A DNA stretch of 64,000 bases. Source: Aequorivita aurantiaca (GTDB taxonomy: Bacteria > Bacteroidota > Bacteroidia > Flavobacteriales > Flavobacteriaceae). A model generated the notes under the pieces. That model did not search any database, was not told the origin of the DNA, and saw only the letters and a program-made list of their open reading frames with translations. The stretch is taken from positions 186,001 through 250,000 of the forward strand of contig NZ_JAUGQQ010000001.1 in the NCBI RefSeq assembly GCF_030410135.1, given 5' to 3'. The position numbers and the translations under genes were made by a program. Shown here one piece after another: positions 1-64,000 of the stretch. Positions within the stretch are counted from its first letter, which is position 1. Each line of letters begins with the position of its first letter.

Positions 1-1
1 G

Positions 2-1489
2 GGACTTTTTAATCTTTTGGAATCCAAAAATAGCAACGCTTATTTGGCAGCTTCACTCAACACGTTCAACGGACCTTTTGAATCTCCACAGAATTTTAAC
101 CGTTTCAATATGATGGCTAAATACAATTTGGTTTTGCCCGACAATCAGAAGTTAAATTTAATGGTTTCGCATTTCCAAAGCAAATGGGATGCTTCCGGAC
201 AAATACCACAGCGTGCGGTTGATGAAGGATTAATTTCCCGTTTTGGCGCTATTGACGATACGGAGGGTGGAAATACAAGTCGCACGGATTTGTTGGTCAA
301 TCATTCAAAAGTTCTTTCAGAAAATACAAAACTGGAAACCAAGGCCTACTATTCCCATTATGATTTTGAGCTATTTTCAAACTTCACATTTTATTTGGAA
401 GATCCTGTGAACGGAGATCAAATTGCACAACGCGAGAACAGGAATATTATGGGTTTTCAGACTGTGTTTTCAGAAAAAATGAAAATAGACAAATTGGATT
501 TCTCATATTCCGCAGGAATTGGTTTCCGGTATGATGACGTTAACAATAACGAGCTATCGCACACTAAAAACCGATACGAAATCCTAAACCGGTTGGCCTT
601 GGGAAATGTGGACCAACTAAACAGCTTCGCATTTTTGAACACAGAATTCGGCCTTGGCGATCTGCAAATAAACCCAGCCGTAAGATTAGATTATTATAAG
701 TTCGATTATGAAAATAAATTAACCCCAACCTATAATAACAAAAGTGAGAACAAACTTTTTGCCAGTCCAAAGTTGAACTTCATTTACAGTCCAAATCGGG
801 CCCTCCAAATGTTTTTGAAAACAGGAATCGGTTTCCATTCCAATGATGCGCGCGTGGTGGTGGCAAATAATGGTGACGAAATTCTGCCCGCTGCTTATGG
901 CGCCGACATTGGAGCAATTTATAAACTGGCCGATAATCTTATTCTGAACACGGCCTTGTGGACCCTTTTCTTAGAACAGGAATTTGTATATGTGGGTGAT
1001 GCCGCTATTGTTGAGCCCAGTGGCAAAACTCGAAGAATGGGTGTAGATTTTGGACTTCGATATGAACCTTTGGAATGGCTATATTTTTATGGGGATATAA
1101 ACTATACATACGCCCGAAGCACGGAAGAACCAATTGGTGAAAACTATATTCCACTCGCGCCGGACTTAACCTCAACCGGTGGAATTGCTGTTGAAAATTT
1201 TTCAAACTTTTCCGGCGGTTTGAGCTACCGTTATATAAAGGATAGGCCCGCAAATGAGAACAACAGCATTATTGCAGAAGGTTATTTCGTTACTGATTTC
1301 AACATAAATTATACCTACCGTAATTTTGTTTTTGGAATTATAATTGAAAATCTTTTTGATACCGAATGGAACGAAACCCAATTTGCCACAGAAAGCAGAC
1401 TTTTCGATGAGCCCGAGCCTGTTGAAGAAATAAATTTTACTCCCGGAACTCCCTTTTTTCTAAGAGGAAAGGTAACCGTTAATTTTTAA
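2..1489 (+). CDS. TonB-dependent outer-membrane receptor, C-terminal part
   Basis: The reading frame is already open at base 2 and runs to a TAA, so the signal peptide, carboxypeptidase-like domain and plug lie before the window. About 495 residues are visible. They show the alternating aromatic/polar beta-strands of a 22-strand outer-membrane barrel, and the last strand ends in Val-Thr-Val-Asn-Phe, the usual Phe-terminated signal for barrel assembly. Family knowledge: these proteins import large ligands (siderophores, glycans, cobalamin) using TonB energy. The ligand cannot be told from the barrel. A 57-base gap separates it from the RimK gene on the same strand, so co-transcription is possible but not shown. 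An in-frame TTG at 17 is not the true start. Confidence 0.88.
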   Translation, partial: GLFNLLESKNSNAYLAASLNTFNGPFESPQNFNRFNMMAKYNLVLPDNQKLNLMVSHFQSKWDASGQIPQRAVDEGLISRFGAIDDTEGGNTSRTDLLVNHSKVLSENTKLETKAYYSHYDFELFSNFTFYLEDPVNGDQIAQRENRNIMGFQTVFSEKMKIDKLDFSYSAGIGFRYDDVNNNELSHTKNRYEILNRLALGNVDQLNSFAFLNTEFGLGDLQINPAVRLDYYKFDYENKLTPTYNNKSENKLFASPKLNFIYSPNRALQMFLKTGIGFHSNDARVVVANNGDEILPAAYGADIGAIYKLADNLILNTALWTLFLEQEFVYVGDAAIVEPSGKTRRMGVDFGLRYEPLEWLYFYGDINYTYARSTEEPIGENYIPLAPDLTSTGGIAVENFSNFSGGLSYRYIKDRPANENNSIIAEGYFVTDFNINYTYRNFVFGIIIENLFDTEWNETQFATESRLFDEPEPVEEINFTPGTPFFLRGKVTVNF

Positions 1490-1546
1490 CTAATGATTTT
1501 ATTGGCGAAGTTCTTTTTGGTTAAATTGCACGCACAATAAGCAACT

Positions 1547-2422
1547 ATGAACATTGCCATTTTATCGCGTGGGGAGGCATTATATTCCACCAAAAGTCTT
1601 TTAAATGCTGGAAAGGCACGAAATCACAAAATGGAAGTTTTGGATCCATCCTATTGCAATCTTGCCGTAGAAAACGGAAAAGCAGTGCTCTATTTCGAGA
1701 ACGAATTGGTTAATGATGTTCACGCCATAATTCCTCGAATTGGCGCCTCCAATACTTACTTCGGAACCAATGTTGTCCGCCATTTTGAGGCGATGGGCAT
1801 ATTCACTGTGGTTTCGTCCGCTGGTATAACAAACAGTCGCGACAAATGGACGTGTTTCCAAATTTTGTCACAGCACAAAATTCCGGTGCCAAGAACGCTG
1901 TATGCTTCCTATTTCGAATTTGAGGAACAAGTCAAAACCTTTGGCAGCAAACCTATTATAATTAAACTATTGGAAGGGACCCATGGTGAAGGCGTCATAC
2001 TTTCCGCAAGCCCCCAAAACGCTCTAGCCACCATTGAAACATTGAATGCGGCGGGAGTTAAATTCCTGCTGCAGGAATATATTGAAGAAGCAAATGGCGC
2101 CGATGTCCGTGCAATTGTTGTTGATGGCGTGGTGGTTGCAGGTATGAAGCGGAAATGCAAAATAGGCGATTTCAGAAGCAACCTGCACCGCGGAGGCACT
2201 TCAGAGATTATTGCCCTTTCCCCGGCCGAAGAAAAAATTGCAATAAAGGCCGCAAAAGCATTGAACCTCGGCTTTTGCGGCGTAGATATACTGCAATCCA
2301 AAAACGGTCCATTGGTTTTGGAAATAAACAGCACACCCGGGCTAGAGGGCATTGAAAATACATCGGGCAAAAATGTTTCAAAAAGTGTAATAGGCTATAT
2401 TGAACTCAATGCCACCAAATAG
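1547..2422 (+). CDS. RimK-type ATP-grasp alpha-L-glutamate ligase, copy 1
   Basis: A 291-residue ATP-grasp ligase of the RimK family. RimK of E. coli adds glutamates to the C-terminus of ribosomal protein S6. Seen here: the N-terminal segment MNIAILSRG, nucleotide-binding Lys140 followed by LLEGTHGEGV, the hinge QEYIEE at 176-181, the RimK signature RSNLHRGGT at 210-218, and metal ligands near Asp247, Glu259 and Asn261 in EINSTPG. The ATG at 1547 gives exactly the family N-terminus. It is clearly more diverged from E. coli RimK, as I remember that sequence, than the second copy at 2965 (for example HFEAMGIF in place of QFEMM). The two may therefore differ in acceptor or amino acid. It opens the rimK-rimB-rimK-deacylase cluster. 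Function as an amino-acid ligase is firm; the acceptor is unknown. Confidence 0.9.
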   Translation: MNIAILSRGEALYSTKSLLNAGKARNHKMEVLDPSYCNLAVENGKAVLYFENELVNDVHAIIPRIGASNTYFGTNVVRHFEAMGIFTVVSSAGITNSRDKWTCFQILSQHKIPVPRTLYASYFEFEEQVKTFGSKPIIIKLLEGTHGEGVILSASPQNALATIETLNAAGVKFLLQEYIEEANGADVRAIVVDGVVVAGMKRKCKIGDFRSNLHRGGTSEIIALSPAEEKIAIKAAKALNLGFCGVDILQSKNGPLVLEINSTPGLEGIENTSGKNVSKSVIGYIELNATK

Positions 2423-2518
2423 GCCCGGTTCAATGTTCGCGGAAAATAAATTTATGACCAAGCGATCAAATAGAGGTAGAATTCTCTTCTATTTCTATTT
2501 CAGTTTCGATTTCTTAAC

Positions 2519-2968
2519 TTGCAGTTACCAAATCCCAAAACTTTGAAAAGAAACATAGGAAGAATAGATAAGGCGGATTTTCCGTTGCTAAACCTCTTTG
2601 ACATTGAAGTGAAAGTTGATACGGGCGCCTACACCTCATCCATCCATTGCAAAAATATGAAAGTGGAAGACAACTATTTAAAATGTAATTTTTTAGATGA
2701 AGAACATCCCAGCTATCACGAAAAGGAAATCGTTTTTGACGAATATGACGTGAAAGTGGTAAAAAGCAGCAACGGCCAAGCAGAAGCCCGCTATAGAATC
2801 AAGACAGAAATTATTCTGTTTGGAAAAACACATTCCATTTATTTAACTTTGAGCGACCGCGAAGAAATGCGTTTTCCCGTACTTTTGGGCAGAAATTTTT
2901 TGAGCAAAAAATACATGGTCGATATTAATAAAACCAACCTCTCCTTCAAACTTAAAAGCAAAAAATGA
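2519..2968 (+). CDS. RimB-like retropepsin-fold protease (ATP-dependent zinc protease family)
   Basis: A protein of about 140-149 residues of the family often named 'ATP-dependent zinc protease' or 'RimK/LysX family', homologous to RimB of the Pseudomonas rimABK operon. The pepsin-like active-site motif VDTGAYTSS (Asp34 in the long form) and the later hydrophobic LLGRNFL segment are visible, as expected for a single-domain aspartic protease that dimerises. No ATG is available: the start is TTG at 2519 or, giving the more family-like N-terminus [16 protein letters not shown] at 2543. Its TGA overlaps the ATG of the next rimK by four bases (ATGA), implying translational coupling. A protease paired with ligases suggests trimming or removal of the added residues (inference). 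Confidence 0.85.
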
Positions 2969-3837
2969 ACATCAAAATATTATCGGCAAACGCAAATTTA
3001 TATTCCACCAAACGGCTCGTTGAAGCGGCAAAAGCCAGAAAACACGACGTAGAGGTTATTAACCATGCCAAGTGCGATATTGTTATCGAAAAAAAGAATC
3101 CGGTAATAATATATAAAGGCCATAAATTGGACCATGCTGATGCAATTATTCCGCGCATAGGGGCATCAGTAACATTTTATGGCACGGCGGTAGTCCGCCA
3201 ATTTGAGATGATGCGAGTTTTCACCACCACCGAATCGCAAGCCTTAGTTCGTTCACGCGACAAGCTCAGAAGTTTACAAATCCTATCGCGCGCAGGTCTG
3301 GGATTGCCGAAAACCGTTTTCACCAATTATTCAAAAAACGTAAAGGAAATTGTTGACCAAGCCGGAGGTGCGCCCGTAATTATAAAACTTTTAGAAGGAA
3401 CACAGGGCATAGGCGTTATTCTCGTAGAAACCCGCAAGGCTGCAGAATCCGTGATTGAGGCGTTCAATAATCTTCAGGCCCGCGTTATTGTACAAGAATT
3501 TATAAAGGAAGCCGGAGGGGCGGACATTCGTGCATTTATAGTTGATGGCCAAGTGGTAGGGGCCATGAAACGACAGGGAAAAGAAGGCGAGTTTAGAAGC
3601 AACCTTCACCGTGGCGGAACAGCCTCAGTAATAAAACTTTCTGATGAAGAGGAAACGGCCGCACTAAAAGCCGCAAAAGCAATGGGCTTGGGAATCGCAG
3701 GTGTTGATATGCTCCAATCTGATAGGGGACCCCTAATTTTGGAAGTGAACTCCTCCCCAGGTTTAGAAGGAATTGAACATGCAACTGGAAAAGATATTGC
3801 AAATACCATTATAAGATACATTGAACGCAACGTGTAA
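2965..3837 (+). CDS. rimK: RimK, ribosomal protein S6--L-glutamate ligase-like, copy 2
   Basis: A 290-residue ATP-grasp ligase that I recognise as very close to E. coli RimK over its whole length. Shared stretches include [49 protein letters not shown] and [13 protein letters not shown]. Family role: ATP-dependent addition of glutamate to a protein C-terminus (S6 in Proteobacteria). The start overlaps the stop of the RimB-like gene by four bases, and only two bases separate its stop from the downstream deacylase, so these three are one translational unit. Compared with copy 1 at 1547 it is the canonical member. Whether flavobacterial S6 carries a suitable C-terminus cannot be judged here because rpsF is outside the window. 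Confidence 0.93.
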
Positions 3838-3839
3838 AA

Positions 3840-4838
3840 ATGGCTAAAAGAGAGGAACGTGATATTGTAATTTTAAATGAACATGTAGCGCTTGGCGAAA
3901 GCAAAACCATTGACTTCAGTATTGCAAAACTCTATACCTCAACCAAAGTTGAAATTCCCATCATCATTGAGCGGTCCAAAATTCCGGGTCCTACGGTTTT
4001 GATTACTGCTGCCATACACGGCGATGAAATAAACGGCGTGGAAATAGTGCGCCAGCTTATTGCCCGAAAATTGAACAAACCAAAACGGGGCACGATTATC
4101 TGTATTCCCATCCTGAACGTATTCGGCTTTTTGAACGGGGACCGTTCCTTTCCCGACGGACGCGATTTGAATCGTGTTTTTCCGGGAACTAAATCCGGGT
4201 CTTTGGCAAGCCGTGTTGCATTTCATTTCACAAAAAAAGTATTGCCCCACGCCGATTATTGTCTCGATTTCCATACCGGCGGGGCCAGTAGGTTCAACGC
4301 CGCACAAATTAGAATAAAACCCGATGACCCAAAATTATTGGAACTGGCCAAGGTTTTCAATGCGCCGTTTACGGTTTACTCAAACACCATTGAAAAATCC
4401 TATAGAAAAACCTGTCAGAAAATGGGTATACCCGTGCTGCTTTTTGAAGGGGGAAAAAGCCGCGAAAGCAACAAACATATCGTCAAAGAAGGAGTTGACG
4501 GGATACTGCGCTTTTTAAAACATTTGGATATGTTAGGCAAAAGGCATGTGGCCCCAGAGCCACCGGCCAAAACGGTTATCATTGAAAAAAGCAAATGGAT
4601 TCGCGCATTCCGAAGTGGGCTGCTTCACGTAAAAATAGATTGTAATAAACACGTGGAAAAAGGTGAGTTTCTGGCCACCATAACCGACCCCTATGGAAAA
4701 ATGCGATTTAAGGTTACATCGCCCAATGAGGGATATATAATTAATGTGAACCAATCGCCAATCGTAAATCAGGGAGATGCCATTTTTCACATTTCAACGG
4801 TAAAAACCGATACGGAATATGAAGAAATGGAGGATTGA
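3840..4838 (+). CDS. Succinylglutamate desuccinylase/aspartoacylase-family zinc deacylase
   Basis: A 332-residue M14-fold amidohydrolase. The zinc ligands are visible as HGDE (His60, Glu63) and as His145 in DYCLDFHTGG, and an arginine-rich substrate loop follows (GRDLNRVFPG). Family members remove acyl groups from N-acyl amino acids (AstE, AspA) or act as carboxypeptidases. The C-terminal ~100 residues form a beta-rich, lipoyl-like domain typical of the succinylglutamate desuccinylase subgroup. It begins two bases after rimK copy 2. Given its neighbours it may hydrolyse N-acyl-glutamate or remove the added glutamates. That is an inference, as the family alone does not define the substrate. 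Confidence 0.87.
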   Translation: MAKREERDIVILNEHVALGESKTIDFSIAKLYTSTKVEIPIIIERSKIPGPTVLITAAIHGDEINGVEIVRQLIARKLNKPKRGTIICIPILNVFGFLNGDRSFPDGRDLNRVFPGTKSGSLASRVAFHFTKKVLPHADYCLDFHTGGASRFNAAQIRIKPDDPKLLELAKVFNAPFTVYSNTIEKSYRKTCQKMGIPVLLFEGGKSRESNKHIVKEGVDGILRFLKHLDMLGKRHVAPEPPAKTVIIEKSKWIRAFRSGLLHVKIDCNKHVEKGEFLATITDPYGKMRFKVTSPNEGYIINVNQSPIVNQGDAIFHISTVKTDTEYEEMED

Positions 4839-4887
4839 ACCGAATAACTTTTTTGCAATTCTTCGTTTCTGATTTATCGAAAAAATA

Positions 4888-5472
4888 ATGGCTGATAAAA
4901 AAACACTTCGGAAAAAATATATTCAACTTCGGGGAAATCTTACACCTGATTTTGTTGAAGAAATGAGCCTTCAGATTGCAAATCAAGCGTTGAAACTTCC
5001 CATTTGGAATAAAACTTATTATCATATTTTTCTTTCCATCGCATCCAAAAATGAAGTGAATACGGATTATCTGTTGCACATTCTTCAAGGTAAGGAAAAA
5101 AGCATCGTGGTTTCCAAAGCCGATTTTAAAACGGGCCAAATGAAGCATTTCTTGTTGCAGGATAATACCATTTTAAAAATTTCAAAATGGGGAATCCCTG
5201 AGCCGGTTTCGGGAATTGAGCTTTCCCCAGAAATTCTAGATGTTGTTTTTGTGCCGTTATTGGCCTATGATAAAATAGGTCATAGAATTGGCTACGGAAA
5301 AGGTTTTTACGACAGATTTCTAAAAAACTGTAAAAAAAACACTCAATTGATAGGTTTATCTTTTTTTGAACCAGAGCCGGAAATTTTCTTTGAAGCCACG
5401 GATGTACCTTTAAATTTCTGCGTAACGCCAAAAAAAATAATAGATTTTCAAAATAACCCTTTATCTTTATAA
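4888..5472 (+). CDS. 5-formyltetrahydrofolate cyclo-ligase
   Basis: A 194-residue protein that converts 5-formyl-THF to 5,10-methenyl-THF with ATP, returning a storage folate to the one-carbon pool. Seen: the basic N-terminus DKKTLRKKYIQLR, which contributes to ATP binding, the central FVPLLAYDKIGHRIGYGKGFYDRFL block, which is the diagnostic C-terminal signature of the family, and the closing LNFCVTPKKII. Length is normal. It starts at an ATG 49 bases after the deacylase gene, so it may be the last gene of that cluster or a separate unit; no terminator is seen in the gap. Confidence 0.95.
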   Translation: MADKKTLRKKYIQLRGNLTPDFVEEMSLQIANQALKLPIWNKTYYHIFLSIASKNEVNTDYLLHILQGKEKSIVVSKADFKTGQMKHFLLQDNTILKISKWGIPEPVSGIELSPEILDVVFVPLLAYDKIGHRIGYGKGFYDRFLKNCKKNTQLIGLSFFEPEPEIFFEATDVPLNFCVTPKKIIDFQNNPLSL

Positions 5473-5505
5473 TGTTAATGTATTATCAACCAATAAATAA
5501 TAACG

Positions 5506-5790
5506 ATGGAAACAACTAACCAACCTATGGGTATACCGCCGGACAATAATTTAGTTTGGGCAATTTTATGTACTGTTTTATGCTGCCTACCATTGGGCAT
5601 TGTGTCAATAATTAAAGCGACAAAAGTTAAGGAACTTTGGGCCCAGGGAGACACCATTGGCGCGCAAAAAGCTGCCGACGATGCCAAGAAATGGGCTATT
5701 TGGGGTGCCGTAGCTGCTGCTTTGGTATGGGTGCTTTACGTGATATTTTTTATGGTTATCGGCTTAGGTGGAGCATTTGCAGGATATTAA
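5506..5790 (+). CDS. CD225/dispanin-family small membrane protein
   Basis: A 94-residue protein with two hydrophobic segments (about 17-37 and 63-90) separated by a charged loop. The pattern NNLVWAILCTVLCCLPLGIVSIIKA followed by a region rich in Ala, Lys and Asp is that of the CD225 (dispanin) family. In animals the family includes the interferon-induced IFITM proteins; bacterial members are common and of unknown role. Its end overlaps the next gene by 23 bases, so the two are translated together. Such pairs with DUF2752 proteins recur in Bacteroidota as far as I recall. Confidence 0.8.
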   Translation: METTNQPMGIPPDNNLVWAILCTVLCCLPLGIVSIIKATKVKELWAQGDTIGAQKAADDAKKWAIWGAVAAALVWVLYVIFFMVIGLGGAFAGY

Positions 5791-6190
5791 AAAATTATTT
5801 AAACTTGCCCTCATACTTCTGTTTGGGGGCATTTTTATTTTTTACTTCTCGCATAACCCTTCCACACATTCGCTTTTTATTCCCTGTCCTTTTCATTATA
5901 TCACCGGGCTTTTTTGCCCAGGATGCGGTTCGCAGCGGGCAATCCACAGTTTGGTGCATGGAGATTTGGTTGGGGCGTTTAAGTTTAACCCATTGCTGGT
6001 GCTTACGCTGCCCATATTAATTTACGGCTTGGGAATTACTGCCGCCAATTGGATTTTCGGCACTCGATATCGATTCCTGCTTTTTTACAGCAATCTGTTT
6101 ATTTTCGGGTATTTCGGAATAGCAGTTATTTATTGGATTTTAAGGAATTTGCAATGTTACCCTTTTAACCTACTTGCGCCTTCGGATTAA
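5768..6190 (+). CDS. DUF2752 family membrane protein
   Basis: A 140-residue protein with three predicted membrane segments (about 10-25, 70-92 and 104-126). The motif CPFHYITGLFCPGCGSQRA, with Cys-x-x-Cys-Gly and a following His in LVHGD, is the DUF2752 signature. Function is unknown; the cysteines suggest metal or redox chemistry at the membrane, which is inference. The GTG at 5768 lies inside the CD225 gene (23-base overlap). No later methionine would keep the first membrane helix, so the GTG is the best start. Confidence 0.8.
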   Translation: MEHLQDIKKLFKLALILLFGGIFIFYFSHNPSTHSLFIPCPFHYITGLFCPGCGSQRAIHSLVHGDLVGAFKFNPLLVLTLPILIYGLGITAANWIFGTRYRFLLFYSNLFIFGYFGIAVIYWILRNLQCYPFNLLAPSD

Positions 6191-6193
6191 AGA

Positions 6194-6805
6194 TTAAGCT
6201 TCATCTTCCTTCTTCGGAAAAGCTTTTTTATTGAAAAGAAGCAACAAAATAACCCCGACGCTTATGGAAGAGTCCGCAACATTAAAAACAGGATCGAAAA
6301 AAGTGAAAAAATCACCGCCCCAAATAGGAACCCATTCTGGCAAGGTGCCGCCATATAAGGGGAAATATAGCATGTCCACCACCTTTCCATGGAAAAGGGT
6401 GCCGTAGCCGCCGCCCTCTGGAAATAATGTGGCCACTTGGTGATGGCTATCGTTGAATATAATGCCATAAAAAACGGAGTCAATAATATTGCCCAAAGCG
6501 CCCGCAAAAATAAGAGCTATACAAAATACCAAAATACAGGGCATGTTTTTTCGAACGGAATCCCAAAGCCAATATCCAATTCCTCCAATGGCAACAATTC
6601 TAAACAGGGTTAAGAAAAGTTTACCGTATTGCCCCGGAATTTTCGCCCCCCAGGCCATTCCTTCATTTTCAACAAATAGAATACGGAACCAGTCAAAAAC
6701 CCGTATTTCTTCGCCTAATACAAAGTTTGTTTTTATATAAAATTTTGAAATCTGATCTATCAATAAAATCAGTATAATAATGAAGGCAGCTTTTTTTAGG
6801 CTCAT
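6194..6805 (-). CDS. lspA: Lipoprotein signal peptidase II
   Basis: An inner-membrane aspartic protease that cleaves prolipoprotein signal peptides after diacylglyceryl transfer. From the ATG at 6805 it is 203 residues with the family N-terminus MSLKKAAFIIILILLIDQISK; a GTG six codons upstream (6823) is less likely. Both catalytic Asp motifs are present: GKVVDMLYFP and FNVADSSIS. Four membrane helices are evident. Members in Bacteroidota are longer than E. coli LspA because of a periplasmic insert, here the region around HHQVATLFPEGGG. Downstream of ileS and the dksA-like gene on the same strand, an order usual in this family. Confidence 0.95.
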   Translation of the reverse strand: MSLKKAAFIIILILLIDQISKFYIKTNFVLGEEIRVFDWFRILFVENEGMAWGAKIPGQYGKLFLTLFRIVAIGGIGYWLWDSVRKNMPCILVFCIALIFAGALGNIIDSVFYGIIFNDSHHQVATLFPEGGGYGTLFHGKVVDMLYFPLYGGTLPEWVPIWGGDFFTFFDPVFNVADSSISVGVILLLLFNKKAFPKKEDEA

Positions 6806-6889
6806 AGTTTTTTGTGCTATCACTTTAGCGTTGCGATGAGTAGTTTATACATGGCTAACGCCCAAAGAACGACGGCAAAAATAGGAATA

Positions 6890-7522
6890 TTATTTGGTTT
6901 GCAGCAGCCTAATATTTCCATGCATGGATTCCGCCTCCAAAAGAAATTTTTTGTTTTTGAGAAGCTCATTTTCAATATTTCCATATTTTGAAACTGCCTT
7001 TCCGGATACATCATCCTCAGCAAAAACCGTAATATTACCGGATACCGTTTTTAAATGAGCATTTCCTGAAAAACCGAACATTTCGCAGTTTCCCATTTCC
7101 AAAGCAGCCGAAAATTCCATCATAGTTCCGAGGCTTTCCACAGATGCGAGTGTTGATTTAATGGCCACGGAAATTGTTTCTGAAAGAATTAAATCCATTT
7201 CAATAGCCATTACTTTATGTGCGGCCAGTTTGTCATTCTCCATTATAAAATATGGGACAAATCCCGTATGTAACGAAATTTTTTCTTCAGAAAATTTTGC
7301 TTCCAAGAGAACGCTTTCGGAATGTTCTCCGGTAATGCGAACGGTAATTTTAATTTTTTCGGTGGCCTCGGTTCTTATTCTAATTTTAAAAATGGCATCC
7401 TCCTCAATGGTAAGTTCCCGAATTCCATTGGCAGAATATTCCCTTTCTATAATTTTATGCTGGGACGCTCCTGAAATACTTCCCAACAAAAAAACTATTA
7501 GTATGACAATCAACTTTTGCAT
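6890..7522 (-). CDS. Secreted head-GIN/DUF2807-like protein
   Basis: An exported protein of about 210 residues from the ATG at 7522 (MQKLIVILIVFLLG followed by SGASQ, a clear signal peptide). The open frame extends 14 codons upstream, but that part would destroy the signal. The mature part is a repetitive short-beta-strand sequence (VSGNITVFAEDDVSGKAVSKYGNIENE, alternating small and polar residues) like the 'putative auto-transporter adhesin, head GIN domain' family. It sits between lspA and the dksA-like gene, which are normally adjacent, so it looks inserted into that cluster. Role unknown; identification by fold pattern only. Confidence 0.6.
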   Translation of the reverse strand: MQKLIVILIVFLLGSISGASQHKIIEREYSANGIRELTIEEDAIFKIRIRTEATEKIKITVRITGEHSESVLLEAKFSEEKISLHTGFVPYFIMENDKLAAHKVMAIEMDLILSETISVAIKSTLASVESLGTMMEFSAALEMGNCEMFGFSGNAHLKTVSGNITVFAEDDVSGKAVSKYGNIENELLKNKKFLLEAESMHGNIRLLQTK

Positions 7523-7579
7523 TCCAAAGTTTGAATAACGTCGGCGGCAAACACCTTTCACCAAACTGTTTATAATTAA

Positions 7580-7604
7580 AATAGCCCCGGATATCGGGGC
7601 TATT
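7580..7604 (-). terminator. Hairpin downstream of the dksA-like gene
   Basis: A perfect 10-base inverted repeat (AATAGCCCCG / CGGGGCTATT, 5-base loop) follows the stop of the ileS/dksA-like transcription unit and precedes the next minus-strand gene. On the minus strand it is followed by TTAA rather than a long U tract, so it may only partly stop transcription. Confidence 0.7.
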
Positions 7605-7643
7605 CTTAAAAATTTATTTTAACACCTTTACGGCATTAGCGTT

Positions 7644-8027
7644 TTATTTTTGCATGTTCTTGGCCTCGATGCTTAATGTGGCGTGCGGAACAAGTTTTAA
7701 ACGTTCCTTATTTATCAATTTTCCCGTAACGCGGCACACGCCGTAGGTTTTGTTCTCAATTCTAACCAAGGCGTTTTTAAGATCGCGAATAAACTTTTCC
7801 TGACGGATGGCAAGCTGCGAGTTTGCTTCCTTGCTCATCACTTCACTGCCTTCATCAAATGCTTTGAAGGTGGGCGATGTATCATCAGTCCCGTTGTTAC
7901 TGTCATTTTTATACGAACTTTGGATAAGTTCCAATTGTTCGGTCGCCTTTTTTATTTTATCGTTCAAAAGTGCTCTAAATTCTTCCAGCTCGGCATCTGA
8001 ATATCTGGTTCTTTCTGTGTCTGTCAT
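7644..8027 (-). CDS. TraR/DksA-family regulator
   Basis: A 127-residue protein with the DksA layout: an N-terminal coiled coil (DAELEEFRALLNDKIKKATEQLELI) carrying an acidic tip region, then the C-terminal block YGVCRVTGKLINKERLKLVPHATLSIEA. Family members bind RNA polymerase through the secondary channel and, with ppGpp, control rRNA promoters. Only one cysteine of the usual four-Cys zinc finger remains (GVC), as is common in Bacteroidota members. It starts two bases after the end of ileS, so it is co-transcribed with it. Confidence 0.88.
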   Translation of the reverse strand: MTDTERTRYSDAELEEFRALLNDKIKKATEQLELIQSSYKNDSNNGTDDTSPTFKAFDEGSEVMSKEANSQLAIRQEKFIRDLKNALVRIENKTYGVCRVTGKLINKERLKLVPHATLSIEAKNMQK

Positions 8028-8029
8028 AA

Positions 8030-11000
8030 TTAATGTTTTTTAATGCTTATTTGTGATTCAATATCGTCAAATGCAATTTCGGTTCCGTTGTCCAATTGTG
8101 GTTTAAATTGCAAAACCTCTGTTAATGTCTCTTCTTTGATATACTGTAGGTTTTGGGTAACCGCCGCCATAAGTTTTTCGTTTTCTTGAAGATGGACTTC
8201 TATTCTGTCCATTACTTCAAATCCGCTGTCCTTTCGAAGGTTTTGAATTCTATTTACGAGTTCTCTGGCTATCCCTTCATTTCGCAACTGCGGTGTTATG
8301 GTAACATCCAGCGCTACCGTAACTCCGTTCGCATTCGCAACCAACCATCCTTCAATGTCCTGAGAACTTATGATTACATCAGCGAGCGCCAAAGTAGTAT
8401 TTTTTTCGTTAATAGGTACAGTAATTTCTCCATCTTTTTCCAAGGTTGAAATTTGCTCTTGGTTAAAGCTGGAAATGGCCGTTGCCACTTCCTTCATGTC
8501 CTTTCCGAAACGTGGCCCCAAAGCTTTGAAGTCAGGTTTTATCTGTTTTACCAACATTCCCGAACCTTCGTCAATTAATTCAATTTCCTTTACGTTTACT
8601 TCACTTTTTATCAAATCCGAAACGGCGATAATTTCTTCTTTTTCAGAATTATCCAAAACGGGAATCATAATTTTTTGAAGGGGTTGCCGCACTTTTATCT
8701 TTTCCTTTTGGCGTAAAGACAATACCAAGGATGAGATGGTTTGCGCCTTTTGCATTTTGTGTTCCAATTTTTTATCAATGAACGAAATATCCGCCTTTGG
8801 AAAATCAGTCAAATGCACTGATTCAGCACCGCCATTCTTAACTCCCGAAGACAAATCACGATACAGCCTGTCCATAAAAAATGGTGCTACCGGAGCTCCC
8901 AATTTTGCTACAGTTTCAAGGCAAGCGTACAATGTTTGATACGCCGAAATCTTATCGTCATTATAGCTTCCTTTCCAATATCTTCTTCTGCTTAGGCGCA
9001 CAAACCAATTGCTCAAATTTTCCTGCACAAATTCTGAAATGGCGCGCGTGGCTTTGGTTGGTTCGTATTCTGCATAATATTCGTCAACTTTTTGGATGAG
9101 CGTATGCAACTCTGAAAGTATCCAACGGTCAATTTCCGGACGTTTCTCCAGCGGAAGATCTTTTTCAAGATACTCAAAATTATCGAGATTGGCGTAAAGA
9201 CTGAAGAAACTGTACGTATTGTAAAGCGTTCCAAAAAATTTATTGCGCACTTCGGAAATTCCCTCTTGGTCAAATTTCAAGTTATCCCATGGATTGGCAT
9301 TGCTAATCATATACCAACGTGTGGCGTCTGGGCCAAAAACATCGAGCGTTTCAAAAGGGTCTACGGCATTGCCGAGACGCTTACTCATTTTCTGGCCGTT
9401 TTTATCTAAAACCAATCCGTTTGAGACAACGTTTTTATAGGCAACATCATCAAAGATCATAGTAGCGATGGCGTGAAGTGTGTAAAACCAGCCTCGGGTT
9501 TGGTCTACACCCTCTGCGATGAAATCTGCTTTTCGCCAAGTTTTTTCTACTTTTTCCTTATTTTCGAATGGATAATGCCATTGCGCGTAGGGCATGCTTC
9601 CGCTGTCAAACCAAACGTCAATCAAATCGGCTTCGCGCTTCATTGGTTTTCCGCTTGGGGAAATGAGGATTATTTCATCAACAATATTTTTGTGAAGATC
9701 AACTTTGGCATAATTTTCTTCGGAAAAATCGCCCACTTTGAAATCCTCAAAAATATCTTTCTGCATCAAGCCAGCAGAAACGGATTTTTGCATTTCGGCT
9801 TTTAATTCCCCAACGGAACCGATTAAGATTTCTTCCTTGCCATCCTCCGTTCTCCAAATTGGCAACGGAATTCCCCAGTAGCGCGAGCGCGAAAGATTCC
9901 AATCATTAGCGTTTGCAAGCCAATTTCCGAATCTTCCTTCGCCGGTTGCTTTGGGTTTCCAGTTTATTTCTTTATTTAGTTCAAACATTCTATCACGGAA
10001 ATTTGTGACTTTTATAAACCACGAATCCAGCGGATAATATAAAATAGGTTTGTCGGTGCGCCAGCAATTTGGGTAGCTATGCAGATATTTTTCAACCTTG
10101 AAGGCTTTATTTTCAGTTTTTAATTTAATCGCGATCTCAACATCAACCGATTTTTCGGGAACTTCGGAATCTTCATAATATTCGTTTTTAACGTATTTTC
10201 CGGCAAGTTCCTTCATTTCTGGGCGGAACTTTCCTTGCAAATCAACCAATGGCACTAAGTTGCCGTTCTCATCCTTAACAAGCATTGGCGGCACCTCCGG
10301 CACGGCTTCCTTTGCTACTTTTGCATCGTCGGCTCCAAAGGTTGGTGCGGTGTGTACGATGCCCGTTCCGTCCTCGGTGGTGACGAAATCGCCCGCAATT
10401 ATTCTAAATGCATTTTCAGGATTTTCGTAGGGATGAGCATATTCCAATAATTGTTCGTAGCGAATGCCGACCAAATCGGACCCCTTAAATTCCTTCGCAA
10501 TAAAATATGGAATGGTTTTGTCGCCCTGTTTGTAGGATTTCAGAATTTCCTCATTGGGTTTTTCTTCATATTTATTTGCGAATTGGCTGGCAACCAAATT
10601 TTTCGCCAAAACAACATTTATGGGTTGAAACGTATATTGATTAAAGGTTTTTACCAAAACATAATCAATCTTTGGCCCTATGGTTAAAGCGGTATTGCTG
10701 GGCAGAGTCCAAGGTGTAGTGGTCCAGGCGAGGAACCAAATATTATTGGATTCCTCCGCAAGGAAATCTGGCAGTGTTTCCGCCATTCCCTTAAATTGCG
10801 CAACTACTGTGGTATCAGTAATATCCTGATAGGTTCCGGGCTGGTTGAGTTCGTGCGAGCTTAAGCCGGTACCTGCCTTTGGTGAATATGGCTGTATTGT
10901 ATAACCTTTATAAAGAAGGTTCTTGTTATAAATTTCCTTTAGCAGCCACCATACGGTTTCCATATATTTCGGTTCGTAGGTAACATAGGGATCTTCCATA

Positions 11001-11434
11001 TCTACCCAATAGCCGTAGCTTTCGGTAACTTTATTCCAAACATCGGTGTAGCGCATAACGGCTTTTTTACAGGCTTCGTTATAGGCTTCGACGGAAATTT
11101 TTTTGCCGATATCTTCCTTTGTAATGCCAAGCTCTTTTTCCACCCCCAATTCTATGGGCAATCCGTGGGTGTCCCAACCCGCTTTTCTGTCAACTTTATA
11201 GCCTTTCTGTGTTTTGTAGCGGCAAAAAATATCTTTTATGGCACGCGCCATAACGTGATGAATACCCGGAAGTCCATTAGCGGATGGTGGTCCCTCAAAA
11301 AAGACGAAGGGTTCCGCGCCCTCACGGATGGAAATACTTTGCTCGAAGATTTTTTCATCTTTCCAAAAAGTAAGTACTTCTTCCGCCAGTTTAGGGAGGT
11401 CCAGCCCTTTATATTCTTTAAATTTTGCGCTCAT
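8030..11434 (-). CDS. ileS: Isoleucyl-tRNA synthetase
   Basis: A cytoplasmic class I aminoacyl-tRNA synthetase of 1134 residues. The HIGH box appears as PSANGLPGIHH near residue 55 and the KMSKR loop as GQKMSKRLGN near residue 680. The CP1 editing domain lies between them (TTPWTLPSNTAL, DGTGIVHTAP with the editing Asp in FGADDA). The length and the GIHH form of the first motif fit the eukaryote-like type II IleS, a group known to resist mupirocin. The anticodon-binding and long C-terminal domains are complete. A TANNTTTG element lies 26 bases upstream. Confidence 0.97.
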   Translation of the reverse strand: MSAKFKEYKGLDLPKLAEEVLTFWKDEKIFEQSISIREGAEPFVFFEGPPSANGLPGIHHVMARAIKDIFCRYKTQKGYKVDRKAGWDTHGLPIELGVEKELGITKEDIGKKISVEAYNEACKKAVMRYTDVWNKVTESYGYWVDMEDPYVTYEPKYMETVWWLLKEIYNKNLLYKGYTIQPYSPKAGTGLSSHELNQPGTYQDITDTTVVAQFKGMAETLPDFLAEESNNIWFLAWTTTPWTLPSNTALTIGPKIDYVLVKTFNQYTFQPINVVLAKNLVASQFANKYEEKPNEEILKSYKQGDKTIPYFIAKEFKGSDLVGIRYEQLLEYAHPYENPENAFRIIAGDFVTTEDGTGIVHTAPTFGADDAKVAKEAVPEVPPMLVKDENGNLVPLVDLQGKFRPEMKELAGKYVKNEYYEDSEVPEKSVDVEIAIKLKTENKAFKVEKYLHSYPNCWRTDKPILYYPLDSWFIKVTNFRDRMFELNKEINWKPKATGEGRFGNWLANANDWNLSRSRYWGIPLPIWRTEDGKEEILIGSVGELKAEMQKSVSAGLMQKDIFEDFKVGDFSEENYAKVDLHKNIVDEIILISPSGKPMKREADLIDVWFDSGSMPYAQWHYPFENKEKVEKTWRKADFIAEGVDQTRGWFYTLHAIATMIFDDVAYKNVVSNGLVLDKNGQKMSKRLGNAVDPFETLDVFGPDATRWYMISNANPWDNLKFDQEGISEVRNKFFGTLYNTYSFFSLYANLDNFEYLEKDLPLEKRPEIDRWILSELHTLIQKVDEYYAEYEPTKATRAISEFVQENLSNWFVRLSRRRYWKGSYNDDKISAYQTLYACLETVAKLGAPVAPFFMDRLYRDLSSGVKNGGAESVHLTDFPKADISFIDKKLEHKMQKAQTISSLVLSLRQKEKIKVRQPLQKIMIPVLDNSEKEEIIAVSDLIKSEVNVKEIELIDEGSGMLVKQIKPDFKALGPRFGKDMKEVATAISSFNQEQISTLEKDGEITVPINEKNTTLALADVIISSQDIEGWLVANANGVTVALDVTITPQLRNEGIARELVNRIQNLRKDSGFEVMDRIEVHLQENEKLMAAVTQNLQYIKEETLTEVLQFKPQLDNGTEIAFDDIESQISIKKH

Positions 11435-11459
11435 AGTGTGCTTGTTGCAATGAAGGGTG

Positions 11460-11467
11460 CAAAAGTA
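11460..11467 (-). promoter_or_regulatory. -7 element (TANNTTTG) for ileS
   Basis: Read on the minus strand the bases are TACTTTTG, an exact match to the Bacteroidota -7 consensus, 25 bases before the ileS ATG. No clear -33 TTTG is seen at the right distance. Confidence 0.6.
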
Positions 11468-11548
11468 AGGTTTTTTGAAGAATTAGACCATCGTGCCTTG
11501 GGAGTAGTTAACTAAAATTGTTGCCTTTATCTAAAAAATAAGTAAATA

Positions 11549-11579
11549 AAAAAAGCTACCGATTTAGGGTAGCTTTTTT
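11549..11579 (-). terminator. Intrinsic terminator between ileS and a lipoprotein gene
   Basis: A 10-base stem (AAAAGCTACC / GGTAGCTTTT, 7-base loop) flanked by A and T runs, so it can act on both strands. It lies 19 bases past the end of the minus-strand... lipoprotein start side and upstream of ileS; in position it separates the lipoprotein unit's 3' end (gene ends at 11599) from the ileS promoter. Confidence 0.85.
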
Positions 11580-11598
11580 GATATAATAATTAAAATTT

Positions 11599-12117
11599 CT
11601 ACTGTTTGGTAAATCTTAATTCCTCTGTGTATACTGAACTATCGCCATTCGGTTCTGTGGTAGTTTCAGATAGATTGATTTGGAAACCCGTTGGGCTAAA
11701 ATTTGAAACCTGATAAGTCGACCCGTCAATGGTCAATTCATTTCCGGCTGCATTTACAGAAAAGCCGCTAGTTTCATTGTCAATATCAATTATATAAGTT
11801 GTAGTATTGCTTTGATTGCCTTGAGTTACGGTTTCAGTAACTCTGTAATTTCCGTCAAGCGAAACGGTATTATTTGAGGCGAAAACTACGTTAACATTAA
11901 ATGTGTCACCTACGGAAGTGGTTGTTGTGACAACATCAAAACCGCTAACATTGACGGTTTCGACGTCTTGGCTTTCATAAAAAGTTAGTTTATAGGTACC
12001 GGTCAGATTATCCTTGTTATACTGGTAAGGCGCCGGACCGTTGTCATCATCATCTTTGTTACACCCTACGGCAGCAACTGCAAGGACAAAAAGTAAAAGC
12101 AATTTTGATATTTTCAT
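11599..12117 (-). CDS. Secreted lipoprotein, lipocalin-like, unknown function
   Basis: A 172-residue lipoprotein: the signal MKISKLLLLFVLAVAAVGC ends in a lipobox with Cys19, followed by an Asp-rich tether (NKDDDD), typical for export in Bacteroidota. The rest is a Thr/Asn/Ser-rich beta-sandwich or lipocalin-like sequence (GTYKLTFYES, a TYIIDI strand, closing EELRFTKQ). I do not recognise a specific family. It stands alone between two gaps, with a terminator just after its stop. Confidence 0.75.
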   Translation of the reverse strand: MKISKLLLLFVLAVAAVGCNKDDDDNGPAPYQYNKDNLTGTYKLTFYESQDVETVNVSGFDVVTTTTSVGDTFNVNVVFASNNTVSLDGNYRVTETVTQGNQSNTTTYIIDIDNETSGFSVNAAGNELTIDGSTYQVSNFSPTGFQINLSETTTEPNGDSSVYTEELRFTKQ

Positions 12118-12377
12118 AATTTTGATTTTTTAAATTTTCGGCGAATATAACGCCATTTTAGAAATTAACGTTCTTCATAGCTTTTTTATTATTATATGGG
12201 TTGGTGGTATTGCTCAATACATCGAGTTTTGACAGTCGCTATTTTTTATTTTATATAGATTCTGAAACTTACTTCCGCTCTTTAGAAATGGAAAGCCATT
12301 TTTACCGTATTTTTTTTAGTGGTTTTTTCCCAAAACCGCATCATTATTTTGAATAATGCATTTTTTCCCTCAAATTT

Positions 12378-12396
12378 GGAATCTTTTAAAGATTCC
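12378..12396. repeat. Short palindrome upstream of dsbD
   Basis: GGAATCTTT-T-AAAGATTCC is a 9-base perfect inverted repeat around one base, ending 18 bases before the dsbD ATG. It could be an operator or a 5' UTR hairpin. The rest of the 297-base gap from 12118 is AT-rich, and I see no gene or recognisable promoter in it. Confidence 0.35.
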
Positions 12397-12414
12397 CTGT
12401 AATTTTATTTCCAA

Positions 12415-14499
12415 ATGAAAAACATATATCTTCTTCTTTTCCTCGCCACTGCCTGCCTAACTTCCGTTAATTCACAGATTCTCGATCCGGTAAAATGGTC
12501 CACTAGCATCAAAAAAATATCGGATACGGAATATGACTTAATATCCAAAGCTACTATTGAGGATAATTGGCATTTGTATTCGCAAGCTGTACCGGAAAAT
12601 GGGCCTTTGCCAACTGTTTTTACTTTTGAAGAAAATGATGCATATCAATCCGTTGGAAAAATTAAAGAAAGTAAAGGAACCACAGCGATGGACCCGGTGT
12701 TCGACATGGTTATCACTTTCTTTTCGAACTCCGCAACCTTTACAAAGCGTATAAAACTCACTGGTAATAAAGGAACAACAATTAAAGGTGAAGTAGAATT
12801 TATGGTTTGTGATGACACTCGCTGCCTCCCGCCAAATTATGTGGATTTGGTTTTTAAAATCCCCGCTCCCGAAAACACCTCCGAAACCGTTCCCCTTTCG
12901 GATAATAATAGTAATACATCTGTCTCCGAAACTGTCCGTAATATTGACGATGCGATAAATGCAAGTGTGACCGCTGATACCGTTACAACCGCAAAGGCCG
13001 TTACGGATACAGTTCAATCCAGCGCAAAAGACTCTCACGAAGCTGTGGCGCAAAATGAAAAACATGAGAAAAAAGGACTTTGGACCATCTTTTTGGTAGC
13101 CTTCCTTTTCGGGTTTACCGCACTGTTAACTCCGTGTGTTTTCCCAATGATACCGATGACTGTTAGCTTTTTTACAAAACAGAGCAAAACCAAGGCCGCA
13201 GGTATTAAAAATGCGGTCATTTACGGAATTGCTATTATTTTAATATACGTTTTTCTTGGCGCCGTTGTAACCTGGTTTTTCGGAGCAGATGCGCTAAACG
13301 CACTATCTACCAATGTGTGGTTCAACGTTATATTCTTTTTGCTGTTGGTCATATTCGCACTTTCATTTTTAGGAGCTTTTGAAATCATGCTTCCCAATTC
13401 TTGGGCCAACAAGGTTGATAAGCAGGCGGATCGAGGGGGAATAATCGGTATATTTTTTATGGCGTTGGCACTGGCAATTGTTTCTTTTTCCTGTACCGGA
13501 CCCATTGTGGGAACACTGTTGGTTGAAGCAGCTTCCAAAGGTGGAATAGCACCTTTCGTGGGAATGTTCGGATTTTCATTGGCTTTGGCCTTGCCTTTTG
13601 CGCTATTCGCAGCTTTTCCAGGGTGGATGAATTCTCTGCCAAAGTCAGGTGGTTGGCTGAATACAGTAAAAGTATTCTTAGGCTTTTTGGAGCTCGCGCT
13701 AGCGTTCAAATTTCTATCAAATGCCGATTTGGTGCTGCAGCTCCATTGGTTGGAAAGAGAAGTTTTCTTAGCCATTTGGATAGCTATATTTGGAGCTTTG
13801 GCTTTTTATCTTTTCGGAAAAATTCAATTGCCGCACGACTCTCCATTGTCACACATTTCCGTGGGCAGATTAAGCTTAGGGCTAATAGTCCTCGCCTTTA
13901 CCGTTTATATGATTCCGGGGTTGTGGGGTGCACCTTTGAAATTGATTAGTGGTTTTCCCCCAGCCATGAACTACAGTGAATCTCCCTACGGTGTAGGCTT
14001 TACAAAGTTAGGCAATGGCGGAGGTGTTTCCGCCGCCGAAGAATTTCCCGAGGGTGCTCATTTAGGGCCGCACGATATAATTTCCTTCCACGATTATGAA
14101 ACAGGTCTGGCTTACGCAAAAAAAATAGGAAAGCCCGTGCTTGTGGACTTTACCGGTTATGCCTGCGTAAACTGCCGTAAAATGGAAGAGCGCGTTTGGA
14201 GCGAACCTAAAATCCTAAAATTGCTTAAAGAGGAAATCGTTCTAATTTCGCTTTACGTTGATGATAAACGTCCACTTCCCGAAGGGGAAGAAGTTACCTC
14301 GGAAATAACCGGGAAAAAATTGCGGTACATCGGCCAAAAGTGGAGTGAGTTCCAAATACTTAAATATAAAGCAAATGCGCAACCATTTTATGTTTTGATG
14401 GGTCACGACGAACAAAACCTTATTGAGCCGGTGGGTTATACGCCCGATATTGAAGAATATTATGCGTGGCTGCAAAAAGGAGTTGGAGCTTTTGAATAA
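12415..14499 (+). CDS. dsbD: Thiol:disulfide interchange protein DsbD
   Basis: A 694-residue inner-membrane protein that carries electrons from cytoplasmic thioredoxin to periplasmic thiol proteins. Order: signal peptide (1-20); N-terminal periplasmic domain with Cys pair in VCDDTRCLPP near residue 140; a low-complexity linker rich in Thr, Val and Asp (about 160-215); eight membrane helices with the first catalytic Cys in LLTPCVFPMIP near 240 and the second in FSCTGPIVG; and a C-terminal thioredoxin domain with CVNC near 584. All six redox cysteines are present. Ends with an open 35-base gap to the next gene, so the two may be co-transcribed. Confidence 0.95.
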   Translation: MKNIYLLLFLATACLTSVNSQILDPVKWSTSIKKISDTEYDLISKATIEDNWHLYSQAVPENGPLPTVFTFEENDAYQSVGKIKESKGTTAMDPVFDMVITFFSNSATFTKRIKLTGNKGTTIKGEVEFMVCDDTRCLPPNYVDLVFKIPAPENTSETVPLSDNNSNTSVSETVRNIDDAINASVTADTVTTAKAVTDTVQSSAKDSHEAVAQNEKHEKKGLWTIFLVAFLFGFTALLTPCVFPMIPMTVSFFTKQSKTKAAGIKNAVIYGIAIILIYVFLGAVVTWFFGADALNALSTNVWFNVIFFLLLVIFALSFLGAFEIMLPNSWANKVDKQADRGGIIGIFFMALALAIVSFSCTGPIVGTLLVEAASKGGIAPFVGMFGFSLALALPFALFAAFPGWMNSLPKSGGWLNTVKVFLGFLELALAFKFLSNADLVLQLHWLEREVFLAIWIAIFGALAFYLFGKIQLPHDSPLSHISVGRLSLGLIVLAFTVYMIPGLWGAPLKLISGFPPAMNYSESPYGVGFTKLGNGGGVSAAEEFPEGAHLGPHDIISFHDYETGLAYAKKIGKPVLVDFTGYACVNCRKMEERVWSEPKILKLLKEEIVLISLYVDDKRPLPEGEEVTSEITGKKLRYIGQKWSEFQILKYKANAQPFYVLMGHDEQNLIEPVGYTPDIEEYYAWLQKGVGAFE

Positions 14500-14533
14500 T
14501 TTCAGGCGAGGTTTGTGGTTTAAAAAATATCAA

Positions 14534-15436
14534 TTGAAAAAAATCATAATCTTATTTTTATTCCTTCCTTGGATTTCCCATTCGCAGGAATATGTCGATT
14601 TATTTCGAATTGGTTATGGCCAAACCTTCAATAACAATTTTGAAGATGTTGACGGTAGCACTCACGTAAAATCATTTGAGGCTGGCGTGACCTTTCCCAT
14701 AGTTCTGAATGAAAACCATGCTCTAATAACTGGCGCCGATTTTAGCTTAAACAACCTCCAGCTTTTCCCAAACGCTGAATTCACCAGCCTTTATAGCACC
14801 AATATAAAATTAGGCCTCGCCTCCACCTGGTCCGAAAAATGGAGCACTACCCTTGTTTTGCTTCCAAAAGTTGCTTCAGATTATAAACATATTTCCGGAG
14901 ATGATTTTTATTTGGGCGGGTTCGCAATGCTCAAGCTAAGCAAAAATGAAAACCTTAAATATCGCTTCGGAATTTATGCCTCCCAGGAAGCTTATGGTCT
15001 TTTTATGACCCCTATTTTAGGTTGGTATTATCTTAGCCCAAACAAACGTTTTGAAATGGATATGAGTTTACCAATAGCAGCGGACATAAGTTATAAATTA
15101 GGAGTTACCACAATTGGAATGGACTACTTCGGAATTGGACGAAGCTATAACGTGCACTATGAAAATTCGCCCACCCTTTATGCCGACCTCAGCTCTTTGG
15201 AATTTGCTGGATACTTACAATTCAATGCACTTGACGAAAGTGTTTTGCTACGCGCGAAAGTGGGCTATTCAAGCAACAATTATGAAATGTACGCTGGAGG
15301 GGATGAAATTGAATTGGGCATTTCCGCATTTACTTTTGGTGACGATCGCATACAATTAAACCCCTCATTGAATGGAGGAATTTTTCTTAAAGCTGAAGTA
15401 ATCTATCGATTCCACATCGAAAAAAAATCAGAATAA
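14534..15436 (+). CDS. DUF6268-like outer-membrane beta-barrel protein
   Basis: About 300 residues from the TTG at 14534, which gives a clean signal peptide (KKIIILFLFLPWISHSQ). The frame is open further upstream into dsbD (to 14423), but that extension is charged and unlike a signal. The mature protein is a series of amphipathic strands (for example HALITGADFSLNNLQL, YRFGIYASQEAYGLF) ending FLKAEVIYRFHIEKK, as in DUF6268 barrel proteins of Bacteroidota. Function unknown. It follows dsbD closely. Confidence 0.7.
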   Translation: MKKIIILFLFLPWISHSQEYVDLFRIGYGQTFNNNFEDVDGSTHVKSFEAGVTFPIVLNENHALITGADFSLNNLQLFPNAEFTSLYSTNIKLGLASTWSEKWSTTLVLLPKVASDYKHISGDDFYLGGFAMLKLSKNENLKYRFGIYASQEAYGLFMTPILGWYYLSPNKRFEMDMSLPIAADISYKLGVTTIGMDYFGIGRSYNVHYENSPTLYADLSSLEFAGYLQFNALDESVLLRAKVGYSSNNYEMYAGGDEIELGISAFTFGDDRIQLNPSLNGGIFLKAEVIYRFHIEKKSE

Positions 15437-15529
15437 CAGCTCAAATAACAAAGCAACAATATTCAAATCTTGAGGAAAATGATTTAATAGGATTTGAATT
15501 TTCGTCACAAAAGTTTCTATCTTTAAAAT

Positions 15530-15883
15530 ATGGAAAAAACTTGTCCGGAATGTGGTGGTAAAATCTTGGGCCGTGCTGACAAAAAATTTTGCAGTGATTC
15601 CTGCCGTAATTCGCGCAACAATTCACTAAACAAAGACAACAAAAATCTTGTTCGAAACATCAATAACCGACTGCGGAAAAACTATCGTATTCTCGAAACG
15701 CTCAATACAGAAGAAAAAACAAAAACCACTAAGGATAGGCTGTTAAGAATGGGGTTCAGTTTCGATTATTTCACCGGAATCTATACAACAAAATCGGGCT
15801 CCACGTATTTTTACTTATATGATCAAGGCTATCTTCCCTTGGATAATGACTTCTATCTTTTAGTGAAAAAGGCTTTAAAATAG
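15530..15883 (+). CDS. Small zinc-ribbon protein, unknown function
   Basis: A 117-residue cytoplasmic protein with an N-terminal zinc ribbon: CPEC at 5-8 and CSDSC at 21-25, in the context RADKKFCSDSCRNSRNN, which resembles short Zn-ribbon families (DUF2116-like). The rest is basic and helical and ends LLVKKALK. The ribbon followed by an Asn/Lys-rich stretch suggests nucleic acid contact, which is inference. I know similar proteins across Flavobacteriaceae only as hypothetical. Confidence 0.7.
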   Translation: MEKTCPECGGKILGRADKKFCSDSCRNSRNNSLNKDNKNLVRNINNRLRKNYRILETLNTEEKTKTTKDRLLRMGFSFDYFTGIYTTKSGSTYFYLYDQGYLPLDNDFYLLVKKALK

Positions 15884-16027
15884 GTCGTTTTCAATATCTT
15901 TTAATTTAGCTCTGTATAACAAGGTTTTGAAAATTGGCATTTCCTTATAAATTATCTAACAGACCTTTAACCTGTATCGCATCGCATAAAAGGTATCTTT
16001 AAAAACTAAATAAAAAACTCAAACAAT

Positions 16028-16561
16028 ATGAAAACGAAAAACTTTTTGATGGGGTTGATGCTGCTTTTTAGCTTTACCCTTTTTGCCCAAAATGCAGACG
16101 ACAAAAAAATAATCAAGGATGCTGAAAACGCGAAAGCGGCTTTTATAAAAGCCAATCCGAAAATACAGGGATATTTTGATGATGCTAAGGCCTATGCCAT
16201 ATTTCCAAATGTGGGCAAAGGAGCTATAATTGTTGGGGCGGCATCCGGAAATGGTGCTGTTTATGAAAGAGGAGTGCTAGTGGGAATGGCTTCCTTGAAG
16301 CAACTGGATGTAGGTGCACAAATTGGAGGAAAAGCCTACAGCGAAGTAATTTTCTTTAAGACCGATAGAGCCGTCCAAGATTTTATGGATGACGACTTCA
16401 GTTTTGGATCCAACGTTTCTGCTGTAGCATTGGACCAAGCCCCACCTTCCTTAAATGTTACCTATACTGACGGTGTTGCTGTATTTACCCTTCCAAAAGA
16501 AGGCTTAATGGCAGAAGTCTCAGTGGGCGGACAAAAATTTGATTTTGAAGATTTTGAATAA
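16028..16561 (+). CDS. SYLF/Ysc84-domain secreted lipid-binding protein
   Basis: A 177-residue exported protein. A signal peptide (MKTKNFLMGLMLLFSFTLFA) is followed by a SYLF domain: AKAYAIFPNVGKGAIIVGAASGNG, an aromatic/Gly-rich block, then QLDVGAQIGGKAYSEVIFFKT and the C-terminal strand ending FDFEDFE. SYLF domains bind phosphoinositides in eukaryotes; bacterial secreted versions have no settled role. A single-gene unit with its own strong terminator; TATCTTTA about 30 bases upstream could be a weak -7 element. Confidence 0.88.
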   Translation: MKTKNFLMGLMLLFSFTLFAQNADDKKIIKDAENAKAAFIKANPKIQGYFDDAKAYAIFPNVGKGAIIVGAASGNGAVYERGVLVGMASLKQLDVGAQIGGKAYSEVIFFKTDRAVQDFMDDDFSFGSNVSAVALDQAPPSLNVTYTDGVAVFTLPKEGLMAEVSVGGQKFDFEDFE

Positions 16562-16589
16562 TTAGTTCTAATATTTTAGAATTAATAGT

Positions 16590-16628
16590 AAACCGTTTTA
16601 GGTACAATGTACTTAAAACGGTTTTTTT
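16590..16628 (+). terminator. Strong intrinsic terminator after the SYLF gene
   Basis: A 17-position inverted repeat (AAACCGTTTTA... / ...TAAAACGGTTT, one G-U pair) followed by seven T residues, 29 bases after the stop. Confidence 0.92.
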
Positions 16629-16700
16629 ATTCCCGATCCAATTTCACCGTAACCACAACATGAACCGAGATCTAAGCCATCCTCAACCATTATAATTTGA

Positions 16701-16708
16701 TACCTTTG
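16701..16708 (+). promoter_or_regulatory. -7 element (TACCTTTG) for the histidine kinase
   Basis: An exact TANNTTTG match 24 bases before the ATG at 16732. It is the only housekeeping-type promoter sign seen for the kinase-regulator pair. Confidence 0.6.
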
Positions 16709-16731
16709 AAAAATGATTGAAGCGTATTTGT

Positions 16732-17820
16732 ATGACTTTAGAAAAAAACCTTAAGGAACGGATAAAAGAACTTACTTGTCTATACGAAGTTTCCTCCATT
16801 ATTGTTAACAATGATTATAGAGCCTTGGACAAAACCTTATATTCCATAGCGCTAAGTCTTCGGAAATCCTTGCAATACAGCAAATTCGCCACGGTGGAAA
16901 TAAGCGCCGACCCGTATCATCTCATTTCTTCTACTATTTCAAAAAAAACGGTATTGATTGAAGATGACATCAATGTTTTCAATGAGCCAAAAGGATTCAT
17001 AAAAATTCATTATCCCGCAGACAAATTCTCGAAAAAAGATTTTTTGCCGGAGGAAAAAAAACTGCTGAAAAATGTTGCCATAAATGTTGGCGATTTATTG
17101 GAACGCGCTGCCATTCGGGAAAATGAGGTGGTCATGAAACGCAAAATGGAACACGCCGACCGGTTGAGTATTCTTGGGGAAATTACGGCCGGTATTGCAC
17201 ACGAATTAAACACGCCGCTCGCCAATATTCTTGGCTTTGCCGAGTTGCTGAAAAACAAGGAAACCACCAACACCCAAAACAGCCAAGACCTCGATAAAAT
17301 AATTAACAGTGCCATTTTCTCTCGAGAAGTGGTTAAAAAATTGATGTTCTTTGCCTGTGAGATGCCTCAGAATTTAGGTCAAACAGACATTGTTCCCGTA
17401 ATAAATGACGCCTTAAACCTGTTGGACCCCACCTTCAAAAAAAATGAAATAAATTATAAAGCGAATCTTCCCAAAGTTCCAGTTTTAATGAAGGCCGATA
17501 CTATCCAATTAACACAGGTAATTTTTAATTTGGTGTTGAACGCAATTTATTTTTCACCGAAAAATGGGACGATAAAAATAACACTGGAAGAAACAAAGAA
17601 GAAAATAATTTTGAAAATCGCCGATGAAGGACCGGGCATTTCCGCTGAGAATGTGCAAAAAATATTTCAGCCATTTTTCACTACAAAAACAGTGGGCGAC
17701 GGCTCCGGACTGGGATTGAGCGTGGTTCACGGAATAATTAGAAGCCATCGCGGCACCATAGAATATCAATCGAATAATCCTACGGGAGCCATTTTTATTA
17801 TTACTTTTCCGAAACAATGA
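16732..17820 (+). CDS. Sensor histidine kinase (NtrB-like, soluble)
   Basis: 362 residues from the ATG at 16732 (a TTG five codons earlier is possible). An N-terminal GAF-like region (ELTCLYEVSSIIVN, about 10-120) is followed by a dimerisation helix with the phospho-acceptor His157 in GIAHELNTPLANILG, then the ATPase domain with N box (FNLVLNAIYFS), G1 (DEGPGIS), F box (FQPFFTTK) and G2 (GSGLGLSVVHG). No membrane segment is seen, so it senses a cytoplasmic cue. Its TGA overlaps the ATG of the sigma-54 activator by four bases: the pair is translationally coupled and surely cognate. Confidence 0.93.
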   Translation: MTLEKNLKERIKELTCLYEVSSIIVNNDYRALDKTLYSIALSLRKSLQYSKFATVEISADPYHLISSTISKKTVLIEDDINVFNEPKGFIKIHYPADKFSKKDFLPEEKKLLKNVAINVGDLLERAAIRENEVVMKRKMEHADRLSILGEITAGIAHELNTPLANILGFAELLKNKETTNTQNSQDLDKIINSAIFSREVVKKLMFFACEMPQNLGQTDIVPVINDALNLLDPTFKKNEINYKANLPKVPVLMKADTIQLTQVIFNLVLNAIYFSPKNGTIKITLEETKKKIILKIADEGPGISAENVQKIFQPFFTTKTVGDGSGLGLSVVHGIIRSHRGTIEYQSNNPTGAIFIITFPKQ

Positions 17821-19142
17821 AACCAATGCTACAAAAGGAAAACATATTAATTGTTGATGATGACATAAATATTTTGGAACTCCTCCAGCGCCATTTGCAT
17901 TCTTTGGATTATCACACCTTCAAAGCAATTTCAGTAAAGGAAGCAGTAGCCATTTTACGCGACACGGAAATCGATTTATTGATAACAGACCTAAAAATGC
18001 CCGAAGTGGATGGTTTTCAACTCATCAAATTTGCATCAGAACATTACCCGAAGATGCCAAAATTGGTTGTTACAGGCTATCCTTCCGTTCAGGATGCACT
18101 TTCCGCAATAAAATCTGGAGTTGTGGATTATTTGGTAAAACCTTTTACGAAAGAAGAATTAAAGCAGGGCGTTCTAAAATCACTTTCCACACATTCAAAG
18201 AAAAAACCAAGCAATGTCACTTCAGAAGGGAAAAAATATAACGAAATAATTGGGGAAAGTGAAGCAATCAATAAAGTTATTCAGATAATTGACCGCGTTA
18301 AAGATAACAAAGCTACAATTTTTATTAGCGGCGAAAGCGGCACGGGTAAAGAACTTGTAGCCCGATCCATCCATTACAACGGAAAATATTCACGTGAACC
18401 ATTTATTGCTGTTAACTGCGGTGGAATTCCTGAAAACCTTTTGGAATCAGAGCTTTTTGGTTATGTGAAGGGTGCCTTTACGGGAGCAAACGATTCCCGC
18501 GAAGGTTTGTTTCAAGCAGCTCATGGAGGCACTATTTTTTTGGACGAAATTGGAAACGCCTCTTTGGCCGTCCAATCCAGACTTTTACGGGTCTTGCAGG
18601 AAAAGGAAGTGATGAAAGTGGGCGACAGGAAGACCGAAAAAATTGACGTGCGCGTTATCGCCGCCACCAATAGTAATTTAAAGGAAATGATAGCAAAGGA
18701 AACTTTTCGTGAGGACCTTTTTTATCGATTGACTGTTGTAGAAATCCACGTACCCCCGCTAAGGGAAAGGAAAGATGACATTCCGATGCTATCGGAAAAA
18801 TTTCTCTTCAAATATGGCAAAGAGTACAAAGACAGATACATTACTATCGATCCCGAAGCCCAAGAATTGTTGCAGCGCTATGATTGGCCGGGAAATATTC
18901 GGGAATTGGAAAATGTAATTCAACGGGCCGTAATAATGTGTGACCGGACTATAGGCGTAAATGATTTGCCCGAAACACTTAAATACCGAATCGATTTTCC
19001 CCAAAATGATGAATTGGTATCGCTTAAGGAAATGGAAAAAAAATACATCGAAAAGGTTCTGGCCGCAACGGGCAACAACCAAACCAAGGCTGCAGAAATA
19101 CTCAATATTGACAGAAAGACGCTTCGGGGAAAGTTAAGTTAG
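17817..19142 (+). CDS. Sigma-54-dependent NtrC-type response regulator
   Basis: 441 residues in three domains. Receiver (about 8-122) with phospho-acceptor Asp58 in LLITDLKMP; AAA+ domain with Walker A GESGTGKE at 172-179, the sigma-54 contact loop GAFTGA at 219-224, Walker B GGTIFLDEIG and an Arg finger region REDLFYRL; C-terminal Fis-type helix-turn-helix (NNQTKAAEILNIDRKTLRGKLS). The intact GAFTGA loop says it can open sigma-54 promoters. A -24/-12 promoter stands 251 bases after its stop, which makes the downstream 57-residue gene and glutamate dehydrogenase its likely targets (inference). Confidence 0.95.
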   Translation: MKPMLQKENILIVDDDINILELLQRHLHSLDYHTFKAISVKEAVAILRDTEIDLLITDLKMPEVDGFQLIKFASEHYPKMPKLVVTGYPSVQDALSAIKSGVVDYLVKPFTKEELKQGVLKSLSTHSKKKPSNVTSEGKKYNEIIGESEAINKVIQIIDRVKDNKATIFISGESGTGKELVARSIHYNGKYSREPFIAVNCGGIPENLLESELFGYVKGAFTGANDSREGLFQAAHGGTIFLDEIGNASLAVQSRLLRVLQEKEVMKVGDRKTEKIDVRVIAATNSNLKEMIAKETFREDLFYRLTVVEIHVPPLRERKDDIPMLSEKFLFKYGKEYKDRYITIDPEAQELLQRYDWPGNIRELENVIQRAVIMCDRTIGVNDLPETLKYRIDFPQNDELVSLKEMEKKYIEKVLAATGNNQTKAAEILNIDRKTLRGKLS

Positions 19143-19269
19143 CCCAATCCCTGATTCAAAGTTTGCATTTTCTTAAATAATATAAAAACCGCCATATTAT
19201 TTCGCCGGTTAAAAGTCGCAATTTGATTGTAATCTATACTTTGTACCAATCTCGAATTCAGCATAAAAG

Positions 19270-19305
19270 TGGGGCGTTTCTCCCCATTGTAGAAAATTTG
19301 CCCCA
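19270..19305. promoter_or_regulatory. Possible upstream activator sites for the sigma-54 promoter
   Basis: An interrupted dyad TGGGG-N7-CCCCA (19270-19286) is followed by a third GC block GCCCCA (19300-19305), which also pairs with TGGGGC at 19270. Such GC blocks stand out in AT-rich surroundings. Relative to the expected start at about 19420 they centre near -142 and -117, the usual distance for NtrC-type enhancers. The site sequence itself is not a known consensus. The remainder of the gap 19143-19392 shows nothing else I recognise. Confidence 0.4.
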
Positions 19306-19392
19306 ACCCATCAAATGAGAAAATTTATTACAAAATATTCAATGCTCTATTTTTCAATGACTTAAGTAATTTTATTACTTTATTTATTATAA

Positions 19393-19410
19393 TTGGCACA
19401 CACCTTGCCA
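19393..19410 (+). promoter_or_regulatory. Sigma-54 (-24/-12) promoter
   Basis: TTGGCACACACCTTGCCA matches the consensus TGGCAC-N5-TTGC exactly, with GG at 19395-19396 and GC at 19407-19408, ten bases between them as required. The start of transcription would be near 19420, 17 bases before the ATG of the 57-residue gene. It lies directly downstream of the gene for an NtrC-type activator on the same strand. Confidence 0.88.
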
Positions 19411-19436
19411 AATGTAACTCGCAAACATGAAATTTA

Positions 19437-19610
19437 ATGAACCATCATCCTACAAATCTTTGTCCCGAATGTGCGCACGCTCCCTATTGTGTGATAACGC
19501 ACAATCATTCAGCGGTGCTTTCCTGTAGTGAGTTTGACGAACTACGGCATCGTGCCCCTGAACCCATACTTAAAATAACAAAAAGAGAGCCTGAAATGGC
19601 TACCATTTAA
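19437..19610 (+). CDS. 57-residue cysteine-rich small protein
   Basis: An ATG-to-TAA frame of 58 codons, previously easy to miss because of its size. It starts MNHHPTNLCPECAHAPYCVI and has cysteines at 9, 12, 18 and 30 (CxxC-x5-C-x11-C) plus five His residues in the first 24, then LSCSEFDELR and a basic tail. The pattern fits a zinc-ribbon or small iron-sulfur/rubredoxin-like site. It begins about 17 bases after the predicted sigma-54 transcription start and ends 13 bases before the glutamate dehydrogenase ATG, so both should share one mRNA. A 33-codon frame starting at 19427 overlaps it but has no protein-like features. Function unknown. Confidence 0.75.
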   Translation: MNHHPTNLCPECAHAPYCVITHNHSAVLSCSEFDELRHRAPEPILKITKREPEMATI

Positions 19611-19623
19611 AACAATTATTAAA

Positions 19624-20919
19624 ATGACAAATACACAAACCTTGGAAAAACCACAAGCTGCAAAAAGAGGAATGTTGGACAACGTGCTGGAGCAATTCAA
19701 TAGCGCTGCTGACAAAATTGATCTGAACCCAAACGTTCGCAAAATTTTAAGCATCACAAATACTGAAATAATTATTCACTTTCCGGTTCGAATGGACAAT
19801 GGAAATGTGGAAATTTTTACTGGATACCGTGTGCAGCATAACAACGCACTTGGACCATACAAAGGTGGTCTTCGCTACCATCCAACGGTAGATATTGACG
19901 CTGCCCGTGCCTTGGCAATGTGGATGACATGGAAAACATCACTTGCCGGCTTGCCTTACGGAGGGGCAAAAGGAGGGATACAGATCGACCCTTCAAAATA
20001 TTCAAAAGGTGAATTGGAGCGTATTACCCGTCGGTTCACTTATGCTTTAGGTGAAAATATTGGCCCAGAGCATGATATTCCGGCTCCGGACGTAAACACC
20101 AATGACCAAACCATGGCTTGGATTGCAGATACGTACATGAGTACAAAAAGCACTAGCGAGCGTTCCAAAAATCAACACGTTGTTACCGGAAAACCAGTGG
20201 GCAGCGGAGGATTGGAAGGTCGTGACCGTGCCACTGGGTATGGCGTGTTCTTGACCATTAAATTTTGGGCAGAAAAGAACAACCAAAGCCTAAACGGAAA
20301 AACATTCATCGTGCAAGGTTTCGGCAATGTTGGCTATTGGGCAGCACATTTCCTTGAAAATGAAGGAGCAAAAATGGTTGGGGTCCAAGATGCCTTCGGA
20401 AGTCTACAAAACCAAGAAGGAATTGCCGTGGAGGATCTTTTCAACTACGGAAAGGCAAACAGTGGAAGTATTGTAGGTTTCCCCGAGGCCGAAGCCATGA
20501 ACGGTAAGGAATTTTTCGGCCTGGAGTGCGATATCTGTATTCCAGCAGCTTTGGGCAACCAAATTACCAAAGAAAATGCAAATTCCATAAAGGCAACCCT
20601 TATTGCCGAAGGGGCCAATGGCCCAACAGATGTTGAAGGCGAAAAAATATTGCTAGATCGTGGAGTTACCATTATTCCTGACATTATGTGCAACTCCGGT
20701 GGCGTTATAGGAAGCTATTTCGAATGGCTTCAAAATCGTAACGGAGAGCTTTGGCAGCTGGACGAAATTTTGGAAAAACTAGAGAAAAAACTTCGTTCAA
20801 CCTATAAAAAGGTTACGGCCTATTCCGAAGAAAAGGGAATTGACATGCGAACCGCTGCTTTTGCAATTGCAATTGAAAGAATTGAAAAAGCCTATGTTCT
20901 TAGAGGTATTTTCCCATAA
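19624..20919 (+). CDS. Glutamate dehydrogenase (Glu/Leu/Phe/Val family, NAD-type)
   Basis: 431 residues. It interconverts glutamate and 2-oxoglutarate plus ammonia. Seen: the substrate region [11 protein letters not shown] and the catalytic-Lys loop LPYGGAKGGIQIDP, the mid-chain PVGSGGLEGRDRATGYG, and the Rossmann motif GFGNVGYWAAHFL ending in Asp, which suits NAD or dual use. The sequence is of the short hexameric type (RocG/GudB and archaeal enzymes), unlike the E. coli-type NADP enzyme at 33306. Thirteen bases after the small cysteine-rich gene and behind the sigma-54 promoter, so probably made under control of the adjacent two-component system. Confidence 0.95.
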   Translation: MTNTQTLEKPQAAKRGMLDNVLEQFNSAADKIDLNPNVRKILSITNTEIIIHFPVRMDNGNVEIFTGYRVQHNNALGPYKGGLRYHPTVDIDAARALAMWMTWKTSLAGLPYGGAKGGIQIDPSKYSKGELERITRRFTYALGENIGPEHDIPAPDVNTNDQTMAWIADTYMSTKSTSERSKNQHVVTGKPVGSGGLEGRDRATGYGVFLTIKFWAEKNNQSLNGKTFIVQGFGNVGYWAAHFLENEGAKMVGVQDAFGSLQNQEGIAVEDLFNYGKANSGSIVGFPEAEAMNGKEFFGLECDICIPAALGNQITKENANSIKATLIAEGANGPTDVEGEKILLDRGVTIIPDIMCNSGGVIGSYFEWLQNRNGELWQLDEILEKLEKKLRSTYKKVTAYSEEKGIDMRTAAFAIAIERIEKAYVLRGIFP

Positions 20920-20934
20920 TTAATTTGAATCCAC

Positions 20935-20987
20935 AAAGATGGAACATCGCTCCCAAACTCTTGAAGCGGTACCGATGTTCCATCTTT
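20935..20987 (+). terminator. Long perfect hairpin between glutamate dehydrogenase and the Rnk-like gene
   Basis: Fifteen bases at 20935-20949 (AAAGATGGAACATCG) pair perfectly with 20973-20987 around a 23-base loop. It starts 15 bases after the dehydrogenase stop and ends 21 bases before the next ATG. No T run follows (ATTAAC), so it may reduce read-through, protect the upstream mRNA end or regulate the next gene rather than fully terminate. Confidence 0.6.
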
Positions 20988-21008
20988 ATTAACAATGAAA
21001 CGAGAACC

Positions 21009-21425
21009 ATGAAATATGGAAATTTGATATTAGAGAAAAAAGAGTACGTTTTTTTAAAGCGCCTACTCAATGTTACAGGTTATTATAAAGATGAAAACAC
21101 TAAGGTTTCCCTCAAAAAACTGAGCGCGGAACTTACCAGTGCTATCATTTATGACCACGAGGAAATGCCTGCAGATATAATCCGCTTTAATAGCGTTGTA
21201 ACGGTGCAATCCGGAACTTGGGAAACAGAATTCCAGTTGGTCATTCCAACGGAGCGCGACATTGCGGCGAACAAAATTTCAATTTTAGCGCCCATGGGTT
21301 CCGCCGTTATGGGTTATGCCGAAGGTGATTCCGTAATATGGAATTTCCCCAACGGCACCAAGGAATTAAAAATTACAAGTGTAAAGCAATCGGAAAGACC
21401 GATTGACATTGATGTACTATCATAA
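21009..21425 (+). CDS. GreA/GreB-family, Rnk-like factor
   Basis: 138 residues from the ATG at 21009; the frame is open upstream to 20925, but that part covers the hairpin and is not family-like. The C-terminal GreA/GreB FKBP-like fold is recognisable: NSVVTVQSGTWETEFQLVIP, then ISILAPMGSAVMGYAEGDSVIW and the closing LKITSV. The N-terminal part is a short helical segment, not the full Gre coiled coil, which resembles Rnk (regulator of nucleoside diphosphate kinase) proteins that contact RNA polymerase. Follows glutamate dehydrogenase on the same strand. Confidence 0.82.
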   Translation: MKYGNLILEKKEYVFLKRLLNVTGYYKDENTKVSLKKLSAELTSAIIYDHEEMPADIIRFNSVVTVQSGTWETEFQLVIPTERDIAANKISILAPMGSAVMGYAEGDSVIWNFPNGTKELKITSVKQSERPIDIDVLS

Positions 21426-21454
21426 CTTTCGCACTACAAAAACTATTTAAAATC

Positions 21455-21835
21455 ATGAAGATTTACGATCACGATTCGCCAGAGGCAATAACTTTTAAAA
21501 ACAGTTCCATTGAATTGGACAATTGGATTGAACATCTTAATTATATTGAAAAGGAAATAGAAAATTTATTGAATCTTGGAAAAAAGGAACTTTCCAAAGC
21601 ATTTGATTCTGAAAATGTATTGCAGAAACTGGCCGAAGAAAAGGAAAGCAATACTGCCACGATCGATGCTTTTTTAAAATATAAGGAAAGTTTGCCAAAA
21701 GCCGCAGAGTGTGAAGACGCCGACTGCGATATGTTTTACATAACCGAACACGAAAGATTTCGAAAAAGCTATTCGGCACATTTAAAAAAATACCGAGAGG
21801 TGAAAGAGGAATATTTCAATATCCTCAGCAAATAG
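21455..21835 (+). CDS. Coiled-coil protein, unknown function
   Basis: 126 residues, strongly helical and charged. Heptad-like stretches run from IELDNWIEHLNYIEKEIENLL to the middle and again in HERFRKSYSAHLKKYREVKEEYF; a short acidic Cys-containing loop (CEDADCDMF) lies between them. No signal peptide or membrane segment. Starts 29 bases after the Rnk-like gene and ends 31 bases before the transhydrogenase, so it belongs to the same run. I do not recognise a family. Confidence 0.65.
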   Translation: MKIYDHDSPEAITFKNSSIELDNWIEHLNYIEKEIENLLNLGKKELSKAFDSENVLQKLAEEKESNTATIDAFLKYKESLPKAAECEDADCDMFYITEHERFRKSYSAHLKKYREVKEEYFNILSK

Positions 21836-21866
21836 TAAATATAAGAAATTCGATTTTCAAAAAAAT

Positions 21867-23000
21867 ATGAGCGAACAGCCACAGCCCAAGACAATAGGAA
21901 TCCTTAAAACCCCAAACGATCCGAGGGTTTGTTTGTTACCCAAGGAAGTTAAAAAACTCACCGGGGAGTTAGCGCTCAATATTCTATTCGAGCCGGGGCT
22001 GGGCAGTTCGCTAGATATTGACGACGCCCAATATATACAGGCAGGCGCACTGCCAAAGTCCCGGGAAGAAATCTCTAAAAATTCGGATACCATTGTATCC
22101 ATTAATCATACTTTTAGCGAAGTGGAAATGAAGGGGGGTTGTTGCTTCATTGGTATTTTCAACCCCCTCTTTCATGATTCCAAATTCGCTATATATCAAA
22201 AGAACAACGCTACTGTTTATAGTTTGGACCTACTTCCGCGCACTACTTTAGCGCAATCTATGGATGTGCTCTCTTCCATGGCTTCGCTTGCAGGTTATAG
22301 AGCCGTTATAAAAGCCGCGGAAATTTACAACGGCGTTTTCCCGATGTTTACAACAGCAGCCGGCACACTTACTCCCGTAAAAATATTGGTTTTGGGAGCT
22401 GGAGTGGCAGGTTTGCAGGCCATTGCCACTGCCCGCCGTCTGGGTGCGGTTGTAGAAGCTTTTGATGTTCGAAAATCTGCCGGAGAAGAAGTCCGCAGTC
22501 TTGGCGCAACATTTATTGAAGTGGAAGGTTATGCCGAATCTGCCAATGCCGGTGGCTACGCAGTGGAACAAAGCGAAACCTACCAAAAAAAGCAGAAAGA
22601 GCTGATCCACAATCATATTCTATCCGCAAACATTGTTATTAGTACCGCAAATATTCCGGGACGTAAAGCACCGCTACTGATTGAAACACGCTCTGTAGAA
22701 AGCATGCAACCCGGCAGCGTAATTGTTGATTTGGCCGCTGAACAGGGTGGAAATTGCGAACTTTCAAAAAACAAACAAATTATAAATCACAATGGGGTTA
22801 CCATTTTGGGAAATTCAACACTTTCTGCTGAAATTCCTGCCGCCGCCTCAAAATTGTTGTCCAACAATTTTTTCTCCTTTTTAAAATACAAACAAAAGGC
22901 AGAAGCCCAAGACAATGATCCATTGTTAAGCGCTTCCAAAATAATGGACAATGGCGAATGGACGCACCCACATTTCATCAAACAACTACAACCAGCATAA
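21867..23000 (+). CDS. pntAA: Proton-translocating NAD(P) transhydrogenase, NAD-binding subunit (alpha 1)
   Basis: 377 residues forming domain I, which binds NAD(H) at the cytoplasmic face. Seen: the N-terminal KTIGILKTPNDPRVCLLPKEVKKL with the family's Arg, the DLLPRTTLAQSMDVLSSM block (Arg and Gln contacts for nicotinamide), the Rossmann motif GAGVAGLQAIATARRLGA followed by AFDVR, and the AEIPAAASKLLSNN end. The three-gene split (alpha 1, alpha 2, beta) is common in bacteria. The complex exchanges hydride between NADH and NADP driven by the proton gradient. Three bases separate it from the next subunit. Confidence 0.95.
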   Translation: MSEQPQPKTIGILKTPNDPRVCLLPKEVKKLTGELALNILFEPGLGSSLDIDDAQYIQAGALPKSREEISKNSDTIVSINHTFSEVEMKGGCCFIGIFNPLFHDSKFAIYQKNNATVYSLDLLPRTTLAQSMDVLSSMASLAGYRAVIKAAEIYNGVFPMFTTAAGTLTPVKILVLGAGVAGLQAIATARRLGAVVEAFDVRKSAGEEVRSLGATFIEVEGYAESANAGGYAVEQSETYQKKQKELIHNHILSANIVISTANIPGRKAPLLIETRSVESMQPGSVIVDLAAEQGGNCELSKNKQIINHNGVTILGNSTLSAEIPAAASKLLSNNFFSFLKYKQKAEAQDNDPLLSASKIMDNGEWTHPHFIKQLQPA

Positions 23001-23003
23001 CTT

Positions 23004-23300
23004 ATGGATTTTATAAATCTACACATCCAAGAAATTTATTTTGTCATTTTCTGCGTTTTCATCGGTATTGAAGTAATTGCCAATGTTCCCGCCATTTTAC
23101 ATACCCCGCTTATGAGCGGCGCCAATGCTATTAGCGGCGTTATTTTGGTGGGTGCCATTATTGTGATGCTCCGGGTTCCGGCCGATGATTACCTAAATCT
23201 TACTTTGGGAGGAATTGCAGTTTTTTTGGGCACGCTCAATATATCCGGCGGATTTTTCGTAACAGGAAGAATGCTTAAAATGTTCAGTCCGAAAAAATAA
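23004..23300 (+). CDS. pntAB: NAD(P) transhydrogenase, short membrane subunit (alpha 2)
   Basis: 98 residues with three membrane helices (about 8-30, 36-54 and 60-90) and the conserved loop IPAILHTPLMSGANAISG seen here as VPAILHTPLMSGANAISG. It supplies part of the proton channel of the transhydrogenase. Three bases after alpha 1; 126 bases, including a large hairpin, separate it from the beta subunit. Confidence 0.95.
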   Translation: MDFINLHIQEIYFVIFCVFIGIEVIANVPAILHTPLMSGANAISGVILVGAIIVMLRVPADDYLNLTLGGIAVFLGTLNISGGFFVTGRMLKMFSPKK

Positions 23301-23331
23301 TTTCCCAGTATATTCTATTCACTCAATTCCT

Positions 23332-23386
23332 AAAGACGAAAAACATAAGGTTCCTCACATAAAAATACCCTTATGTTTTAGTCTTT
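23332..23386 (+). terminator. Terminator-like hairpin inside the transhydrogenase operon
   Basis: Bases 23332-23350 (AAAGAC-GA-AAAACATAAGG) pair with 23369-23386 (CCTTATGTTTTAGTCTTT) with one small bulge, and the right arm runs into a T tract. By structure it is an intrinsic terminator, yet it lies between pntAB and pntB. It may be an attenuator that sets subunit ratio, or mark a processing site. Confidence 0.65.
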
Positions 23387-23426
23387 TTTAATTTCCTTTT
23401 TATCCAAAAACCAACAACTTAAAATA

Positions 23427-24815
23427 ATGCATGCAATCATCGAAATAGGTTATCTAATTGCCACGCTATCCTTTTTGGGAGGACTGAAGTTTATGAGTTC
23501 TCCAAAAAATGCAAAAACGGGAAATTTAATAGCGGCAATGGGAATGGTTCTGGCCGTAGTGCTCACATTCATTGCCGCGGTGAGTGCCACAGTTCCATAT
23601 ATAAATTTGATTATTATGCTGCTGGCTATTGCCATAGGGACAGTGATCGGAAAAAGAGTTTCCGATAAAGTGGAAATGACCGGAATGCCACAATTGGTTT
23701 CTCTCTTCAACGCAACCGGTGGTGGCTGCGCGATGCTGTTAGGTTTGGTTGAGGCCAACCAAATGGAGCTGGCAACCGTTATTCTCGGAAACCAAATTTT
23801 GCTGATTGCCGGATTGGTTACTGGCGCCGTAGCCTTAACCGGAAGTATTATTGCCGAACGAAAATTAGCGGGAAAAGTAAAAGACAGACGTAGCAAAACC
23901 GTTATCATTTCCGCACGGTTACTTTTGGGATTGCTGTTTTTATTGCCAGTGCTTTATTTTTTCGGCATCATTCCTATCGGTTTCACTGCATTTATGTACG
24001 TTCTATCCTTAATCGCAATGATTTATGGGGTACTCTTTGTTTTGCCCATTGGCGGGGCGGACATGCCGGTGGTAATTTCACTTTTAAACAGTATAACGGG
24101 AATTGCTACGGCTTTTGCGGGCTTCGTGTATGGAAACAAAGCCATGATAGCAGGTGGTATTTTTGTGGGCGCTGCGGGAATTTTGCTTACACTTTTAATG
24201 TGTAAGGCTATGAACCGTTCCTTGATGAAAGTGCTTGCGGGAACTTTTAAAAAGAGCAAAAATGGACAGGTGGAGGAAGAGCAGGAAATAAAGGAAATCA
24301 GCATTTCTGAAACGGCCTTATCGCTATCTTTTGCGCAAAAAGTGGCCATTGTACCGGGTTATGGCCTGGCAGTAGCACAAGCGCAGCATATTTGTGGGCA
24401 ACTTCAGCAACTTTTGGAAAAACGAAATGTGGAAGTAAACTATATCATCCATCCCGTGGCAGGCCGTATGCCCGGACATATGAATGTTTTGCTTGCCGAA
24501 GCAAATGTGGATTATTCCCGACTAAAAGAAATGGAAGAGGGCAACGAAAATATGGCCCAATATGATACCGTTTTGGTAATCGGAGCCAATGATGTGGTTA
24601 ATCCGGCCGCCGAAAATAATCCTGACAGCCCGGTTTATGGAATGCCGATTATCCGTACCCATGAAAGCAAACAGGTAATTGTAATGAAACGAAGTATGGG
24701 AAAAGGATATGCCGGAGTTCAAAATGATCTTTTTGGTTTGGACAATTGCAGCATACTTTTTGGCGATGCAAAATCATCTTTACTGGAAATTGTAAACCAG
24801 TTAAAGCTAATTTAA
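23427..24815 (+). CDS. pntB: NAD(P) transhydrogenase, beta subunit
   Basis: 462 residues: an N-terminal membrane part of eight or nine helices (to about residue 265) and a soluble NADP-binding domain III. Seen: the channel segment LFNATGGGCAMLLG, IGGADMPVVISLLNS with the family's Asn, and in domain III VPGYGLAVAQAQH, GRMPGHMNVLLAEA, IGANDVVNPAA and KRSMGKGYAGVQNDLF, all typical NADP contacts. Completes the enzyme encoded by the two preceding genes. No promoter is evident in the 126-base gap, but the hairpin there suggests separate control. Confidence 0.96.
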   Translation: MHAIIEIGYLIATLSFLGGLKFMSSPKNAKTGNLIAAMGMVLAVVLTFIAAVSATVPYINLIIMLLAIAIGTVIGKRVSDKVEMTGMPQLVSLFNATGGGCAMLLGLVEANQMELATVILGNQILLIAGLVTGAVALTGSIIAERKLAGKVKDRRSKTVIISARLLLGLLFLLPVLYFFGIIPIGFTAFMYVLSLIAMIYGVLFVLPIGGADMPVVISLLNSITGIATAFAGFVYGNKAMIAGGIFVGAAGILLTLLMCKAMNRSLMKVLAGTFKKSKNGQVEEEQEIKEISISETALSLSFAQKVAIVPGYGLAVAQAQHICGQLQQLLEKRNVEVNYIIHPVAGRMPGHMNVLLAEANVDYSRLKEMEEGNENMAQYDTVLVIGANDVVNPAAENNPDSPVYGMPIIRTHESKQVIVMKRSMGKGYAGVQNDLFGLDNCSILFGDAKSSLLEIVNQLKLI

Positions 24816-25083
24816 AACTGAAATTACAGTATAGATTTTCTTCGTTTTAATTTATTGATCCCTTTCCTTTGTTCGACTGTCAATGAATTTCAATTTTCTT
24901 TTTTCGATATAAAATTCAAAAATATTCTTCCGAAATCAGAAATACCGTTGGGTGGAAAGCGGACAGGTTTTTTTTATTTTTTTACGACCGAAAAAATCCT
25001 CGTTTTCTGAAATTTCAGTTATATCTTCGAATTTTTCTATGAAGGAATTATATTAATACAGATTAGAAATTCGACAAAATATT

Positions 25084-27105
25084 ATGGACACTATCCTCCA
25101 CGAACTTTCAGAACATTTTCAGCTTCCGTTCCACAATCCGGTTCTGATTTTTTCAATAATACTTTTTATCATTCTATTAGCGCCGGTGTTATTAAATAGA
25201 ATTCGGATACCCGGAATTATTGGGTTGATTGTATCCGGAATTATTATTGGTCCCGAAGGTTTCAACATTTTGGAAAAAAGTCTTTTTGTTGATGTTTTCT
25301 CGACTATCGGCCTTTTGTATATTATGTTTATTGCAGGGTTGGAACTCGACTTAAACGAGTTTAAGGCAACCAAAAATAAAAGTATCATTTTTGGTCTTTT
25401 AACTTTTTCGATTCCCTTGGGTATCGGTTTTCCAGTATGTTATTACATATTGGATTTCAATTTTAATGCAAGTCTACTCACTGCCAGTATGTTTGCCACA
25501 CATACCCTTGTTACCTATCCAATTGTCAGCAAGTTGGGAGTTTCAAAAAATATAGCGGTGGCCATAACCGTGGGAGGTACAATACTGACGGATACCGCGG
25601 TGCTGATACTGTTGGCCGTAATTTTAGGATCGCATAGTGGCGGGCTTACCCAGGAATTCTGGATCCGTTTGGGCATTTCACTTCTGTTGTTTTCCGCATT
25701 TATGTTTTTTATTATTCCAAAAATCGCGAAATGGTTTTTCCGAACACTCGAAAGTGAGAAACATTCGCACTATATTTTTGTACTGTCCGTGGTATTTTTT
25801 TCCGCCTTTTTGGCGGAGTTGGCTGGATTGGAATCTATCATTGGTGCGTTCGTTGCAGGTTTGGCACTGAATAAACTCATCCCCCATTCATCGGCATTGA
25901 TGAATCGAATTGAATTTATCGGCAATTCACTCTTCATCCCCTTTTTTTTAATAAGCGTAGGAATGGTGGTTGATGTAAAGGTTATTTTAAGTGGCCCAAT
26001 GGCTATAATTATAGCGGGCACCTTAACCATAGTTGCCATCACCGGCAAATGGACGGCGGCTTGGATAACGCAATTGATTTTTGGCTTTTCAAGAGGCCAG
26101 CGAAAACTGATTTTTGGTTTAAGTAGCGCTCATGCTGCGGCTACCTTGGCCGTAATTTTGGTTGGTTATAATGCGGGAATTTTGAGTGCCAATATTTTAA
26201 ATGGCACTGTTGTCTTGATACTTATTACATGCATTGTGGCTTCCTTCGCCACTGAAAGCGCTTCAAAAATTATAATTCGGGATATGGACGAAAATGAGGA
26301 AACGCTGACAATTACCGGCAATACCGAACAAATTCTCATCCCGATTGCAAACATGACCAATATTGAAAAAATATTAGAGTTTGCAATTTTAATAAAGGAT
26401 AAAAAATCCGCAATGCCACTTTCTCTTTTAACCGTAGTTCCAAACACTCTGGAAGCCGAGAAAAATATAATGAAGGCAAAATTGGAACTTGAAAAATTTA
26501 TAAAAGAAACCACCGCTTCCGAAACCGATGCCACCATTATGGCGACCATAGACTACAACGCTGCCAGCGGCATATCCCGAACCGCGAAGGAAATAATGGC
26601 CGATCTCATTTTATTGGGATGGCCACAAAAAACGGGATTTCTGGATAAATTGATTGGAGACAAAATGGAAAGTATCCTCGAAAATACAGAAAAAACATTG
26701 TTTATCTGCCAGTTCGAGAATCCGCTCATAAACCATAAAAGATTGTTCGTTATCGTCCCGCCAATTGCAGAGTTTGAAGAAGGCTTCGAAATGTGGCTCA
26801 ATAAATTGGCCAAACTTGCCATTGAAATTTCAATCCCGATTACCCTCAATTGCACTGATGACACCCACAAAGCCATATTAAGGTTTTTTAAAACCCAAAA
26901 ACTAAGTTTGAACATTCAATTTAACCGTTTTTATGAATGGGAAGATTTTCTTATTCTTTCCCGTCAATTTTTGGATACAGATTTAATAGTGCTTGTATCT
27001 TCCCGAAAAGGATACGTTTCCCATTTTGGACAATTGGATAGAATTCCCGCCAAATTGGAAAAGCATTTTCCAGCAATTAGCAAAATGGTATTTTATCCAC
27101 GATAG
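25084..27105 (+). CDS. CPA2-family cation/proton antiporter with C-terminal USP-like domains
   Basis: 673 residues. The first ~390 form a 12-13 helix Na+/H+ exchanger domain of the monovalent cation:proton antiporter-2 type, with LELDLNEF early, GGTILTDTAVLILLAVILG and the GAFVAGLALNKLIP and FFLISVGMVVD signatures. The remaining ~280 are soluble and look like two tandem universal-stress-protein-like folds (EQILIPIANMTNIEKILEFA; KRLFVIVPPIAEFEEGFE), which in relatives bind nucleotides. The preceding 268-base gap holds AT-rich sequence with no promoter I can name. Substrate ion unknown. Confidence 0.9.
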   Translation: MDTILHELSEHFQLPFHNPVLIFSIILFIILLAPVLLNRIRIPGIIGLIVSGIIIGPEGFNILEKSLFVDVFSTIGLLYIMFIAGLELDLNEFKATKNKSIIFGLLTFSIPLGIGFPVCYYILDFNFNASLLTASMFATHTLVTYPIVSKLGVSKNIAVAITVGGTILTDTAVLILLAVILGSHSGGLTQEFWIRLGISLLLFSAFMFFIIPKIAKWFFRTLESEKHSHYIFVLSVVFFSAFLAELAGLESIIGAFVAGLALNKLIPHSSALMNRIEFIGNSLFIPFFLISVGMVVDVKVILSGPMAIIIAGTLTIVAITGKWTAAWITQLIFGFSRGQRKLIFGLSSAHAAATLAVILVGYNAGILSANILNGTVVLILITCIVASFATESASKIIIRDMDENEETLTITGNTEQILIPIANMTNIEKILEFAILIKDKKSAMPLSLLTVVPNTLEAEKNIMKAKLELEKFIKETTASETDATIMATIDYNAASGISRTAKEIMADLILLGWPQKTGFLDKLIGDKMESILENTEKTLFICQFENPLINHKRLFVIVPPIAEFEEGFEMWLNKLAKLAIEISIPITLNCTDDTHKAILRFFKTQKLSLNIQFNRFYEWEDFLILSRQFLDTDLIVLVSSRKGYVSHFGQLDRIPAKLEKHFPAISKMVFYPR

Positions 27106-27168
27106 CCACAAGTATGGGAATTAAAAAACCCTTAAACCTCCCAATGGTTGGCTACAATAGCAATGTTT

Positions 27169-27176
27169 GTATCTTT
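27169..27176 (+). promoter_or_regulatory. Probable -7 element for the serine hydrolase gene
   Basis: TATCTTTA is one base off TANNTTTG, with TTGG 18 bases upstream as a possible -33 element and the ATG 24 bases downstream. Confidence 0.45.
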
Positions 27177-27199
27177 AAGCGCAAAATATAATAAACATT

Positions 27200-28768
27200 A
27201 TGAAAAATTTATTCCTTAAAATTCTCTTGCCCTGTATCATATTTTCATTTTTAATTGCGGACCTAAATGCACAGATTCTAAGTAGCCCCCAAATTGATAG
27301 TCTTGTTCAAAAAACAATGACAACATTCAACGTGCCGGGAATGGCGGTGGCGGTTTTGAAGGATGGAAAAATTTATCATAAAAATACTTACGGCGTCCGT
27401 TCCCTCAAAACGAATGCGCCCGTAAACGAAAATACTCTTTTTGGCGTGGCCTCCAACACCAAGGCATTTACCACAGCGGCTTTGGCCCAACTTATTGATA
27501 AGGGAAAGCTCACGTGGGATACAAAAGTAACGGATATAATTCCAGAATTTAAATTACACGACGCCTACGTTACCAGCGAATTTACCGTACGCGATTTGGT
27601 CACCCACCGCAGTGGTTTGGGCCTTGGCGCGGGCGATTTAATGGTTTTTCCCGCCAATAACACAACTACTAAAGAAGAAATGATACACAATCTCAGATAT
27701 TTAAAACCTGTATCCTCCTTCCGAAGTAAATTTGATTACGACAACTTGCTATACATAGTTGCCGGGGAAATAGTTTCGAGGGTTTCGGGCGTTGATTTTG
27801 ATACTTACATTTCACAAAACTTTTTTAAACCGCTTGGGATGAACCGCTCTTTTCTATCCATTCCACAAATTAAGGCAGACGAAAACAGAATTGATGGTCA
27901 CGCCCCGGTGAATGGCAAACTGGAATTAACGGGTGATACCTTCACACAAATTGCAACTCCTGCGGGTGGTATTTATTCATCAATTAATGATATGAGTGTT
28001 TGGGTGCAAGCGCAACTGAATCACGGAAAATATGGGGCGCAACTAAAGGACAGCATTTTCAGTGAAAAGATGCATGGCGAAATGTGGTCGCCACAAACAT
28101 TAATTAAAACCGGCAAAGGACCTTACAACACCCATTTTTCCGCCTATGGATTGGGGTGGTTTTTAAGTGATGTAAAAGGACATTTTCAGGTTACGCACAC
28201 CGGAGGGCTTAATGGAATTGTCAGTCAAGTTACACTTATTCCAGAAATGCATCTCGGCATTATCGTACTCACAAACCAGCAAAGTGGCTCTGCGTTTACG
28301 GCAATTACAAACACCATAAAGGATGGATTTTTTGGCATTTCGGGGGAAGATAGAATTAAGCAATATAGTGAGCGAAGATTGGCAGGTGAAAAAGAAGAAG
28401 ACAGCATAATTTCAGCCGTGGAAGAAACTATAGCGGCCCAATTAAAAAATAAAACACCGACGCCAAACCTAACAGATTATGTGGGAACGTATAATGACGT
28501 GTGGTTTGGAAATGTTATAATTAGCGCACAAAACGGAAAGCTAAATTTTAGGGCCGAAAAATCCAGCGATTTAACCGGAATAATGTCCTATTACAAAGGA
28601 ACTACCTATGTGGTTCGCTGGAATGACGCCTCTTTAAAAGCCGATGCTTTCGTTAATTTTCGTTTGGATACGGAAGGAAAAGCTGAAGGATTTACAATGA
28701 TCGGTATTTCCCCATTTATTGATTTCAGTTATAACTTTCAAGACTTGGAGTTCAGGCGCTCCAAATGA
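27200..28768 (+). CDS. Exported class C beta-lactamase-like serine hydrolase
   Basis: 522 residues with a signal peptide (to about 24, LNAQ). The penicillin-binding/beta-lactamase fold shows the catalytic S-x-x-K as Ser85-Asn-Thr-Lys88, the Y-x-N equivalent at Tyr180-Asp-Asn182, and HTGGLNG in place of KTG. The C-terminal ~110 residues (from LTDYVGTYNDVWFG) are a DUF3471 beta-barrel usual in this subfamily. Such enzymes are esterases or peptidases as often as lactamases, so resistance should not be assumed. Acts in the periplasm. Ends at a bidirectional terminator. Confidence 0.9.
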   Translation: MKNLFLKILLPCIIFSFLIADLNAQILSSPQIDSLVQKTMTTFNVPGMAVAVLKDGKIYHKNTYGVRSLKTNAPVNENTLFGVASNTKAFTTAALAQLIDKGKLTWDTKVTDIIPEFKLHDAYVTSEFTVRDLVTHRSGLGLGAGDLMVFPANNTTTKEEMIHNLRYLKPVSSFRSKFDYDNLLYIVAGEIVSRVSGVDFDTYISQNFFKPLGMNRSFLSIPQIKADENRIDGHAPVNGKLELTGDTFTQIATPAGGIYSSINDMSVWVQAQLNHGKYGAQLKDSIFSEKMHGEMWSPQTLIKTGKGPYNTHFSAYGLGWFLSDVKGHFQVTHTGGLNGIVSQVTLIPEMHLGIIVLTNQQSGSAFTAITNTIKDGFFGISGEDRIKQYSERRLAGEKEEDSIISAVEETIAAQLKNKTPTPNLTDYVGTYNDVWFGNVIISAQNGKLNFRAEKSSDLTGIMSYYKGTTYVVRWNDASLKADAFVNFRLDTEGKAEGFTMIGISPFIDFSYNFQDLEFRRSK

Positions 28769-28789
28769 TTGTTGGCCCAAAAAAAAATT

Positions 28790-28829
28790 AAATCCGCTGC
28801 CATTGGTCATTCAATAGCAGCGGATTTTT
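28790..28829. terminator. Bidirectional terminator between convergent genes
   Basis: An 11-base stem (AAATCCGCTGC / GCAGCGGATTT, 16-base loop) with A and T tracts on either side, centred between a plus-strand and a minus-strand gene. Confidence 0.9.
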
Positions 28830-28851
28830 GAGTTTATTTGGTTTATTTCTG

Positions 28852-29352
28852 TTATACTTTTAAATTTCCGTGTTCCCCTAAGTCTGGTTCATTACCCGTT
28901 ATCGCCCCTTGGGCCATTTTCAGTAAGGAAAGTACTTTTCCGTGTTTGGTATCCCAATAATGGGCCTCGTCAGGTTGAATTTTAATAGCGGTTATATTGG
29001 GATCGTCCACACCTTCAAACCAAGCATCATCCCCGCTGCCGTACAATTCCTTAATTCTGTTCCGATCCGTGCTAATGGTTGCACGACCGTACACAGTTAA
29101 AAATTCAAAATTGCCTTTATCGGCATAAATTAATTGGGTTTTGTTTTCCCTTTCAATATTTTGGTTGTGCTCACTGTTTTTATTGCTTAAAAACCAAATG
29201 TTTCCAGCTTCGTCAACTTCTTTGGTGCTCATGGGTACAACATGGAAGGGTTGATTATTCAAATCTGTGGCCATCATTGTATAATCGATTGATTCTGCCA
29301 AATCTTTTATTTTTTTGCGGGCTTCTTCGTTGCTTAGATTTTTTGTGCTCAT
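28852..29352 (-). CDS. Pyridoxamine 5'-phosphate oxidase-like general stress protein
   Basis: 166 residues from the ATG at 29352 (MSTKNLSNEEARKKI); the frame opens nine codons earlier, but that part is not family-like. A split-barrel flavin-binding fold: YTMMATDLNNQPFHVVPMSTKE, then WFLSNKNSEHNQNI and LTVYGRATISTDRNRIKELYG, with the family ending PDEAHYWDTKHGKVLSL. This is the general-stress-protein-26 subgroup, which binds FMN or F420-like cofactors but has no settled reaction. A single-gene unit. Confidence 0.87.
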   Translation of the reverse strand: MSTKNLSNEEARKKIKDLAESIDYTMMATDLNNQPFHVVPMSTKEVDEAGNIWFLSNKNSEHNQNIERENKTQLIYADKGNFEFLTVYGRATISTDRNRIKELYGSGDDAWFEGVDDPNITAIKIQPDEAHYWDTKHGKVLSLLKMAQGAITGNEPDLGEHGNLKV

Positions 29353-29500
29353 AGTTTTTATTTTCAATATACTAAACATTCACACGGTGCACTTTTAAGA
29401 AAATCATAAAGTTTAAGACGAGCTGAAAATAATTCAACAAATCATATTTCTGATTCTTTTAATTTCTCCTAAGAATACATGTTATGCCCCTTTAAGTTCC

Positions 29501-29508
29501 TAAATTTG
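29501..29508 (+). promoter_or_regulatory. -7 element very close to the GNAT start
   Basis: TAAATTTG (exact TANNTTTG) ends five bases before the ATG at 29514. Transcription should begin at or next to the ATG, giving a leaderless mRNA. Confidence 0.5.
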
Positions 29509-29513
29509 CAATT

Positions 29514-30092
29514 ATGGAATTGGATATAGCAAAAAATATTCGCCCTGCACGCCCAGAGGATTATAATCAGGTGGCTCCACTGATAATACAGGCTATGGAG
29601 GATTTGGCCTGCACATTTGCCAATACGAAAAACTCTCAGGAAGCCATTCCGCTGTTCGAGCATTTTTTTCAGAAAAAATCCAATCAATATAGTTTTGAAC
29701 ATACCTTGGTTTTTGAAGAAACGGGCAAGATTTTGGGCTCCATTACATTTTATGATGGCGCCTTGTTATCCACCTATCGCAAACCATTTTTGGAATATAT
29801 AGTTGAGAAATATAGGGTGGCAGAATTAAAAATTGACGATGAAACGGAGCCAAATGAAATATATATTGATACGGTAAGCGTTTCTCCCCATCACCAAGGC
29901 AAAGGAATTGGGAAGCAATTATTGGCTGCGGCAATTAATTGTGCAAAAAAAGATAGGCAAAAAAGAATAGGCCTATTGGTAGATTTCAATAATCCCGATG
30001 CAAAAAAACTTTATACTGCCCTTGGATTCCAAAGCAAAGGCCGCAAAAATCTTGGTAACTGCATTTACGAACATTTGCAGCTCGAGCTTTAG
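29514..30092 (+). CDS. GNAT-family N-acetyltransferase
   Basis: 192 residues. The acetyl-CoA pocket is seen in IYIDTVSVSPHHQGKGIGKQLLAAA (the Q/R-x-x-G-x-G/A loop as QGKGIG) and the closing GFQSKGRKNLG. N-terminal IRPARPEDYNQVAPLI is the usual first strand and helix. Acetylates an amine, substrate unknown; YitI/YhbS-like enzymes are similar. Convergent with recO, 14 bases between the stops. Confidence 0.87.
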   Translation: MELDIAKNIRPARPEDYNQVAPLIIQAMEDLACTFANTKNSQEAIPLFEHFFQKKSNQYSFEHTLVFEETGKILGSITFYDGALLSTYRKPFLEYIVEKYRVAELKIDDETEPNEIYIDTVSVSPHHQGKGIGKQLLAAAINCAKKDRQKRIGLLVDFNNPDAKKLYTALGFQSKGRKNLGNCIYEHLQLEL

Positions 30093-30106
30093 TTTTTCGT
30101 TTTAAA

Positions 30107-30826
30107 CTAGGAAAAAAGTTGTTCCAAAACAGGAAGCGATTTTGGCTTTTGATAACCCTGCACATGAAAACTATAATAGGTCAGAATAAATTCCAGCAAA
30201 TTGTGGCGCGCTGCCTTTGACAATTTTATGGAGTGCAACGATTCCAAATTTATTCCAAAGAACTTTTTGAAATTCTCAATCTGTTGGCCTTTCAAACAGT
30301 AGTTGCCGGTATCGGCCGACTGAAAATTGCCTTCCACAATATTGAAATAGGGCGCATCAATATTGGAGGCGTCCGGATAAAAACCGAAATGCATACTTAA
30401 TTGCAACAAAAAGAAAATATGAAAATTGGACACGGCACTAGCTTGGTCCAACCACTGAAAGGAACTTTCCAAATAAGCGAAAAGTTCTGGATTGCTTTCC
30501 TCCTCACGAATGCAGTTTTTCAACATTTCAGACAAAAACAGAACGAGCCCTGACTTGATAATATCGGTATGCAGGGTTTGATATGGACGCCCTATTTTTG
30601 CCTCTTTAATATATTCCAACGTGCCTTTGTTTTTATGATCGGCAATTAGCTCCAATTGGGTCAGCGGCTGGAAATAGGAAGCCTTAAGTTTTCCATTTTT
30701 GGCTTTTAAAATATTGCGAAGCAAATAGGTTTTAATCCCGCTTACCTGGGTATAGCAAGTGACAATAAGATCGGCTTCAGAATATTTTATGGCAGAAAAA
30801 ACAATGGCTTTGGTTGCAACGATCAT
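30107..30826 (-). CDS. recO: DNA repair protein RecO
   Basis: 239 residues. It anneals single strands and, with RecR, loads RecA at gaps. N-terminal OB-fold: MIVATKAIVFSAIKYSEADLIVTCYTQVSGIKTYLLRN, the standard RecO opening; the C-terminal helical part lacks the zinc-binding cysteines, as usual in Bacteroidota. Its ATG overlaps the porZ stop by one base (TAATG), so the two are coupled in translation. Confidence 0.95.
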   Translation of the reverse strand: MIVATKAIVFSAIKYSEADLIVTCYTQVSGIKTYLLRNILKAKNGKLKASYFQPLTQLELIADHKNKGTLEYIKEAKIGRPYQTLHTDIIKSGLVLFLSEMLKNCIREEESNPELFAYLESSFQWLDQASAVSNFHIFFLLQLSMHFGFYPDASNIDAPYFNIVEGNFQSADTGNYCLKGQQIENFKKFFGINLESLHSIKLSKAARHNLLEFILTYYSFHVQGYQKPKSLPVLEQLFS

Positions 30827-33123
30827 TATCGGATAATCATAATTTTCGAAACCTTTGTTTCCGCACTATCATCGGTGGTCACCAACACTAAATAAACCCC
30901 GGAACGCACTTTGTATTTTCCAAATGCTGTGGTGTCCCACAAAACACTTCCCCCTTCGGAGGTTTCTTCAAAAACCAGACTTCCGTTAATGTCGGTAATT
31001 TTTACGTTTGCTCGGGCTGTAAGTCCATCAATGGTAACGTTGCCGTGGTAACCGGGGCGCACAGGATTTGGAAATGCGTGCAAATTTTCAAGATTATCAT
31101 TGGGTGCAGTCGCGGTTCCCCTATAAGCCACCAAACCTTGGGTGGTAGCAAAATAAACAACTCCGCTGAAGGGGTCTATTGCGATATCCTGCACGTTGTT
31201 TGTTGGCAATGGGGAATTATCTATAGTGAATCGCAACAAGGTTTCCTGTCCATTCGCGGATAAATAGAATACACCGGCCGTGGCCGTTGCGATCCATTTA
31301 TTGTTTGAGCCGTCCACTTCAATATCAGTGATGGATTGCTCATATAAAAGCTCTTGCGCAACACCGTTTTCTAAAATAATTATAGCCTGCGACTCTGGGG
31401 TAACTCCTTGTTCAAAAAAACTACCGGGGCTGTACAGAACGCGAAGGCCATTGAGTGTTCCAATCCAGAGTCTGTTTTGCGCATCGAACGCGAGCGCTCG
31501 AACCCCACTGGCGGGTAAATTGCCGGCACCGGCACCTTTTCCCAATTTATTGAAGGAGTCCGTCCGTGGATTGTAGCCAATAAGTCCGTTGCTATAAGAA
31601 CCGAAAAAAATATTTCCCTCGCGACTAATTACCAATTTGGTTAAGGCCAACTCGCTAATAGGGTTTATGATATTGGATATGTCCACTTTTTGAAACTGGC
31701 CGTTTGGTGTTAATTTAATAAGTCCTTCATCTGTTTTACTTTGAAGAAACCAAAGATTGCCCTGATTGTCAAATTCAGAACCATATAACCGAATTCCAGC
31801 GTCCACTCCATTGATAATTGCCTTATCCAACCCGCTGTTGGTTTCATCATAAAGAATCGTTGGTGAATCATCCACAATTTTTAATAGTCCCTTTTCAAAA
31901 GAACTTATAAACACCTCGCTTTGGTTTGCGGGATTAATAGTTGCTTCTACCAAATCTGTGGGTTCTCCGCCCACCGCTGCGCTTAAATCCTCATATTGAA
32001 TGTTATTCCAAAGAGTGTCCTTAAGATGGCTAATTCCAAAGCGGGATAGGGGGTATGGATTGAAATCGACATCCACTTCTCCAAAAGTAACCCATAATTC
32101 ACCAGGGGCAGCATCCAATGCGAAAGGCCGATTTCTGATAGGTCCGTTTGGAAGGATTTGCGTGGGCTGTGAACTGCCGAAAGGAACGATCAAAAGGCCA
32201 TCTTCCGCGGTTCCGAGATAGAAATTATTTCCGAAACTATTCCCAGAGAAAAGATCGAGCTCATAACCTTGAACATTGGTTATGGAAGATTGCTGCACAA
32301 AGCCTTCAGAATAAGCATGGATTGAATTTTTAGTGGTAATTGTCAATATATCGGCAGCAAGTCGGAATTTTTGCACTTGGGAACTGAAGGTTTGAACGAT
32401 GGTCGTATTCCCTTGGGGCGTAAAGCGCAAAATAGCATTTGCGTTATTGGAAGCATAAAGCTCATTACCCAATTTTTCCATGGCCCTGTAACCTCCGCCC
32501 ATTATAGTTGTCCAGTTTTGATAATCAATAAGATTGTTATCTGCCACGATTGCCCTGCGTATTCCATTAGTGGTACTTGCAGCAAAAATGTAAGGTTCTT
32601 GAACGGTGGTTTGAATTATATTGATTTGGCTTCCGCCATCACCAATAAAATAGGTGTCGCCAAATTCTAAAGCAGAAAGATCGAATACAGAAATTCCGTA
32701 TTGGGTAGAGATGTAAAGATTGTTATTATATTCCTCGAAATTATTAATGCGTTTTCTGTCCGGTGGAATGGTTTGTTTTTCTAAAATGTCCACAACTTTA
32801 AGGATGTTTTCTTCGCCATCCTTTACAATTTCTATTAAGCCATTATCATATCCGATAACCAATAGTTGAAAAATCTCACTGTAATGAACCGTTGTTATGA
32901 AATTGCCGGACAATCCATTTATAGTTGATAAGGTTTCTATTTGTTGCGTAGAAAGGTCGTATTTGAAAACGGCATTTTCAGCGCCAACATAAACCTTATT
33001 GTTTCCCTGTGAAATATCTTTCACTGAAACAAATGAGAAATGGCCCCTCCACTTATCTTCAAAATTCTGTGCGTTGGCCAGAAAAGGAATTAATAGAAGA
33101 AAAGCAAATACCCACTGCTTCAT
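30826..33123 (-). CDS. porZ: Type IX secretion system protein PorZ
   Basis: 765 residues from the ATG at 33123 (signal peptide MKQWVFAFLLLIPFLANAQ; the frame opens nine codons earlier). Two beta-propellers of regulator-propeller type occupy most of the chain (repeats such as NNLYISTQYGISVFDLS and NRLWIGTLNGLRVLYSP), and the last ~85 residues form a T9SS sorting-type beta-sandwich (FPNPVRPGYHGNVTI to KIMIIR). PorZ is part of the surface attachment complex that joins cargo to A-type lipopolysaccharide. The porZ-recO pair is a fixed neighbourhood in Flavobacteriia, so this organism should export by T9SS and may glide. Confidence 0.92.
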   Translation of the reverse strand: MKQWVFAFLLLIPFLANAQNFEDKWRGHFSFVSVKDISQGNNKVYVGAENAVFKYDLSTQQIETLSTINGLSGNFITTVHYSEIFQLLVIGYDNGLIEIVKDGEENILKVVDILEKQTIPPDRKRINNFEEYNNNLYISTQYGISVFDLSALEFGDTYFIGDGGSQINIIQTTVQEPYIFAASTTNGIRRAIVADNNLIDYQNWTTIMGGGYRAMEKLGNELYASNNANAILRFTPQGNTTIVQTFSSQVQKFRLAADILTITTKNSIHAYSEGFVQQSSITNVQGYELDLFSGNSFGNNFYLGTAEDGLLIVPFGSSQPTQILPNGPIRNRPFALDAAPGELWVTFGEVDVDFNPYPLSRFGISHLKDTLWNNIQYEDLSAAVGGEPTDLVEATINPANQSEVFISSFEKGLLKIVDDSPTILYDETNSGLDKAIINGVDAGIRLYGSEFDNQGNLWFLQSKTDEGLIKLTPNGQFQKVDISNIINPISELALTKLVISREGNIFFGSYSNGLIGYNPRTDSFNKLGKGAGAGNLPASGVRALAFDAQNRLWIGTLNGLRVLYSPGSFFEQGVTPESQAIIILENGVAQELLYEQSITDIEVDGSNNKWIATATAGVFYLSANGQETLLRFTIDNSPLPTNNVQDIAIDPFSGVVYFATTQGLVAYRGTATAPNDNLENLHAFPNPVRPGYHGNVTIDGLTARANVKITDINGSLVFEETSEGGSVLWDTTAFGKYKVRSGVYLVLVTTDDSAETKVSKIMIIR

Positions 33124-33305
33124 ATAAAAACTGTTTTTGTTTATTAACACGCTAAAATACTATTTATTGCCGAAGCTTTTAAAAGGCGAAGTACAAAATG
33201 GAAAAGAACGTGGCACAAAAGCAGAATCGGGATTCTGCGGGAAAAATTTTGGTTCCCTCTTTCTTTGTACTACGTTCTCTTGGTAAATTAATTTTTTGGG
33301 AAATT

Positions 33306-34763
<1,458 letters not shown>

Positions 34764-34779
34764 TTATATATGGAAGGCA

Positions 34780-34787
34780 CAAATATA
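34780..34787 (-). promoter_or_regulatory. -7 element (TATATTTG) for gdhA
   Basis: An exact TANNTTTG match on the minus strand, about 130 bases before the gdhA ATG. The 258-base divergent gap 34650-34907 also holds the promoter of the next plus-strand gene. Confidence 0.45.
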
Positions 34788-34870
34788 AGCGTTATGACAA
34801 AAACAGTGTGTAATTTTTTAACAAATAAGCTAAATAGTATTATTAAATTTCGCTGTTAAACATGTTTTTA

Positions 34871-34878
34871 TATATTTG
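34871..34878 (+). promoter_or_regulatory. -7 element (TATATTTG) for the THC0290_0291-type gene
   Basis: An exact TANNTTTG match 29 bases before the ATG at 34908. Confidence 0.6.
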
Positions 34879-34907
34879 TTGTGTCTCAATCTAAACCCAT
34901 TTTTATA

Positions 34908-35708
34908 ATGAATACCAGAATTTTGCTAATGGTATTTTTCTTGTTGGTTTTTGCCAGGCAAGAAGTTTACAGCCAGTTTGGCTTTTCTCATGAAGTGGGT
35001 TTAATAACCGGTCCAGTAGTGTTCTATTCTGATTTTGGACAACGAAATAACTTTGAGACAAATGTAAAAAATGTGGGATTCGGAGTTGGCTTAATCCATT
35101 ACCTCAATTTTTCATATCGAGCGGATTGTAATTGTTACACACGCGACACTTACTTTAATGATCACTTTAAAATCCGTAATGAGATTGACTATCACAAAAC
35201 AAGTTTCGAGCATTTCGGACAGTGGGTAGAAGCTGACCAAACATCCTTATTCGCTGATCAACTACGCGCTATGAGCGGTTCTACCTCAGTTTTTGAAATT
35301 GGCTCACAATTGGAATATTTTCCTTTAAGCATTCGTGACTTTTCTGCTGGAGCATTTAAAATTGCACCTTTTATTAGTTTTGGTGTGCATTGGGTGAGTT
35401 ACACCGCAGAAGTTGAATCTTCTCTAGGCCCTTTGAATACACCAATCTCCACTCCGGACAAATATTATAATGCATTTCAACAAGGCTCTGCCTCCACTTG
35501 GGCTATGGTGGGCAGCGTGGGTGTTCGGTATAAATTAACCCCAATGAGTGATTTAATGCTGGACAGTCGGTGGGAATATTATTTTTCAGATAATTTGGAC
35601 GGCCTGAACCCAAGCCTTGAAAATAATGGAACAACGCCCGTTCCTGAAAATAAGGCTAATGAATGGATTTATTGGTTGAACATTGGCTACATATATTATA
35701 TAGAATAA
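34908..35708 (+). CDS. THC0290_0291-type envelope protein
   Basis: 266 residues from the ATG at 34908; nine upstream codons precede the signal peptide (MNTRILLMVFFLLVFARQEVYSQ). Mature start FGFSHEVGLITGPVVFYSDFGQR with a Cys-x-Cys in DCNCYTRD, then barrel-like strands to YWLNIGYIYYIE. This is a conserved Flavobacteriaceae family whose role I do not know; an outer-membrane location is inferred from the strands and the aromatic end. Followed by a terminator. Confidence 0.75.
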   Translation: MNTRILLMVFFLLVFARQEVYSQFGFSHEVGLITGPVVFYSDFGQRNNFETNVKNVGFGVGLIHYLNFSYRADCNCYTRDTYFNDHFKIRNEIDYHKTSFEHFGQWVEADQTSLFADQLRAMSGSTSVFEIGSQLEYFPLSIRDFSAGAFKIAPFISFGVHWVSYTAEVESSLGPLNTPISTPDKYYNAFQQGSASTWAMVGSVGVRYKLTPMSDLMLDSRWEYYFSDNLDGLNPSLENNGTTPVPENKANEWIYWLNIGYIYYIE

Positions 35709-35725
35709 AAAAATTTGAAACCAAT

Positions 35726-35763
35726 AAAAAAGGGTCGGCTTTTGTTGAAGTCGACCCTTTTTT
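35726..35763. terminator. Bidirectional terminator
   Basis: AAAAAAGGGTCG pairs with CGACCCTTTTTT around a 14-base loop, between convergent genes that end at 35708 and 35778. Confidence 0.92.
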
Positions 35764-35777
35764 ATTGCTGTACTTTT

Positions 35778-36920
35778 TTAACCTATGGCCTGTTTCAGAT
35801 CGGCAATCAAATCATCGGCATCTTCAATGCCCACGCTCAACCGAATCAACGAATCCACAACGCCAGTTTTTTCGCGTTCCTCTTTCGGAATGCTTGCATG
35901 CGTCATGCTCGCTGGATGCCCGGCAAGACTCTCGACACCGCCAAGGCTTTCCGCCAAGGTGAAGATTTTTAGGTTTTCAACAATTCTGATGGCCTCCTCA
36001 TAATTGTTTCCTTTGGTTACAAACGAAATCATCCCGCCGAAATCCTTCATTTGTTCTTTCGCAATATTGTGGTTTGGATGGTTTTCAAAACCGGGCCAAT
36101 ACGCCTTTTCAATTTTAGGGTGGTTTGCCAAATATTCAGCAACCGCTTTCCCATTTTCGCAATGGCGTTGCATACGGATGTGTAGTGTTTTCAAGCCTCG
36201 CAAAACCAGAAAACTATCCTGGGGCCCACAAACTGCACCGCTCGCATTTTGAATGAAATATAGTTTTTTGGCAAGCTCTTTATCCTTTACTATTAAAGCT
36301 CCCATAACCACATCGCTGTGACCGCCCAAATATTTTGTGGCACTGTGCATCACAATATCGGCGCCCATATCAAGGGGTTGTTGCAAATATGGGGTAGCAA
36401 AAGTATTATCAACAGCAAGCAAAACGTTGTGCTTTTTCGCGATGGATGCTGCTTTTTTGATATCGATTATATTCATCATTGGGTTGGTTGGCGTTTCCAC
36501 CCAAATCAATCTCGTTTTTTCGTTTACATACTCCTCAATATTATCAGCATTTTCCATTCCTATAAAGTGGAACTTAATTCCAAATCCCTCAAAAATCTTT
36601 GTGAACAAACGGTAGGAGCCGCCGTACAAATCATTGGTTGAAATCACTTCATCGCCAGGTTTCAATAATTTTATTACCGCATCAATCGCCGCAAGTCCAC
36701 TTCCGAATGCAAGCCCGAATTCCCCATTTTCTATGCTGGCCAAAGCGCGTTCCAAAGCTGCCCGTGTGGGATTTCCGCTTCGCGAATATTCAAAGCCTTT
36801 GTGGCCGCCAGGCGTGGATTGTGAATAGGTGGACGTTTGATAAATAGGAGGCATCACCGAGCCATATGCAGGATCTACATTATGCTGGCCTCCGTGAATA
36901 GTTTTTGTGTTGAATTTCAT
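35778..36920 (-). CDS. Cystathionine gamma-synthase/lyase-type PLP enzyme
   Basis: 380 residues of the Cys/Met metabolism PLP family. Seen: TKTIHGGQHNVDPAYGSVMPPIYQTSTY, the tetramer-contact YSRSGNPTR, and PLP lysine near 197 in SATKYLGGHSDV; ends SLGGVESLAGHPASMTHASIP with substrate-carboxylate residues. Motifs do not decide between cystathionine gamma-synthase, which makes cystathionine from an acylated homoserine and cysteine, and gamma-lyase. Monocistronic. A TTACTTTTG at 37011 faces the other way and belongs to the next gene. Confidence 0.93.
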   Translation of the reverse strand: MKFNTKTIHGGQHNVDPAYGSVMPPIYQTSTYSQSTPGGHKGFEYSRSGNPTRAALERALASIENGEFGLAFGSGLAAIDAVIKLLKPGDEVISTNDLYGGSYRLFTKIFEGFGIKFHFIGMENADNIEEYVNEKTRLIWVETPTNPMMNIIDIKKAASIAKKHNVLLAVDNTFATPYLQQPLDMGADIVMHSATKYLGGHSDVVMGALIVKDKELAKKLYFIQNASGAVCGPQDSFLVLRGLKTLHIRMQRHCENGKAVAEYLANHPKIEKAYWPGFENHPNHNIAKEQMKDFGGMISFVTKGNNYEEAIRIVENLKIFTLAESLGGVESLAGHPASMTHASIPKEEREKTGVVDSLIRLSVGIEDADDLIADLKQAIG

Positions 36921-37011
36921 AGATATTTGAAATTTTATAGGTTTACCAGCTATTCAAAAACTATACTTTGTGATTTAATATAACTTTCACAATAGCTGAT
37001 TTTAAAGTTAT

Positions 37012-37019
37012 TACTTTTG
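37012..37019 (+). promoter_or_regulatory. -7 element (TACTTTTG) upstream of the RsiV-like gene
   Basis: An exact TANNTTTG match 57 bases before the ATG at 37077. Confidence 0.45.
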
Positions 37020-37076
37020 AATGTGCAAATGTAATAGTTTCATTTGTGATAGCTAACCTTCTATTCCTTTTAACGT

Positions 37077-37835
37077 ATGAATAACAAAATAACGGTCGTG
37101 GCTTTGATTGCGCTCATTACCGTGGGTTGTGAGCGGGAGAAAAAGATTGAAATCTCTTCCGAAAGTTTCACCGAAAATGAACTTCCCATTTGCGAAAACA
37201 GTAACTGCCCAGAAATAACCATCAATTATGTGGAGGTATTTGGTGATCCGGAGATTTCCGAAAAAATAAATGGTAAAATAAAGAACTTTATTTTCACTTC
37301 CCTGCTTATGGGGGAAGATACCATTCCCACTGCAAAAACAATTCAAGAGGCGGCCACTGGTTTTGTAAAAAATTACAAGGAAGACAAAGCCCAGTTTCCG
37401 GATATGGCCGGGGAATATTTTGCCGAAATTTCCGTAACCGAAATTTATAGATCCGAGGAGCATATTTGTTTCGAGATACGCCAATACCTCTACACAGGCG
37501 GTGCCCACGGCTACGGAACTACTTCGTTTAAAAATATAGACCCGAAAACTGGTGAGGAAATTCCCTTTCAAAAATTATTTAAGGATAAAAAGGAATTTGC
37601 CACTTTTGCGGAAAAGAAGTTTCGCCATGAACAAAAAATCGCCCAGGAACAATCCATAAATGGAACGGGCTTTTGGTTTGAAAATGATAAATTCTATTTG
37701 CCCGAAAGCGTTGGTTTTACTCAGGACAGCATTATATTTGTTTACAACCAATACGATATTGCAAGCTACGCGGACGGCCCTATTGAACTAAAAATTGCAG
37801 TAGAAGAAGCAAAACCCTTTCTTCGTATTCATTAA
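37077..37835 (+). CDS. DUF3298/DUF4163 (RsiV-like) lipoprotein
   Basis: 252 residues; a short lipoprotein signal (VVALIALITVGC, Cys17) then a two-part fold. The first part (EITINYVEVFGDPEISEKIN) is DUF4163-like and the second (YLYTGGAHGYGTTSFKNIDPKTGEEIPFQKLFKD) is the DUF3298 signature. The same pair forms the lysozyme-binding part of RsiV in Bacillus, but no sigma factor gene is adjacent here, so its ligand is unknown. Nine bases before the ArsC-like gene, likely same transcript. Confidence 0.85.
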   Translation: MNNKITVVALIALITVGCEREKKIEISSESFTENELPICENSNCPEITINYVEVFGDPEISEKINGKIKNFIFTSLLMGEDTIPTAKTIQEAATGFVKNYKEDKAQFPDMAGEYFAEISVTEIYRSEEHICFEIRQYLYTGGAHGYGTTSFKNIDPKTGEEIPFQKLFKDKKEFATFAEKKFRHEQKIAQEQSINGTGFWFENDKFYLPESVGFTQDSIIFVYNQYDIASYADGPIELKIAVEEAKPFLRIH

Positions 37836-37844
37836 TTTTACAAG

Positions 37845-38201
37845 ATGCAAAAAGTATATTATTTATCAACTTGCGATACCTGCAAAAGGGTGATGGAGGA
37901 AATTGAAATTCCGTCTTCATTTATTAAGCAGGATTTAAAGGTGCAGGGCATTACCGAACAAGAACTTGAGGAACTTTTCAATCTTACCGATAGTTATGAA
38001 ATGCTTTTCAGCCGAAGGGCGAAGCTTTATCAGGAACGGAATTTAAAGGAAGACAAACTTCTGGAAGAGGATTTCAGGAATTTGCTTCTGGAGCATTATA
38101 CTTTTCTGAAACGGCCCATAATCGTAAACAACGATAAAATTTTCATAGGCGGCAGCCCAAGCACCGTCGCTGCCGCCAAAAAATCCATTCACTCAAATTA
38201 A
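37845..38201 (+). CDS. ArsC/Spx-family thioredoxin-fold protein
   Basis: 118 residues. N-terminal YYLSTCDTCKRVM with a Cys-x-x-Cys pair at 10 and 13, which is closer to Spx/YffB-type members than to plasmid ArsC; then EELEELFNLTDSYEMLFSRRA and the cis-Pro region FLKRPIIVNNDKIFIGGSP. An arsenate reductase or a redox regulator is possible; no ars genes are nearby, so detoxification is not supported by context. Its stop overlaps the next ATG by one base (TAATG). Confidence 0.85.
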   Translation: MQKVYYLSTCDTCKRVMEEIEIPSSFIKQDLKVQGITEQELEELFNLTDSYEMLFSRRAKLYQERNLKEDKLLEEDFRNLLLEHYTFLKRPIIVNNDKIFIGGSPSTVAAAKKSIHSN

Positions 38202-39109
38202 TGGATAATCGTTTGTTGGCAATACTTGCCGCGACGGCCACCGAAACTATTTACGGCATTAATCACACCGTGGCAAAGGGGCTGATGCCGCACGTAATAC
38301 AGCCGTTTGGATTTATTGTTTTGCGTGTAGGTGGGGCCGCATTGTTATTTTGGATCTTCAGCATTTTTGTAAAATCGGAAAAAATTGACCCAAAGGATTG
38401 GCTGCGGATTTTTGGCTGCGCCGTTTTTGGAATGGTGCTCAATATGCTGATGTTTTTTAAGGGCTTGAGCCTTTCAACCCCTATTAACAGTGCCGTTTCA
38501 ATGACGATTACGCCCGTATTATTGTTGTTGCTCACCGCCATCATTTTGCGTGAGCGCATCACTTGGATTAAAACTTTAGGAATTTTTCTCGGCCTTTCCG
38601 GAGCTTTGGCGCTCATCCTTTTTCAGGAAAAAACCCAGAGCAATGCACCAAATATTCCGTTGGGGAATTTACTTTTCGTCATCAATGCAATTAGCTATGC
38701 ATTTTATTTGATTTTGGTAAAACCTTTGGTCGCAAAATATAACGTTTTCACGCTGCTTAAATTTTTCTTTTTAATAGCCTTTTTTATAAACCTGCCCATT
38801 GGTTTTTCAGAAATTACCCAAGTGGAATGGACGCAGCTTAGCTTTTCAGAAATCGGACAAATTATCTTTGTAGTGGTGGCAACAACATTTTTAACTTATC
38901 TCTTCAATATTTTTGCGTTGAAACAATTAAGTCCGTCCACCGTGGGAGTTTTTATTTATTTGCAACCCGTGGTAGCTACTATTTTTGCAATTTTGGCCGG
39001 CGCAGATACGCTCAATGCAATTCGGGTGGGAGCGGCTTGTTTGATTTTTATGGGCGTTTTTCTTACCACCCGAAAACCCAAAAACCCCAATTTACCCCAA
39101 GAAATTTAA
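38201..39109 (+). CDS. EamA/DMT-family transporter
   Basis: 302 residues with ten membrane helices in two EamA repeats: the first from AATATETIYGINHTVAKGL to ALALILFQE, the second from PLGNLLFVINAISYAFYLILVKP to the end. Typical end of the second repeat: LSPSTVGVFIYLQPVVATIFA. Exports metabolites, often amino acids or purines; substrate unknown. Coupled by a one-base overlap to the ArsC-like gene; convergent and abutting the thioesterase. Confidence 0.92.
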   Translation: MDNRLLAILAATATETIYGINHTVAKGLMPHVIQPFGFIVLRVGGAALLFWIFSIFVKSEKIDPKDWLRIFGCAVFGMVLNMLMFFKGLSLSTPINSAVSMTITPVLLLLLTAIILRERITWIKTLGIFLGLSGALALILFQEKTQSNAPNIPLGNLLFVINAISYAFYLILVKPLVAKYNVFTLLKFFFLIAFFINLPIGFSEITQVEWTQLSFSEIGQIIFVVVATTFLTYLFNIFALKQLSPSTVGVFIYLQPVVATIFAILAGADTLNAIRVGAACLIFMGVFLTTRKPKNPNLPQEI

Positions 39110-39583
39110 CTACAAATCCTTCGGACGTTCGTTGTATTTACGAGTGTCTTCTTTTGTAAGGATTTTAAAATCGGCCGTTTTTTCCAAAGCTTCAAAATTA
39201 TCAAAAAGCTCCTTTGGAAGGCCAACGAGTTTCCGTTCCTTCAAATCGATCCACCCGCCCATCATTTCGCAGCGGGCAAAGTTTTTCCCGTTTTCGTCAT
39301 AAAAATTATGAAGAAACCGAAAGTACATTCCATCTTCTGAAATTCCCTTCAACTGAAGCGATACCCGCACAGGTTTACCCGGAAATACTTCACGGAAATA
39401 ATACATATGCTCATAAAAAGCAACCGGTCCCAAATCATATTTGGAAAGCTGTTTTTGGTTCAACCCATTTTCCATCAAAAAACCCATTCGGGTGTGGCTC
39501 ATATAATCAATATAGGCGCTGTTGCGCAAATGGCGGTTGGCATCAACATCACTCCAGCGTATTTCGAATTGTTTAATATACAT
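39110..39583 (-). CDS. Acyl-CoA thioesterase (hotdog fold)
   Basis: 157 residues from the ATG at 39583 (MYIKQFEIRWSDVDANRHL), with another start two codons earlier. 4-hydroxybenzoyl-CoA thioesterase type: the catalytic Asp is in RWSDVDANRHLRNSAYIDYM, followed by the long hotdog helix. Hydrolyses acyl-CoA esters; the chain length preferred cannot be told. Single gene. Confidence 0.88.
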   Translation of the reverse strand: MYIKQFEIRWSDVDANRHLRNSAYIDYMSHTRMGFLMENGLNQKQLSKYDLGPVAFYEHMYYFREVFPGKPVRVSLQLKGISEDGMYFRFLHNFYDENGKNFARCEMMGGWIDLKERKLVGLPKELFDNFEALEKTADFKILTKEDTRKYNERPKDL

Positions 39584-39610
39584 CGTCAAATTTTTTCTAC
39601 AAATTTAAAG

Positions 39611-39618
39611 TAACTTTG
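39611..39618 (+). promoter_or_regulatory. -7 element (TAACTTTG) for the YheT-like hydrolase
   Basis: An exact TANNTTTG match 52 bases upstream of the ATG at 39671. Confidence 0.45.
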
Positions 39619-39670
39619 TTATGCAAGCATAGCAAATCTGTTTTGATTGTGTTAAAATTATTATCGGAAA

Positions 39671-40627
39671 ATGCCTCTAATTCAAAGCCATTACAAACCA
39701 AAATTTCCCTTTAAAAATGGGCATTTCTCTACTATTTACTCGGCCAAACTTCGTCCTTCTCCAAAATTGGTGCAACAGCGGGAACGGCTCCAATTGCACG
39801 ATGGAGATTTTATGGACATTGATTGGTCCTTCACCGAAAAGCCTTCGCGAAAAGTTGCAATCCTGCTTCATGGACTTGAAGGAAATGCGCAGCGAACCTA
39901 TATAAAAGGGCAAGCAAAAACTTTAAATGAAAACGGCTGGGATGCGGCGGCGGTAAATTTTCGCGGCTGTAGTGGCGAGGCAAATCTTTCGTATCAATCC
40001 TATAACGCGGGAAAAACCGATGATTTGGAAGCGGTACTCAATTACATTTTAGAAAAATATGATTATTCAGAAATCGGTTTGATTGGTTTCAGTTTGGGTG
40101 GAAATTTACTTTTGAAATACTTGGGCGAACGCGAAACGTTTCCCAAAGAAATAAAAAAAGCTGTCGCTATTTCTACCCCGCTAAATTTGAAAGGTTCGTT
40201 GGAAGCTTTGAACCAATTTTACAATTGGGTTTACCGAAATTCCTTTTTGATAAATCTTCGGAAAAAATATAAAACCAAAATGAAGGATTTTCCCGAAAAA
40301 ATGACGCTTTCAGATTATAAAAAAATAAAATCCCTTTTGGAATTCGACAACCTTTATACCGCCCCGGCCCACGGATTTAAAGATGCCTTTGATTATAACG
40401 AAAAGAACAGCAGCCTTCAATTTCTTCCGAATATAAAAATTCCCGTATTTATTTTGAACGCCAAAAACGACAGTTTTCTCTCCTCGGAATGTTACCCCAC
40501 GGAATTGGCCTCTAAAATGAAAACTCTACAGCTCGAAATTCCAAAATACGGCGGCCACGTGGGTTTTCATCAAACCAATAAATTGTTTTACAGCGAAAAA
40601 CGTGCGCTTCAATTTTTAAATGAATAA
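39671..40627 (+). CDS. YheT-like alpha/beta hydrolase
   Basis: 318 residues. The catalytic elements are seen as LLHGLEGNAQRTYIKG (oxyanion His-Gly), the nucleophile elbow GFSLGGNLLLKYLGE with the Ser, Asp in LNAKNDSFLS and His in KYGGHVGFH. YheT-type proteins are esterases of unknown physiological substrate. Starts MPLIQSHYKPKFPFKNGHFSTIY, the normal opening of the family. Confidence 0.92.
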   Translation: MPLIQSHYKPKFPFKNGHFSTIYSAKLRPSPKLVQQRERLQLHDGDFMDIDWSFTEKPSRKVAILLHGLEGNAQRTYIKGQAKTLNENGWDAAAVNFRGCSGEANLSYQSYNAGKTDDLEAVLNYILEKYDYSEIGLIGFSLGGNLLLKYLGERETFPKEIKKAVAISTPLNLKGSLEALNQFYNWVYRNSFLINLRKKYKTKMKDFPEKMTLSDYKKIKSLLEFDNLYTAPAHGFKDAFDYNEKNSSLQFLPNIKIPVFILNAKNDSFLSSECYPTELASKMKTLQLEIPKYGGHVGFHQTNKLFYSEKRALQFLNE

Positions 40628-40679
40628 TTCAGTTATATTCCCTCTCACCTCGCATTCACAACCTACCACCTAATTTTCT

Positions 40680-40687
40680 TACCTTTG
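40680..40687 (+). promoter_or_regulatory. -7 element (TACCTTTG) for yicC-gmk-nadD
   Basis: An exact TANNTTTG match 20 bases before the ATG at 40708. Confidence 0.6.
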
Positions 40688-40707
40688 CGCTTCAATAAAT
40701 CAGGAAT

Positions 40708-41565
40708 ATGATCCAATCCATGACGGGCTACGGCAAAGAAGTTGTCCAGCTTCCTTCCAAAACCATTACCATCGAAATAAAATCGCTCAACAGCAAAGGC
40801 CTCGACCTCAACACGCGCGTGCCTTCCGCTTATCGTGAAAAAGAACTCGAAATCCGGGATTTACTGGCGAAAAAACTGCAACGCGGAAAGGTGGATTTTT
40901 CACTTTATATTGAAGTAACGGGCGAGGAAGTTTCAACCCAACTTAATGAGAATGTTGTAAAACAGTACATAAAGCAATTGGCGAATGTAGTAAATGGCGA
41001 TCCCGTGGAGCTTTTAAAAATGGCCGTTCGCATGCCGGATGCATTAAAAACCGAGCGCGAGGAAATTGACGAAACAGAATACGAAGCTATTCTAAAAGGA
41101 ATGGACCAAGCCTTGGAAGCCATCAATAAATATAGAACCGACGAAGGTTTGGTTTTGGAAAATGATTTCTTGGAACGGACTAAAACTATTTCGAAATTGC
41201 TGAATGATGTGGTTGCCATAGATCCCGAACGTATGACGGCGTTAAAAGATCGCCTTCGCAAAGCTGTGTCGGAATTAAAGGAAAAAGTGGACGAAAACCG
41301 TTTTGAGCAGGAATTGATTTATTATCTCGAAAAATACGATATCACCGAAGAAAAAGTTCGCCTTAAAAATCATTTGGAATATTTTGAGCAATCATTGAAT
41401 TCACACGATTCCAACGGGAAAAAATTAGGATTTATCACGCAAGAAATTGGGCGGGAAATCAATACAATCGGCAGCAAGGCAAACTATGCGCCGATGCAGC
41501 AAGTTGTAGTGCAAATGAAGGATGAGCTCGAAAAAATTAAGGAACAAGCCCTAAATGTTTTATAG
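40708..41565 (+). CDS. yicC: YicC/YloC-family endoribonuclease
   Basis: 285 residues. N-terminal MIQSMTGYGKEVVQLPSKTITIEIKSLNSKGLD and the C-terminal DUF1732 block GKKLGFITQEIGREINTIGSKANYAPMQ are both diagnostic. YicC-type proteins are RNases that act on structured RNAs including small RNAs. It abuts gmk with no gap (TAG ATG), the usual neighbour, and heads the yicC-gmk-nadD unit. Confidence 0.95.
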   Translation: MIQSMTGYGKEVVQLPSKTITIEIKSLNSKGLDLNTRVPSAYREKELEIRDLLAKKLQRGKVDFSLYIEVTGEEVSTQLNENVVKQYIKQLANVVNGDPVELLKMAVRMPDALKTEREEIDETEYEAILKGMDQALEAINKYRTDEGLVLENDFLERTKTISKLLNDVVAIDPERMTALKDRLRKAVSELKEKVDENRFEQELIYYLEKYDITEEKVRLKNHLEYFEQSLNSHDSNGKKLGFITQEIGREINTIGSKANYAPMQQVVVQMKDELEKIKEQALNVL

Positions 41566-42141
41566 ATGGAGGGAGGAAGATTGATAGTGTTTTCGGCACC
41601 TTCGGGAAGCGGCAAAACTACAATTGTGCAGCATTTGCTGAAACAGGAAGATTTGAATCTTGAATTTTCAGTTTCGTGCACTTCTCGCGAGCCGCGGGGC
41701 GACGAACGCCACGGCGAAAATTACTATTTCATTTCGCTGAAAGATTTTAAGCAGCATATAAAAAATGGGGATTTTTTGGAGTGGGAGGAAGTGTATCGCG
41801 ATAATTTTTACGGCACTTTAAAAAGTGAGGTAGAACGTATTTGGAGCCGCGGGAAGAATGTGATTTTTGATATAGACGTAGTTGGAGGACTTCGCATAAA
41901 AAAGAAATTTCCTGAAAAAACCTTGGCGGTTTTCGTAAAACCCCCGAGTATTGACGAGCTTAAAATTCGCCTTAAAAAACGCAAGACCGAAAGTGAGGAC
42001 CGCATTAATATGCGTATTGCAAAAGCTTCGGTTGAACTTGCAACCGCCCCACAATTTGATATCATTATAGAAAACCACAATTTAGAAATCGCCCTAAAAG
42101 AGGCGCACGATTTAGTTGAGGATTTTATAAAAGTAAAGTAA
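41566..42141 (+). CDS. gmk: Guanylate kinase
   Basis: 191 residues. Phosphorylates GMP to GDP with ATP. P-loop FSAPSGSGKTTIVQHLL; the GMP-binding CTSREPRGDERHGENYYFIS; the lid region and GKNVIFDIDVVGGLRIKKKF; and the late Arg RMRIAK as NMRIAKAS. Complete and directly followed by the ATG once expected for nadD. Confidence 0.96.
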   Translation: MEGGRLIVFSAPSGSGKTTIVQHLLKQEDLNLEFSVSCTSREPRGDERHGENYYFISLKDFKQHIKNGDFLEWEEVYRDNFYGTLKSEVERIWSRGKNVIFDIDVVGGLRIKKKFPEKTLAVFVKPPSIDELKIRLKKRKTESEDRINMRIAKASVELATAPQFDIIIENHNLEIALKEAHDLVEDFIKVK

Positions 42142-42150
42142 ATGTCATAA

Positions 42151-42759
42151 ACTCACCGACCCATCGATACTTCGGCAAAAAAAATAGGACTATACTTCGG
42201 CACCTTCAATCCCATTCACGTTGGGCATTTGATAATTGCCAATCACATGGTGGAATTCAGCGATTTGGATGAAGTATGGTTTGTGGTCACGCCCCACAAT
42301 CCGCTAAAAAAGAAAAAAACTCTATTGGAAGATTACCACCGTTTGGCAATGGTTCGAATTGCTGTGGAAAACTATCCAAAACTAAAGGCTAGCAATGTGG
42401 AGTTTGATCTTCCGCAGCCTAATTATACGGTGAATACCTTGGCTCATTTGGAGGAAAAATATCCCGGACAAAATTTTTGTTTGATAATGGGCGAAGACAA
42501 CTTAATAGGGCTTCCAAAATGGAAAAACTATGAAGTGATTCTCAACAGATATTCAATCTATGTTTATCCCAGAATTTCGGAAGACATACCCCTAAAACCG
42601 CTTACAGAGGGGAAGCTTCGTATAACTATTGTTGATGCGCCAATAATTGAACTTTCTTCAACATTCATCCGCAACGGAATTAAAAGAGGAAAAAATATAA
42701 AGCCCATGCTTTCAGCGGAGGTTTGGAAATATTTGGATGAGATGAATTTTTATAAATGA
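42151..42759 (+). CDS. nadD: Nicotinate-nucleotide adenylyltransferase, start codon uncertain
   Basis: NadD makes nicotinate adenine dinucleotide, an essential NAD precursor. The dinucleotide-binding motif KKIGLYFGTFNPIHVGH is coded at 42178-42228, and later HNPLKKKKTLL, MGEDNL and ISSTxIR (here LSSTFIR) are intact. But the frame has no ATG, GTG or TTG before this motif. The ATG expected right after gmk (42142) is followed by TCA and then TAA at 42148; the first canonical start (TTG 42229) would delete the whole motif. I give the open frame from just after the TAA. Either a non-canonical start (AUC at 42163, AUA at 42184) is used, or codon 3 is a nonsense mutation or sequencing error. Shifting frame in the A8 run does not help. 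Confidence 0.75.
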   Translation, partial: THRPIDTSAKKIGLYFGTFNPIHVGHLIIANHMVEFSDLDEVWFVVTPHNPLKKKKTLLEDYHRLAMVRIAVENYPKLKASNVEFDLPQPNYTVNTLAHLEEKYPGQNFCLIMGEDNLIGLPKWKNYEVILNRYSIYVYPRISEDIPLKPLTEGKLRITIVDAPIIELSSTFIRNGIKRGKNIKPMLSAEVWKYLDEMNFYK

Positions 42760-42944
42760 AAACCGCCCCACCAAACTAACACTTGGGGAGCGGCCTCAAC
42801 TAAATAACCAACCAAAATCATTGAAATTTTTTTTAGGATAGGAACAACCCTCTTCAATAATTAATCCAATAACGTCCCAAAGCGGTTAAAGATTGTGTGC
42901 TAATTCTTAAATTCCACTGTTAAAACTTTTCCGAAGGAAATGTG

Positions 42945-42952
42945 TACTTTTG
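42945..42952 (+). promoter_or_regulatory. -7 element (TACTTTTG) for gpsA
   Basis: An exact TANNTTTG match 19 bases before the gpsA ATG; the 212-base gap from 42760 otherwise shows only a weak GC-rich inverted repeat just after nadD. Confidence 0.6.
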
Positions 42953-42971
42953 GAGAAATAAAAAAGATTGA

Positions 42972-43976
42972 ATGTCAGAAAAACCAAAGTTTGCGGTATT
43001 TGGCGGCGGAAGCTGGGCAACGGCAATTGTGAAAATGCTCTGCGAAAACCTCGATGAAGTTTGCTGGTATATGCGAAGCAAGCAAGCAGTAGATTTTATT
43101 AAAAAGCACGGCCACAACCCGAATTATCTCAGCTCGGTGGAGTTTAACCTGAAGCAATTGAAGCTTAGTAACGATATTAATGAAACGGTTTCCTGCGCCG
43201 ATTATCTGATTTTTGTAATTCCTTCCGCATTTCTTCATCAGGAACTTGAAAAACTGAATGTTACTTTGGAAGACAAAATAGTTTTTTCGGCTATCAAAGG
43301 AATCGTTCCCGAAACCAGCCTGATTGTTGGCGACCATTTCAATACTTATTATAAAGTGCCATTCAATAATATTGGCGTTATTTCTGGTCCCTGCCATGCG
43401 GAAGAAGTAGCATTGGAGCGGCTTTCCTATTTAACTATTGCGAGTGCTGACGCGGAAAAGGCAAAGCGCCTTGCAGCCGAGTTAAGTAGCGAATATATAA
43501 AGTGTAATATCAGCGACGATGTTTTGGGCACCGAATATGCCGCGATGTTGAAAAATATATATGCAGTTGCCGCAGGAATCGCCCACGGTTTGGGATATGG
43601 CGACAACTTTCAAAGTGTGTTGATGAGCAATGCCATCCGCGAGATGAAAAAATATGTGAAAAAAGTCCACAAAATGAAGCGCGACATCAATGACTCTGCT
43701 TATTTGGGCGATCTTTTGGTTACGGGATATTCCATTTTTAGTCGAAATCGTTTATTCGGAACCATGATTGGCAAAGGGTATACTGTGAAAAGTGCGCAAA
43801 TGGAACTAAGCCAAATAGCCGAAGGATATTATGCCACAAAAAGTGCCTATAAATTGAATCAGCAAAAAGGTAAGAAAAAAGCCAAAACTCCAATTATTGA
43901 TGCGGTTTATGAAATTCTCTACGAGAATAAAGATCCAAAAAAGACCTTTAAAAAATTGACCGACAAATTGGATTAA
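42972..43976 (+). CDS. gpsA: Glycerol-3-phosphate dehydrogenase [NAD(P)+]
   Basis: 334 residues. Reduces dihydroxyacetone phosphate to glycerol-3-phosphate for phospholipids. Rossmann motif FAVFGGGSWATAIVKML; VFSAIKGIVPE with the catalytic Lys region; GPCHAEEVALERLSYL; EYAAMLKNIYAVAAGIAHGLGYGDN, the substrate-binding block; and DLLVTGYSIFSRNRLFG. Single gene with its own promoter and terminator. Confidence 0.96.
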   Translation: MSEKPKFAVFGGGSWATAIVKMLCENLDEVCWYMRSKQAVDFIKKHGHNPNYLSSVEFNLKQLKLSNDINETVSCADYLIFVIPSAFLHQELEKLNVTLEDKIVFSAIKGIVPETSLIVGDHFNTYYKVPFNNIGVISGPCHAEEVALERLSYLTIASADAEKAKRLAAELSSEYIKCNISDDVLGTEYAAMLKNIYAVAAGIAHGLGYGDNFQSVLMSNAIREMKKYVKKVHKMKRDINDSAYLGDLLVTGYSIFSRNRLFGTMIGKGYTVKSAQMELSQIAEGYYATKSAYKLNQQKGKKKAKTPIIDAVYEILYENKDPKKTFKKLTDKLD

Positions 43977-44010
43977 AAAAAATCCCCGCTATACTTAGCG
44001 GGGATTTTTT
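43977..44010. terminator. Bidirectional terminator after gpsA
   Basis: AAAAAATCCCCGCTA pairs with TAGCGGGGATTTTTT (15-base stem, 4-base loop). It serves gpsA and the convergent peptidase. Confidence 0.95.
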
Positions 44011-44012
44011 AT

Positions 44013-46175
44013 TTACTGTTTTATGTCTTTATTTATATTTTCCGGCAATTCTTCATAGCCCATATTGTAAAGGGTAAATCCAAAAATATCGGCATACTGT
44101 TCAATCGTTTTGCTCACCGGAGTTCCTGCGCCGTGGCCGGCGTCGGTTTCAATTCTAATTAATACAGGATTGTTTCCGGCTTGTTTCGATTGTAGTTCGG
44201 CCGCAAATTTAAAACTGTGTGCCGGCACTACTCTGTCGTCGTGATCGCCTGTGGTAATCAATGTTGCGGGATATTCCACGCCTTCCTTCACATTGTGCAA
44301 TGGCGAATATCCTTTTAAATATTCAAACATTTCCTTGCTATCTTCAGCCGTTCCATAATCATAAGCCCAACCCGCGCCAGCGGTAAAAGTATGATAGCGA
44401 AGCATATCCAAAACGCCTACTGCGGGAAGTGCTACCTTCACTAAATCTGGCCTTTGCGTCATCGTAGCGCCCACAAGCAGACCGCCGTTGGAACCTCCAC
44501 GAATCGCTAAATAATCCCTTGAAGTATAATTTTTTTCAATCAAATATTCGGCAGCGGCAATAAAATCATCAAACACGTTTTGCTTTTGCATTTTGGTTCC
44601 CGCATTGTGCCATTTCTTGCCGTATTCGCCACCGCCACGAAGATTAGGCACTGCATAAATTCCTCCCTGTTCCATCCACACTGCATTTGCGATACTGAAA
44701 CCGGGGGTTAAGCTGATGTTGAAACCACCATAGCCGTAAAGGATTGTTGGATTTTTCCCGTCCATTTTCAACCCTTTTTTATGGGTAATAATCATCGGAA
44801 TTTTTGTCCCGTCCTTCGAATTATAGAAAACTTGATGGCTTTCGAAATTTTCTGGGTTGAAATCTATTTCCGGTTTAATGAATAGTGTCGATTTTCCGCT
44901 GGCAATATCATATTTATAAATGCTTCCCGGAGTAACATAGTTGGTAAAGGAATAATAAAGTTCCCTTTCCTCCTTTTTCGCACTAAAACCGGCTGCGGAA
45001 CCAACGCCCGGAAGTTCAACTTCGCGGATAAGTTTTCCGTCGTAATCATATTGCAATACTTTTGAAACCGCATCTACCATATAATTGGCAAAAATATTTC
45101 CTCCTCCGGTCCCGGGCGAAAGCACGTTTTCGGTTTCGGGAATAAAGTCTTTCCAATTCTCGGGAGTTGGGTTTTCGGCATCAACGGTTACCACCTTTTT
45201 ATTCGGCGCATCCATATTGGTAACGATATAAAGTTTGGAACCAACATTTTCAAGGACAAAGGAATCGGTATCGGTATTGTCCAAAATAGTGACGAATTTT
45301 GAATTCGGCTTGGTCAAATCCTTTATGAGAAGTTTATTCCCCGAAGTAGAAACACTGGGGCTTAAAATTAAATAGCGGTTGTCCTCGGTAACCTTTGCGC
45401 CAATGTAGCGGTGCTTTTCTTCCGCAGTTGCACCAAAAATAAGTTGATCCTGACTTTGCGGAGTTCCCATTTTATGGTAAAAAACTTTATGCTGGTCTGT
45501 TTTTGCAGAAAGCTCGCTGCCTTTAGGTTTGTCGTAACTTGAGTAATAAAAACCTTCCTCACCTTTCCACGAAAGTCCGCTGAATTTTATATCCTTTAAC
45601 GTATCTCCCATAATTTCCTTGGTTTCGGTATTCATCACCAAAACCTTGCGCCAATCGCTTCCGCCTTCGGAAATACTGTATGCCAATTTACTACCATCTT
45701 TGGAAAAGCTTGTTTCACCCAAGGAAATGGTGCCGTCTTCCTTAAACGTGTTGGGATCCAAAAATACTTCCGCAGTTTCGGGATCGTCGCCGGTTTTATA
45801 GCGATACAAAACATATTGGTTTTGCAAGCCATCATTTTTGTAGAAATAAGTATAATCGCCCTCCTTAAATGGGGCACTCACTTTTTCATAATTCCACAAA
45901 TCGGAAAGGCGTTGTTTCAACTCTTCACGGAAAGGAATTTTTTCCAAATATCCAAAGGTCACTTCGTTTTCAGCCTTTACCCATTCGGCAGTTTCCGCAC
46001 TACGGTCATCTTCAAGCCAACGGTAGGGATCGTTTACATCAACACCAAAATATGTATCGGTTGTGTCAACTTTTTTTGTCTGCGGATACGTCATGGAAAC
46101 TACTTCTTTTTTAGATTCTTCTTTACAGCCTGCCAGCATAAGTACTAAAATTGCGGGAACAATTGAAAATTTCAT
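44013..46175 (-). CDS. Prolyl oligopeptidase-family serine peptidase (lipoprotein)
   Basis: 720 residues. A lipoprotein signal ([17 protein letters not shown], Cys17) anchors it in the envelope. N-terminal cap and seven-bladed propeller ([26 protein letters not shown] is the S9A opening), then the hydrolase domain with catalytic Ser near 566 in [10 protein letters not shown], Asp near 643 in [10 protein letters not shown] and His near 682 in AGHGAG. S9A enzymes cut short peptides after proline. Complete length. Confidence 0.95.
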
Positions 46176-46241
46176 AGGTTTAAATTTTAAGATTGTAAAT
46201 GTACTATTTTTAAGTCAATGTAAAATATTCAGAAAAGCAAA

Positions 46242-46262
46242 AGGCCTCCGAATTGGAAGCCT
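46242..46262 (-). terminator. Terminator after the DoxX gene
   Basis: On the minus strand AGGCTTCC and GGAGGCCT pair with one mismatch around a 5-base loop, then TTTTGCTTTTC. Confidence 0.7.
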
Positions 46263-46288
46263 AAAATTTTGTTTGGAAATTATCGATA

Positions 46289-46669
46289 TCAGTGGAAAAG
46301 TGGTCGGTAAACTTTCCAATGTTTATAGATAAGTACGGCATTTAAAATTACTATTACCAAGGCAACAAGTAGTCCCGGGGTATCTAAAAATAAATGGAAA
46401 AGCAAGATATTCACGGTAATGGGCGCCAATAAAATTAGGGCAAACGAAACCCATTTGTTGAATAGCAATAGAATGCCGATAAGAATTTCAAATATTCCGA
46501 TTACTTTCAAAATATAACCGGTCTCGCTGAGTGAATCTATAAAAATCGCGGCCTCCCCAGTATAAATATGGGTGGGCATAATGTTGAAGGCAATCAACTT
46601 TGTCACTCCAAAAAATATCAAACCCAAGCCTAAAACGATCCTTAGGATTTTAGTAAATGTTGAATTCAT
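46289..46669 (-). CDS. DoxX-family membrane protein
   Basis: 126 residues with four membrane helices. N-terminal ILRIVLGLGLIFFGVTKLIAF, the DoxX opening, then IGIFEILIGILLLFNKWVSFALILLAP and the last helix LVALVIVILNAVLIYKHW. DoxX-type proteins occur near redox enzymes, but no function is certain. Flanked by terminators on both sides, so it is monocistronic. Confidence 0.88.
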   Translation of the reverse strand: MNSTFTKILRIVLGLGLIFFGVTKLIAFNIMPTHIYTGEAAIFIDSLSETGYILKVIGIFEILIGILLLFNKWVSFALILLAPITVNILLFHLFLDTPGLLVALVIVILNAVLIYKHWKVYRPLFH

Positions 46670-46710
46670 AAGCTGAGGTATAGGTTAATTCTTAAAGATA
46701 ATGAAAAATA

Positions 46711-46743
46711 AAAAACGCACCTCGGATAAAAGTGCGTTTTTTT
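46711..46743 (-). terminator. Terminator downstream of asd
   Basis: AAAAACGCAC pairs with GTGCGTTTTT around an 11-base loop, with A and T runs on both flanks. Confidence 0.9.
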
Positions 46744-46781
46744 AACAATTATTTTAATTAATTGATATGTTCCGGAGCTGA

Positions 46782-47771
46782 TTAAACTAATCCATTATCC
46801 ATTAAATATTCAGCAATTTGAACTGCATTTGTGGCAGCTCCCTTCCGTAGGTTGTCGCTAACTATCCACATGTTTAAAGTATTCGGCTGCGTTTCATCAC
46901 GACGGATCCTGCCCACGAAAACATCGTCTTTATCGTGTGCGTACATCGGCATTGGGTAGGTGTTGGTTTGCGGGTTGTCCTGCACCACAATTCCTGGAGT
47001 GTCATGTAAAATCCGTCTAACTTCACCCAAATCGAAATCATTTTCAAACTGAACATTTACAGCCTCGCTGTGTCCGCCCGCAGTGGGAATGCGCACAGCG
47101 GTTGCGGTTACCGAAAAACTTTTGTCATCCAAAATTTTTTGTGGCTCGCGGGCGAGTTTCATCTCTTCTTTTGTGTACCCATTTTCCTCAAAAACATCGC
47201 AGTGCGGCAGTGCATTTTTATGGATCGGGTATGGATAGGCCATTTCACCTTTCACTCCCGCCATTTCATTTTCCATTTGCTGCACCGCTTTTAATCCAGT
47301 TCCGGAAACGGATTGGTAAGTAGAAACAACAACCCTTTTCATTTTATATTTTCTGTGAAGCGGCGCCAATGCCATGACCAATTGAATGGTGGAGCAATTT
47401 GGGTTCGCAATTATTTTGTCCTCCTTGGTTAATAAATGGGCGTTGATTTCGGGAACGATAAGCTTCTTATCGGCTTCCATTCGCCACGCCGATGAATTAT
47501 CGATTACGGTAGTTCCAACTTCGGCAAATTTTGGCGCCCACTCCAACGAGGTGTTTCCGCCAGCGGAAAAGATTGCGATGGTTGGTTTTGCGGCAATTGC
47601 ATCATTTAACCCAATTACTTTATGGTTTTTTCCTTTAAAGGAAATTTCCTTTCCCACAGATTTTTCCGAAGCTACCAAAAGCAATTCATCAATCGGAAAG
47701 TTGCGTTCTTTCAGCACTTTCAACATAACTTCGCCAACCATTCCGGTGGCGCCAACCAAAGCTAATTTCAT
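46782..47771 (-). CDS. asd: Aspartate-semialdehyde dehydrogenase
   Basis: 329 residues. Reduces aspartyl phosphate to the semialdehyde for lysine, threonine and methionine. N-terminal MKLALVGATGMVGEVMLKVL; the Cys nucleophile in IANPNCSTIQLVMAL; STYQSVSGTGLKAV; and RIPTAGGHSEAVNVQFEN carrying the His. Gram-positive-type short Asd as in other Bacteroidota. A TANNTTTG box precedes it. Confidence 0.96.
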   Translation of the reverse strand: MKLALVGATGMVGEVMLKVLKERNFPIDELLLVASEKSVGKEISFKGKNHKVIGLNDAIAAKPTIAIFSAGGNTSLEWAPKFAEVGTTVIDNSSAWRMEADKKLIVPEINAHLLTKEDKIIANPNCSTIQLVMALAPLHRKYKMKRVVVSTYQSVSGTGLKAVQQMENEMAGVKGEMAYPYPIHKNALPHCDVFEENGYTKEEMKLAREPQKILDDKSFSVTATAVRIPTAGGHSEAVNVQFENDFDLGEVRRILHDTPGIVVQDNPQTNTYPMPMYAHDKDDVFVGRIRRDETQPNTLNMWIVSDNLRKGAATNAVQIAEYLMDNGLV

Positions 47772-47787
47772 CCTTAAAATATTTCTG

Positions 47788-47795
47788 CAAATGTA
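47788..47795 (-). promoter_or_regulatory. -7 element (TACATTTG) for asd
   Basis: An exact TANNTTTG match on the minus strand, 16 bases before the asd ATG. Confidence 0.6.
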
Positions 47796-47833
47796 GTTTA
47801 CAAATTTGTTTTATTGAATAAAAACCAAAAAAG

Positions 47834-47855
47834 AACCCTCCGAAGCCGGAGGGTT
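47834..47855 (-). terminator. Terminator downstream of mscL
   Basis: AACCCTCCG pairs with CGGAGGGTT (9-base perfect stem, 4-base loop), between mscL and asd on the same strand. Confidence 0.85.
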
Positions 47856-47891
47856 TAAGGTTAGAATATGTAATGCAGCGGTGGCTGTAAA

Positions 47892-48302
47892 TTATTTTTT
47901 TCTCAATTCGTCTCGAATTTGAATCAACAAATCCTTTTCCGAGGGGCCGGGATCCGGAGCCGGAGCAGCTTCTTTTTTCTTGCGAACTTTCCCGTACGCT
48001 TTTACAATTAAAAACAGAACAAAGCCGACGATTACTAAATTTATGATAGTGTTAATCCATTTTCCGTAAAGTATTGCATTTTCGGGTTTCGTAACATCAC
48101 CGTCCGGTGCGACCTCGGCTTCGGATAGTACTACTTTTAGGTCGGCAAAATCTATTCCGCCGGTAAATTGGCCCACTATGGGCATCATCACATCATTGGT
48201 GAAACTGGAAACGACCCCGCCCACGGCAGCTGCGAGAAGCACAGCAACGGCAAGGTCTATCACGTTGCCGGTCATTATAAAATCCCTGAATTCCTTTAGC
48301 AT
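47892..48302 (-). CDS. mscL: Large-conductance mechanosensitive channel
   Basis: 136 residues, an emergency release valve against osmotic downshock. MLKEFRDFIMTGNVIDLAVAVLLAAAVGGVVSSFTNDVMMP is the standard N-terminus and first membrane helix; the second (TIINLVIVGFVLFLIVKAY) follows a periplasmic loop. The C-terminal helix bundle ends KDLLIQIRDELRKK. Complete; separate unit. Confidence 0.96.
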   Translation of the reverse strand: MLKEFRDFIMTGNVIDLAVAVLLAAAVGGVVSSFTNDVMMPIVGQFTGGIDFADLKVVLSEAEVAPDGDVTKPENAILYGKWINTIINLVIVGFVLFLIVKAYGKVRKKKEAAPAPDPGPSEKDLLIQIRDELRKK

Positions 48303-48377
48303 ATTGATTGGTTTTTGAAGTTAAGAATCACTAATTTAAGCAAAGCCATCTAATTGCGAGTAGGTTTTGGGAAAAAT

Positions 48378-49487
48378 CTACTTTCGCAGTACGACCCGTT
48401 TTACCCTTTGCGAAACGGCAGTTATCAATTCATACGAAATAGAGTTGATTGCGGCCGAAAGTTCATCGGCTGTTGCCGAAGGCCCAAAAACAATGGCCTC
48501 ATCGCCTTCTTCACAAGCAATATTTGTAACATCAACCATAATCATATCCATACAAACATTGCCCAAAATTGCAGCCTTTTCGCCATTAATTGTTACCCAA
48601 CCTTTACCTTTTCCATAAGAGCGTGGAATTCCATCAGCATGGCCAATGGGAAGCGTTGCGGAACGTGTAGTATTTTCAGCAATATATCCGCGATTGTAGC
48701 CTACACTTTCACCTTTTTCAATTTTGTGGATTTGTGAAATAACGGTTTTTAGAGTGCCGACGGGTTTCAAATGTTTATTTTCCTCTTTATCGTTTCCGAA
48801 GCCGTAAAGGCCGATTCCCGTTCGAACCATGTCGAAATGTGCTTCCGGAAAATTAATAATTCCTGAAGTATTGGCACAATGAAGCAACGGTTTGTAGCCA
48901 AGTTTCAAAATAAGTTCTTCCGAAATTCTTCTAAAACCTTCAATCTGGGTGAGGGTGAATTGTTTTTCCTTTAAATCCTCGCTTGCGGCAAGATGAGAAA
49001 ATGCCGATTTTACCTTTACGCTTTCGGTTTTGGAAAGCCTTTCGACAATAAAATCCACATCGTTTTCAACAAAACCCAATCGGTTCAATCCTGTGTTGAA
49101 TTTTAAGTGGATGGGATAATTTTTTTGCTTTTTTTCTTCCGCGAAAGCAATGAATTCCTCGAGCATTTTGCGGGAATAAATGCTGGGTTCCAAGCATCGA
49201 TTTACAGTAATCTCGAAATTAAATGGCAACGGGTGCAGCACCAAAATCGGAGTTGCTACGGAAGCATTCCGGAGCGTTTCGCCCTCATTTGCATACGCAA
49301 CCGCGAAATAATCCACTCCCAAATCAATAAGCTCTCGGGCAATTACAACGGAATCGCTACCGTAGCCAAAAGCCTTAACTACAGCCAAAACTTTAGTTCC
49401 AGATTTTATTTTTGAAGTAATGTACCGGTAATTATTGGCAAGCGCATTGAGGTCAATTTCCAATACGGTTTCAGAGGCTTTTGGCAT
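48378..49487 (-). CDS. alr: Alanine racemase
   Basis: 369 residues. Makes D-alanine for peptidoglycan. PLP lysine in KVLAVVKAFGYGSDSV, FNTGLNRLGF, the FDMVRTGIGLYGF strand and the catalytic Tyr region VGYNRGY and GNVCMDMIMVDVT. Its ATG overlaps the tdk stop by one base (TAATG): coupled pair. Confidence 0.95.
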   Translation of the reverse strand: MPKASETVLEIDLNALANNYRYITSKIKSGTKVLAVVKAFGYGSDSVVIARELIDLGVDYFAVAYANEGETLRNASVATPILVLHPLPFNFEITVNRCLEPSIYSRKMLEEFIAFAEEKKQKNYPIHLKFNTGLNRLGFVENDVDFIVERLSKTESVKVKSAFSHLAASEDLKEKQFTLTQIEGFRRISEELILKLGYKPLLHCANTSGIINFPEAHFDMVRTGIGLYGFGNDKEENKHLKPVGTLKTVISQIHKIEKGESVGYNRGYIAENTTRSATLPIGHADGIPRSYGKGKGWVTINGEKAAILGNVCMDMIMVDVTNIACEEGDEAIVFGPSATADELSAAINSISYELITAVSQRVKRVVLRK

Positions 49488-50125
49488 TAGGCTTGTTTTT
49501 TTGGGGAGACATCTTCGGCTTCCTTTACTTCCAGTTTTACTACTTTATCGCGAAGTTGTGCCTTGAAAAATGCGGCGCGGCTCAACGGTTCGTATTCTTC
49601 CGTTTCGCCGAGCAAAACAAGAGCCTCGCTTTTTGCCTTTCGATAACTATAATTTGCGAGGTTCCCGGTGCGGGTGCAGACTGCGTGCACTTTCGTAACG
49701 TATTCCGCTGTTGCCATCAACGCCGGCATGGGGCCAAAAGGATTTCCTTTGTAATCCATATCGAGGCCCGCCACAATTACACGAACGCCACGGTTGGCGA
49801 GATCGTTGCAGACCTTTACAATTTCATCATCAAAAAATTGGGCCTCATCAATGCCCACCACATCACAATTGTCGGCCAAAATTGGAATATTCGCAGCTGC
49901 GGGAACGGGCGTGGAACGGATTTTATTGCTGTCGTGGCTGGTTACGGAATCTTCGCCATACCGCGTATCGATTGAAGGTGTAAAAATTTCTACCTTCTGT
50001 CTTGCAAATTGGGCACGCTTCAACCTTCGGATAAGCTCTTCGGTTTTTCCTGAAAACATGGAACCGCAGATTACTTCAATCCAGCCAAATTGTTCTTTCT
50101 GATTTACGGTATTTTCAAGAAACAT
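49487..50125 (-). CDS. tdk: Thymidine kinase
   Basis: 212 residues, type II enzyme that salvages thymidine. P-loop [17 protein letters not shown]; Walker B with DEAQFFDD; the zinc site keeps CTRTG but the other cysteines are mostly lost ([14 protein letters not shown]); substrate loop [10 protein letters not shown]. First gene of the tdk-alr pair. Confidence 0.95.
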
Positions 50126-50296
50126 AGTTTAATTTTACGCGAAACATAAAGCATTTCCAAAGAATGCCAACCTGAAGATTGCGTGCCTCCATTAAATGCA
50201 ATGGATTTGAACAAGAAACAAAAATAGTTGACGTTTACATAAAGGATGCGTAAATTTATAAAAACAAAATAGAAATTCGGTTTAATTTAAAAAGAT

Positions 50297-51088
50297 ATGA
50301 AGAAGAAAATCCGCGAGCAACTAACGGCGCTCGCAAAGCAATTAATTGAAGAGGAAAAAACCTTCGACACCGCAAAAATAAAGGGATTGGTGGGCGAAAT
50401 TTATGAAAGCTTGACAGTTCTTGAATATCTTGAAAAACAATTGGAAGACACTTCCGAAAAACCAATTGAAGAATCCTTGGATTCAAAAAGTTTCCGTGAG
50501 GAAAACTGGTTTACCGAGCCGGAGCCCGTGCCGCAACCCGAACATAAGGACGATCTCATTGAGCCTTTGATGGAAAAAATAAAGGACATTGTAGCACAAA
50601 TGCCCGAGGAAGGCGAGCAAATTGATGAATTGCTGGAGGAAATGATGCCAATTAAAGACACCACTGTAACTTCCGAAGCAGCCGAAAAACCCAGTGTAAA
50701 ATATATTAAAAATGATTTGGAGGAATTCGCGTCGAATTATCAAAAAATGCCTGAATTTGAAAGGAAATCCGGCGAACTCTTTCCCAAATCAATTGAAGGT
50801 ATCGAAGCAAGTAAAACAGTTACTGAATCACGGGCAAAATCATTGAATGATATTGCAAACAAAGGATTGAATATTGGGCTGAATGACCGTCTGGCTTTTA
50901 TAAAACATCTTTTTGAAGGTCATGCCGAAGATTACACAAGAGTTCTTTCACAAATAAATACAATGGAAACTTTTGAGGAAGCGCAAAGTTTCATAAAAGG
51001 AAAAGTAAAACCCGATTACAACTATTGGCTCAACAAGGATGAGTATTCGGAAAGATTTATGAATATAATCGAAAAACGATTCAGTTAA
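50297..51088 (+). CDS. Acidic helical protein, unknown function
   Basis: 263 residues, no signal or membrane segment. N-terminal helix-rich part (KKKIREQLTALAKQLIEEE and YESLTVLEYLEKQLEDT), an acidic Pro/Glu-rich linker (EPEPVPQPEH), then a C-terminal conserved-looking region NIGLNDRLAFIKHLFEGHAEDYTRVLSQIN and KPDYNYWLNKDEYSERFMNIIEKRF. I know this as a conserved but unnamed Flavobacteriaceae protein. It heads a plus-strand run with a DoxX-like gene and rsmI. Confidence 0.75.
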   Translation: MKKKIREQLTALAKQLIEEEKTFDTAKIKGLVGEIYESLTVLEYLEKQLEDTSEKPIEESLDSKSFREENWFTEPEPVPQPEHKDDLIEPLMEKIKDIVAQMPEEGEQIDELLEEMMPIKDTTVTSEAAEKPSVKYIKNDLEEFASNYQKMPEFERKSGELFPKSIEGIEASKTVTESRAKSLNDIANKGLNIGLNDRLAFIKHLFEGHAEDYTRVLSQINTMETFEEAQSFIKGKVKPDYNYWLNKDEYSERFMNIIEKRFS

Positions 51089-51098
51089 TTTTCAACGT

Positions 51099-51455
51099 AT
51101 GAAAATCCAAAACACCATCTATTGGATAGCTACGGCACTTTTAAGTGCCTTATTTTTGTATTCTGCCACCACTTATTTATTCGATACCGCCGTTATTGAA
51201 GGTACATATCAAGATTATCAGTATCCCACTTATTTGGTGATCCCAATGGCAATTGCAAAAATTCTGGCAATTCTTTTCATTTTAGTGCGAAAGCCAAAAT
51301 GGGTCATGGAATGGGCGTATGCCGGACTATTTTTCGATATGGCGTTGGCTTGCATGGCGCACTACCGCCTTGGTGATCCTGGAATCACACTTCCATTGTT
51401 GGGCATCGTTTTTTTACTCGTTTCCTATTTCTTCGGAAAAAAAGTGCGTCCATAA
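51099..51455 (+). CDS. DoxX-like small membrane protein
   Basis: 118 residues with four helices (TIYWIATALLSALFLYSATTYLF; YLVIPMAIAKILAILFILV; WAYAGLFFDMALACMAHY; PLLGIVFLLVSYFFG). DoxX-like subgroup (DoxX_2-type), function unknown. Ten bases after the preceding gene and three before rsmI. Confidence 0.82.
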   Translation: MKIQNTIYWIATALLSALFLYSATTYLFDTAVIEGTYQDYQYPTYLVIPMAIAKILAILFILVRKPKWVMEWAYAGLFFDMALACMAHYRLGDPGITLPLLGIVFLLVSYFFGKKVRP

Positions 51456-51458
51456 ATT

Positions 51459-52130
51459 ATGGGAAAACTCTATTTGGTGCCTACGCCCATTGGCAATTTA
51501 AAGGATATGACCTTTCGCGCCGTGGAAGTGTTGAAGGAAGTAGATTTAATTCTCGCCGAAGACACTCGAAACAGCGGAAAACTTTTGAAGCATTTCGAAA
51601 TCGGCACCCAAATGCATTCCCACCACATGCACAACGAACACAAAACCGTGGAAGGAATTGTAAAACGAATCCAAAATGGTGAAAACATTGCATTGATTAG
51701 TGATGCCGGTACGCCGGCAATCAGCGATCCGGGATTTTTATTGACCCGTGCATGCGTGGATGCAGGAATTGAAGTGGATTGTCTTCCCGGCGCCACGGCT
51801 TTTGTGCCAGCACTGGTAAACAGTGGTTTCCCGAATGATAAATTTGTTTTTGAAGGATTTCTTCCTGTGAAAAAAGGTAGACAAACCCGACTCGAACTTT
51901 TAATGGAAGAAACCCGAACCATTATTTTTTATGAATCCCCGCACAAACTGCTGAAAACACTCGCACAGTTTGTAGAATTCTTTGGTGCGGATAGACAAGT
52001 TTCCATTTCGCGGGAATTGACAAAACTACACGAAGAAACCGTTCGTGGCACTGCCGAAGAAGTTTTAAAGCATTTTGAAAACAAGCCGCCGAAGGGGGAG
52101 ATTGTGGTTGTCGTTGCTGGGAAGAAATAA
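51459..52130 (+). CDS. rsmI: 16S rRNA (cytidine-2'-O)-methyltransferase
   Basis: 223 residues. Methylates C1402 of 16S rRNA with SAM. MGKLYLVPTPIGNLKDMTFRAVEVLKEVDLILAEDTRNSGKLL is the diagnostic start, then ALISDAGTPAISDPGFLL, the SAM-binding loop, and GATAFVPALVNSGFPNDKFVFEGFLP. Shorter than E. coli RsmI as in other Bacteroidota. Three bases after the DoxX-like gene. Confidence 0.96.
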   Translation: MGKLYLVPTPIGNLKDMTFRAVEVLKEVDLILAEDTRNSGKLLKHFEIGTQMHSHHMHNEHKTVEGIVKRIQNGENIALISDAGTPAISDPGFLLTRACVDAGIEVDCLPGATAFVPALVNSGFPNDKFVFEGFLPVKKGRQTRLELLMEETRTIIFYESPHKLLKTLAQFVEFFGADRQVSISRELTKLHEETVRGTAEEVLKHFENKPPKGEIVVVVAGKK

Positions 52131-52146
52131 AAAATCCTTAATTCAA

Positions 52147-52902
52147 ATGAAACAATTTCTATCTTTTATAATAATAGCGTTTTTGTATGCTTGTAAAAAA
52201 CCTGATTCCAATAATTGCACAATTAATTTTGAGGTTTCAAAAGAAACCGAAAGTTCGGAAAAACCAGAATGTTCCCCCGGCTTATTATATGGAGTTGCAC
52301 GGCTAGATGGTTTTAAAGTACACCTTCAAAAAACAAACGAAAGCGATTTTGAAAAACGAAAAGCCGAAGACTTTATAAAATTCGAGAAAACAAAGAATAG
52401 TGATTCATTGGAAAAAGCAGTTCAAAAAAGATTTCCTGATATTTTCTACAAAAAAAATGAATGCTATTTATTCTTCCCAAAAAACCAAAATGAAGAGGTT
52501 ATTGTAATGAATTATATTTCACCCGATGTAAAGAATTCTTCTTCATATACGTTTGTTAGCTCATACAAAAACTTCATTTTAATAAATCAGCAATTTTATG
52601 AAGGTGAGGGTTATCTAGTTATTAACACAACTAATAGAGAAGTGTATTGGTTTGCAAATGAACCAAGGTTTATAAATGAACACAGATTATATAGTCTTGG
52701 GGACAATTATGGCACCACAGATTTACAAGTATATGATTTCGAAGAAGACCGATATATGGCCATAGAAATTAATAATTTACAAGGTTTTCGGCCCAGAGAA
52801 AGTTATGCTACTTATGGATCATCCAGTATTTTTATAAAGTTCGACCATTATCCATTAGATGCGAGCTTTTATGAATTCTATATACAGGAAAATTCGCGCT
52901 AA
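52147..52902 (+). CDS. Lipoprotein, unknown function
   Basis: 251 residues from the ATG at 52147, 16 bases after rsmI (the frame is open upstream into rsmI). Signal MKQFLSFIIIAFLYAC with lipid Cys16. The mature part is rich in Lys, Asn and Tyr and more AT-rich than its neighbours (CKKPDSNNCTINFEVS; NTTNREVYWFANEPRF; YATYGSSSIFIKFDHY). No family recognised. The different base use and missing homologues in my memory suggest a lineage-specific or acquired gene. Confidence 0.65.
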   Translation: MKQFLSFIIIAFLYACKKPDSNNCTINFEVSKETESSEKPECSPGLLYGVARLDGFKVHLQKTNESDFEKRKAEDFIKFEKTKNSDSLEKAVQKRFPDIFYKKNECYLFFPKNQNEEVIVMNYISPDVKNSSSYTFVSSYKNFILINQQFYEGEGYLVINTTNREVYWFANEPRFINEHRLYSLGDNYGTTDLQVYDFEEDRYMAIEINNLQGFRPRESYATYGSSSIFIKFDHYPLDASFYEFYIQENSR

Positions 52903-53078
52903 TATTTTAATATATATTTTTCCGTTGCTCCCTCTTTGCTTCTCAAGGTATTGCTCACTTCTGTAAAACATAATACAAATAGATTTCGTAATTTTACAAC
53001 TCTCCCCTTACTTTTAATATTCAAAATCATCCCAAATTTTGGAATTTGGAATTTAAAAAATTGGAATTTTTACAGAAC

Positions 53079-54770
53079 ATGCGTTGGACCCTAAAACCAA
53101 AACCCGATCACGAAAAAGTGCGTTTACTTGCAAGAGCATTAAAGGTTGAACCTTCAATTGCATCACTATTAGTACAACGCGGCGTGGAAAGTTTTGAGGA
53201 AGCCGAAAAATTCTTCCGCCCAAATTTGGAAGATTTGCACGATCCATATTTAATGAAGGATATGGACAAAGCAGTTTCCCGAATTGAAAACGCAATCGCT
53301 TCCGAAGAAAATATTTTAATATACGGCGATTACGATGTGGATGGAACCACAAGCGTCGCGCTGCTTTCTTCCTATTTGAAAAGCTATTATCCAAATATTT
53401 CAACCTATATTCCCGACAGATATGACGAGGGTTACGGCGTTTCATACAAAGGAATCGATTATGCCGAGGACAACGGTTTTTCACTAATAATTGCATTGGA
53501 TTGCGGCATAAAAGCCATTGAAAAAGTAGCATACGCTTCCGAAAAAAACATTGATTTTATAATTTGCGACCATCACCGTCCGGGAAAGGAAATTCCAAAT
53601 GCAATTGCCGTTCTCGATCCAAAAAGGGAAGATTGCGAATATCCTTACAAAGAGCTTTGTGGATGCGGTGTTGGGTTTAAATTGATACAAGCGTTGGCTG
53701 AAAAAAGAGGACTTCAAATTGAAGATTTATTGCTGTATTTGGATTTGGTAGCAACGGCCATTGCTGCTGATATCGTACCCATAACCGGCGAAAATAGAAT
53801 TCTAGCCTATTATGGTTTGAAGGTAATAAATAGCAATCCTCGTACAGGATTTCAAGCGATTTTGAAACAAGTAAAAAAGGAAACGCTAACCATTACGGAT
53901 GTGGTATTTATAATCGCGCCGCGCATCAACGCCGCCGGAAGAATGAAGCACGGCAATCACGCCGTTACTTTGCTCACCGAAACTGATGCTGAAAAAGCGG
54001 AAAAGTATGCTTCCGAAATTGAAACATTCAATACCGACCGAAGGGATGCCGACAAACAAATTACGGAAGAAGCCCTTCAGCAAATAATTCAAAATAAGGA
54101 GGAAAAACGGATGACCACCGTAGTTTATCAAGAAAACTGGCACAAAGGCGTAATTGGTATCGTGGCTTCCCGCTTGACGGAAACGTATTATCGCCCAACC
54201 TTGGTTTTCACAAAAAGTGGCGAAAAGCTTGCCGCTTCCGCTCGTTCCGTGAAAGGTTTTGATGTTTACAATGCGCTGGAAAGTTGTGCCGACCACATTG
54301 AGCAATTTGGCGGACATATGTATGCCGCAGGGTTGACCATGTTCGAAAAGGATTTTGAAAACTTTAAAAATGAATTTGAACGCGTGGTTTCGGAAACTAT
54401 CGATCCGCATTTGCTCACACCCGAGATTAGCATAGATACCGAAATAAATCTGGCCGATATTACCCCCAAGTTCTATCGAATATTAAAACAATTCGCGCCC
54501 TTCGGCCCGGGAAATATGACACCAACGTTTATGACGCAAAACCTAATGGACACTGGCTGGGGAAAATGTGTGGGCGAAGACAAAAAGCATCTGCGCGTTG
54601 TGGTGAAGCAAGGAAATTCCAACCTTTTTACAGGTCTTGGTTTCGGTTTGGCGGAAAAACAAGATATAGCCTGTGGTGGTAAACCATTTAAAGCTGCCTA
54701 TTGTATCGATGAAAACGAATGGCAAGGAAATGTGAGTTTGCAGCTTCGTTTGAAAGATATTATGGAGTAA
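53079..54770 (+). CDS. recJ: Single-stranded-DNA-specific exonuclease RecJ
   Basis: 563 residues from the ATG at 53079 (MRWTLKPKPDHEKV); a TTG 11 codons upstream is less likely. 5'-3' nuclease of RecFOR repair. DHH domain: YGDYDVDGTTSVALL with the metal Asps, IALDCGIKAI, ICDHHRPGKEIPNA; DHHA1 domain: ASARSVKGFDVYNAL, QFGGHMYAAGLT; and a C-terminal OB fold. All metal ligands present. The 143-base leader contains AT-rich repeats of GGAATTT but no clear promoter. Confidence 0.95.
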   Translation: MRWTLKPKPDHEKVRLLARALKVEPSIASLLVQRGVESFEEAEKFFRPNLEDLHDPYLMKDMDKAVSRIENAIASEENILIYGDYDVDGTTSVALLSSYLKSYYPNISTYIPDRYDEGYGVSYKGIDYAEDNGFSLIIALDCGIKAIEKVAYASEKNIDFIICDHHRPGKEIPNAIAVLDPKREDCEYPYKELCGCGVGFKLIQALAEKRGLQIEDLLLYLDLVATAIAADIVPITGENRILAYYGLKVINSNPRTGFQAILKQVKKETLTITDVVFIIAPRINAAGRMKHGNHAVTLLTETDAEKAEKYASEIETFNTDRRDADKQITEEALQQIIQNKEEKRMTTVVYQENWHKGVIGIVASRLTETYYRPTLVFTKSGEKLAASARSVKGFDVYNALESCADHIEQFGGHMYAAGLTMFEKDFENFKNEFERVVSETIDPHLLTPEISIDTEINLADITPKFYRILKQFAPFGPGNMTPTFMTQNLMDTGWGKCVGEDKKHLRVVVKQGNSNLFTGLGFGLAEKQDIACGGKPFKAAYCIDENEWQGNVSLQLRLKDIME

Positions 54771-54773
54771 TTT

Positions 54774-54808
54774 CAGTAATCAGTTTTCAGTACGCAGTGG
54801 TCAGTAAA
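54774..54808. repeat. Five-fold CAGTNNN heptad repeat
   Basis: CAGT occurs at 54774, 54781, 54788, 54795 and 54802, exactly every seven bases, with the three intervening bases variable. It lies in the 49-base gap between convergent recJ and lpxH, where a terminator would be expected. Confidence 0.8.
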
Positions 54809-54819
54809 GGGTGTTATGC

Positions 54820-55578
54820 TTATTGTGGAAAATTTTTCAGCTCAAATCTTTCGCCGTCGAAAACACCATATGTGTAATGGTTTATCCAATCTCCCAAATT
54901 AAAATAGGTTGAATTTTCGCCCACTTTTATTTCCATTGGCAAATGGCGGTGACCGAAAATGAAATAATCATAATGCTTGCTTTCCAATTTTCTTTTGGAA
55001 TATTGTGCCAGCCATTCATTCTCCTCACCTAAAAACTGCTTGTCCTCGTCGCCAGAAATCAACTTATTTTTTACGGAAAGATGCTGGGCTATACGAACGC
55101 CAATATCCGGGTGCAACCAACGGAAAAGCCATTTTGAAAACGGGTTTGTAAACACTTTCTTCATTCTTTTATAGCCTTTATCGCCCGGACCTTTTCCATC
55201 ACCGTGACCAATTAAGAAATGTTTGTTGTTGAATACAAACTCCTTTGGGTCGTGATACACGGGAATATTCAGTTCTTTATCAAAATAATCGTGCATCCAC
55301 AAATCGTGGTTTCCCACAAAAAAATGGATTTGAATGCCGCTGTCACGAAGCTCGGCAAGTTTTCCCAAAACCCGAACAAATCCCTTCGGCACCACGGTTT
55401 TGTATTCAAACCAAAAATCGAAAAGGTCTCCGAGAAGAAAAATAACTTCGGCATCGTGCTTAATGCTGTCCAGCCATTTCACAAAAATTCTTTCACGCGG
55501 AAGGCTTTCGGCTGGAGTGGGCGCACCAAGATGGTTGTCGCTGGAGAAGTATATTTTTTTGTTTTGCGAAATCTGCAT
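54820..55578 (-). CDS. lpxH: UDP-2,3-diacylglucosamine diphosphatase (LpxH-like)
   Basis: 252 residues from the ATG at 55578 (MQISQNKKIYFSSDNHLG). Calcineurin-type phosphoesterase of lipid A synthesis: metal motifs SSDNHLG, FLLGDLFDFWFEY, FFVGNHDLWMHDY, IGHGDGKGP and FGHRHLPM. The first Asp-x-His appears as DNH, as in other Bacteroidota members. A TATCTTTG box ends only three to four bases before the ATG, so a leaderless transcript is likely. Confidence 0.9.
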   Translation of the reverse strand: MQISQNKKIYFSSDNHLGAPTPAESLPRERIFVKWLDSIKHDAEVIFLLGDLFDFWFEYKTVVPKGFVRVLGKLAELRDSGIQIHFFVGNHDLWMHDYFDKELNIPVYHDPKEFVFNNKHFLIGHGDGKGPGDKGYKRMKKVFTNPFSKWLFRWLHPDIGVRIAQHLSVKNKLISGDEDKQFLGEENEWLAQYSKRKLESKHYDYFIFGHRHLPMEIKVGENSTYFNLGDWINHYTYGVFDGERFELKNFPQ

Positions 55579-55581
55579 ATT

Positions 55582-55589
55582 CAAAGATA
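55582..55589 (-). promoter_or_regulatory. -7 element (TATCTTTG) abutting the lpxH start
   Basis: An exact TANNTTTG match on the minus strand ending three bases before the ATG at 55578; the transcript should begin at about the start codon. Confidence 0.5.
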
Positions 55590-55604
55590 GGGAAGTGATT
55601 CGGT

Positions 55605-56054
55605 TTAATTATCCGCCGCAAACCACTCTGCATAGCTGCTGTCCGTTTCCTGTAAACGTAGGGAATGCAACGAAATGTTCTGTGGAAGACGCGTCTTTAT
55701 TTTTTCGGAAAAATCAATTACCATCATTTCACTGGTTGGCTGATAATCTACCAAAAGCACGCTGTGGCCGCGGTCACTCAATTCCTTTGCCAGTTCGAAA
55801 TGCGGCGTATTTTTGTTGAAAACCGTTGCGTGGTCAAACACATCAACCACTTCTTCCTTAACTATTTTTTTAAGATCGCTAAAATCAATCACCATCCCAT
55901 ATTTAACATGATTGGTATCTTCAATAGGCGAACCAATTACGGTTACGAAAAGTTTGTAGCTGTGTCCGTGCACATTTCTGCATTTGCCGTCATAGCCATA
56001 AAGTGCGTGGCCGGTTTCAAAAGAAAAGATTTTGGTAATTCGTATTTGTTTCAT
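55605..56054 (-). CDS. queD: 6-carboxytetrahydropterin synthase (QueD-like)
   Basis: 149 residues. Converts dihydroneopterin triphosphate for queuosine synthesis. Zinc histidines in ETGHALYG and CRNVHGHSY, with the catalytic Cys in DGKCRNVHGH; YGMVIDFSDLKKIVKE, DHATVFNKN and the C-terminal EWFA. Sits behind lpxH on the same strand, 20 bases apart from its stop, with its own promoter. Confidence 0.92.
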   Translation of the reverse strand: MKQIRITKIFSFETGHALYGYDGKCRNVHGHSYKLFVTVIGSPIEDTNHVKYGMVIDFSDLKKIVKEEVVDVFDHATVFNKNTPHFELAKELSDRGHSVLLVDYQPTSEMMVIDFSEKIKTRLPQNISLHSLRLQETDSSYAEWFAADN

Positions 56055-56071
56055 AGCAAGAATTTCAGCTT

Positions 56072-56079
56072 CAAAGATA
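56072..56079 (-). promoter_or_regulatory. -7 element (TATCTTTG) for queD
   Basis: An exact TANNTTTG match on the minus strand, 17 bases before the queD ATG. Confidence 0.6.
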
Positions 56080-56200
56080 CGATTTTCTTCTAGCGCGCTT
56101 CCCTGATACTTTTTGTAAAATACAAGTTAACTTTTATAACCACTTGTTACGCGAACCCATTTCCGAAGTATATTTACCCACTTTTTTATAGAACCGAAAA

Positions 56201-56836
56201 ATGACCGAAGAACTTTTTGAACAGTTAGAATTTGTTGAAAATCCATTGTTTGAAACCATAATTGACGATTTGCTGCAGCAGCAATTCAGCATTGTGAACG
56301 ATTTTTTTTCTTCGGAAGAAGTGGAGGTTTTGCGACATTCACTTATGGCAAAATACGATGCGGACCGTTTCAAAAAATCGGCAATCGGCAACCGTACGAA
56401 TGAGGAAATTGACAAAAGCATTCGGGGCGATTTTATTCTTTGGATGGACGAAGCAAATGCCAATGAGGCTGAAAGGATTTTCTTCGGAAAAATTAATGAG
56501 CTCGTAAATTATTTAAACAAAACCTGCTTTTTGGGAATTCTGCACAAAGAATTTCATTACGCCGTATATCCAACGGGTACGTATTATAAGCGTCATTTAG
56601 ATACTTTTCAGAATGATGACCGGCGGAAACTTTCCATTGTTTGCTATTTGAACGAAGATAATTGGCTACGCGAAAATGGAGGTGAACTTACCATTTACAC
56701 TGAAAAAGAAGCATTGAACATTTTGCCCTTACCCGGAAGATTGGTAATCTTCGAAAGCCAGGTTTTGGAGCACGAAGTGAAAGTTGTAAAAGCGTCGGAA
56801 AGGTTTAGCATTACAGGCTGGTTGAAAACCCGATAG
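56201..56836 (+). CDS. 2-oxoglutarate/Fe(II)-dependent oxygenase
   Basis: 211 residues, prolyl 4-hydroxylase-like double-stranded beta-helix. Iron ligands seen as HLD in GTYYKRHLDTFQ and the distal His in VLEHEVKV; the 2OG-binding Arg in ERFSITGW. The N-terminal part is helical (DLLQQQFSIVNDFFSS). Hydroxylates a protein or small molecule, unknown. Resembles SM-20/PHD-type bacterial proteins. Single gene. Confidence 0.88.
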   Translation: MTEELFEQLEFVENPLFETIIDDLLQQQFSIVNDFFSSEEVEVLRHSLMAKYDADRFKKSAIGNRTNEEIDKSIRGDFILWMDEANANEAERIFFGKINELVNYLNKTCFLGILHKEFHYAVYPTGTYYKRHLDTFQNDDRRKLSIVCYLNEDNWLRENGGELTIYTEKEALNILPLPGRLVIFESQVLEHEVKVVKASERFSITGWLKTR

Positions 56837-56929
56837 ATTATTATTTATACCTGTAGGTCAAGTAACCGCTAAAGACAAATTTTGTAATCCTCGCCATATA
56901 TATCAAATGCTTCAAAAAAAGAAAGATTT

Positions 56930-57028
56930 TTACTTATTCTTTATTTTCTTGTACGCCACAACAACAATTACCAAAATGGCCAAAATGAGAAAAAGCCCAG
57001 GGCCGCCAATAAATTCTAACCATTCCAT
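56930..57028 (-). CDS. 32-residue single-span membrane protein
   Basis: A 33-codon frame starting MEWLEFIGGPGLFLILAI, with one hydrophobic helix (about 10-25) and a Lys-rich cytoplasmic end (YKKIKNK), the topology of many small membrane proteins. A TACTTTTG box lies 15-22 bases upstream on the same strand. It is divergent from nothing essential: the tRNA-Ala gene lies 94 bases away on the other strand. No function is known to me. It could be chance, but a start, promoter and helix together make it credible. Confidence 0.6.
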   Translation of the reverse strand: MEWLEFIGGPGLFLILAILVIVVVAYKKIKNK

Positions 57029-57043
57029 AGTATATATTTCGGG

Positions 57044-57051
57044 CAAAAGTA
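57044..57051 (-). promoter_or_regulatory. -7 element (TACTTTTG) for the 32-residue gene
   Basis: An exact TANNTTTG match on the minus strand, 15 bases before the ATG at 57028. Confidence 0.5.
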
Positions 57052-57116
57052 TCTAATTTTCACTTTGTGATTCAGCAGAGTTATAAAAAAATTTACTATT
57101 TTCGCAACCTAAATCA

Positions 57117-57195
<79 letters not shown>

Positions 57196-57197
57196 CG

Positions 57198-57229
57198 AAA
57201 ACCATCCGTTTATTACGGGTGGTTTTTTT
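57198..57229. terminator. Terminator after tRNA-Ala
   Basis: AAAACCATCCG pairs with CGGGTGGTTTT (one G-U), followed by TTTT; also serves the convergent hydrolase that ends at 57228. Confidence 0.9.
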
Positions 57230-58067
57230 ATTTTAAAAAGGCTATTGTTCTTTCCACCACCTTTTCTAGATCACTTGGCAAGGCATTTTCCTCCCACGGA
57301 TGTCGGGCCCCAAAGACATGGTCAGCGCCCTCAATAAGCGACAATTCACTATGCAAATTCCAGGAATTTAATGCCTGTGCTTCCTTTTCAGAAACCGTTT
57401 TATCTTCGCTTCCGTGCAAAATAAGCTGTGGAATTTTCAAATTCTGAACAGCCCGTTTGATTGAAAAACGTTCTTCGTTTTCTATAAAATTGGTATAAAA
57501 CTGAAAGTTATGCGGAAGCATTTGTTTCGTTCTACTGTTTTGAACATACGTAACGCCTGTTTTCTTCCAAGATTCAAATTCCTCAGTCCCTTCCGCAAAT
57601 CTCGGTTTAAAATCGCTAATGCTCGCCCACGTAACTACTTTATTTATTCGCGCGTCCTCTTCAGCTTTAATTAAAACGATTCCGCCGCCGCGACTGTGGC
57701 CAATCAGTGAAATTGTTGAAATCTCCTTTGGGAAATTTTCACTTCCCGTTTTAATTAAGTTTAAAATCCTATCCAAATCGTCTAGCTCCAAACTAAAATT
57801 ATTTTCCGCAAAAGCATCCAAATCTGGAAAATCAATGGGATTTTCTATCGTACCGCCATTGTGCGAAAAATTAAATTTTACGAAACAAAATCCGGCATTT
57901 GCAAAAGTTTCGGCCACCAATTGCCAAGCGCCCCAATCTTTGAAGCCCTTGTACCCGTGACAAAAAATAACCAGTGGCTGCGGCGTTTCTGTCTGCTTGT
58001 GAAAAACATCATATAAAATTGGCCGCTTCCTTGAGGCAGTAAGTATTTTATTTTTTTTAATTATCAT
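57228..58067 (-). CDS. Alpha/beta hydrolase (dienelactone-hydrolase-like)
   Basis: 279 residues. Nucleophile elbow GHSRGGGIVL with the Ser, oxyanion segment IFCHGYKGFKDWGAW, Asp in LHGSEDKTVSEKEA and His in EGADHVFGARHPW. A serine esterase or peptidase of unknown substrate. Its ATG overlaps the addB-like stop by four bases, so it is translated from the same mRNA. Confidence 0.9.
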   Translation of the reverse strand: MIIKKNKILTASRKRPILYDVFHKQTETPQPLVIFCHGYKGFKDWGAWQLVAETFANAGFCFVKFNFSHNGGTIENPIDFPDLDAFAENNFSLELDDLDRILNLIKTGSENFPKEISTISLIGHSRGGGIVLIKAEEDARINKVVTWASISDFKPRFAEGTEEFESWKKTGVTYVQNSRTKQMLPHNFQFYTNFIENEERFSIKRAVQNLKIPQLILHGSEDKTVSEKEAQALNSWNLHSELSLIEGADHVFGARHPWEENALPSDLEKVVERTIAFLK

Positions 58068-60796
58068 TGTATAATTTCTTTTTCGATGAAAGGAATGTTT
58101 GGATCACAGATTTCCCGAATTAATTTCTTCAGTTCGACAGTGAAATTCTCCAAAGTTTCATTTGTGATTATTTGGGATTTATTACGGTTTCCCGCCTTTT
58201 CCTTCACACCGAATTTTAAAAAACCACTGCCTAAATTTTTAAAGGAAATAATTCCCGCCTCTGCATTGAGAAGGGGTGATTTTTCATTCATCATTAATGC
58301 ATAAGTCAAAACTTGAAATGACTTACTGAATTTATAATCTAAGTTTATATCTTTCCAATTTATTATTTCAACATCGGCCTGACTGACGGATCCCGTTTTG
58401 AAATCTATTATTCTCAATTGTCCATTATATTCATCCACCCTATCTACTTTTCCGTGAATTCTGACCGGGAATTCCAACTCTGGGATTGGGAGATCCATTA
58501 CGAGGGGAGTTTCAATTTGAAGTATCTTAATTATATTTCCCGCGGTTACTTCAGCTATTTCCCTGTCGATAAAATTAGAGATATATCGTTTTGCAACTTC
58601 AAAAATTATTAAATTTTTCCCTTTGTTAAAAACTCCTCCCCGAAAGGTTTTTTTGAATTGACGCGTAATTTCATCGTGAATACGTTGCTTCATCGCCGAA
58701 AGGTGATGAACAGTGAGCGCAACCCCGCACAAAGGTTGATAAAAAGTTTCCAAGGCATCATGCACGATGGTTCCCAATGTGTTGTAAGCCACAGTTTCTT
58801 CCACTTCTTCCAATTCATTAAGTCTTAGAATTTTTTGAAAATAAAAGTCAATCGGGTTGCGAATGTAACTAGTGAGGGAAGAAGGCGAAAAACCTTTGGC
58901 GGCAATGTCTTGCAGCCTGTTCATTACGTCTTCAGTTTTTATAATTTGCTTTAATTGCTTCGGTTCTATTTGAACCGTTGGTGATATTATTTTTTTATCA
59001 ATAGTATGATTAGGATGTTTTTCAACTTCCAATTGTCTGATAAACCTGCTTTTTTCGCCAGCATTCAGACCATCTGGTTGGTTATTATAAAGTAGCGTGA
59101 TATTTTTGGCGCGATGTAAAAGTCTGTAAAAATGATAGGTGTAAATCGCATCCTTTTCAGAAAAAGTGGGGAGATTGAAATGTTGTTTTAAGTCATAGGT
59201 GATAAAGGATGCGTTGGATTTTCCGGAAGGAAATATGCCTTCATTAACCGACGTAATTATGACGTTTTCAAAATCGAGAACACGAGTTTCCAACACCCCC
59301 ATAATTTGGAGCCCTTCGTAAGCATCACCTTCCATATCCAATGATGTTGTGGCGGCCAATTCGGTAAAAAGTCGTAAAACGCTTCTCACGGATTTGAGGT
59401 GCGGATATTTTTGGTTTAAGGCTTCAATCTTTTCAAATACATTTTTTAATTGGAAGAAAACTTCACTTTCAATGGATTGTGATGGATGATTTCTCTGAAT
59501 TGTATCAATCAATAATAACGTGTTTTTTATTGCGATTGCGCTATCGTCATTCCAATTGTCAAACAACAATAACACAACATGATGGGAATTTATATCAGCA
59601 AATTTGAGCAGGTCTTCCAATGAAAGATGGGTGAGGTTTTGGCTGATTATAGTATTTACAATTTCACTTGCATTGGGAACTACTAAAACTCCCAACGGAT
59701 GATTCAAAATTGATATTATCTCTTTGTAATAATATGTTGTAGTGCTTTGTAGATGGATATTGAAAAGCAATTCGAAAAAATTTACCGCTGGAAAATTTTT
59801 TATGGATATACCCATGGTGACATTCAGACTTTTAATGTTTTTGGGCAGTGAATATAAGATTGGCATCAATAAATTTTCATCGCCTAAAACAATAGCTGTT
59901 TTTTTAAGTTCGTCTTCAGATATGTTTTCTAGCAATTGACCCACATATTTAGCTTGACTAATGTTTTTTTGTACCTCTATCAGGTTAAAGCTTTTCGGAT
60001 TTTTATAATTATTAGCAATAACAATTGGCGCATCATTTCTAAAATACTTCCATTCTTTTAGGTATTTCCTAATAAAATATGAGGCACTGTGGTTTTGATC
60101 CTCATAAAAGTATGCATCAGTATCCCATAGAACTTGGTTATTTTCATTTTTTAGTAATTCTTGGATAATGGATTGTTCCGCAGTATTTAGTGCGTTAAAC
60201 CCTATAAAGACATGTTTTTGATTTCGGTTGAAATGAGCATAATTTTCAACATTAGATGCAGCGACTCTATATGCCAATCCCTGATAAGCAAGTTTTTCCT
60301 TCAATAGAAGTGATTGTAGGTTTTGAAAAAACTCAGGTAGCCCATTCCAGAATTGTAAATAATTATTTATAAGTTCCGTCTGGGAATCTTGAACACCCCA
60401 TCTTTCCAATGTTTTTATACTGGTGAGATAACGGAAAAAGGCATTATCATTTATTAAATATCGATCGATCTCGTTGAAATCATTTAAAAGAGTGCCGGCC
60501 CAGGAAGAATAGCTTTCAAAATCCTCCTTTTCGTTGAAAGAGGCGGTTTTCAGATATGCGTTGTAACTCTTAAATAGTAGCTCAGTATTATCAATAATTT
60601 TCAGATTGGATAAATCTTCAACAAATTCCTCTATACTGAGAATTATGGGAGCGAAGGAAGTTTGGGTCGCATTATTTTTAAGAATGTTTCTTAGGAAACT
60701 CCCGGCTCTTTTGCTGGGGAGGATGAGGATATAATCAAAAATATTACTGTTTGATTTACTGATTGTCGAAATAACTTCTTCGAGAAAACTTTTCAT
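58064..60796 (-). CDS. AddB-like PD-(D/E)XK nuclease/inactive helicase
   Basis: 910 residues. The C-terminal ~280 are a RecB-type nuclease: SSLTSYIRNPIDFYFQKIL, the His in LGTIVHDALETF, and the metal/catalytic set GKVDRVDEYNGQLRIIDFKTG with Gln/Tyr motif SFQVLTYALMM. The front is helicase-like but the first motif ILPSKRAGSFLRN has no G-K-T, so ATP binding there is lost, and the four Cys of the AddB iron-sulfur site are not evident. The family acts with AddA in RecBCD-type break processing; AddA (its end at 63613-64000) is two genes upstream. Function as AddB is inferred from this. Confidence 0.85.
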   Translation of the reverse strand: MKSFLEEVISTISKSNSNIFDYILILPSKRAGSFLRNILKNNATQTSFAPIILSIEEFVEDLSNLKIIDNTELLFKSYNAYLKTASFNEKEDFESYSSWAGTLLNDFNEIDRYLINDNAFFRYLTSIKTLERWGVQDSQTELINNYLQFWNGLPEFFQNLQSLLLKEKLAYQGLAYRVAASNVENYAHFNRNQKHVFIGFNALNTAEQSIIQELLKNENNQVLWDTDAYFYEDQNHSASYFIRKYLKEWKYFRNDAPIVIANNYKNPKSFNLIEVQKNISQAKYVGQLLENISEDELKKTAIVLGDENLLMPILYSLPKNIKSLNVTMGISIKNFPAVNFFELLFNIHLQSTTTYYYKEIISILNHPLGVLVVPNASEIVNTIISQNLTHLSLEDLLKFADINSHHVVLLLFDNWNDDSAIAIKNTLLLIDTIQRNHPSQSIESEVFFQLKNVFEKIEALNQKYPHLKSVRSVLRLFTELAATTSLDMEGDAYEGLQIMGVLETRVLDFENVIITSVNEGIFPSGKSNASFITYDLKQHFNLPTFSEKDAIYTYHFYRLLHRAKNITLLYNNQPDGLNAGEKSRFIRQLEVEKHPNHTIDKKIISPTVQIEPKQLKQIIKTEDVMNRLQDIAAKGFSPSSLTSYIRNPIDFYFQKILRLNELEEVEETVAYNTLGTIVHDALETFYQPLCGVALTVHHLSAMKQRIHDEITRQFKKTFRGGVFNKGKNLIIFEVAKRYISNFIDREIAEVTAGNIIKILQIETPLVMDLPIPELEFPVRIHGKVDRVDEYNGQLRIIDFKTGSVSQADVEIINWKDINLDYKFSKSFQVLTYALMMNEKSPLLNAEAGIISFKNLGSGFLKFGVKEKAGNRNKSQIITNETLENFTVELKKLIREICDPNIPFIEKEIIQ

Positions 60797-60811
60797 ATCT
60801 GCCTAAAATTA

Positions 60812-60842
60812 GAAAAAGCCTTCCAAATTGGAAGGCTTTTTC
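60812..60842 (-). terminator. Terminator after ompA
   Basis: GAAAAAGCCTTCC pairs with GGAAGGCTTTTTC (13-base perfect stem, 5-base loop). It lies between ompA and the downstream addB-like gene on the same strand. Confidence 0.93.
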
Positions 60843-60871
60843 AAACTTATTTATGGAATTTGATCCTGCGA

Positions 60872-62263
60872 CTAATTTCTAGGAATCAAATTGATTTCAG
60901 TTCTACGGTTAGTAGTACGTCCTTCTTTAGTAGTGTTTGGAGCAATTGGTTTAGATTCACCAAATCCTCTTGCTACTAAACGGTTAGAAGCAATTCCGTT
61001 TTCAATTAAGTAATTTACAACAGAGGCAGCTCTACCTTCTGAAAGTTTTTGGTTGTTCGCCTCACTTCCTACACTGTCAGTGTGTCCATCAATATGGAAA
61101 CGTGCGTTAGAGTATTCTTTTAGAATAGCCACAACATTATCCAATACTTTCAAAGAAGCTGGTTTAAGAGTTGTTTTACCAGTGTCAAACAAGATTGTTT
61201 TAGCATAGTCATTCAACGCTTTCATAACCTCAACAGTCAATTCTGGACATCCGTTGTTTGCTACTGTACCGGCAACATCAGGACACTGATCGTCTTTATC
61301 GATAACGCCATCGCCATCTCTATCTGGCCAAGGACAACCATTGTTTTCTTTTGGACCTGCCTCATTTGGACAAGCATCATCTTTATCGGCAATTCCATCA
61401 CCGTCAGCATCTGGGCAGCCATTTAGTGCAGCCAAGCCAGCAACTGTAGGACACTCATCTTGTGGATCAGGGATACCATCACCGTCAGTATCAGGACAAC
61501 CATTGAATTCGGCTAAACCTGGAGTGTTTGGACACGCATCGTTTCTATCTTCGATGCCATCACCATCTGTATCAGGACAACCGTTAAATTCAGCTAAACC
61601 TGGAGTTTCTGGACATTCGTCATCTTTATCATAGATTCCATCACCGTCTGTATCCTTCCCACCAAATTGGAAAACAATACCAGCAGAATGTTGGAAATGA
61701 GTAATTCCATAAGAATCCTCAAATGCATTCTTGAAAGTAGATTGAAGATTAAGGGCTAAGTAATCGTTGAACCAAAATTTAACACCAACAAGTGCGTTTG
61801 CAGTTCCGAAGCCGATGTCATCAACCCAAGTATAACCACCACCAATACCGATAGATGGATCAAACCAGCTACCGCCTAAAGCATTTCGGAAGCTGTATTT
61901 AACTTCACCATCTACTCCGTAATAACTAAGATCGTCTGCAGGAATATCTCCTAAACGATCGATTCTGTTGATAGAACCTGCGGCAGTAAATACAAAACCA
62001 CTTCCAATATATCTGCTAAGTGCAATTCTTGAAACGGAAGGAAGAATGTTCCAGTGGTCGTTGGCATTAAAATACTCATCAAAGATATCCCCTCTAGCAC
62101 CAGCTGGGATACGTACTTGATCCTCGTTCAGTCCAGCTGAATAAACGTCAACAGCGTTCATACCAACCTCCACAGCCCAAGGATTGTTTTCGTCTTGCGC
62201 GTTCGCTATTCCAATTCCTAGGAATAGGACAGCAGCAACTAATAATCTGTTAAGATGTTTCAT
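60872..62263 (-). CDS. OmpA-family outer-membrane protein with TSP3 repeats
   Basis: 463 residues: signal peptide (1-22, [15 protein letters not shown]); an eight-strand-type N-terminal barrel (to about 205, including an [16 protein letters not shown] stretch); five to six Asp-rich thrombospondin type 3 repeats of the form DTDGDGIxDxxDxCPxTPG, which bind calcium; then an OmpA peptidoglycan-binding domain ([21 protein letters not shown], ending [13 protein letters not shown]). Links outer membrane to peptidoglycan. A strong -33/-7 promoter and terminator fit an abundant protein. Confidence 0.95.
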
Positions 62264-62298
62264 ATTCGATTGTTTAATTTTTAAGTGTTAATTAAGAG

Positions 62299-62329
62299 CA
62301 AAAGTAAGTTGTTAAATATTATAAACAAA
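62299..62329 (-). promoter_or_regulatory. Full Bacteroidota promoter of ompA
   Basis: On the minus strand TTTG (RC of CAAA at 62326-62329), a 19-base spacer and TACTTTTG (RC of 62299-62306) match both elements of the -33/-7 consensus. The ATG is 36 bases downstream of the -7 box. Confidence 0.8.
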
Positions 62330-62388
62330 AGCAAATCTAATAAAATTTTCCTAAAATGGTTGCTCTTGGTACGGAAATAAAGGATTTA

Positions 62389-63585
62389 CTAAACTATAAT
62401 CTCCAGTTTTTTTCCAACTTTAATGAAAGCATTTATTGCTTTGTCTAAATGCTCTCTGGTGTGTGCTGAAGACAGTTGTACCCTGATTCTAGCTTTTCCT
62501 TTTGGTACAACTGGAAAGAAGAAGCCAATTACGTATATGCCCTCTTCCAAAAGCATGTCTGCCATTTGCTGTGAAAGCTGAGCGTCATATAACATAACGG
62601 GCACAATTGCTGAATCTCCATCGATTATATCGAATCCTGATTCTTTTATTCCCTTTTTAAAATAGGCCGTGTTTTCAGCTAATTTGTCTCGAAGTGACGT
62701 GTCTTTTGATAACATATCAAACACTTTTATAGATGCGCCAACAATTGCAGGCGCCAATGAATTCGAAAATAAATATGGCCGCGAGCGTTGGCGAAGCATA
62801 TCAATAATCTCCTTTTTCCCGGTTGTATAGCCGCCCATTGCGCCACCCAAAGCTTTTCCTAATGTTCCGGTTATAATGTCTATTCTTCCCATTACATTCT
62901 TTTCTTCAAGAGTGCCGCGTCCCGTTTCGCCAATAAAGCCTGTGGCATGGCATTCATCAATCATTACCAAAGCGTCATACTTTTCGGCTAGATCACATAT
63001 TTTATCCAATGGCGCTACAAGGCCGTCCATTGAAAATACGCCATCGGTAACTATTATTTTAAAGCGTGCTCCTTTATCATTTGCTGCTATAAGCTGCTTT
63101 TCCAAGTCCTCCATATTGCTGTTTTCATAACGATATCTTGCGGCCTTGCAAAGACGGACACCATCTATTATAGAGGCGTGGTTGAGTGAGTCGGAAATGA
63201 TAGCATCTTCCTCACCCAATAACGGTTCAAAAACTCCACCGTTAGCATCAAAACATGCAGCATAAAGTATTGTATCCTCGGTACCGTAAAATTCCGCTAT
63301 TTTGCTTTCCAGTTGTTTGTGGATGTCCTGGGTGCCACAAATAAATCGAACGGAGGACATTCCAAATCCATGGGAATCCATTGCGTCTTTGGCCGCTTGA
63401 ATTACATCTTTATGTGAGGATAGCCCCAAATAATTGTTGGCACAAAAATTTATTACCTTTTGGCCAGTGCTGATAGTGATTTCGGCATCCTGTGGCGATG
63501 TAATAATTCGTTCTCTTTTGTAAAGGCCATTTTCTTTTATCTCTTGAAGTTCGGCCTGTAAATGATCTTTAATTTTTCCGTACAT
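62389..63585 (-). CDS. kbl: Glycine C-acetyltransferase (2-amino-3-ketobutyrate CoA ligase)
   Basis: 398 residues. Cleaves 2-amino-3-ketobutyrate with CoA to glycine and acetyl-CoA in threonine degradation. [48 protein letters not shown], and the PLP lysine in [17 protein letters not shown]. Complete. It sits between addA and ompA as usual in this family; no shared function with them is known. Confidence 0.96.
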
Positions 63586-63612
63586 TTTTCCCTATTTTTT
63601 AGAGTATCAAAA

Positions 63613-64000
63613 TTAAACTTTATTTATTAGTATTTCCTCCTGATGGCAATAGATTAGCAATGTTTCTTCGACGTTAAATCCCATTTCGCTCAAGGCATTT
63701 GCATATTCTAATAACTGATCGCGATGGAATATGTTTACATTTCCGGTTTTATAATCAACTATCACCGCATTATTTCTTTCATCAATATTTATTCTGTCAG
63801 GCCTTAAAACCAAACCGGTTTTTGTAATAATATTTCTTTCGTTATAAATTTTGGCGCTACCATTAAAGAGTTCTTTTAAATCTGGATGATTCAAGATTTG
63901 ATGAATTGTTTTCTGCAGCTTTTCAAATTCTTTAGGTGATATGATTGAACGTAAGCTGAGTTCGGATAAAACGCGCTCTGCATCTGAACGAACATTTATT
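63613..64000 (-). CDS. AddA-type UvrD helicase/nuclease, C-terminal end
   Basis: The minus-strand frame is open to the window edge, so only the last ~128 residues are seen. They form the end of the RecB-type nuclease domain: ERNIITKTGLVLRPDRINIDERNNAVIVDYKTGN gives the metal Asp and the DYKTG core, followed by the Gln/Tyr motif DQLLEYANALSEMG. The visible part starts NVRSDAERVLSELSLRS. An internal TTG at 63894 is not the start. Partner of the addB-like gene at 58064. Confidence 0.85.
   Translation of the reverse strand, partial: INVRSDAERVLSELSLRSIISPKEFEKLQKTIHQILNHPDLKELFNGSAKIYNERNIITKTGLVLRPDRINIDERNNAVIVDYKTGNVNIFHRDQLLEYANALSEMGFNVEETLLIYCHQEEILINKV

Follow-up and report, generated by a model that had tools for sequence, protein, structure and literature searches.

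A putative two-component sigma-54 circuit ahead of a glutamate dehydrogenase operon in Aequorivita aurantiaca and other Flavobacteriaceae

In Aequorivita aurantiaca, the genes of a sensor histidine kinase (HK) and an NtrC-family sigma-54 activator (EBP) are followed by genes for glutamate dehydrogenase (GDH) and transhydrogenase (pnt), which raises the question of whether this pair controls the genes behind it and which signal it would serve. Little is said about the targets of sigma-54 activators in Bacteroidota in the open-access literature searched. The locus lies in a window of 64,000 nucleotides, the whole stretch of DNA analyzed here, and its features are collected in Table 1. The parts, their order, their conservation, the phasing of the enhancer and the co-occurrence of sites and EBP were read from the sequence; on this basis, the locus very probably encodes a dedicated two-component sigma-54 circuit, with an enhancer and a promoter ahead of the operon that begins with CxxC57 and GDH. 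All genes from HK to pntB are present on the plus strand, as listed in the initial annotation.

Table 1. Features of the HK-EBP locus and the operon behind it (window coordinates).
Feature	Position	Strand	Evidence or remark
TACCTTTG, possible housekeeping (TAnnTTTG-type) promoter element of the HK-EBP unit	16701..16708	+	weak
Sensor histidine kinase (HK), probably cytoplasmic	16732..17820	+	HisKA 43 bits, HATPase_c 94 bits
NtrC-family response regulator, sigma-54 activator (EBP)	17817..19142	+	REC, Sigma54_activat 237 bits, HTH_8
Predicted enhancer (UAS), 36 bp, two dyads 19 bp apart, overall two-fold symmetry, TGGGGCGTTTCTCCCCATTGTAGAAAATTTGCCCCA	19270..19305	+	leave-out score against shuffles
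-24/-12 sigma-54 promoter TGGCAC-N5-TTGC, TGGCACACACCTTGC	19394..19408	+	pattern and conservation across loci
CxxC57, 57-aa protein, C-x2-C-x5-C-x11-C, no known family	19437..19610	+	family-profile search, alignment
Glutamate dehydrogenase (GDH), small type	19624..20919	+	family profiles, solved structures
Hairpin between GDH and Rnk, without T run	20935..20987	+	possible processing or attenuation site
Rnk/GreA-C-like RNA polymerase-binding protein	21009..21425	+	GreA_GreB 70 bits
CC126, 126-aa helical protein	21455..21835	+	predicted structure: three helices, pLDDT 90.5
pntA1, transhydrogenase NAD-binding subunit	21867..23000	+	family profiles
pntA2, transhydrogenase membrane subunit	23004..23300	+	family profiles
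Hairpin followed by AGTCTTTTTT, between pntA2 and pntB	23340..23379	+	terminator-like
pntB, transhydrogenase NADP-binding subunit	23427..24815	+	sole PNTB match in genome

The coupled kinase and activator described initially were both recovered; their genes overlap by 4 bp, and HK stands immediately upstream of EBP in 70/70 loci. At its N-terminus, HK has an alpha/beta domain (about 125 aa) that resembles GAF on visual inspection and takes the form of a reduced alpha/beta domain in the predicted model. The GAF_3 profile was touched in 2 of 47 HK orthologs, the best match being weak (E = 0.041), and a search of HK for a PAS domain gave no match. HK is probably without an evident membrane helix, as judged from the sequence and the predicted model, in keeping with the soluble kinase proposed earlier. 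EBP contains GAFTGA (18471-18488) and the phospho-acceptor motif TDLKMP. Its composition (REC, AAA+ with GAFTGA, and HTH_8) and the adjoining HK are those of two-component sigma-54 systems of the NtrC superfamily, and the -24/-12 promoter, the upstream enhancer and the single rpoN of the genome point by sequence to the same class. TAnnTTTG occurs at most 150 nt upstream of HK in 33/70 loci and upstream of CxxC57 in 7/52; for the candidate element of the HK-EBP unit in the window, no TTG was seen at the expected upstream distance.

The -24/-12 promoter reported ahead of CxxC57 and GDH was found at its place, and a loose match to it ([TAG]GGYAY-N5-TTG) occurs in 70/70 loci versus 86 of 7000 dinucleotide shuffles of the 70-nt stretch in which it should lie; the strict form, TGGCAY-N5-TTGC, occurs in 55/70 loci versus 11 of 7000 shuffles of the same stretch. 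The pattern alone is not significant: with up to two mismatches, it has 26 matches in the window versus 30.9 expected from shuffles, and its exact form has 7 matches in the whole genome versus 5 for the reversed control, so that neither is enriched. It is the conservation across loci that makes the promoter significant. The missing enrichment would suit a chance match, with an ordinary TAnnTTTG promoter driving the operon, but this explanation is very improbable given the match in every locus, the 40 different spacers combined with a fixed enhancer phase, and the plus strand of 19143-19436, which holds no TAnnTTTG and no TANNTTTG, the type of element named beforehand in the initial annotation as the alternative to sigma-54. 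From the promoter position, the transcript would be expected to start near 19420, in agreement with the earlier estimate.

The predicted enhancer is an additional element, not among the parts named at first, and its symmetry centers fall at positions 8.0, 17.5 and 27.0 within its 36 bp. It was assessed by a leave-out test, in which sequences at least 75% alike were excluded and a 1.6-kb region of each locus was set against 50 dinucleotide shuffles. The enhancer was the top site of its region in 70/70 loci and beat all 50 shuffles in 68 of them, the exceptions being L118 and L105. In the window, it scored 31.6 versus at most 14.6 in the shuffles of the same region. The window's enhancer ranks 40th among the 70 loci; weak enhancers were seen in L086, L108 and L114. 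The distance from enhancer to promoter is 122-128 bp in 67/70 loci and 135-136 bp, one helical turn more, in the other 3. The top-scoring enhancer of L103 is a second site at +662, and the site at +11 was used there for the distance, symmetry and leave-out results.

From 77 loci collected, seven non-orthologs (L122-L126, L129, L130) were dropped; counts downstream of EBP also omit L121, whose contig ends inside EBP, and refer to 69 loci and the window (70 in all), while gene-cluster counts include L121 and are out of 71. A comparison of gene order across Flavobacteriaceae had been proposed as a check of the circuit, and the EBP-promoter-GDH-Rnk core proved conserved among the EBP-bearing loci of the family. 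GDH follows in 66/70 loci; none was seen in L086, L111, L118 or L115, the last of which ends 429 nt past EBP. An EBP ortholog is present in 33 of 149 sampled family genomes, roughly a fifth. A joint enhancer-promoter model, R1, was built from 66 of the 70 loci (without L084, L085, L109 and L117) and matched 33/33 genomes with an EBP ortholog versus 1/116 without; since the training loci came in part from positive genomes, the positive side is partly circular, which does not apply to the negatives or the extra targets. Among 59 further R1-matched genomes, 56 have an EBP ortholog, and the matches in the ortholog-free G626, G608 and G759 were rejected as partial, the enhancer part being missing. 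The sole match in the 116 ortholog-free genomes (G093) was left out of the regulon because the genes downstream of it are a tandem pair of one 99-aa ORF and a further activator. In G011, the operon and its site are on a different contig from EBP. The window's own genome has one strong R1 site (68.1 bits; next 18.4), which fits the original description of the circuit as self-contained; its second-best matches (L132 inspected) were partial and unconvincing.

Of the 69 loci, the 17 of Aequorivita type were set aside in the search of relatives' loci, which took in the other 52 and the window. Among the genes behind such sites in relatives, those recognized as targets encode Usp, Dps, MscS, NhaA, HPP and pirin, the NhaA-first site (G029) being weak. 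Promoter patterns alone are noisy in Bacteroidota, as the lack of enrichment in the window's own genome indicates; an enhancer of fixed geometry, the activator and the targets together make part of the RpoN regulon readable directly from genomes.

The circuit also highlights two unnamed protein families. In CxxC57, all four cysteines are invariant across 54 aligned members, and in CC126, the conserved residues are CEDxxCD and HE; a fold search with CC126 gave 0 matches at E ≤ 0.001. The closest solved entries to GDH are presumably of the Thermotoga and Thermus types. The Rnk-like protein reaches 84 bits with the nucleoside diphosphate kinase regulator model, under its cut-off of 109. In the window, the operon is followed by a gene for a CPA2 antiporter that carries a Usp domain.

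The two hairpins of the operon could part pntB, or the genes downstream of GDH, from the promoter. They are among the arguments for a rather unlikely alternative, in which the sigma-54 promoter covers CxxC57 and GDH only, Rnk, CC126 and pnt are mainly transcribed from other promoters, and the transhydrogenase link is positional: the hairpin 3' of GDH is strong, the one 5' of pntB resembles a terminator, and pnt is part of the operon solely in Aequorivita-type loci. Against it, the hairpin behind GDH in the window has no T run, the gaps in the 18 Aequorivita-type loci are short (-4 to 41 nt for CC126-pntA1, 2-3 nt for pntA1-pntA2), and that between pntA2 and pntB is just 6 nt in 4 of them. Moreover, pnt stands behind its own enhancer-promoter site in G063, G659, G654 and, weakly, G021 (24.7 bits, E = 8.8e-5). 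The co-control of transhydrogenase claimed initially is thus upheld by its place in the operon in 18/18 Aequorivita-type loci and by these own sites; its membership of a conserved core is not, pnt in the operon being lineage-specific.

For the dedicated circuit, we infer a series of steps comprising phosphorylation, binding, looping, transcription, a direction of flux and a cue. HK would sense a cytoplasmic cue and phosphorylate EBP, and phosphorylated EBP would bind the two-dyad enhancer. Looping over about 90 bp would then allow sigma-54 polymerase to form the open complex at the promoter. The transcript would yield the CxxC protein, a second GDH, the Rnk-like polymerase factor and the helical cysteine protein, and in Aequorivita also transhydrogenase. 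As the likely net effect, glutamate would be oxidized to 2-oxoglutarate with formation of NADH, which transhydrogenase would use to make NADPH.

The nature of the cue was approached through comparison with known systems. In NtrB-NtrC, a kinase and a REC-AAA-HTH_8 activator act through a distant enhancer on -24/-12 promoters, with glutamate metabolism among the targets, and the present pair shares these features. A circuit of this kind, sensing nitrogen status to control glutamate metabolism, would agree with the NtrC-like EBP (TIGR01818, 409.9 bits) and with GDH behind it in most loci. It is nevertheless quite unlikely: EBP stays below the NtrC equivalog cut-offs (558.6 bits for TIGR01818; 334.2 vs 620 for NF008176), the kinase lacks a PAS match, a separate NADP-specific GDH gene lies nearby (33306-34751), and the recognized targets in relatives are Usp, Dps, MscS, NhaA, HPP and pirin. 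Glutamine synthetase, GlnB/GlnK and ammonium transporters were not recognized among the relatives' targets, of which several unnamed ORFs fell outside the family-library scan. Usp, Dps, MscS, NhaA and HPP behind the same module suggest that, rather than to nitrogen supply, the circuit most likely responds to a stress of energy, redox or ion type, and the regulon looks like a stress/redox circuit by the gene content of relatives, in part genes several positions behind a site. Of the nitrogen/redox signal first proposed, the nitrogen half is therefore disfavored and the redox half may hold.

A possible but less likely reading is that the circuit serves osmotic or ion stress and that GDH tunes the glutamate pool as an osmolyte. 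MscS, NhaA and Usp genes preceded by the same sites, and the antiporter after the window operon, are in line with it; Dps, pirin, Rnk and transhydrogenase equally suit redox or energy stress, the antiporter gene itself lacks a strong site, and the NhaA site is the weak one noted above. We lean, with some reserve, toward a Flavobacteriaceae-specific sigma-54 stress regulon, in which one kinase-activator pair and a single enhancer-promoter module would tie Usp, Dps, MscS, NhaA and the Rnk-like factor to the oxidation of glutamate and the provision of NADPH. The two conserved cysteine proteins might act in it as redox or metal effectors, and Aequorivita would have compressed the regulon into one operon. 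A single switch would thereby govern stress genes together with glutamate oxidation and the supply of NADPH in flavobacteria.

ZraS-ZraR and AtoS-AtoC are near by their activator models, and the nearest kinase core is that of ZraS (9jfj, first match). They differ from the present pair, which has no evident membrane sensor part, and their targets are unrelated; the equivalog cut-offs were not reached by EBP (ZraR, NF007689, 383.4 vs 760 bits; AtoC, NF008469, 410.4 vs 714 bits). As related bacteria carry the same switch before stress-protection genes, it looks like an apparently undescribed control circuit of the family; no description was found in the open-access literature searched. A passage of PMC12316311 lists COG0334 (GDH) among the sigma-54-regulated groups of Bacillota; this resembles the present case in placing GDH under sigma-54, but the phylum is a different one, and the passage mentions no transhydrogenase, CxxC or Rnk partner. 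The paper also cites work on rpoN in Dokdonia (PMC12316311).

The genes and domains that the initial annotation had listed for the sigma-54 locus were borne out by gene and domain searches. The kinase gene overlaps by 4 bp with that of the NtrC-type activator (here EBP), which contains the domains REC, Sigma54_activat (with GAFTGA) and HTH_8 and shares 84-90% identity with its counterparts in Aequorivita species, the nearest named relatives; the gene pair may have a promoter of its own (TACCTTTG at 16701). The genome carries one rpoN copy and 10 PF00158 matches, among them 5 strong sigma-54 activators. In the predicted structure, the kinase has no membrane helix and its N-terminal domain consists of helices around four strands (pLDDT about 90); the GAF assignment of this domain was not confirmed on checking against aligned kinase orthologs. 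Since C16 is invariant among 47 aligned kinases, redox sensing by the kinase is possible.

Features of the window and genes associated with further sites in related genomes (G) and loci (L)
Feature	Position, genome or locus	Strand or sequence	Remark
Window	G000:C11:186001-250000		genome size 3.09 Mb
Enhancer	19270-19305 in window; 36 bp, 5' of each promoter (70 loci)	consensus TGGnnCATTTTTnCCCAnnTGGGnAATTnTnnCCCA	
Sigma-54 promoter	19394-19408	TGGCACACACCTTGC	consensus fit
Palindromic stretch	23301-23426		about 125 nt, pntA2-pntB interval
CPA2 antiporter	25084-27105		C-terminal Usp domain; after operon
NADP-specific GDH	33306-34751	-	774.9 bits, cut-off 536
Usp	G129, G607, G758		behind secondary site
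Helical protein-Usp-MscS	G001, G616		behind secondary site
Usp-MscS	G764		behind secondary site
MscS, then Usp-like pieces	G101		behind secondary site
Dps-like ferritin with pirin; NhaA, MscS further along	G073		behind secondary site
SDR-like gene (by eye), later Dps and Usp	G641		behind secondary site
NhaA	G029		behind weak site, 24.7 bits
c19-Rnk-HPP	G144		behind secondary site
Rnk	G030		behind secondary site
c19 protein, no family assigned	several genomes		behind secondary site
Membrane protein weakly like four-helix sensor module	L077, L083, L086, L118		behind secondary site, before kinase gene

The promoter pattern with up to two mismatches is not enriched in the window (26 matches vs. 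30.9 expected), and the exact pattern occurs 7 times genome-wide against 5 for the reversed control. A promoter match by pattern alone has little meaning, and it is the comparison across loci that decides. A total of 77 named loci were retrieved, of which 70 are orthologs by identity (at least 64%) and the remaining seven reach at most 45%; L121, whose contig stops within EBP, was left out, and 69 loci and the window were compared. In the 70-nt stretch 100-170 nt past the enhancer start, a loose promoter match was present in 70/70 loci vs. 86/7000 dinucleotide shuffles; for the strict pattern, TGGCAY-N5-TTGC, the figures were 55/70 and 11/7000. Among the 70 sites, 64 start with TGG and 62 carry TTGC, with 40 distinct spacers.

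The enhancer was derived from the best site per region and was therefore tested by leaving out sequences at least 75% alike. It remained the top site of its 1.6-kb region in all 70 loci and exceeded all 50 dinucleotide shuffles in 68 (exceptions, L118 and L105), the enhancers of L086, L108 and L114 also being weak; that of the window scored 31.6 against a shuffle maximum of 14.6. Symmetry peaks at 8.0, 17.5, and 27.0 are found within the element, which reads as two dyads 19 bp apart plus an overall two-fold axis. Most loci (67) have an enhancer-to-promoter distance of 122-128 bp; the other three, at 135-136 bp, exceed this by about one helical turn. Where extra DNA is present 3' of EBP, it precedes the enhancer, so that the enhancer-promoter pair behaves as a unit (here, module). 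In L073, L084, L087, and L090, several hundred to about 1400 bp separate EBP from an intact module, in some cases with opposite-strand ORFs.

A model of this module (R1; 143 positions, built from 66 loci) gave a single strong hit in the window's genome (at 68.1 bits, with the runner-up at 18.4) and matched 34/149 family genomes at E <= 1e-4: 33/33 with an EBP ortholog (at least 60% identity), a set that overlaps the training loci, and 1/116 without one (G093), a set that does not. The match lies within about 1.4 kb 3' of EBP in 31 of the 33 genomes and elsewhere in G011 and G144. At E <= 1e-5, 92/397 family genomes were matched, including the 33; EBP is present in 56 of the other 59, and the three genomes lacking it gave partial matches (model positions 34-142, 38-138, and 61-139) in which the enhancer is missing. 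Judged from these genomes, site and EBP occur together. In 395 genomes sampled from the phylum (EBP matches listed to E 1e-105), matches of at least 54% are, among those listed, confined to Flavobacteriaceae (9 genomes including the window's, four of them at 54-58%), and the best listed match outside the family is 46%. Genome G093, without an EBP ortholog, has at L183 (G093:C29:119991-120138) an enhancer-like site 5' of two tandem 99-aa ORF copies and another activator; this site may act as promoter for a paralogous circuit.

The gene order put forward in the initial annotation was kept among relatives for GDH (66/70) and Rnk (68/70) and not for the transhydrogenase genes, pntA1/A2/B being directly downstream only in 18 Aequorivita-type loci (L054-L069, L097 and the window). 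By tblastn (same strand, 3' of EBP), GDH was placed in 66 loci and the Rnk/GreA-like gene in 68, with the same counts from ORF clusters; the two methods differ by one locus each for the helical protein (62 by tblastn, 63 by clusters) and the CxxC protein (53 and 54). No GDH was placed in L086, L111, and L118, nor in L115, whose contig ends there. A second helical paralog is common among relatives (36 loci include a member that lacks the CEDxxCD motif), and a 280-aa Usp protein is encoded in 20 relatives' loci. Tiny ORFs of 40-54 aa with similar ends (e.g., ERSIxNRxFK or SPYRFxNRR) occur in relatives between the CxxC57 and GDH genes (L071, 12050-12330; L073, 12586-12865; L075, L079, L081, and others); none was seen in Aequorivita loci, where this gap is 11-14 nt.

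Within the operon, the GDH-Rnk gap has a 15-bp stem lacking a T run, and the pntA2-pntB gap has a terminator-like 11-bp stem followed by AGTCTTTTTT, which is absent from four Aequorivita-type loci with a 6-nt gap; a single transcript spanning the whole operon is therefore likely. The palindromic stretch in the pntA2-pntB interval is perhaps an inserted short repeat. The genome has no pntB other than that of the window. Comparison of sites indicates that the transhydrogenase is a target of the circuit outside Aequorivita-type loci too. In Ulvibacter litoralis (L070/G063), the start of pntA1 lies some 8 kb ahead of the end of EBP, and the gene has its own site (29.0 bits); own sites also precede the pnt operons of G659 (37.5 bits), G654 (28.8 bits; directly 5' of the kinase-EBP pair) and G021 (weak; 24.7 bits, E 8.8e-5). 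Such repeated pairing across arrangements would be hard to explain by position alone.

Further targets in relatives came from a survey of 20 + 23 site rows, which include same-species duplicates and some main sites; genes distant from a site may not belong under it. The sites of L086 and L118 before the membrane protein gene score 21-22 bits. In G011, the whole CxxC-GDH-Rnk-helical-Usp operon and its site are on a different contig from EBP. Usp and antiporter genes are also found behind the enhancer in relatives; R1 detected no strong site for the window's own CPA2 antiporter.

Searches of open-access papers yielded no description of the circuit. In the relevant passages of one source, GDH is named among sigma-54 targets in Bacillota, and the targets listed for Flavobacteriia are other ones (PMC12316311). 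The parts of the circuit are of a known kind; what appears to be new is the regulon, together with its enhancer and distribution. By analogy, the activated kinase would phosphorylate EBP, whose oligomers on the two dyads would, through DNA looping, promote the sigma-54 open complex. The GDH of the sigma-54 operon is of the small type and presumably prefers NAD and works in the direction of glutamate oxidation. The NADP-specific GDH gene lies about 8.5 kb past the operon.
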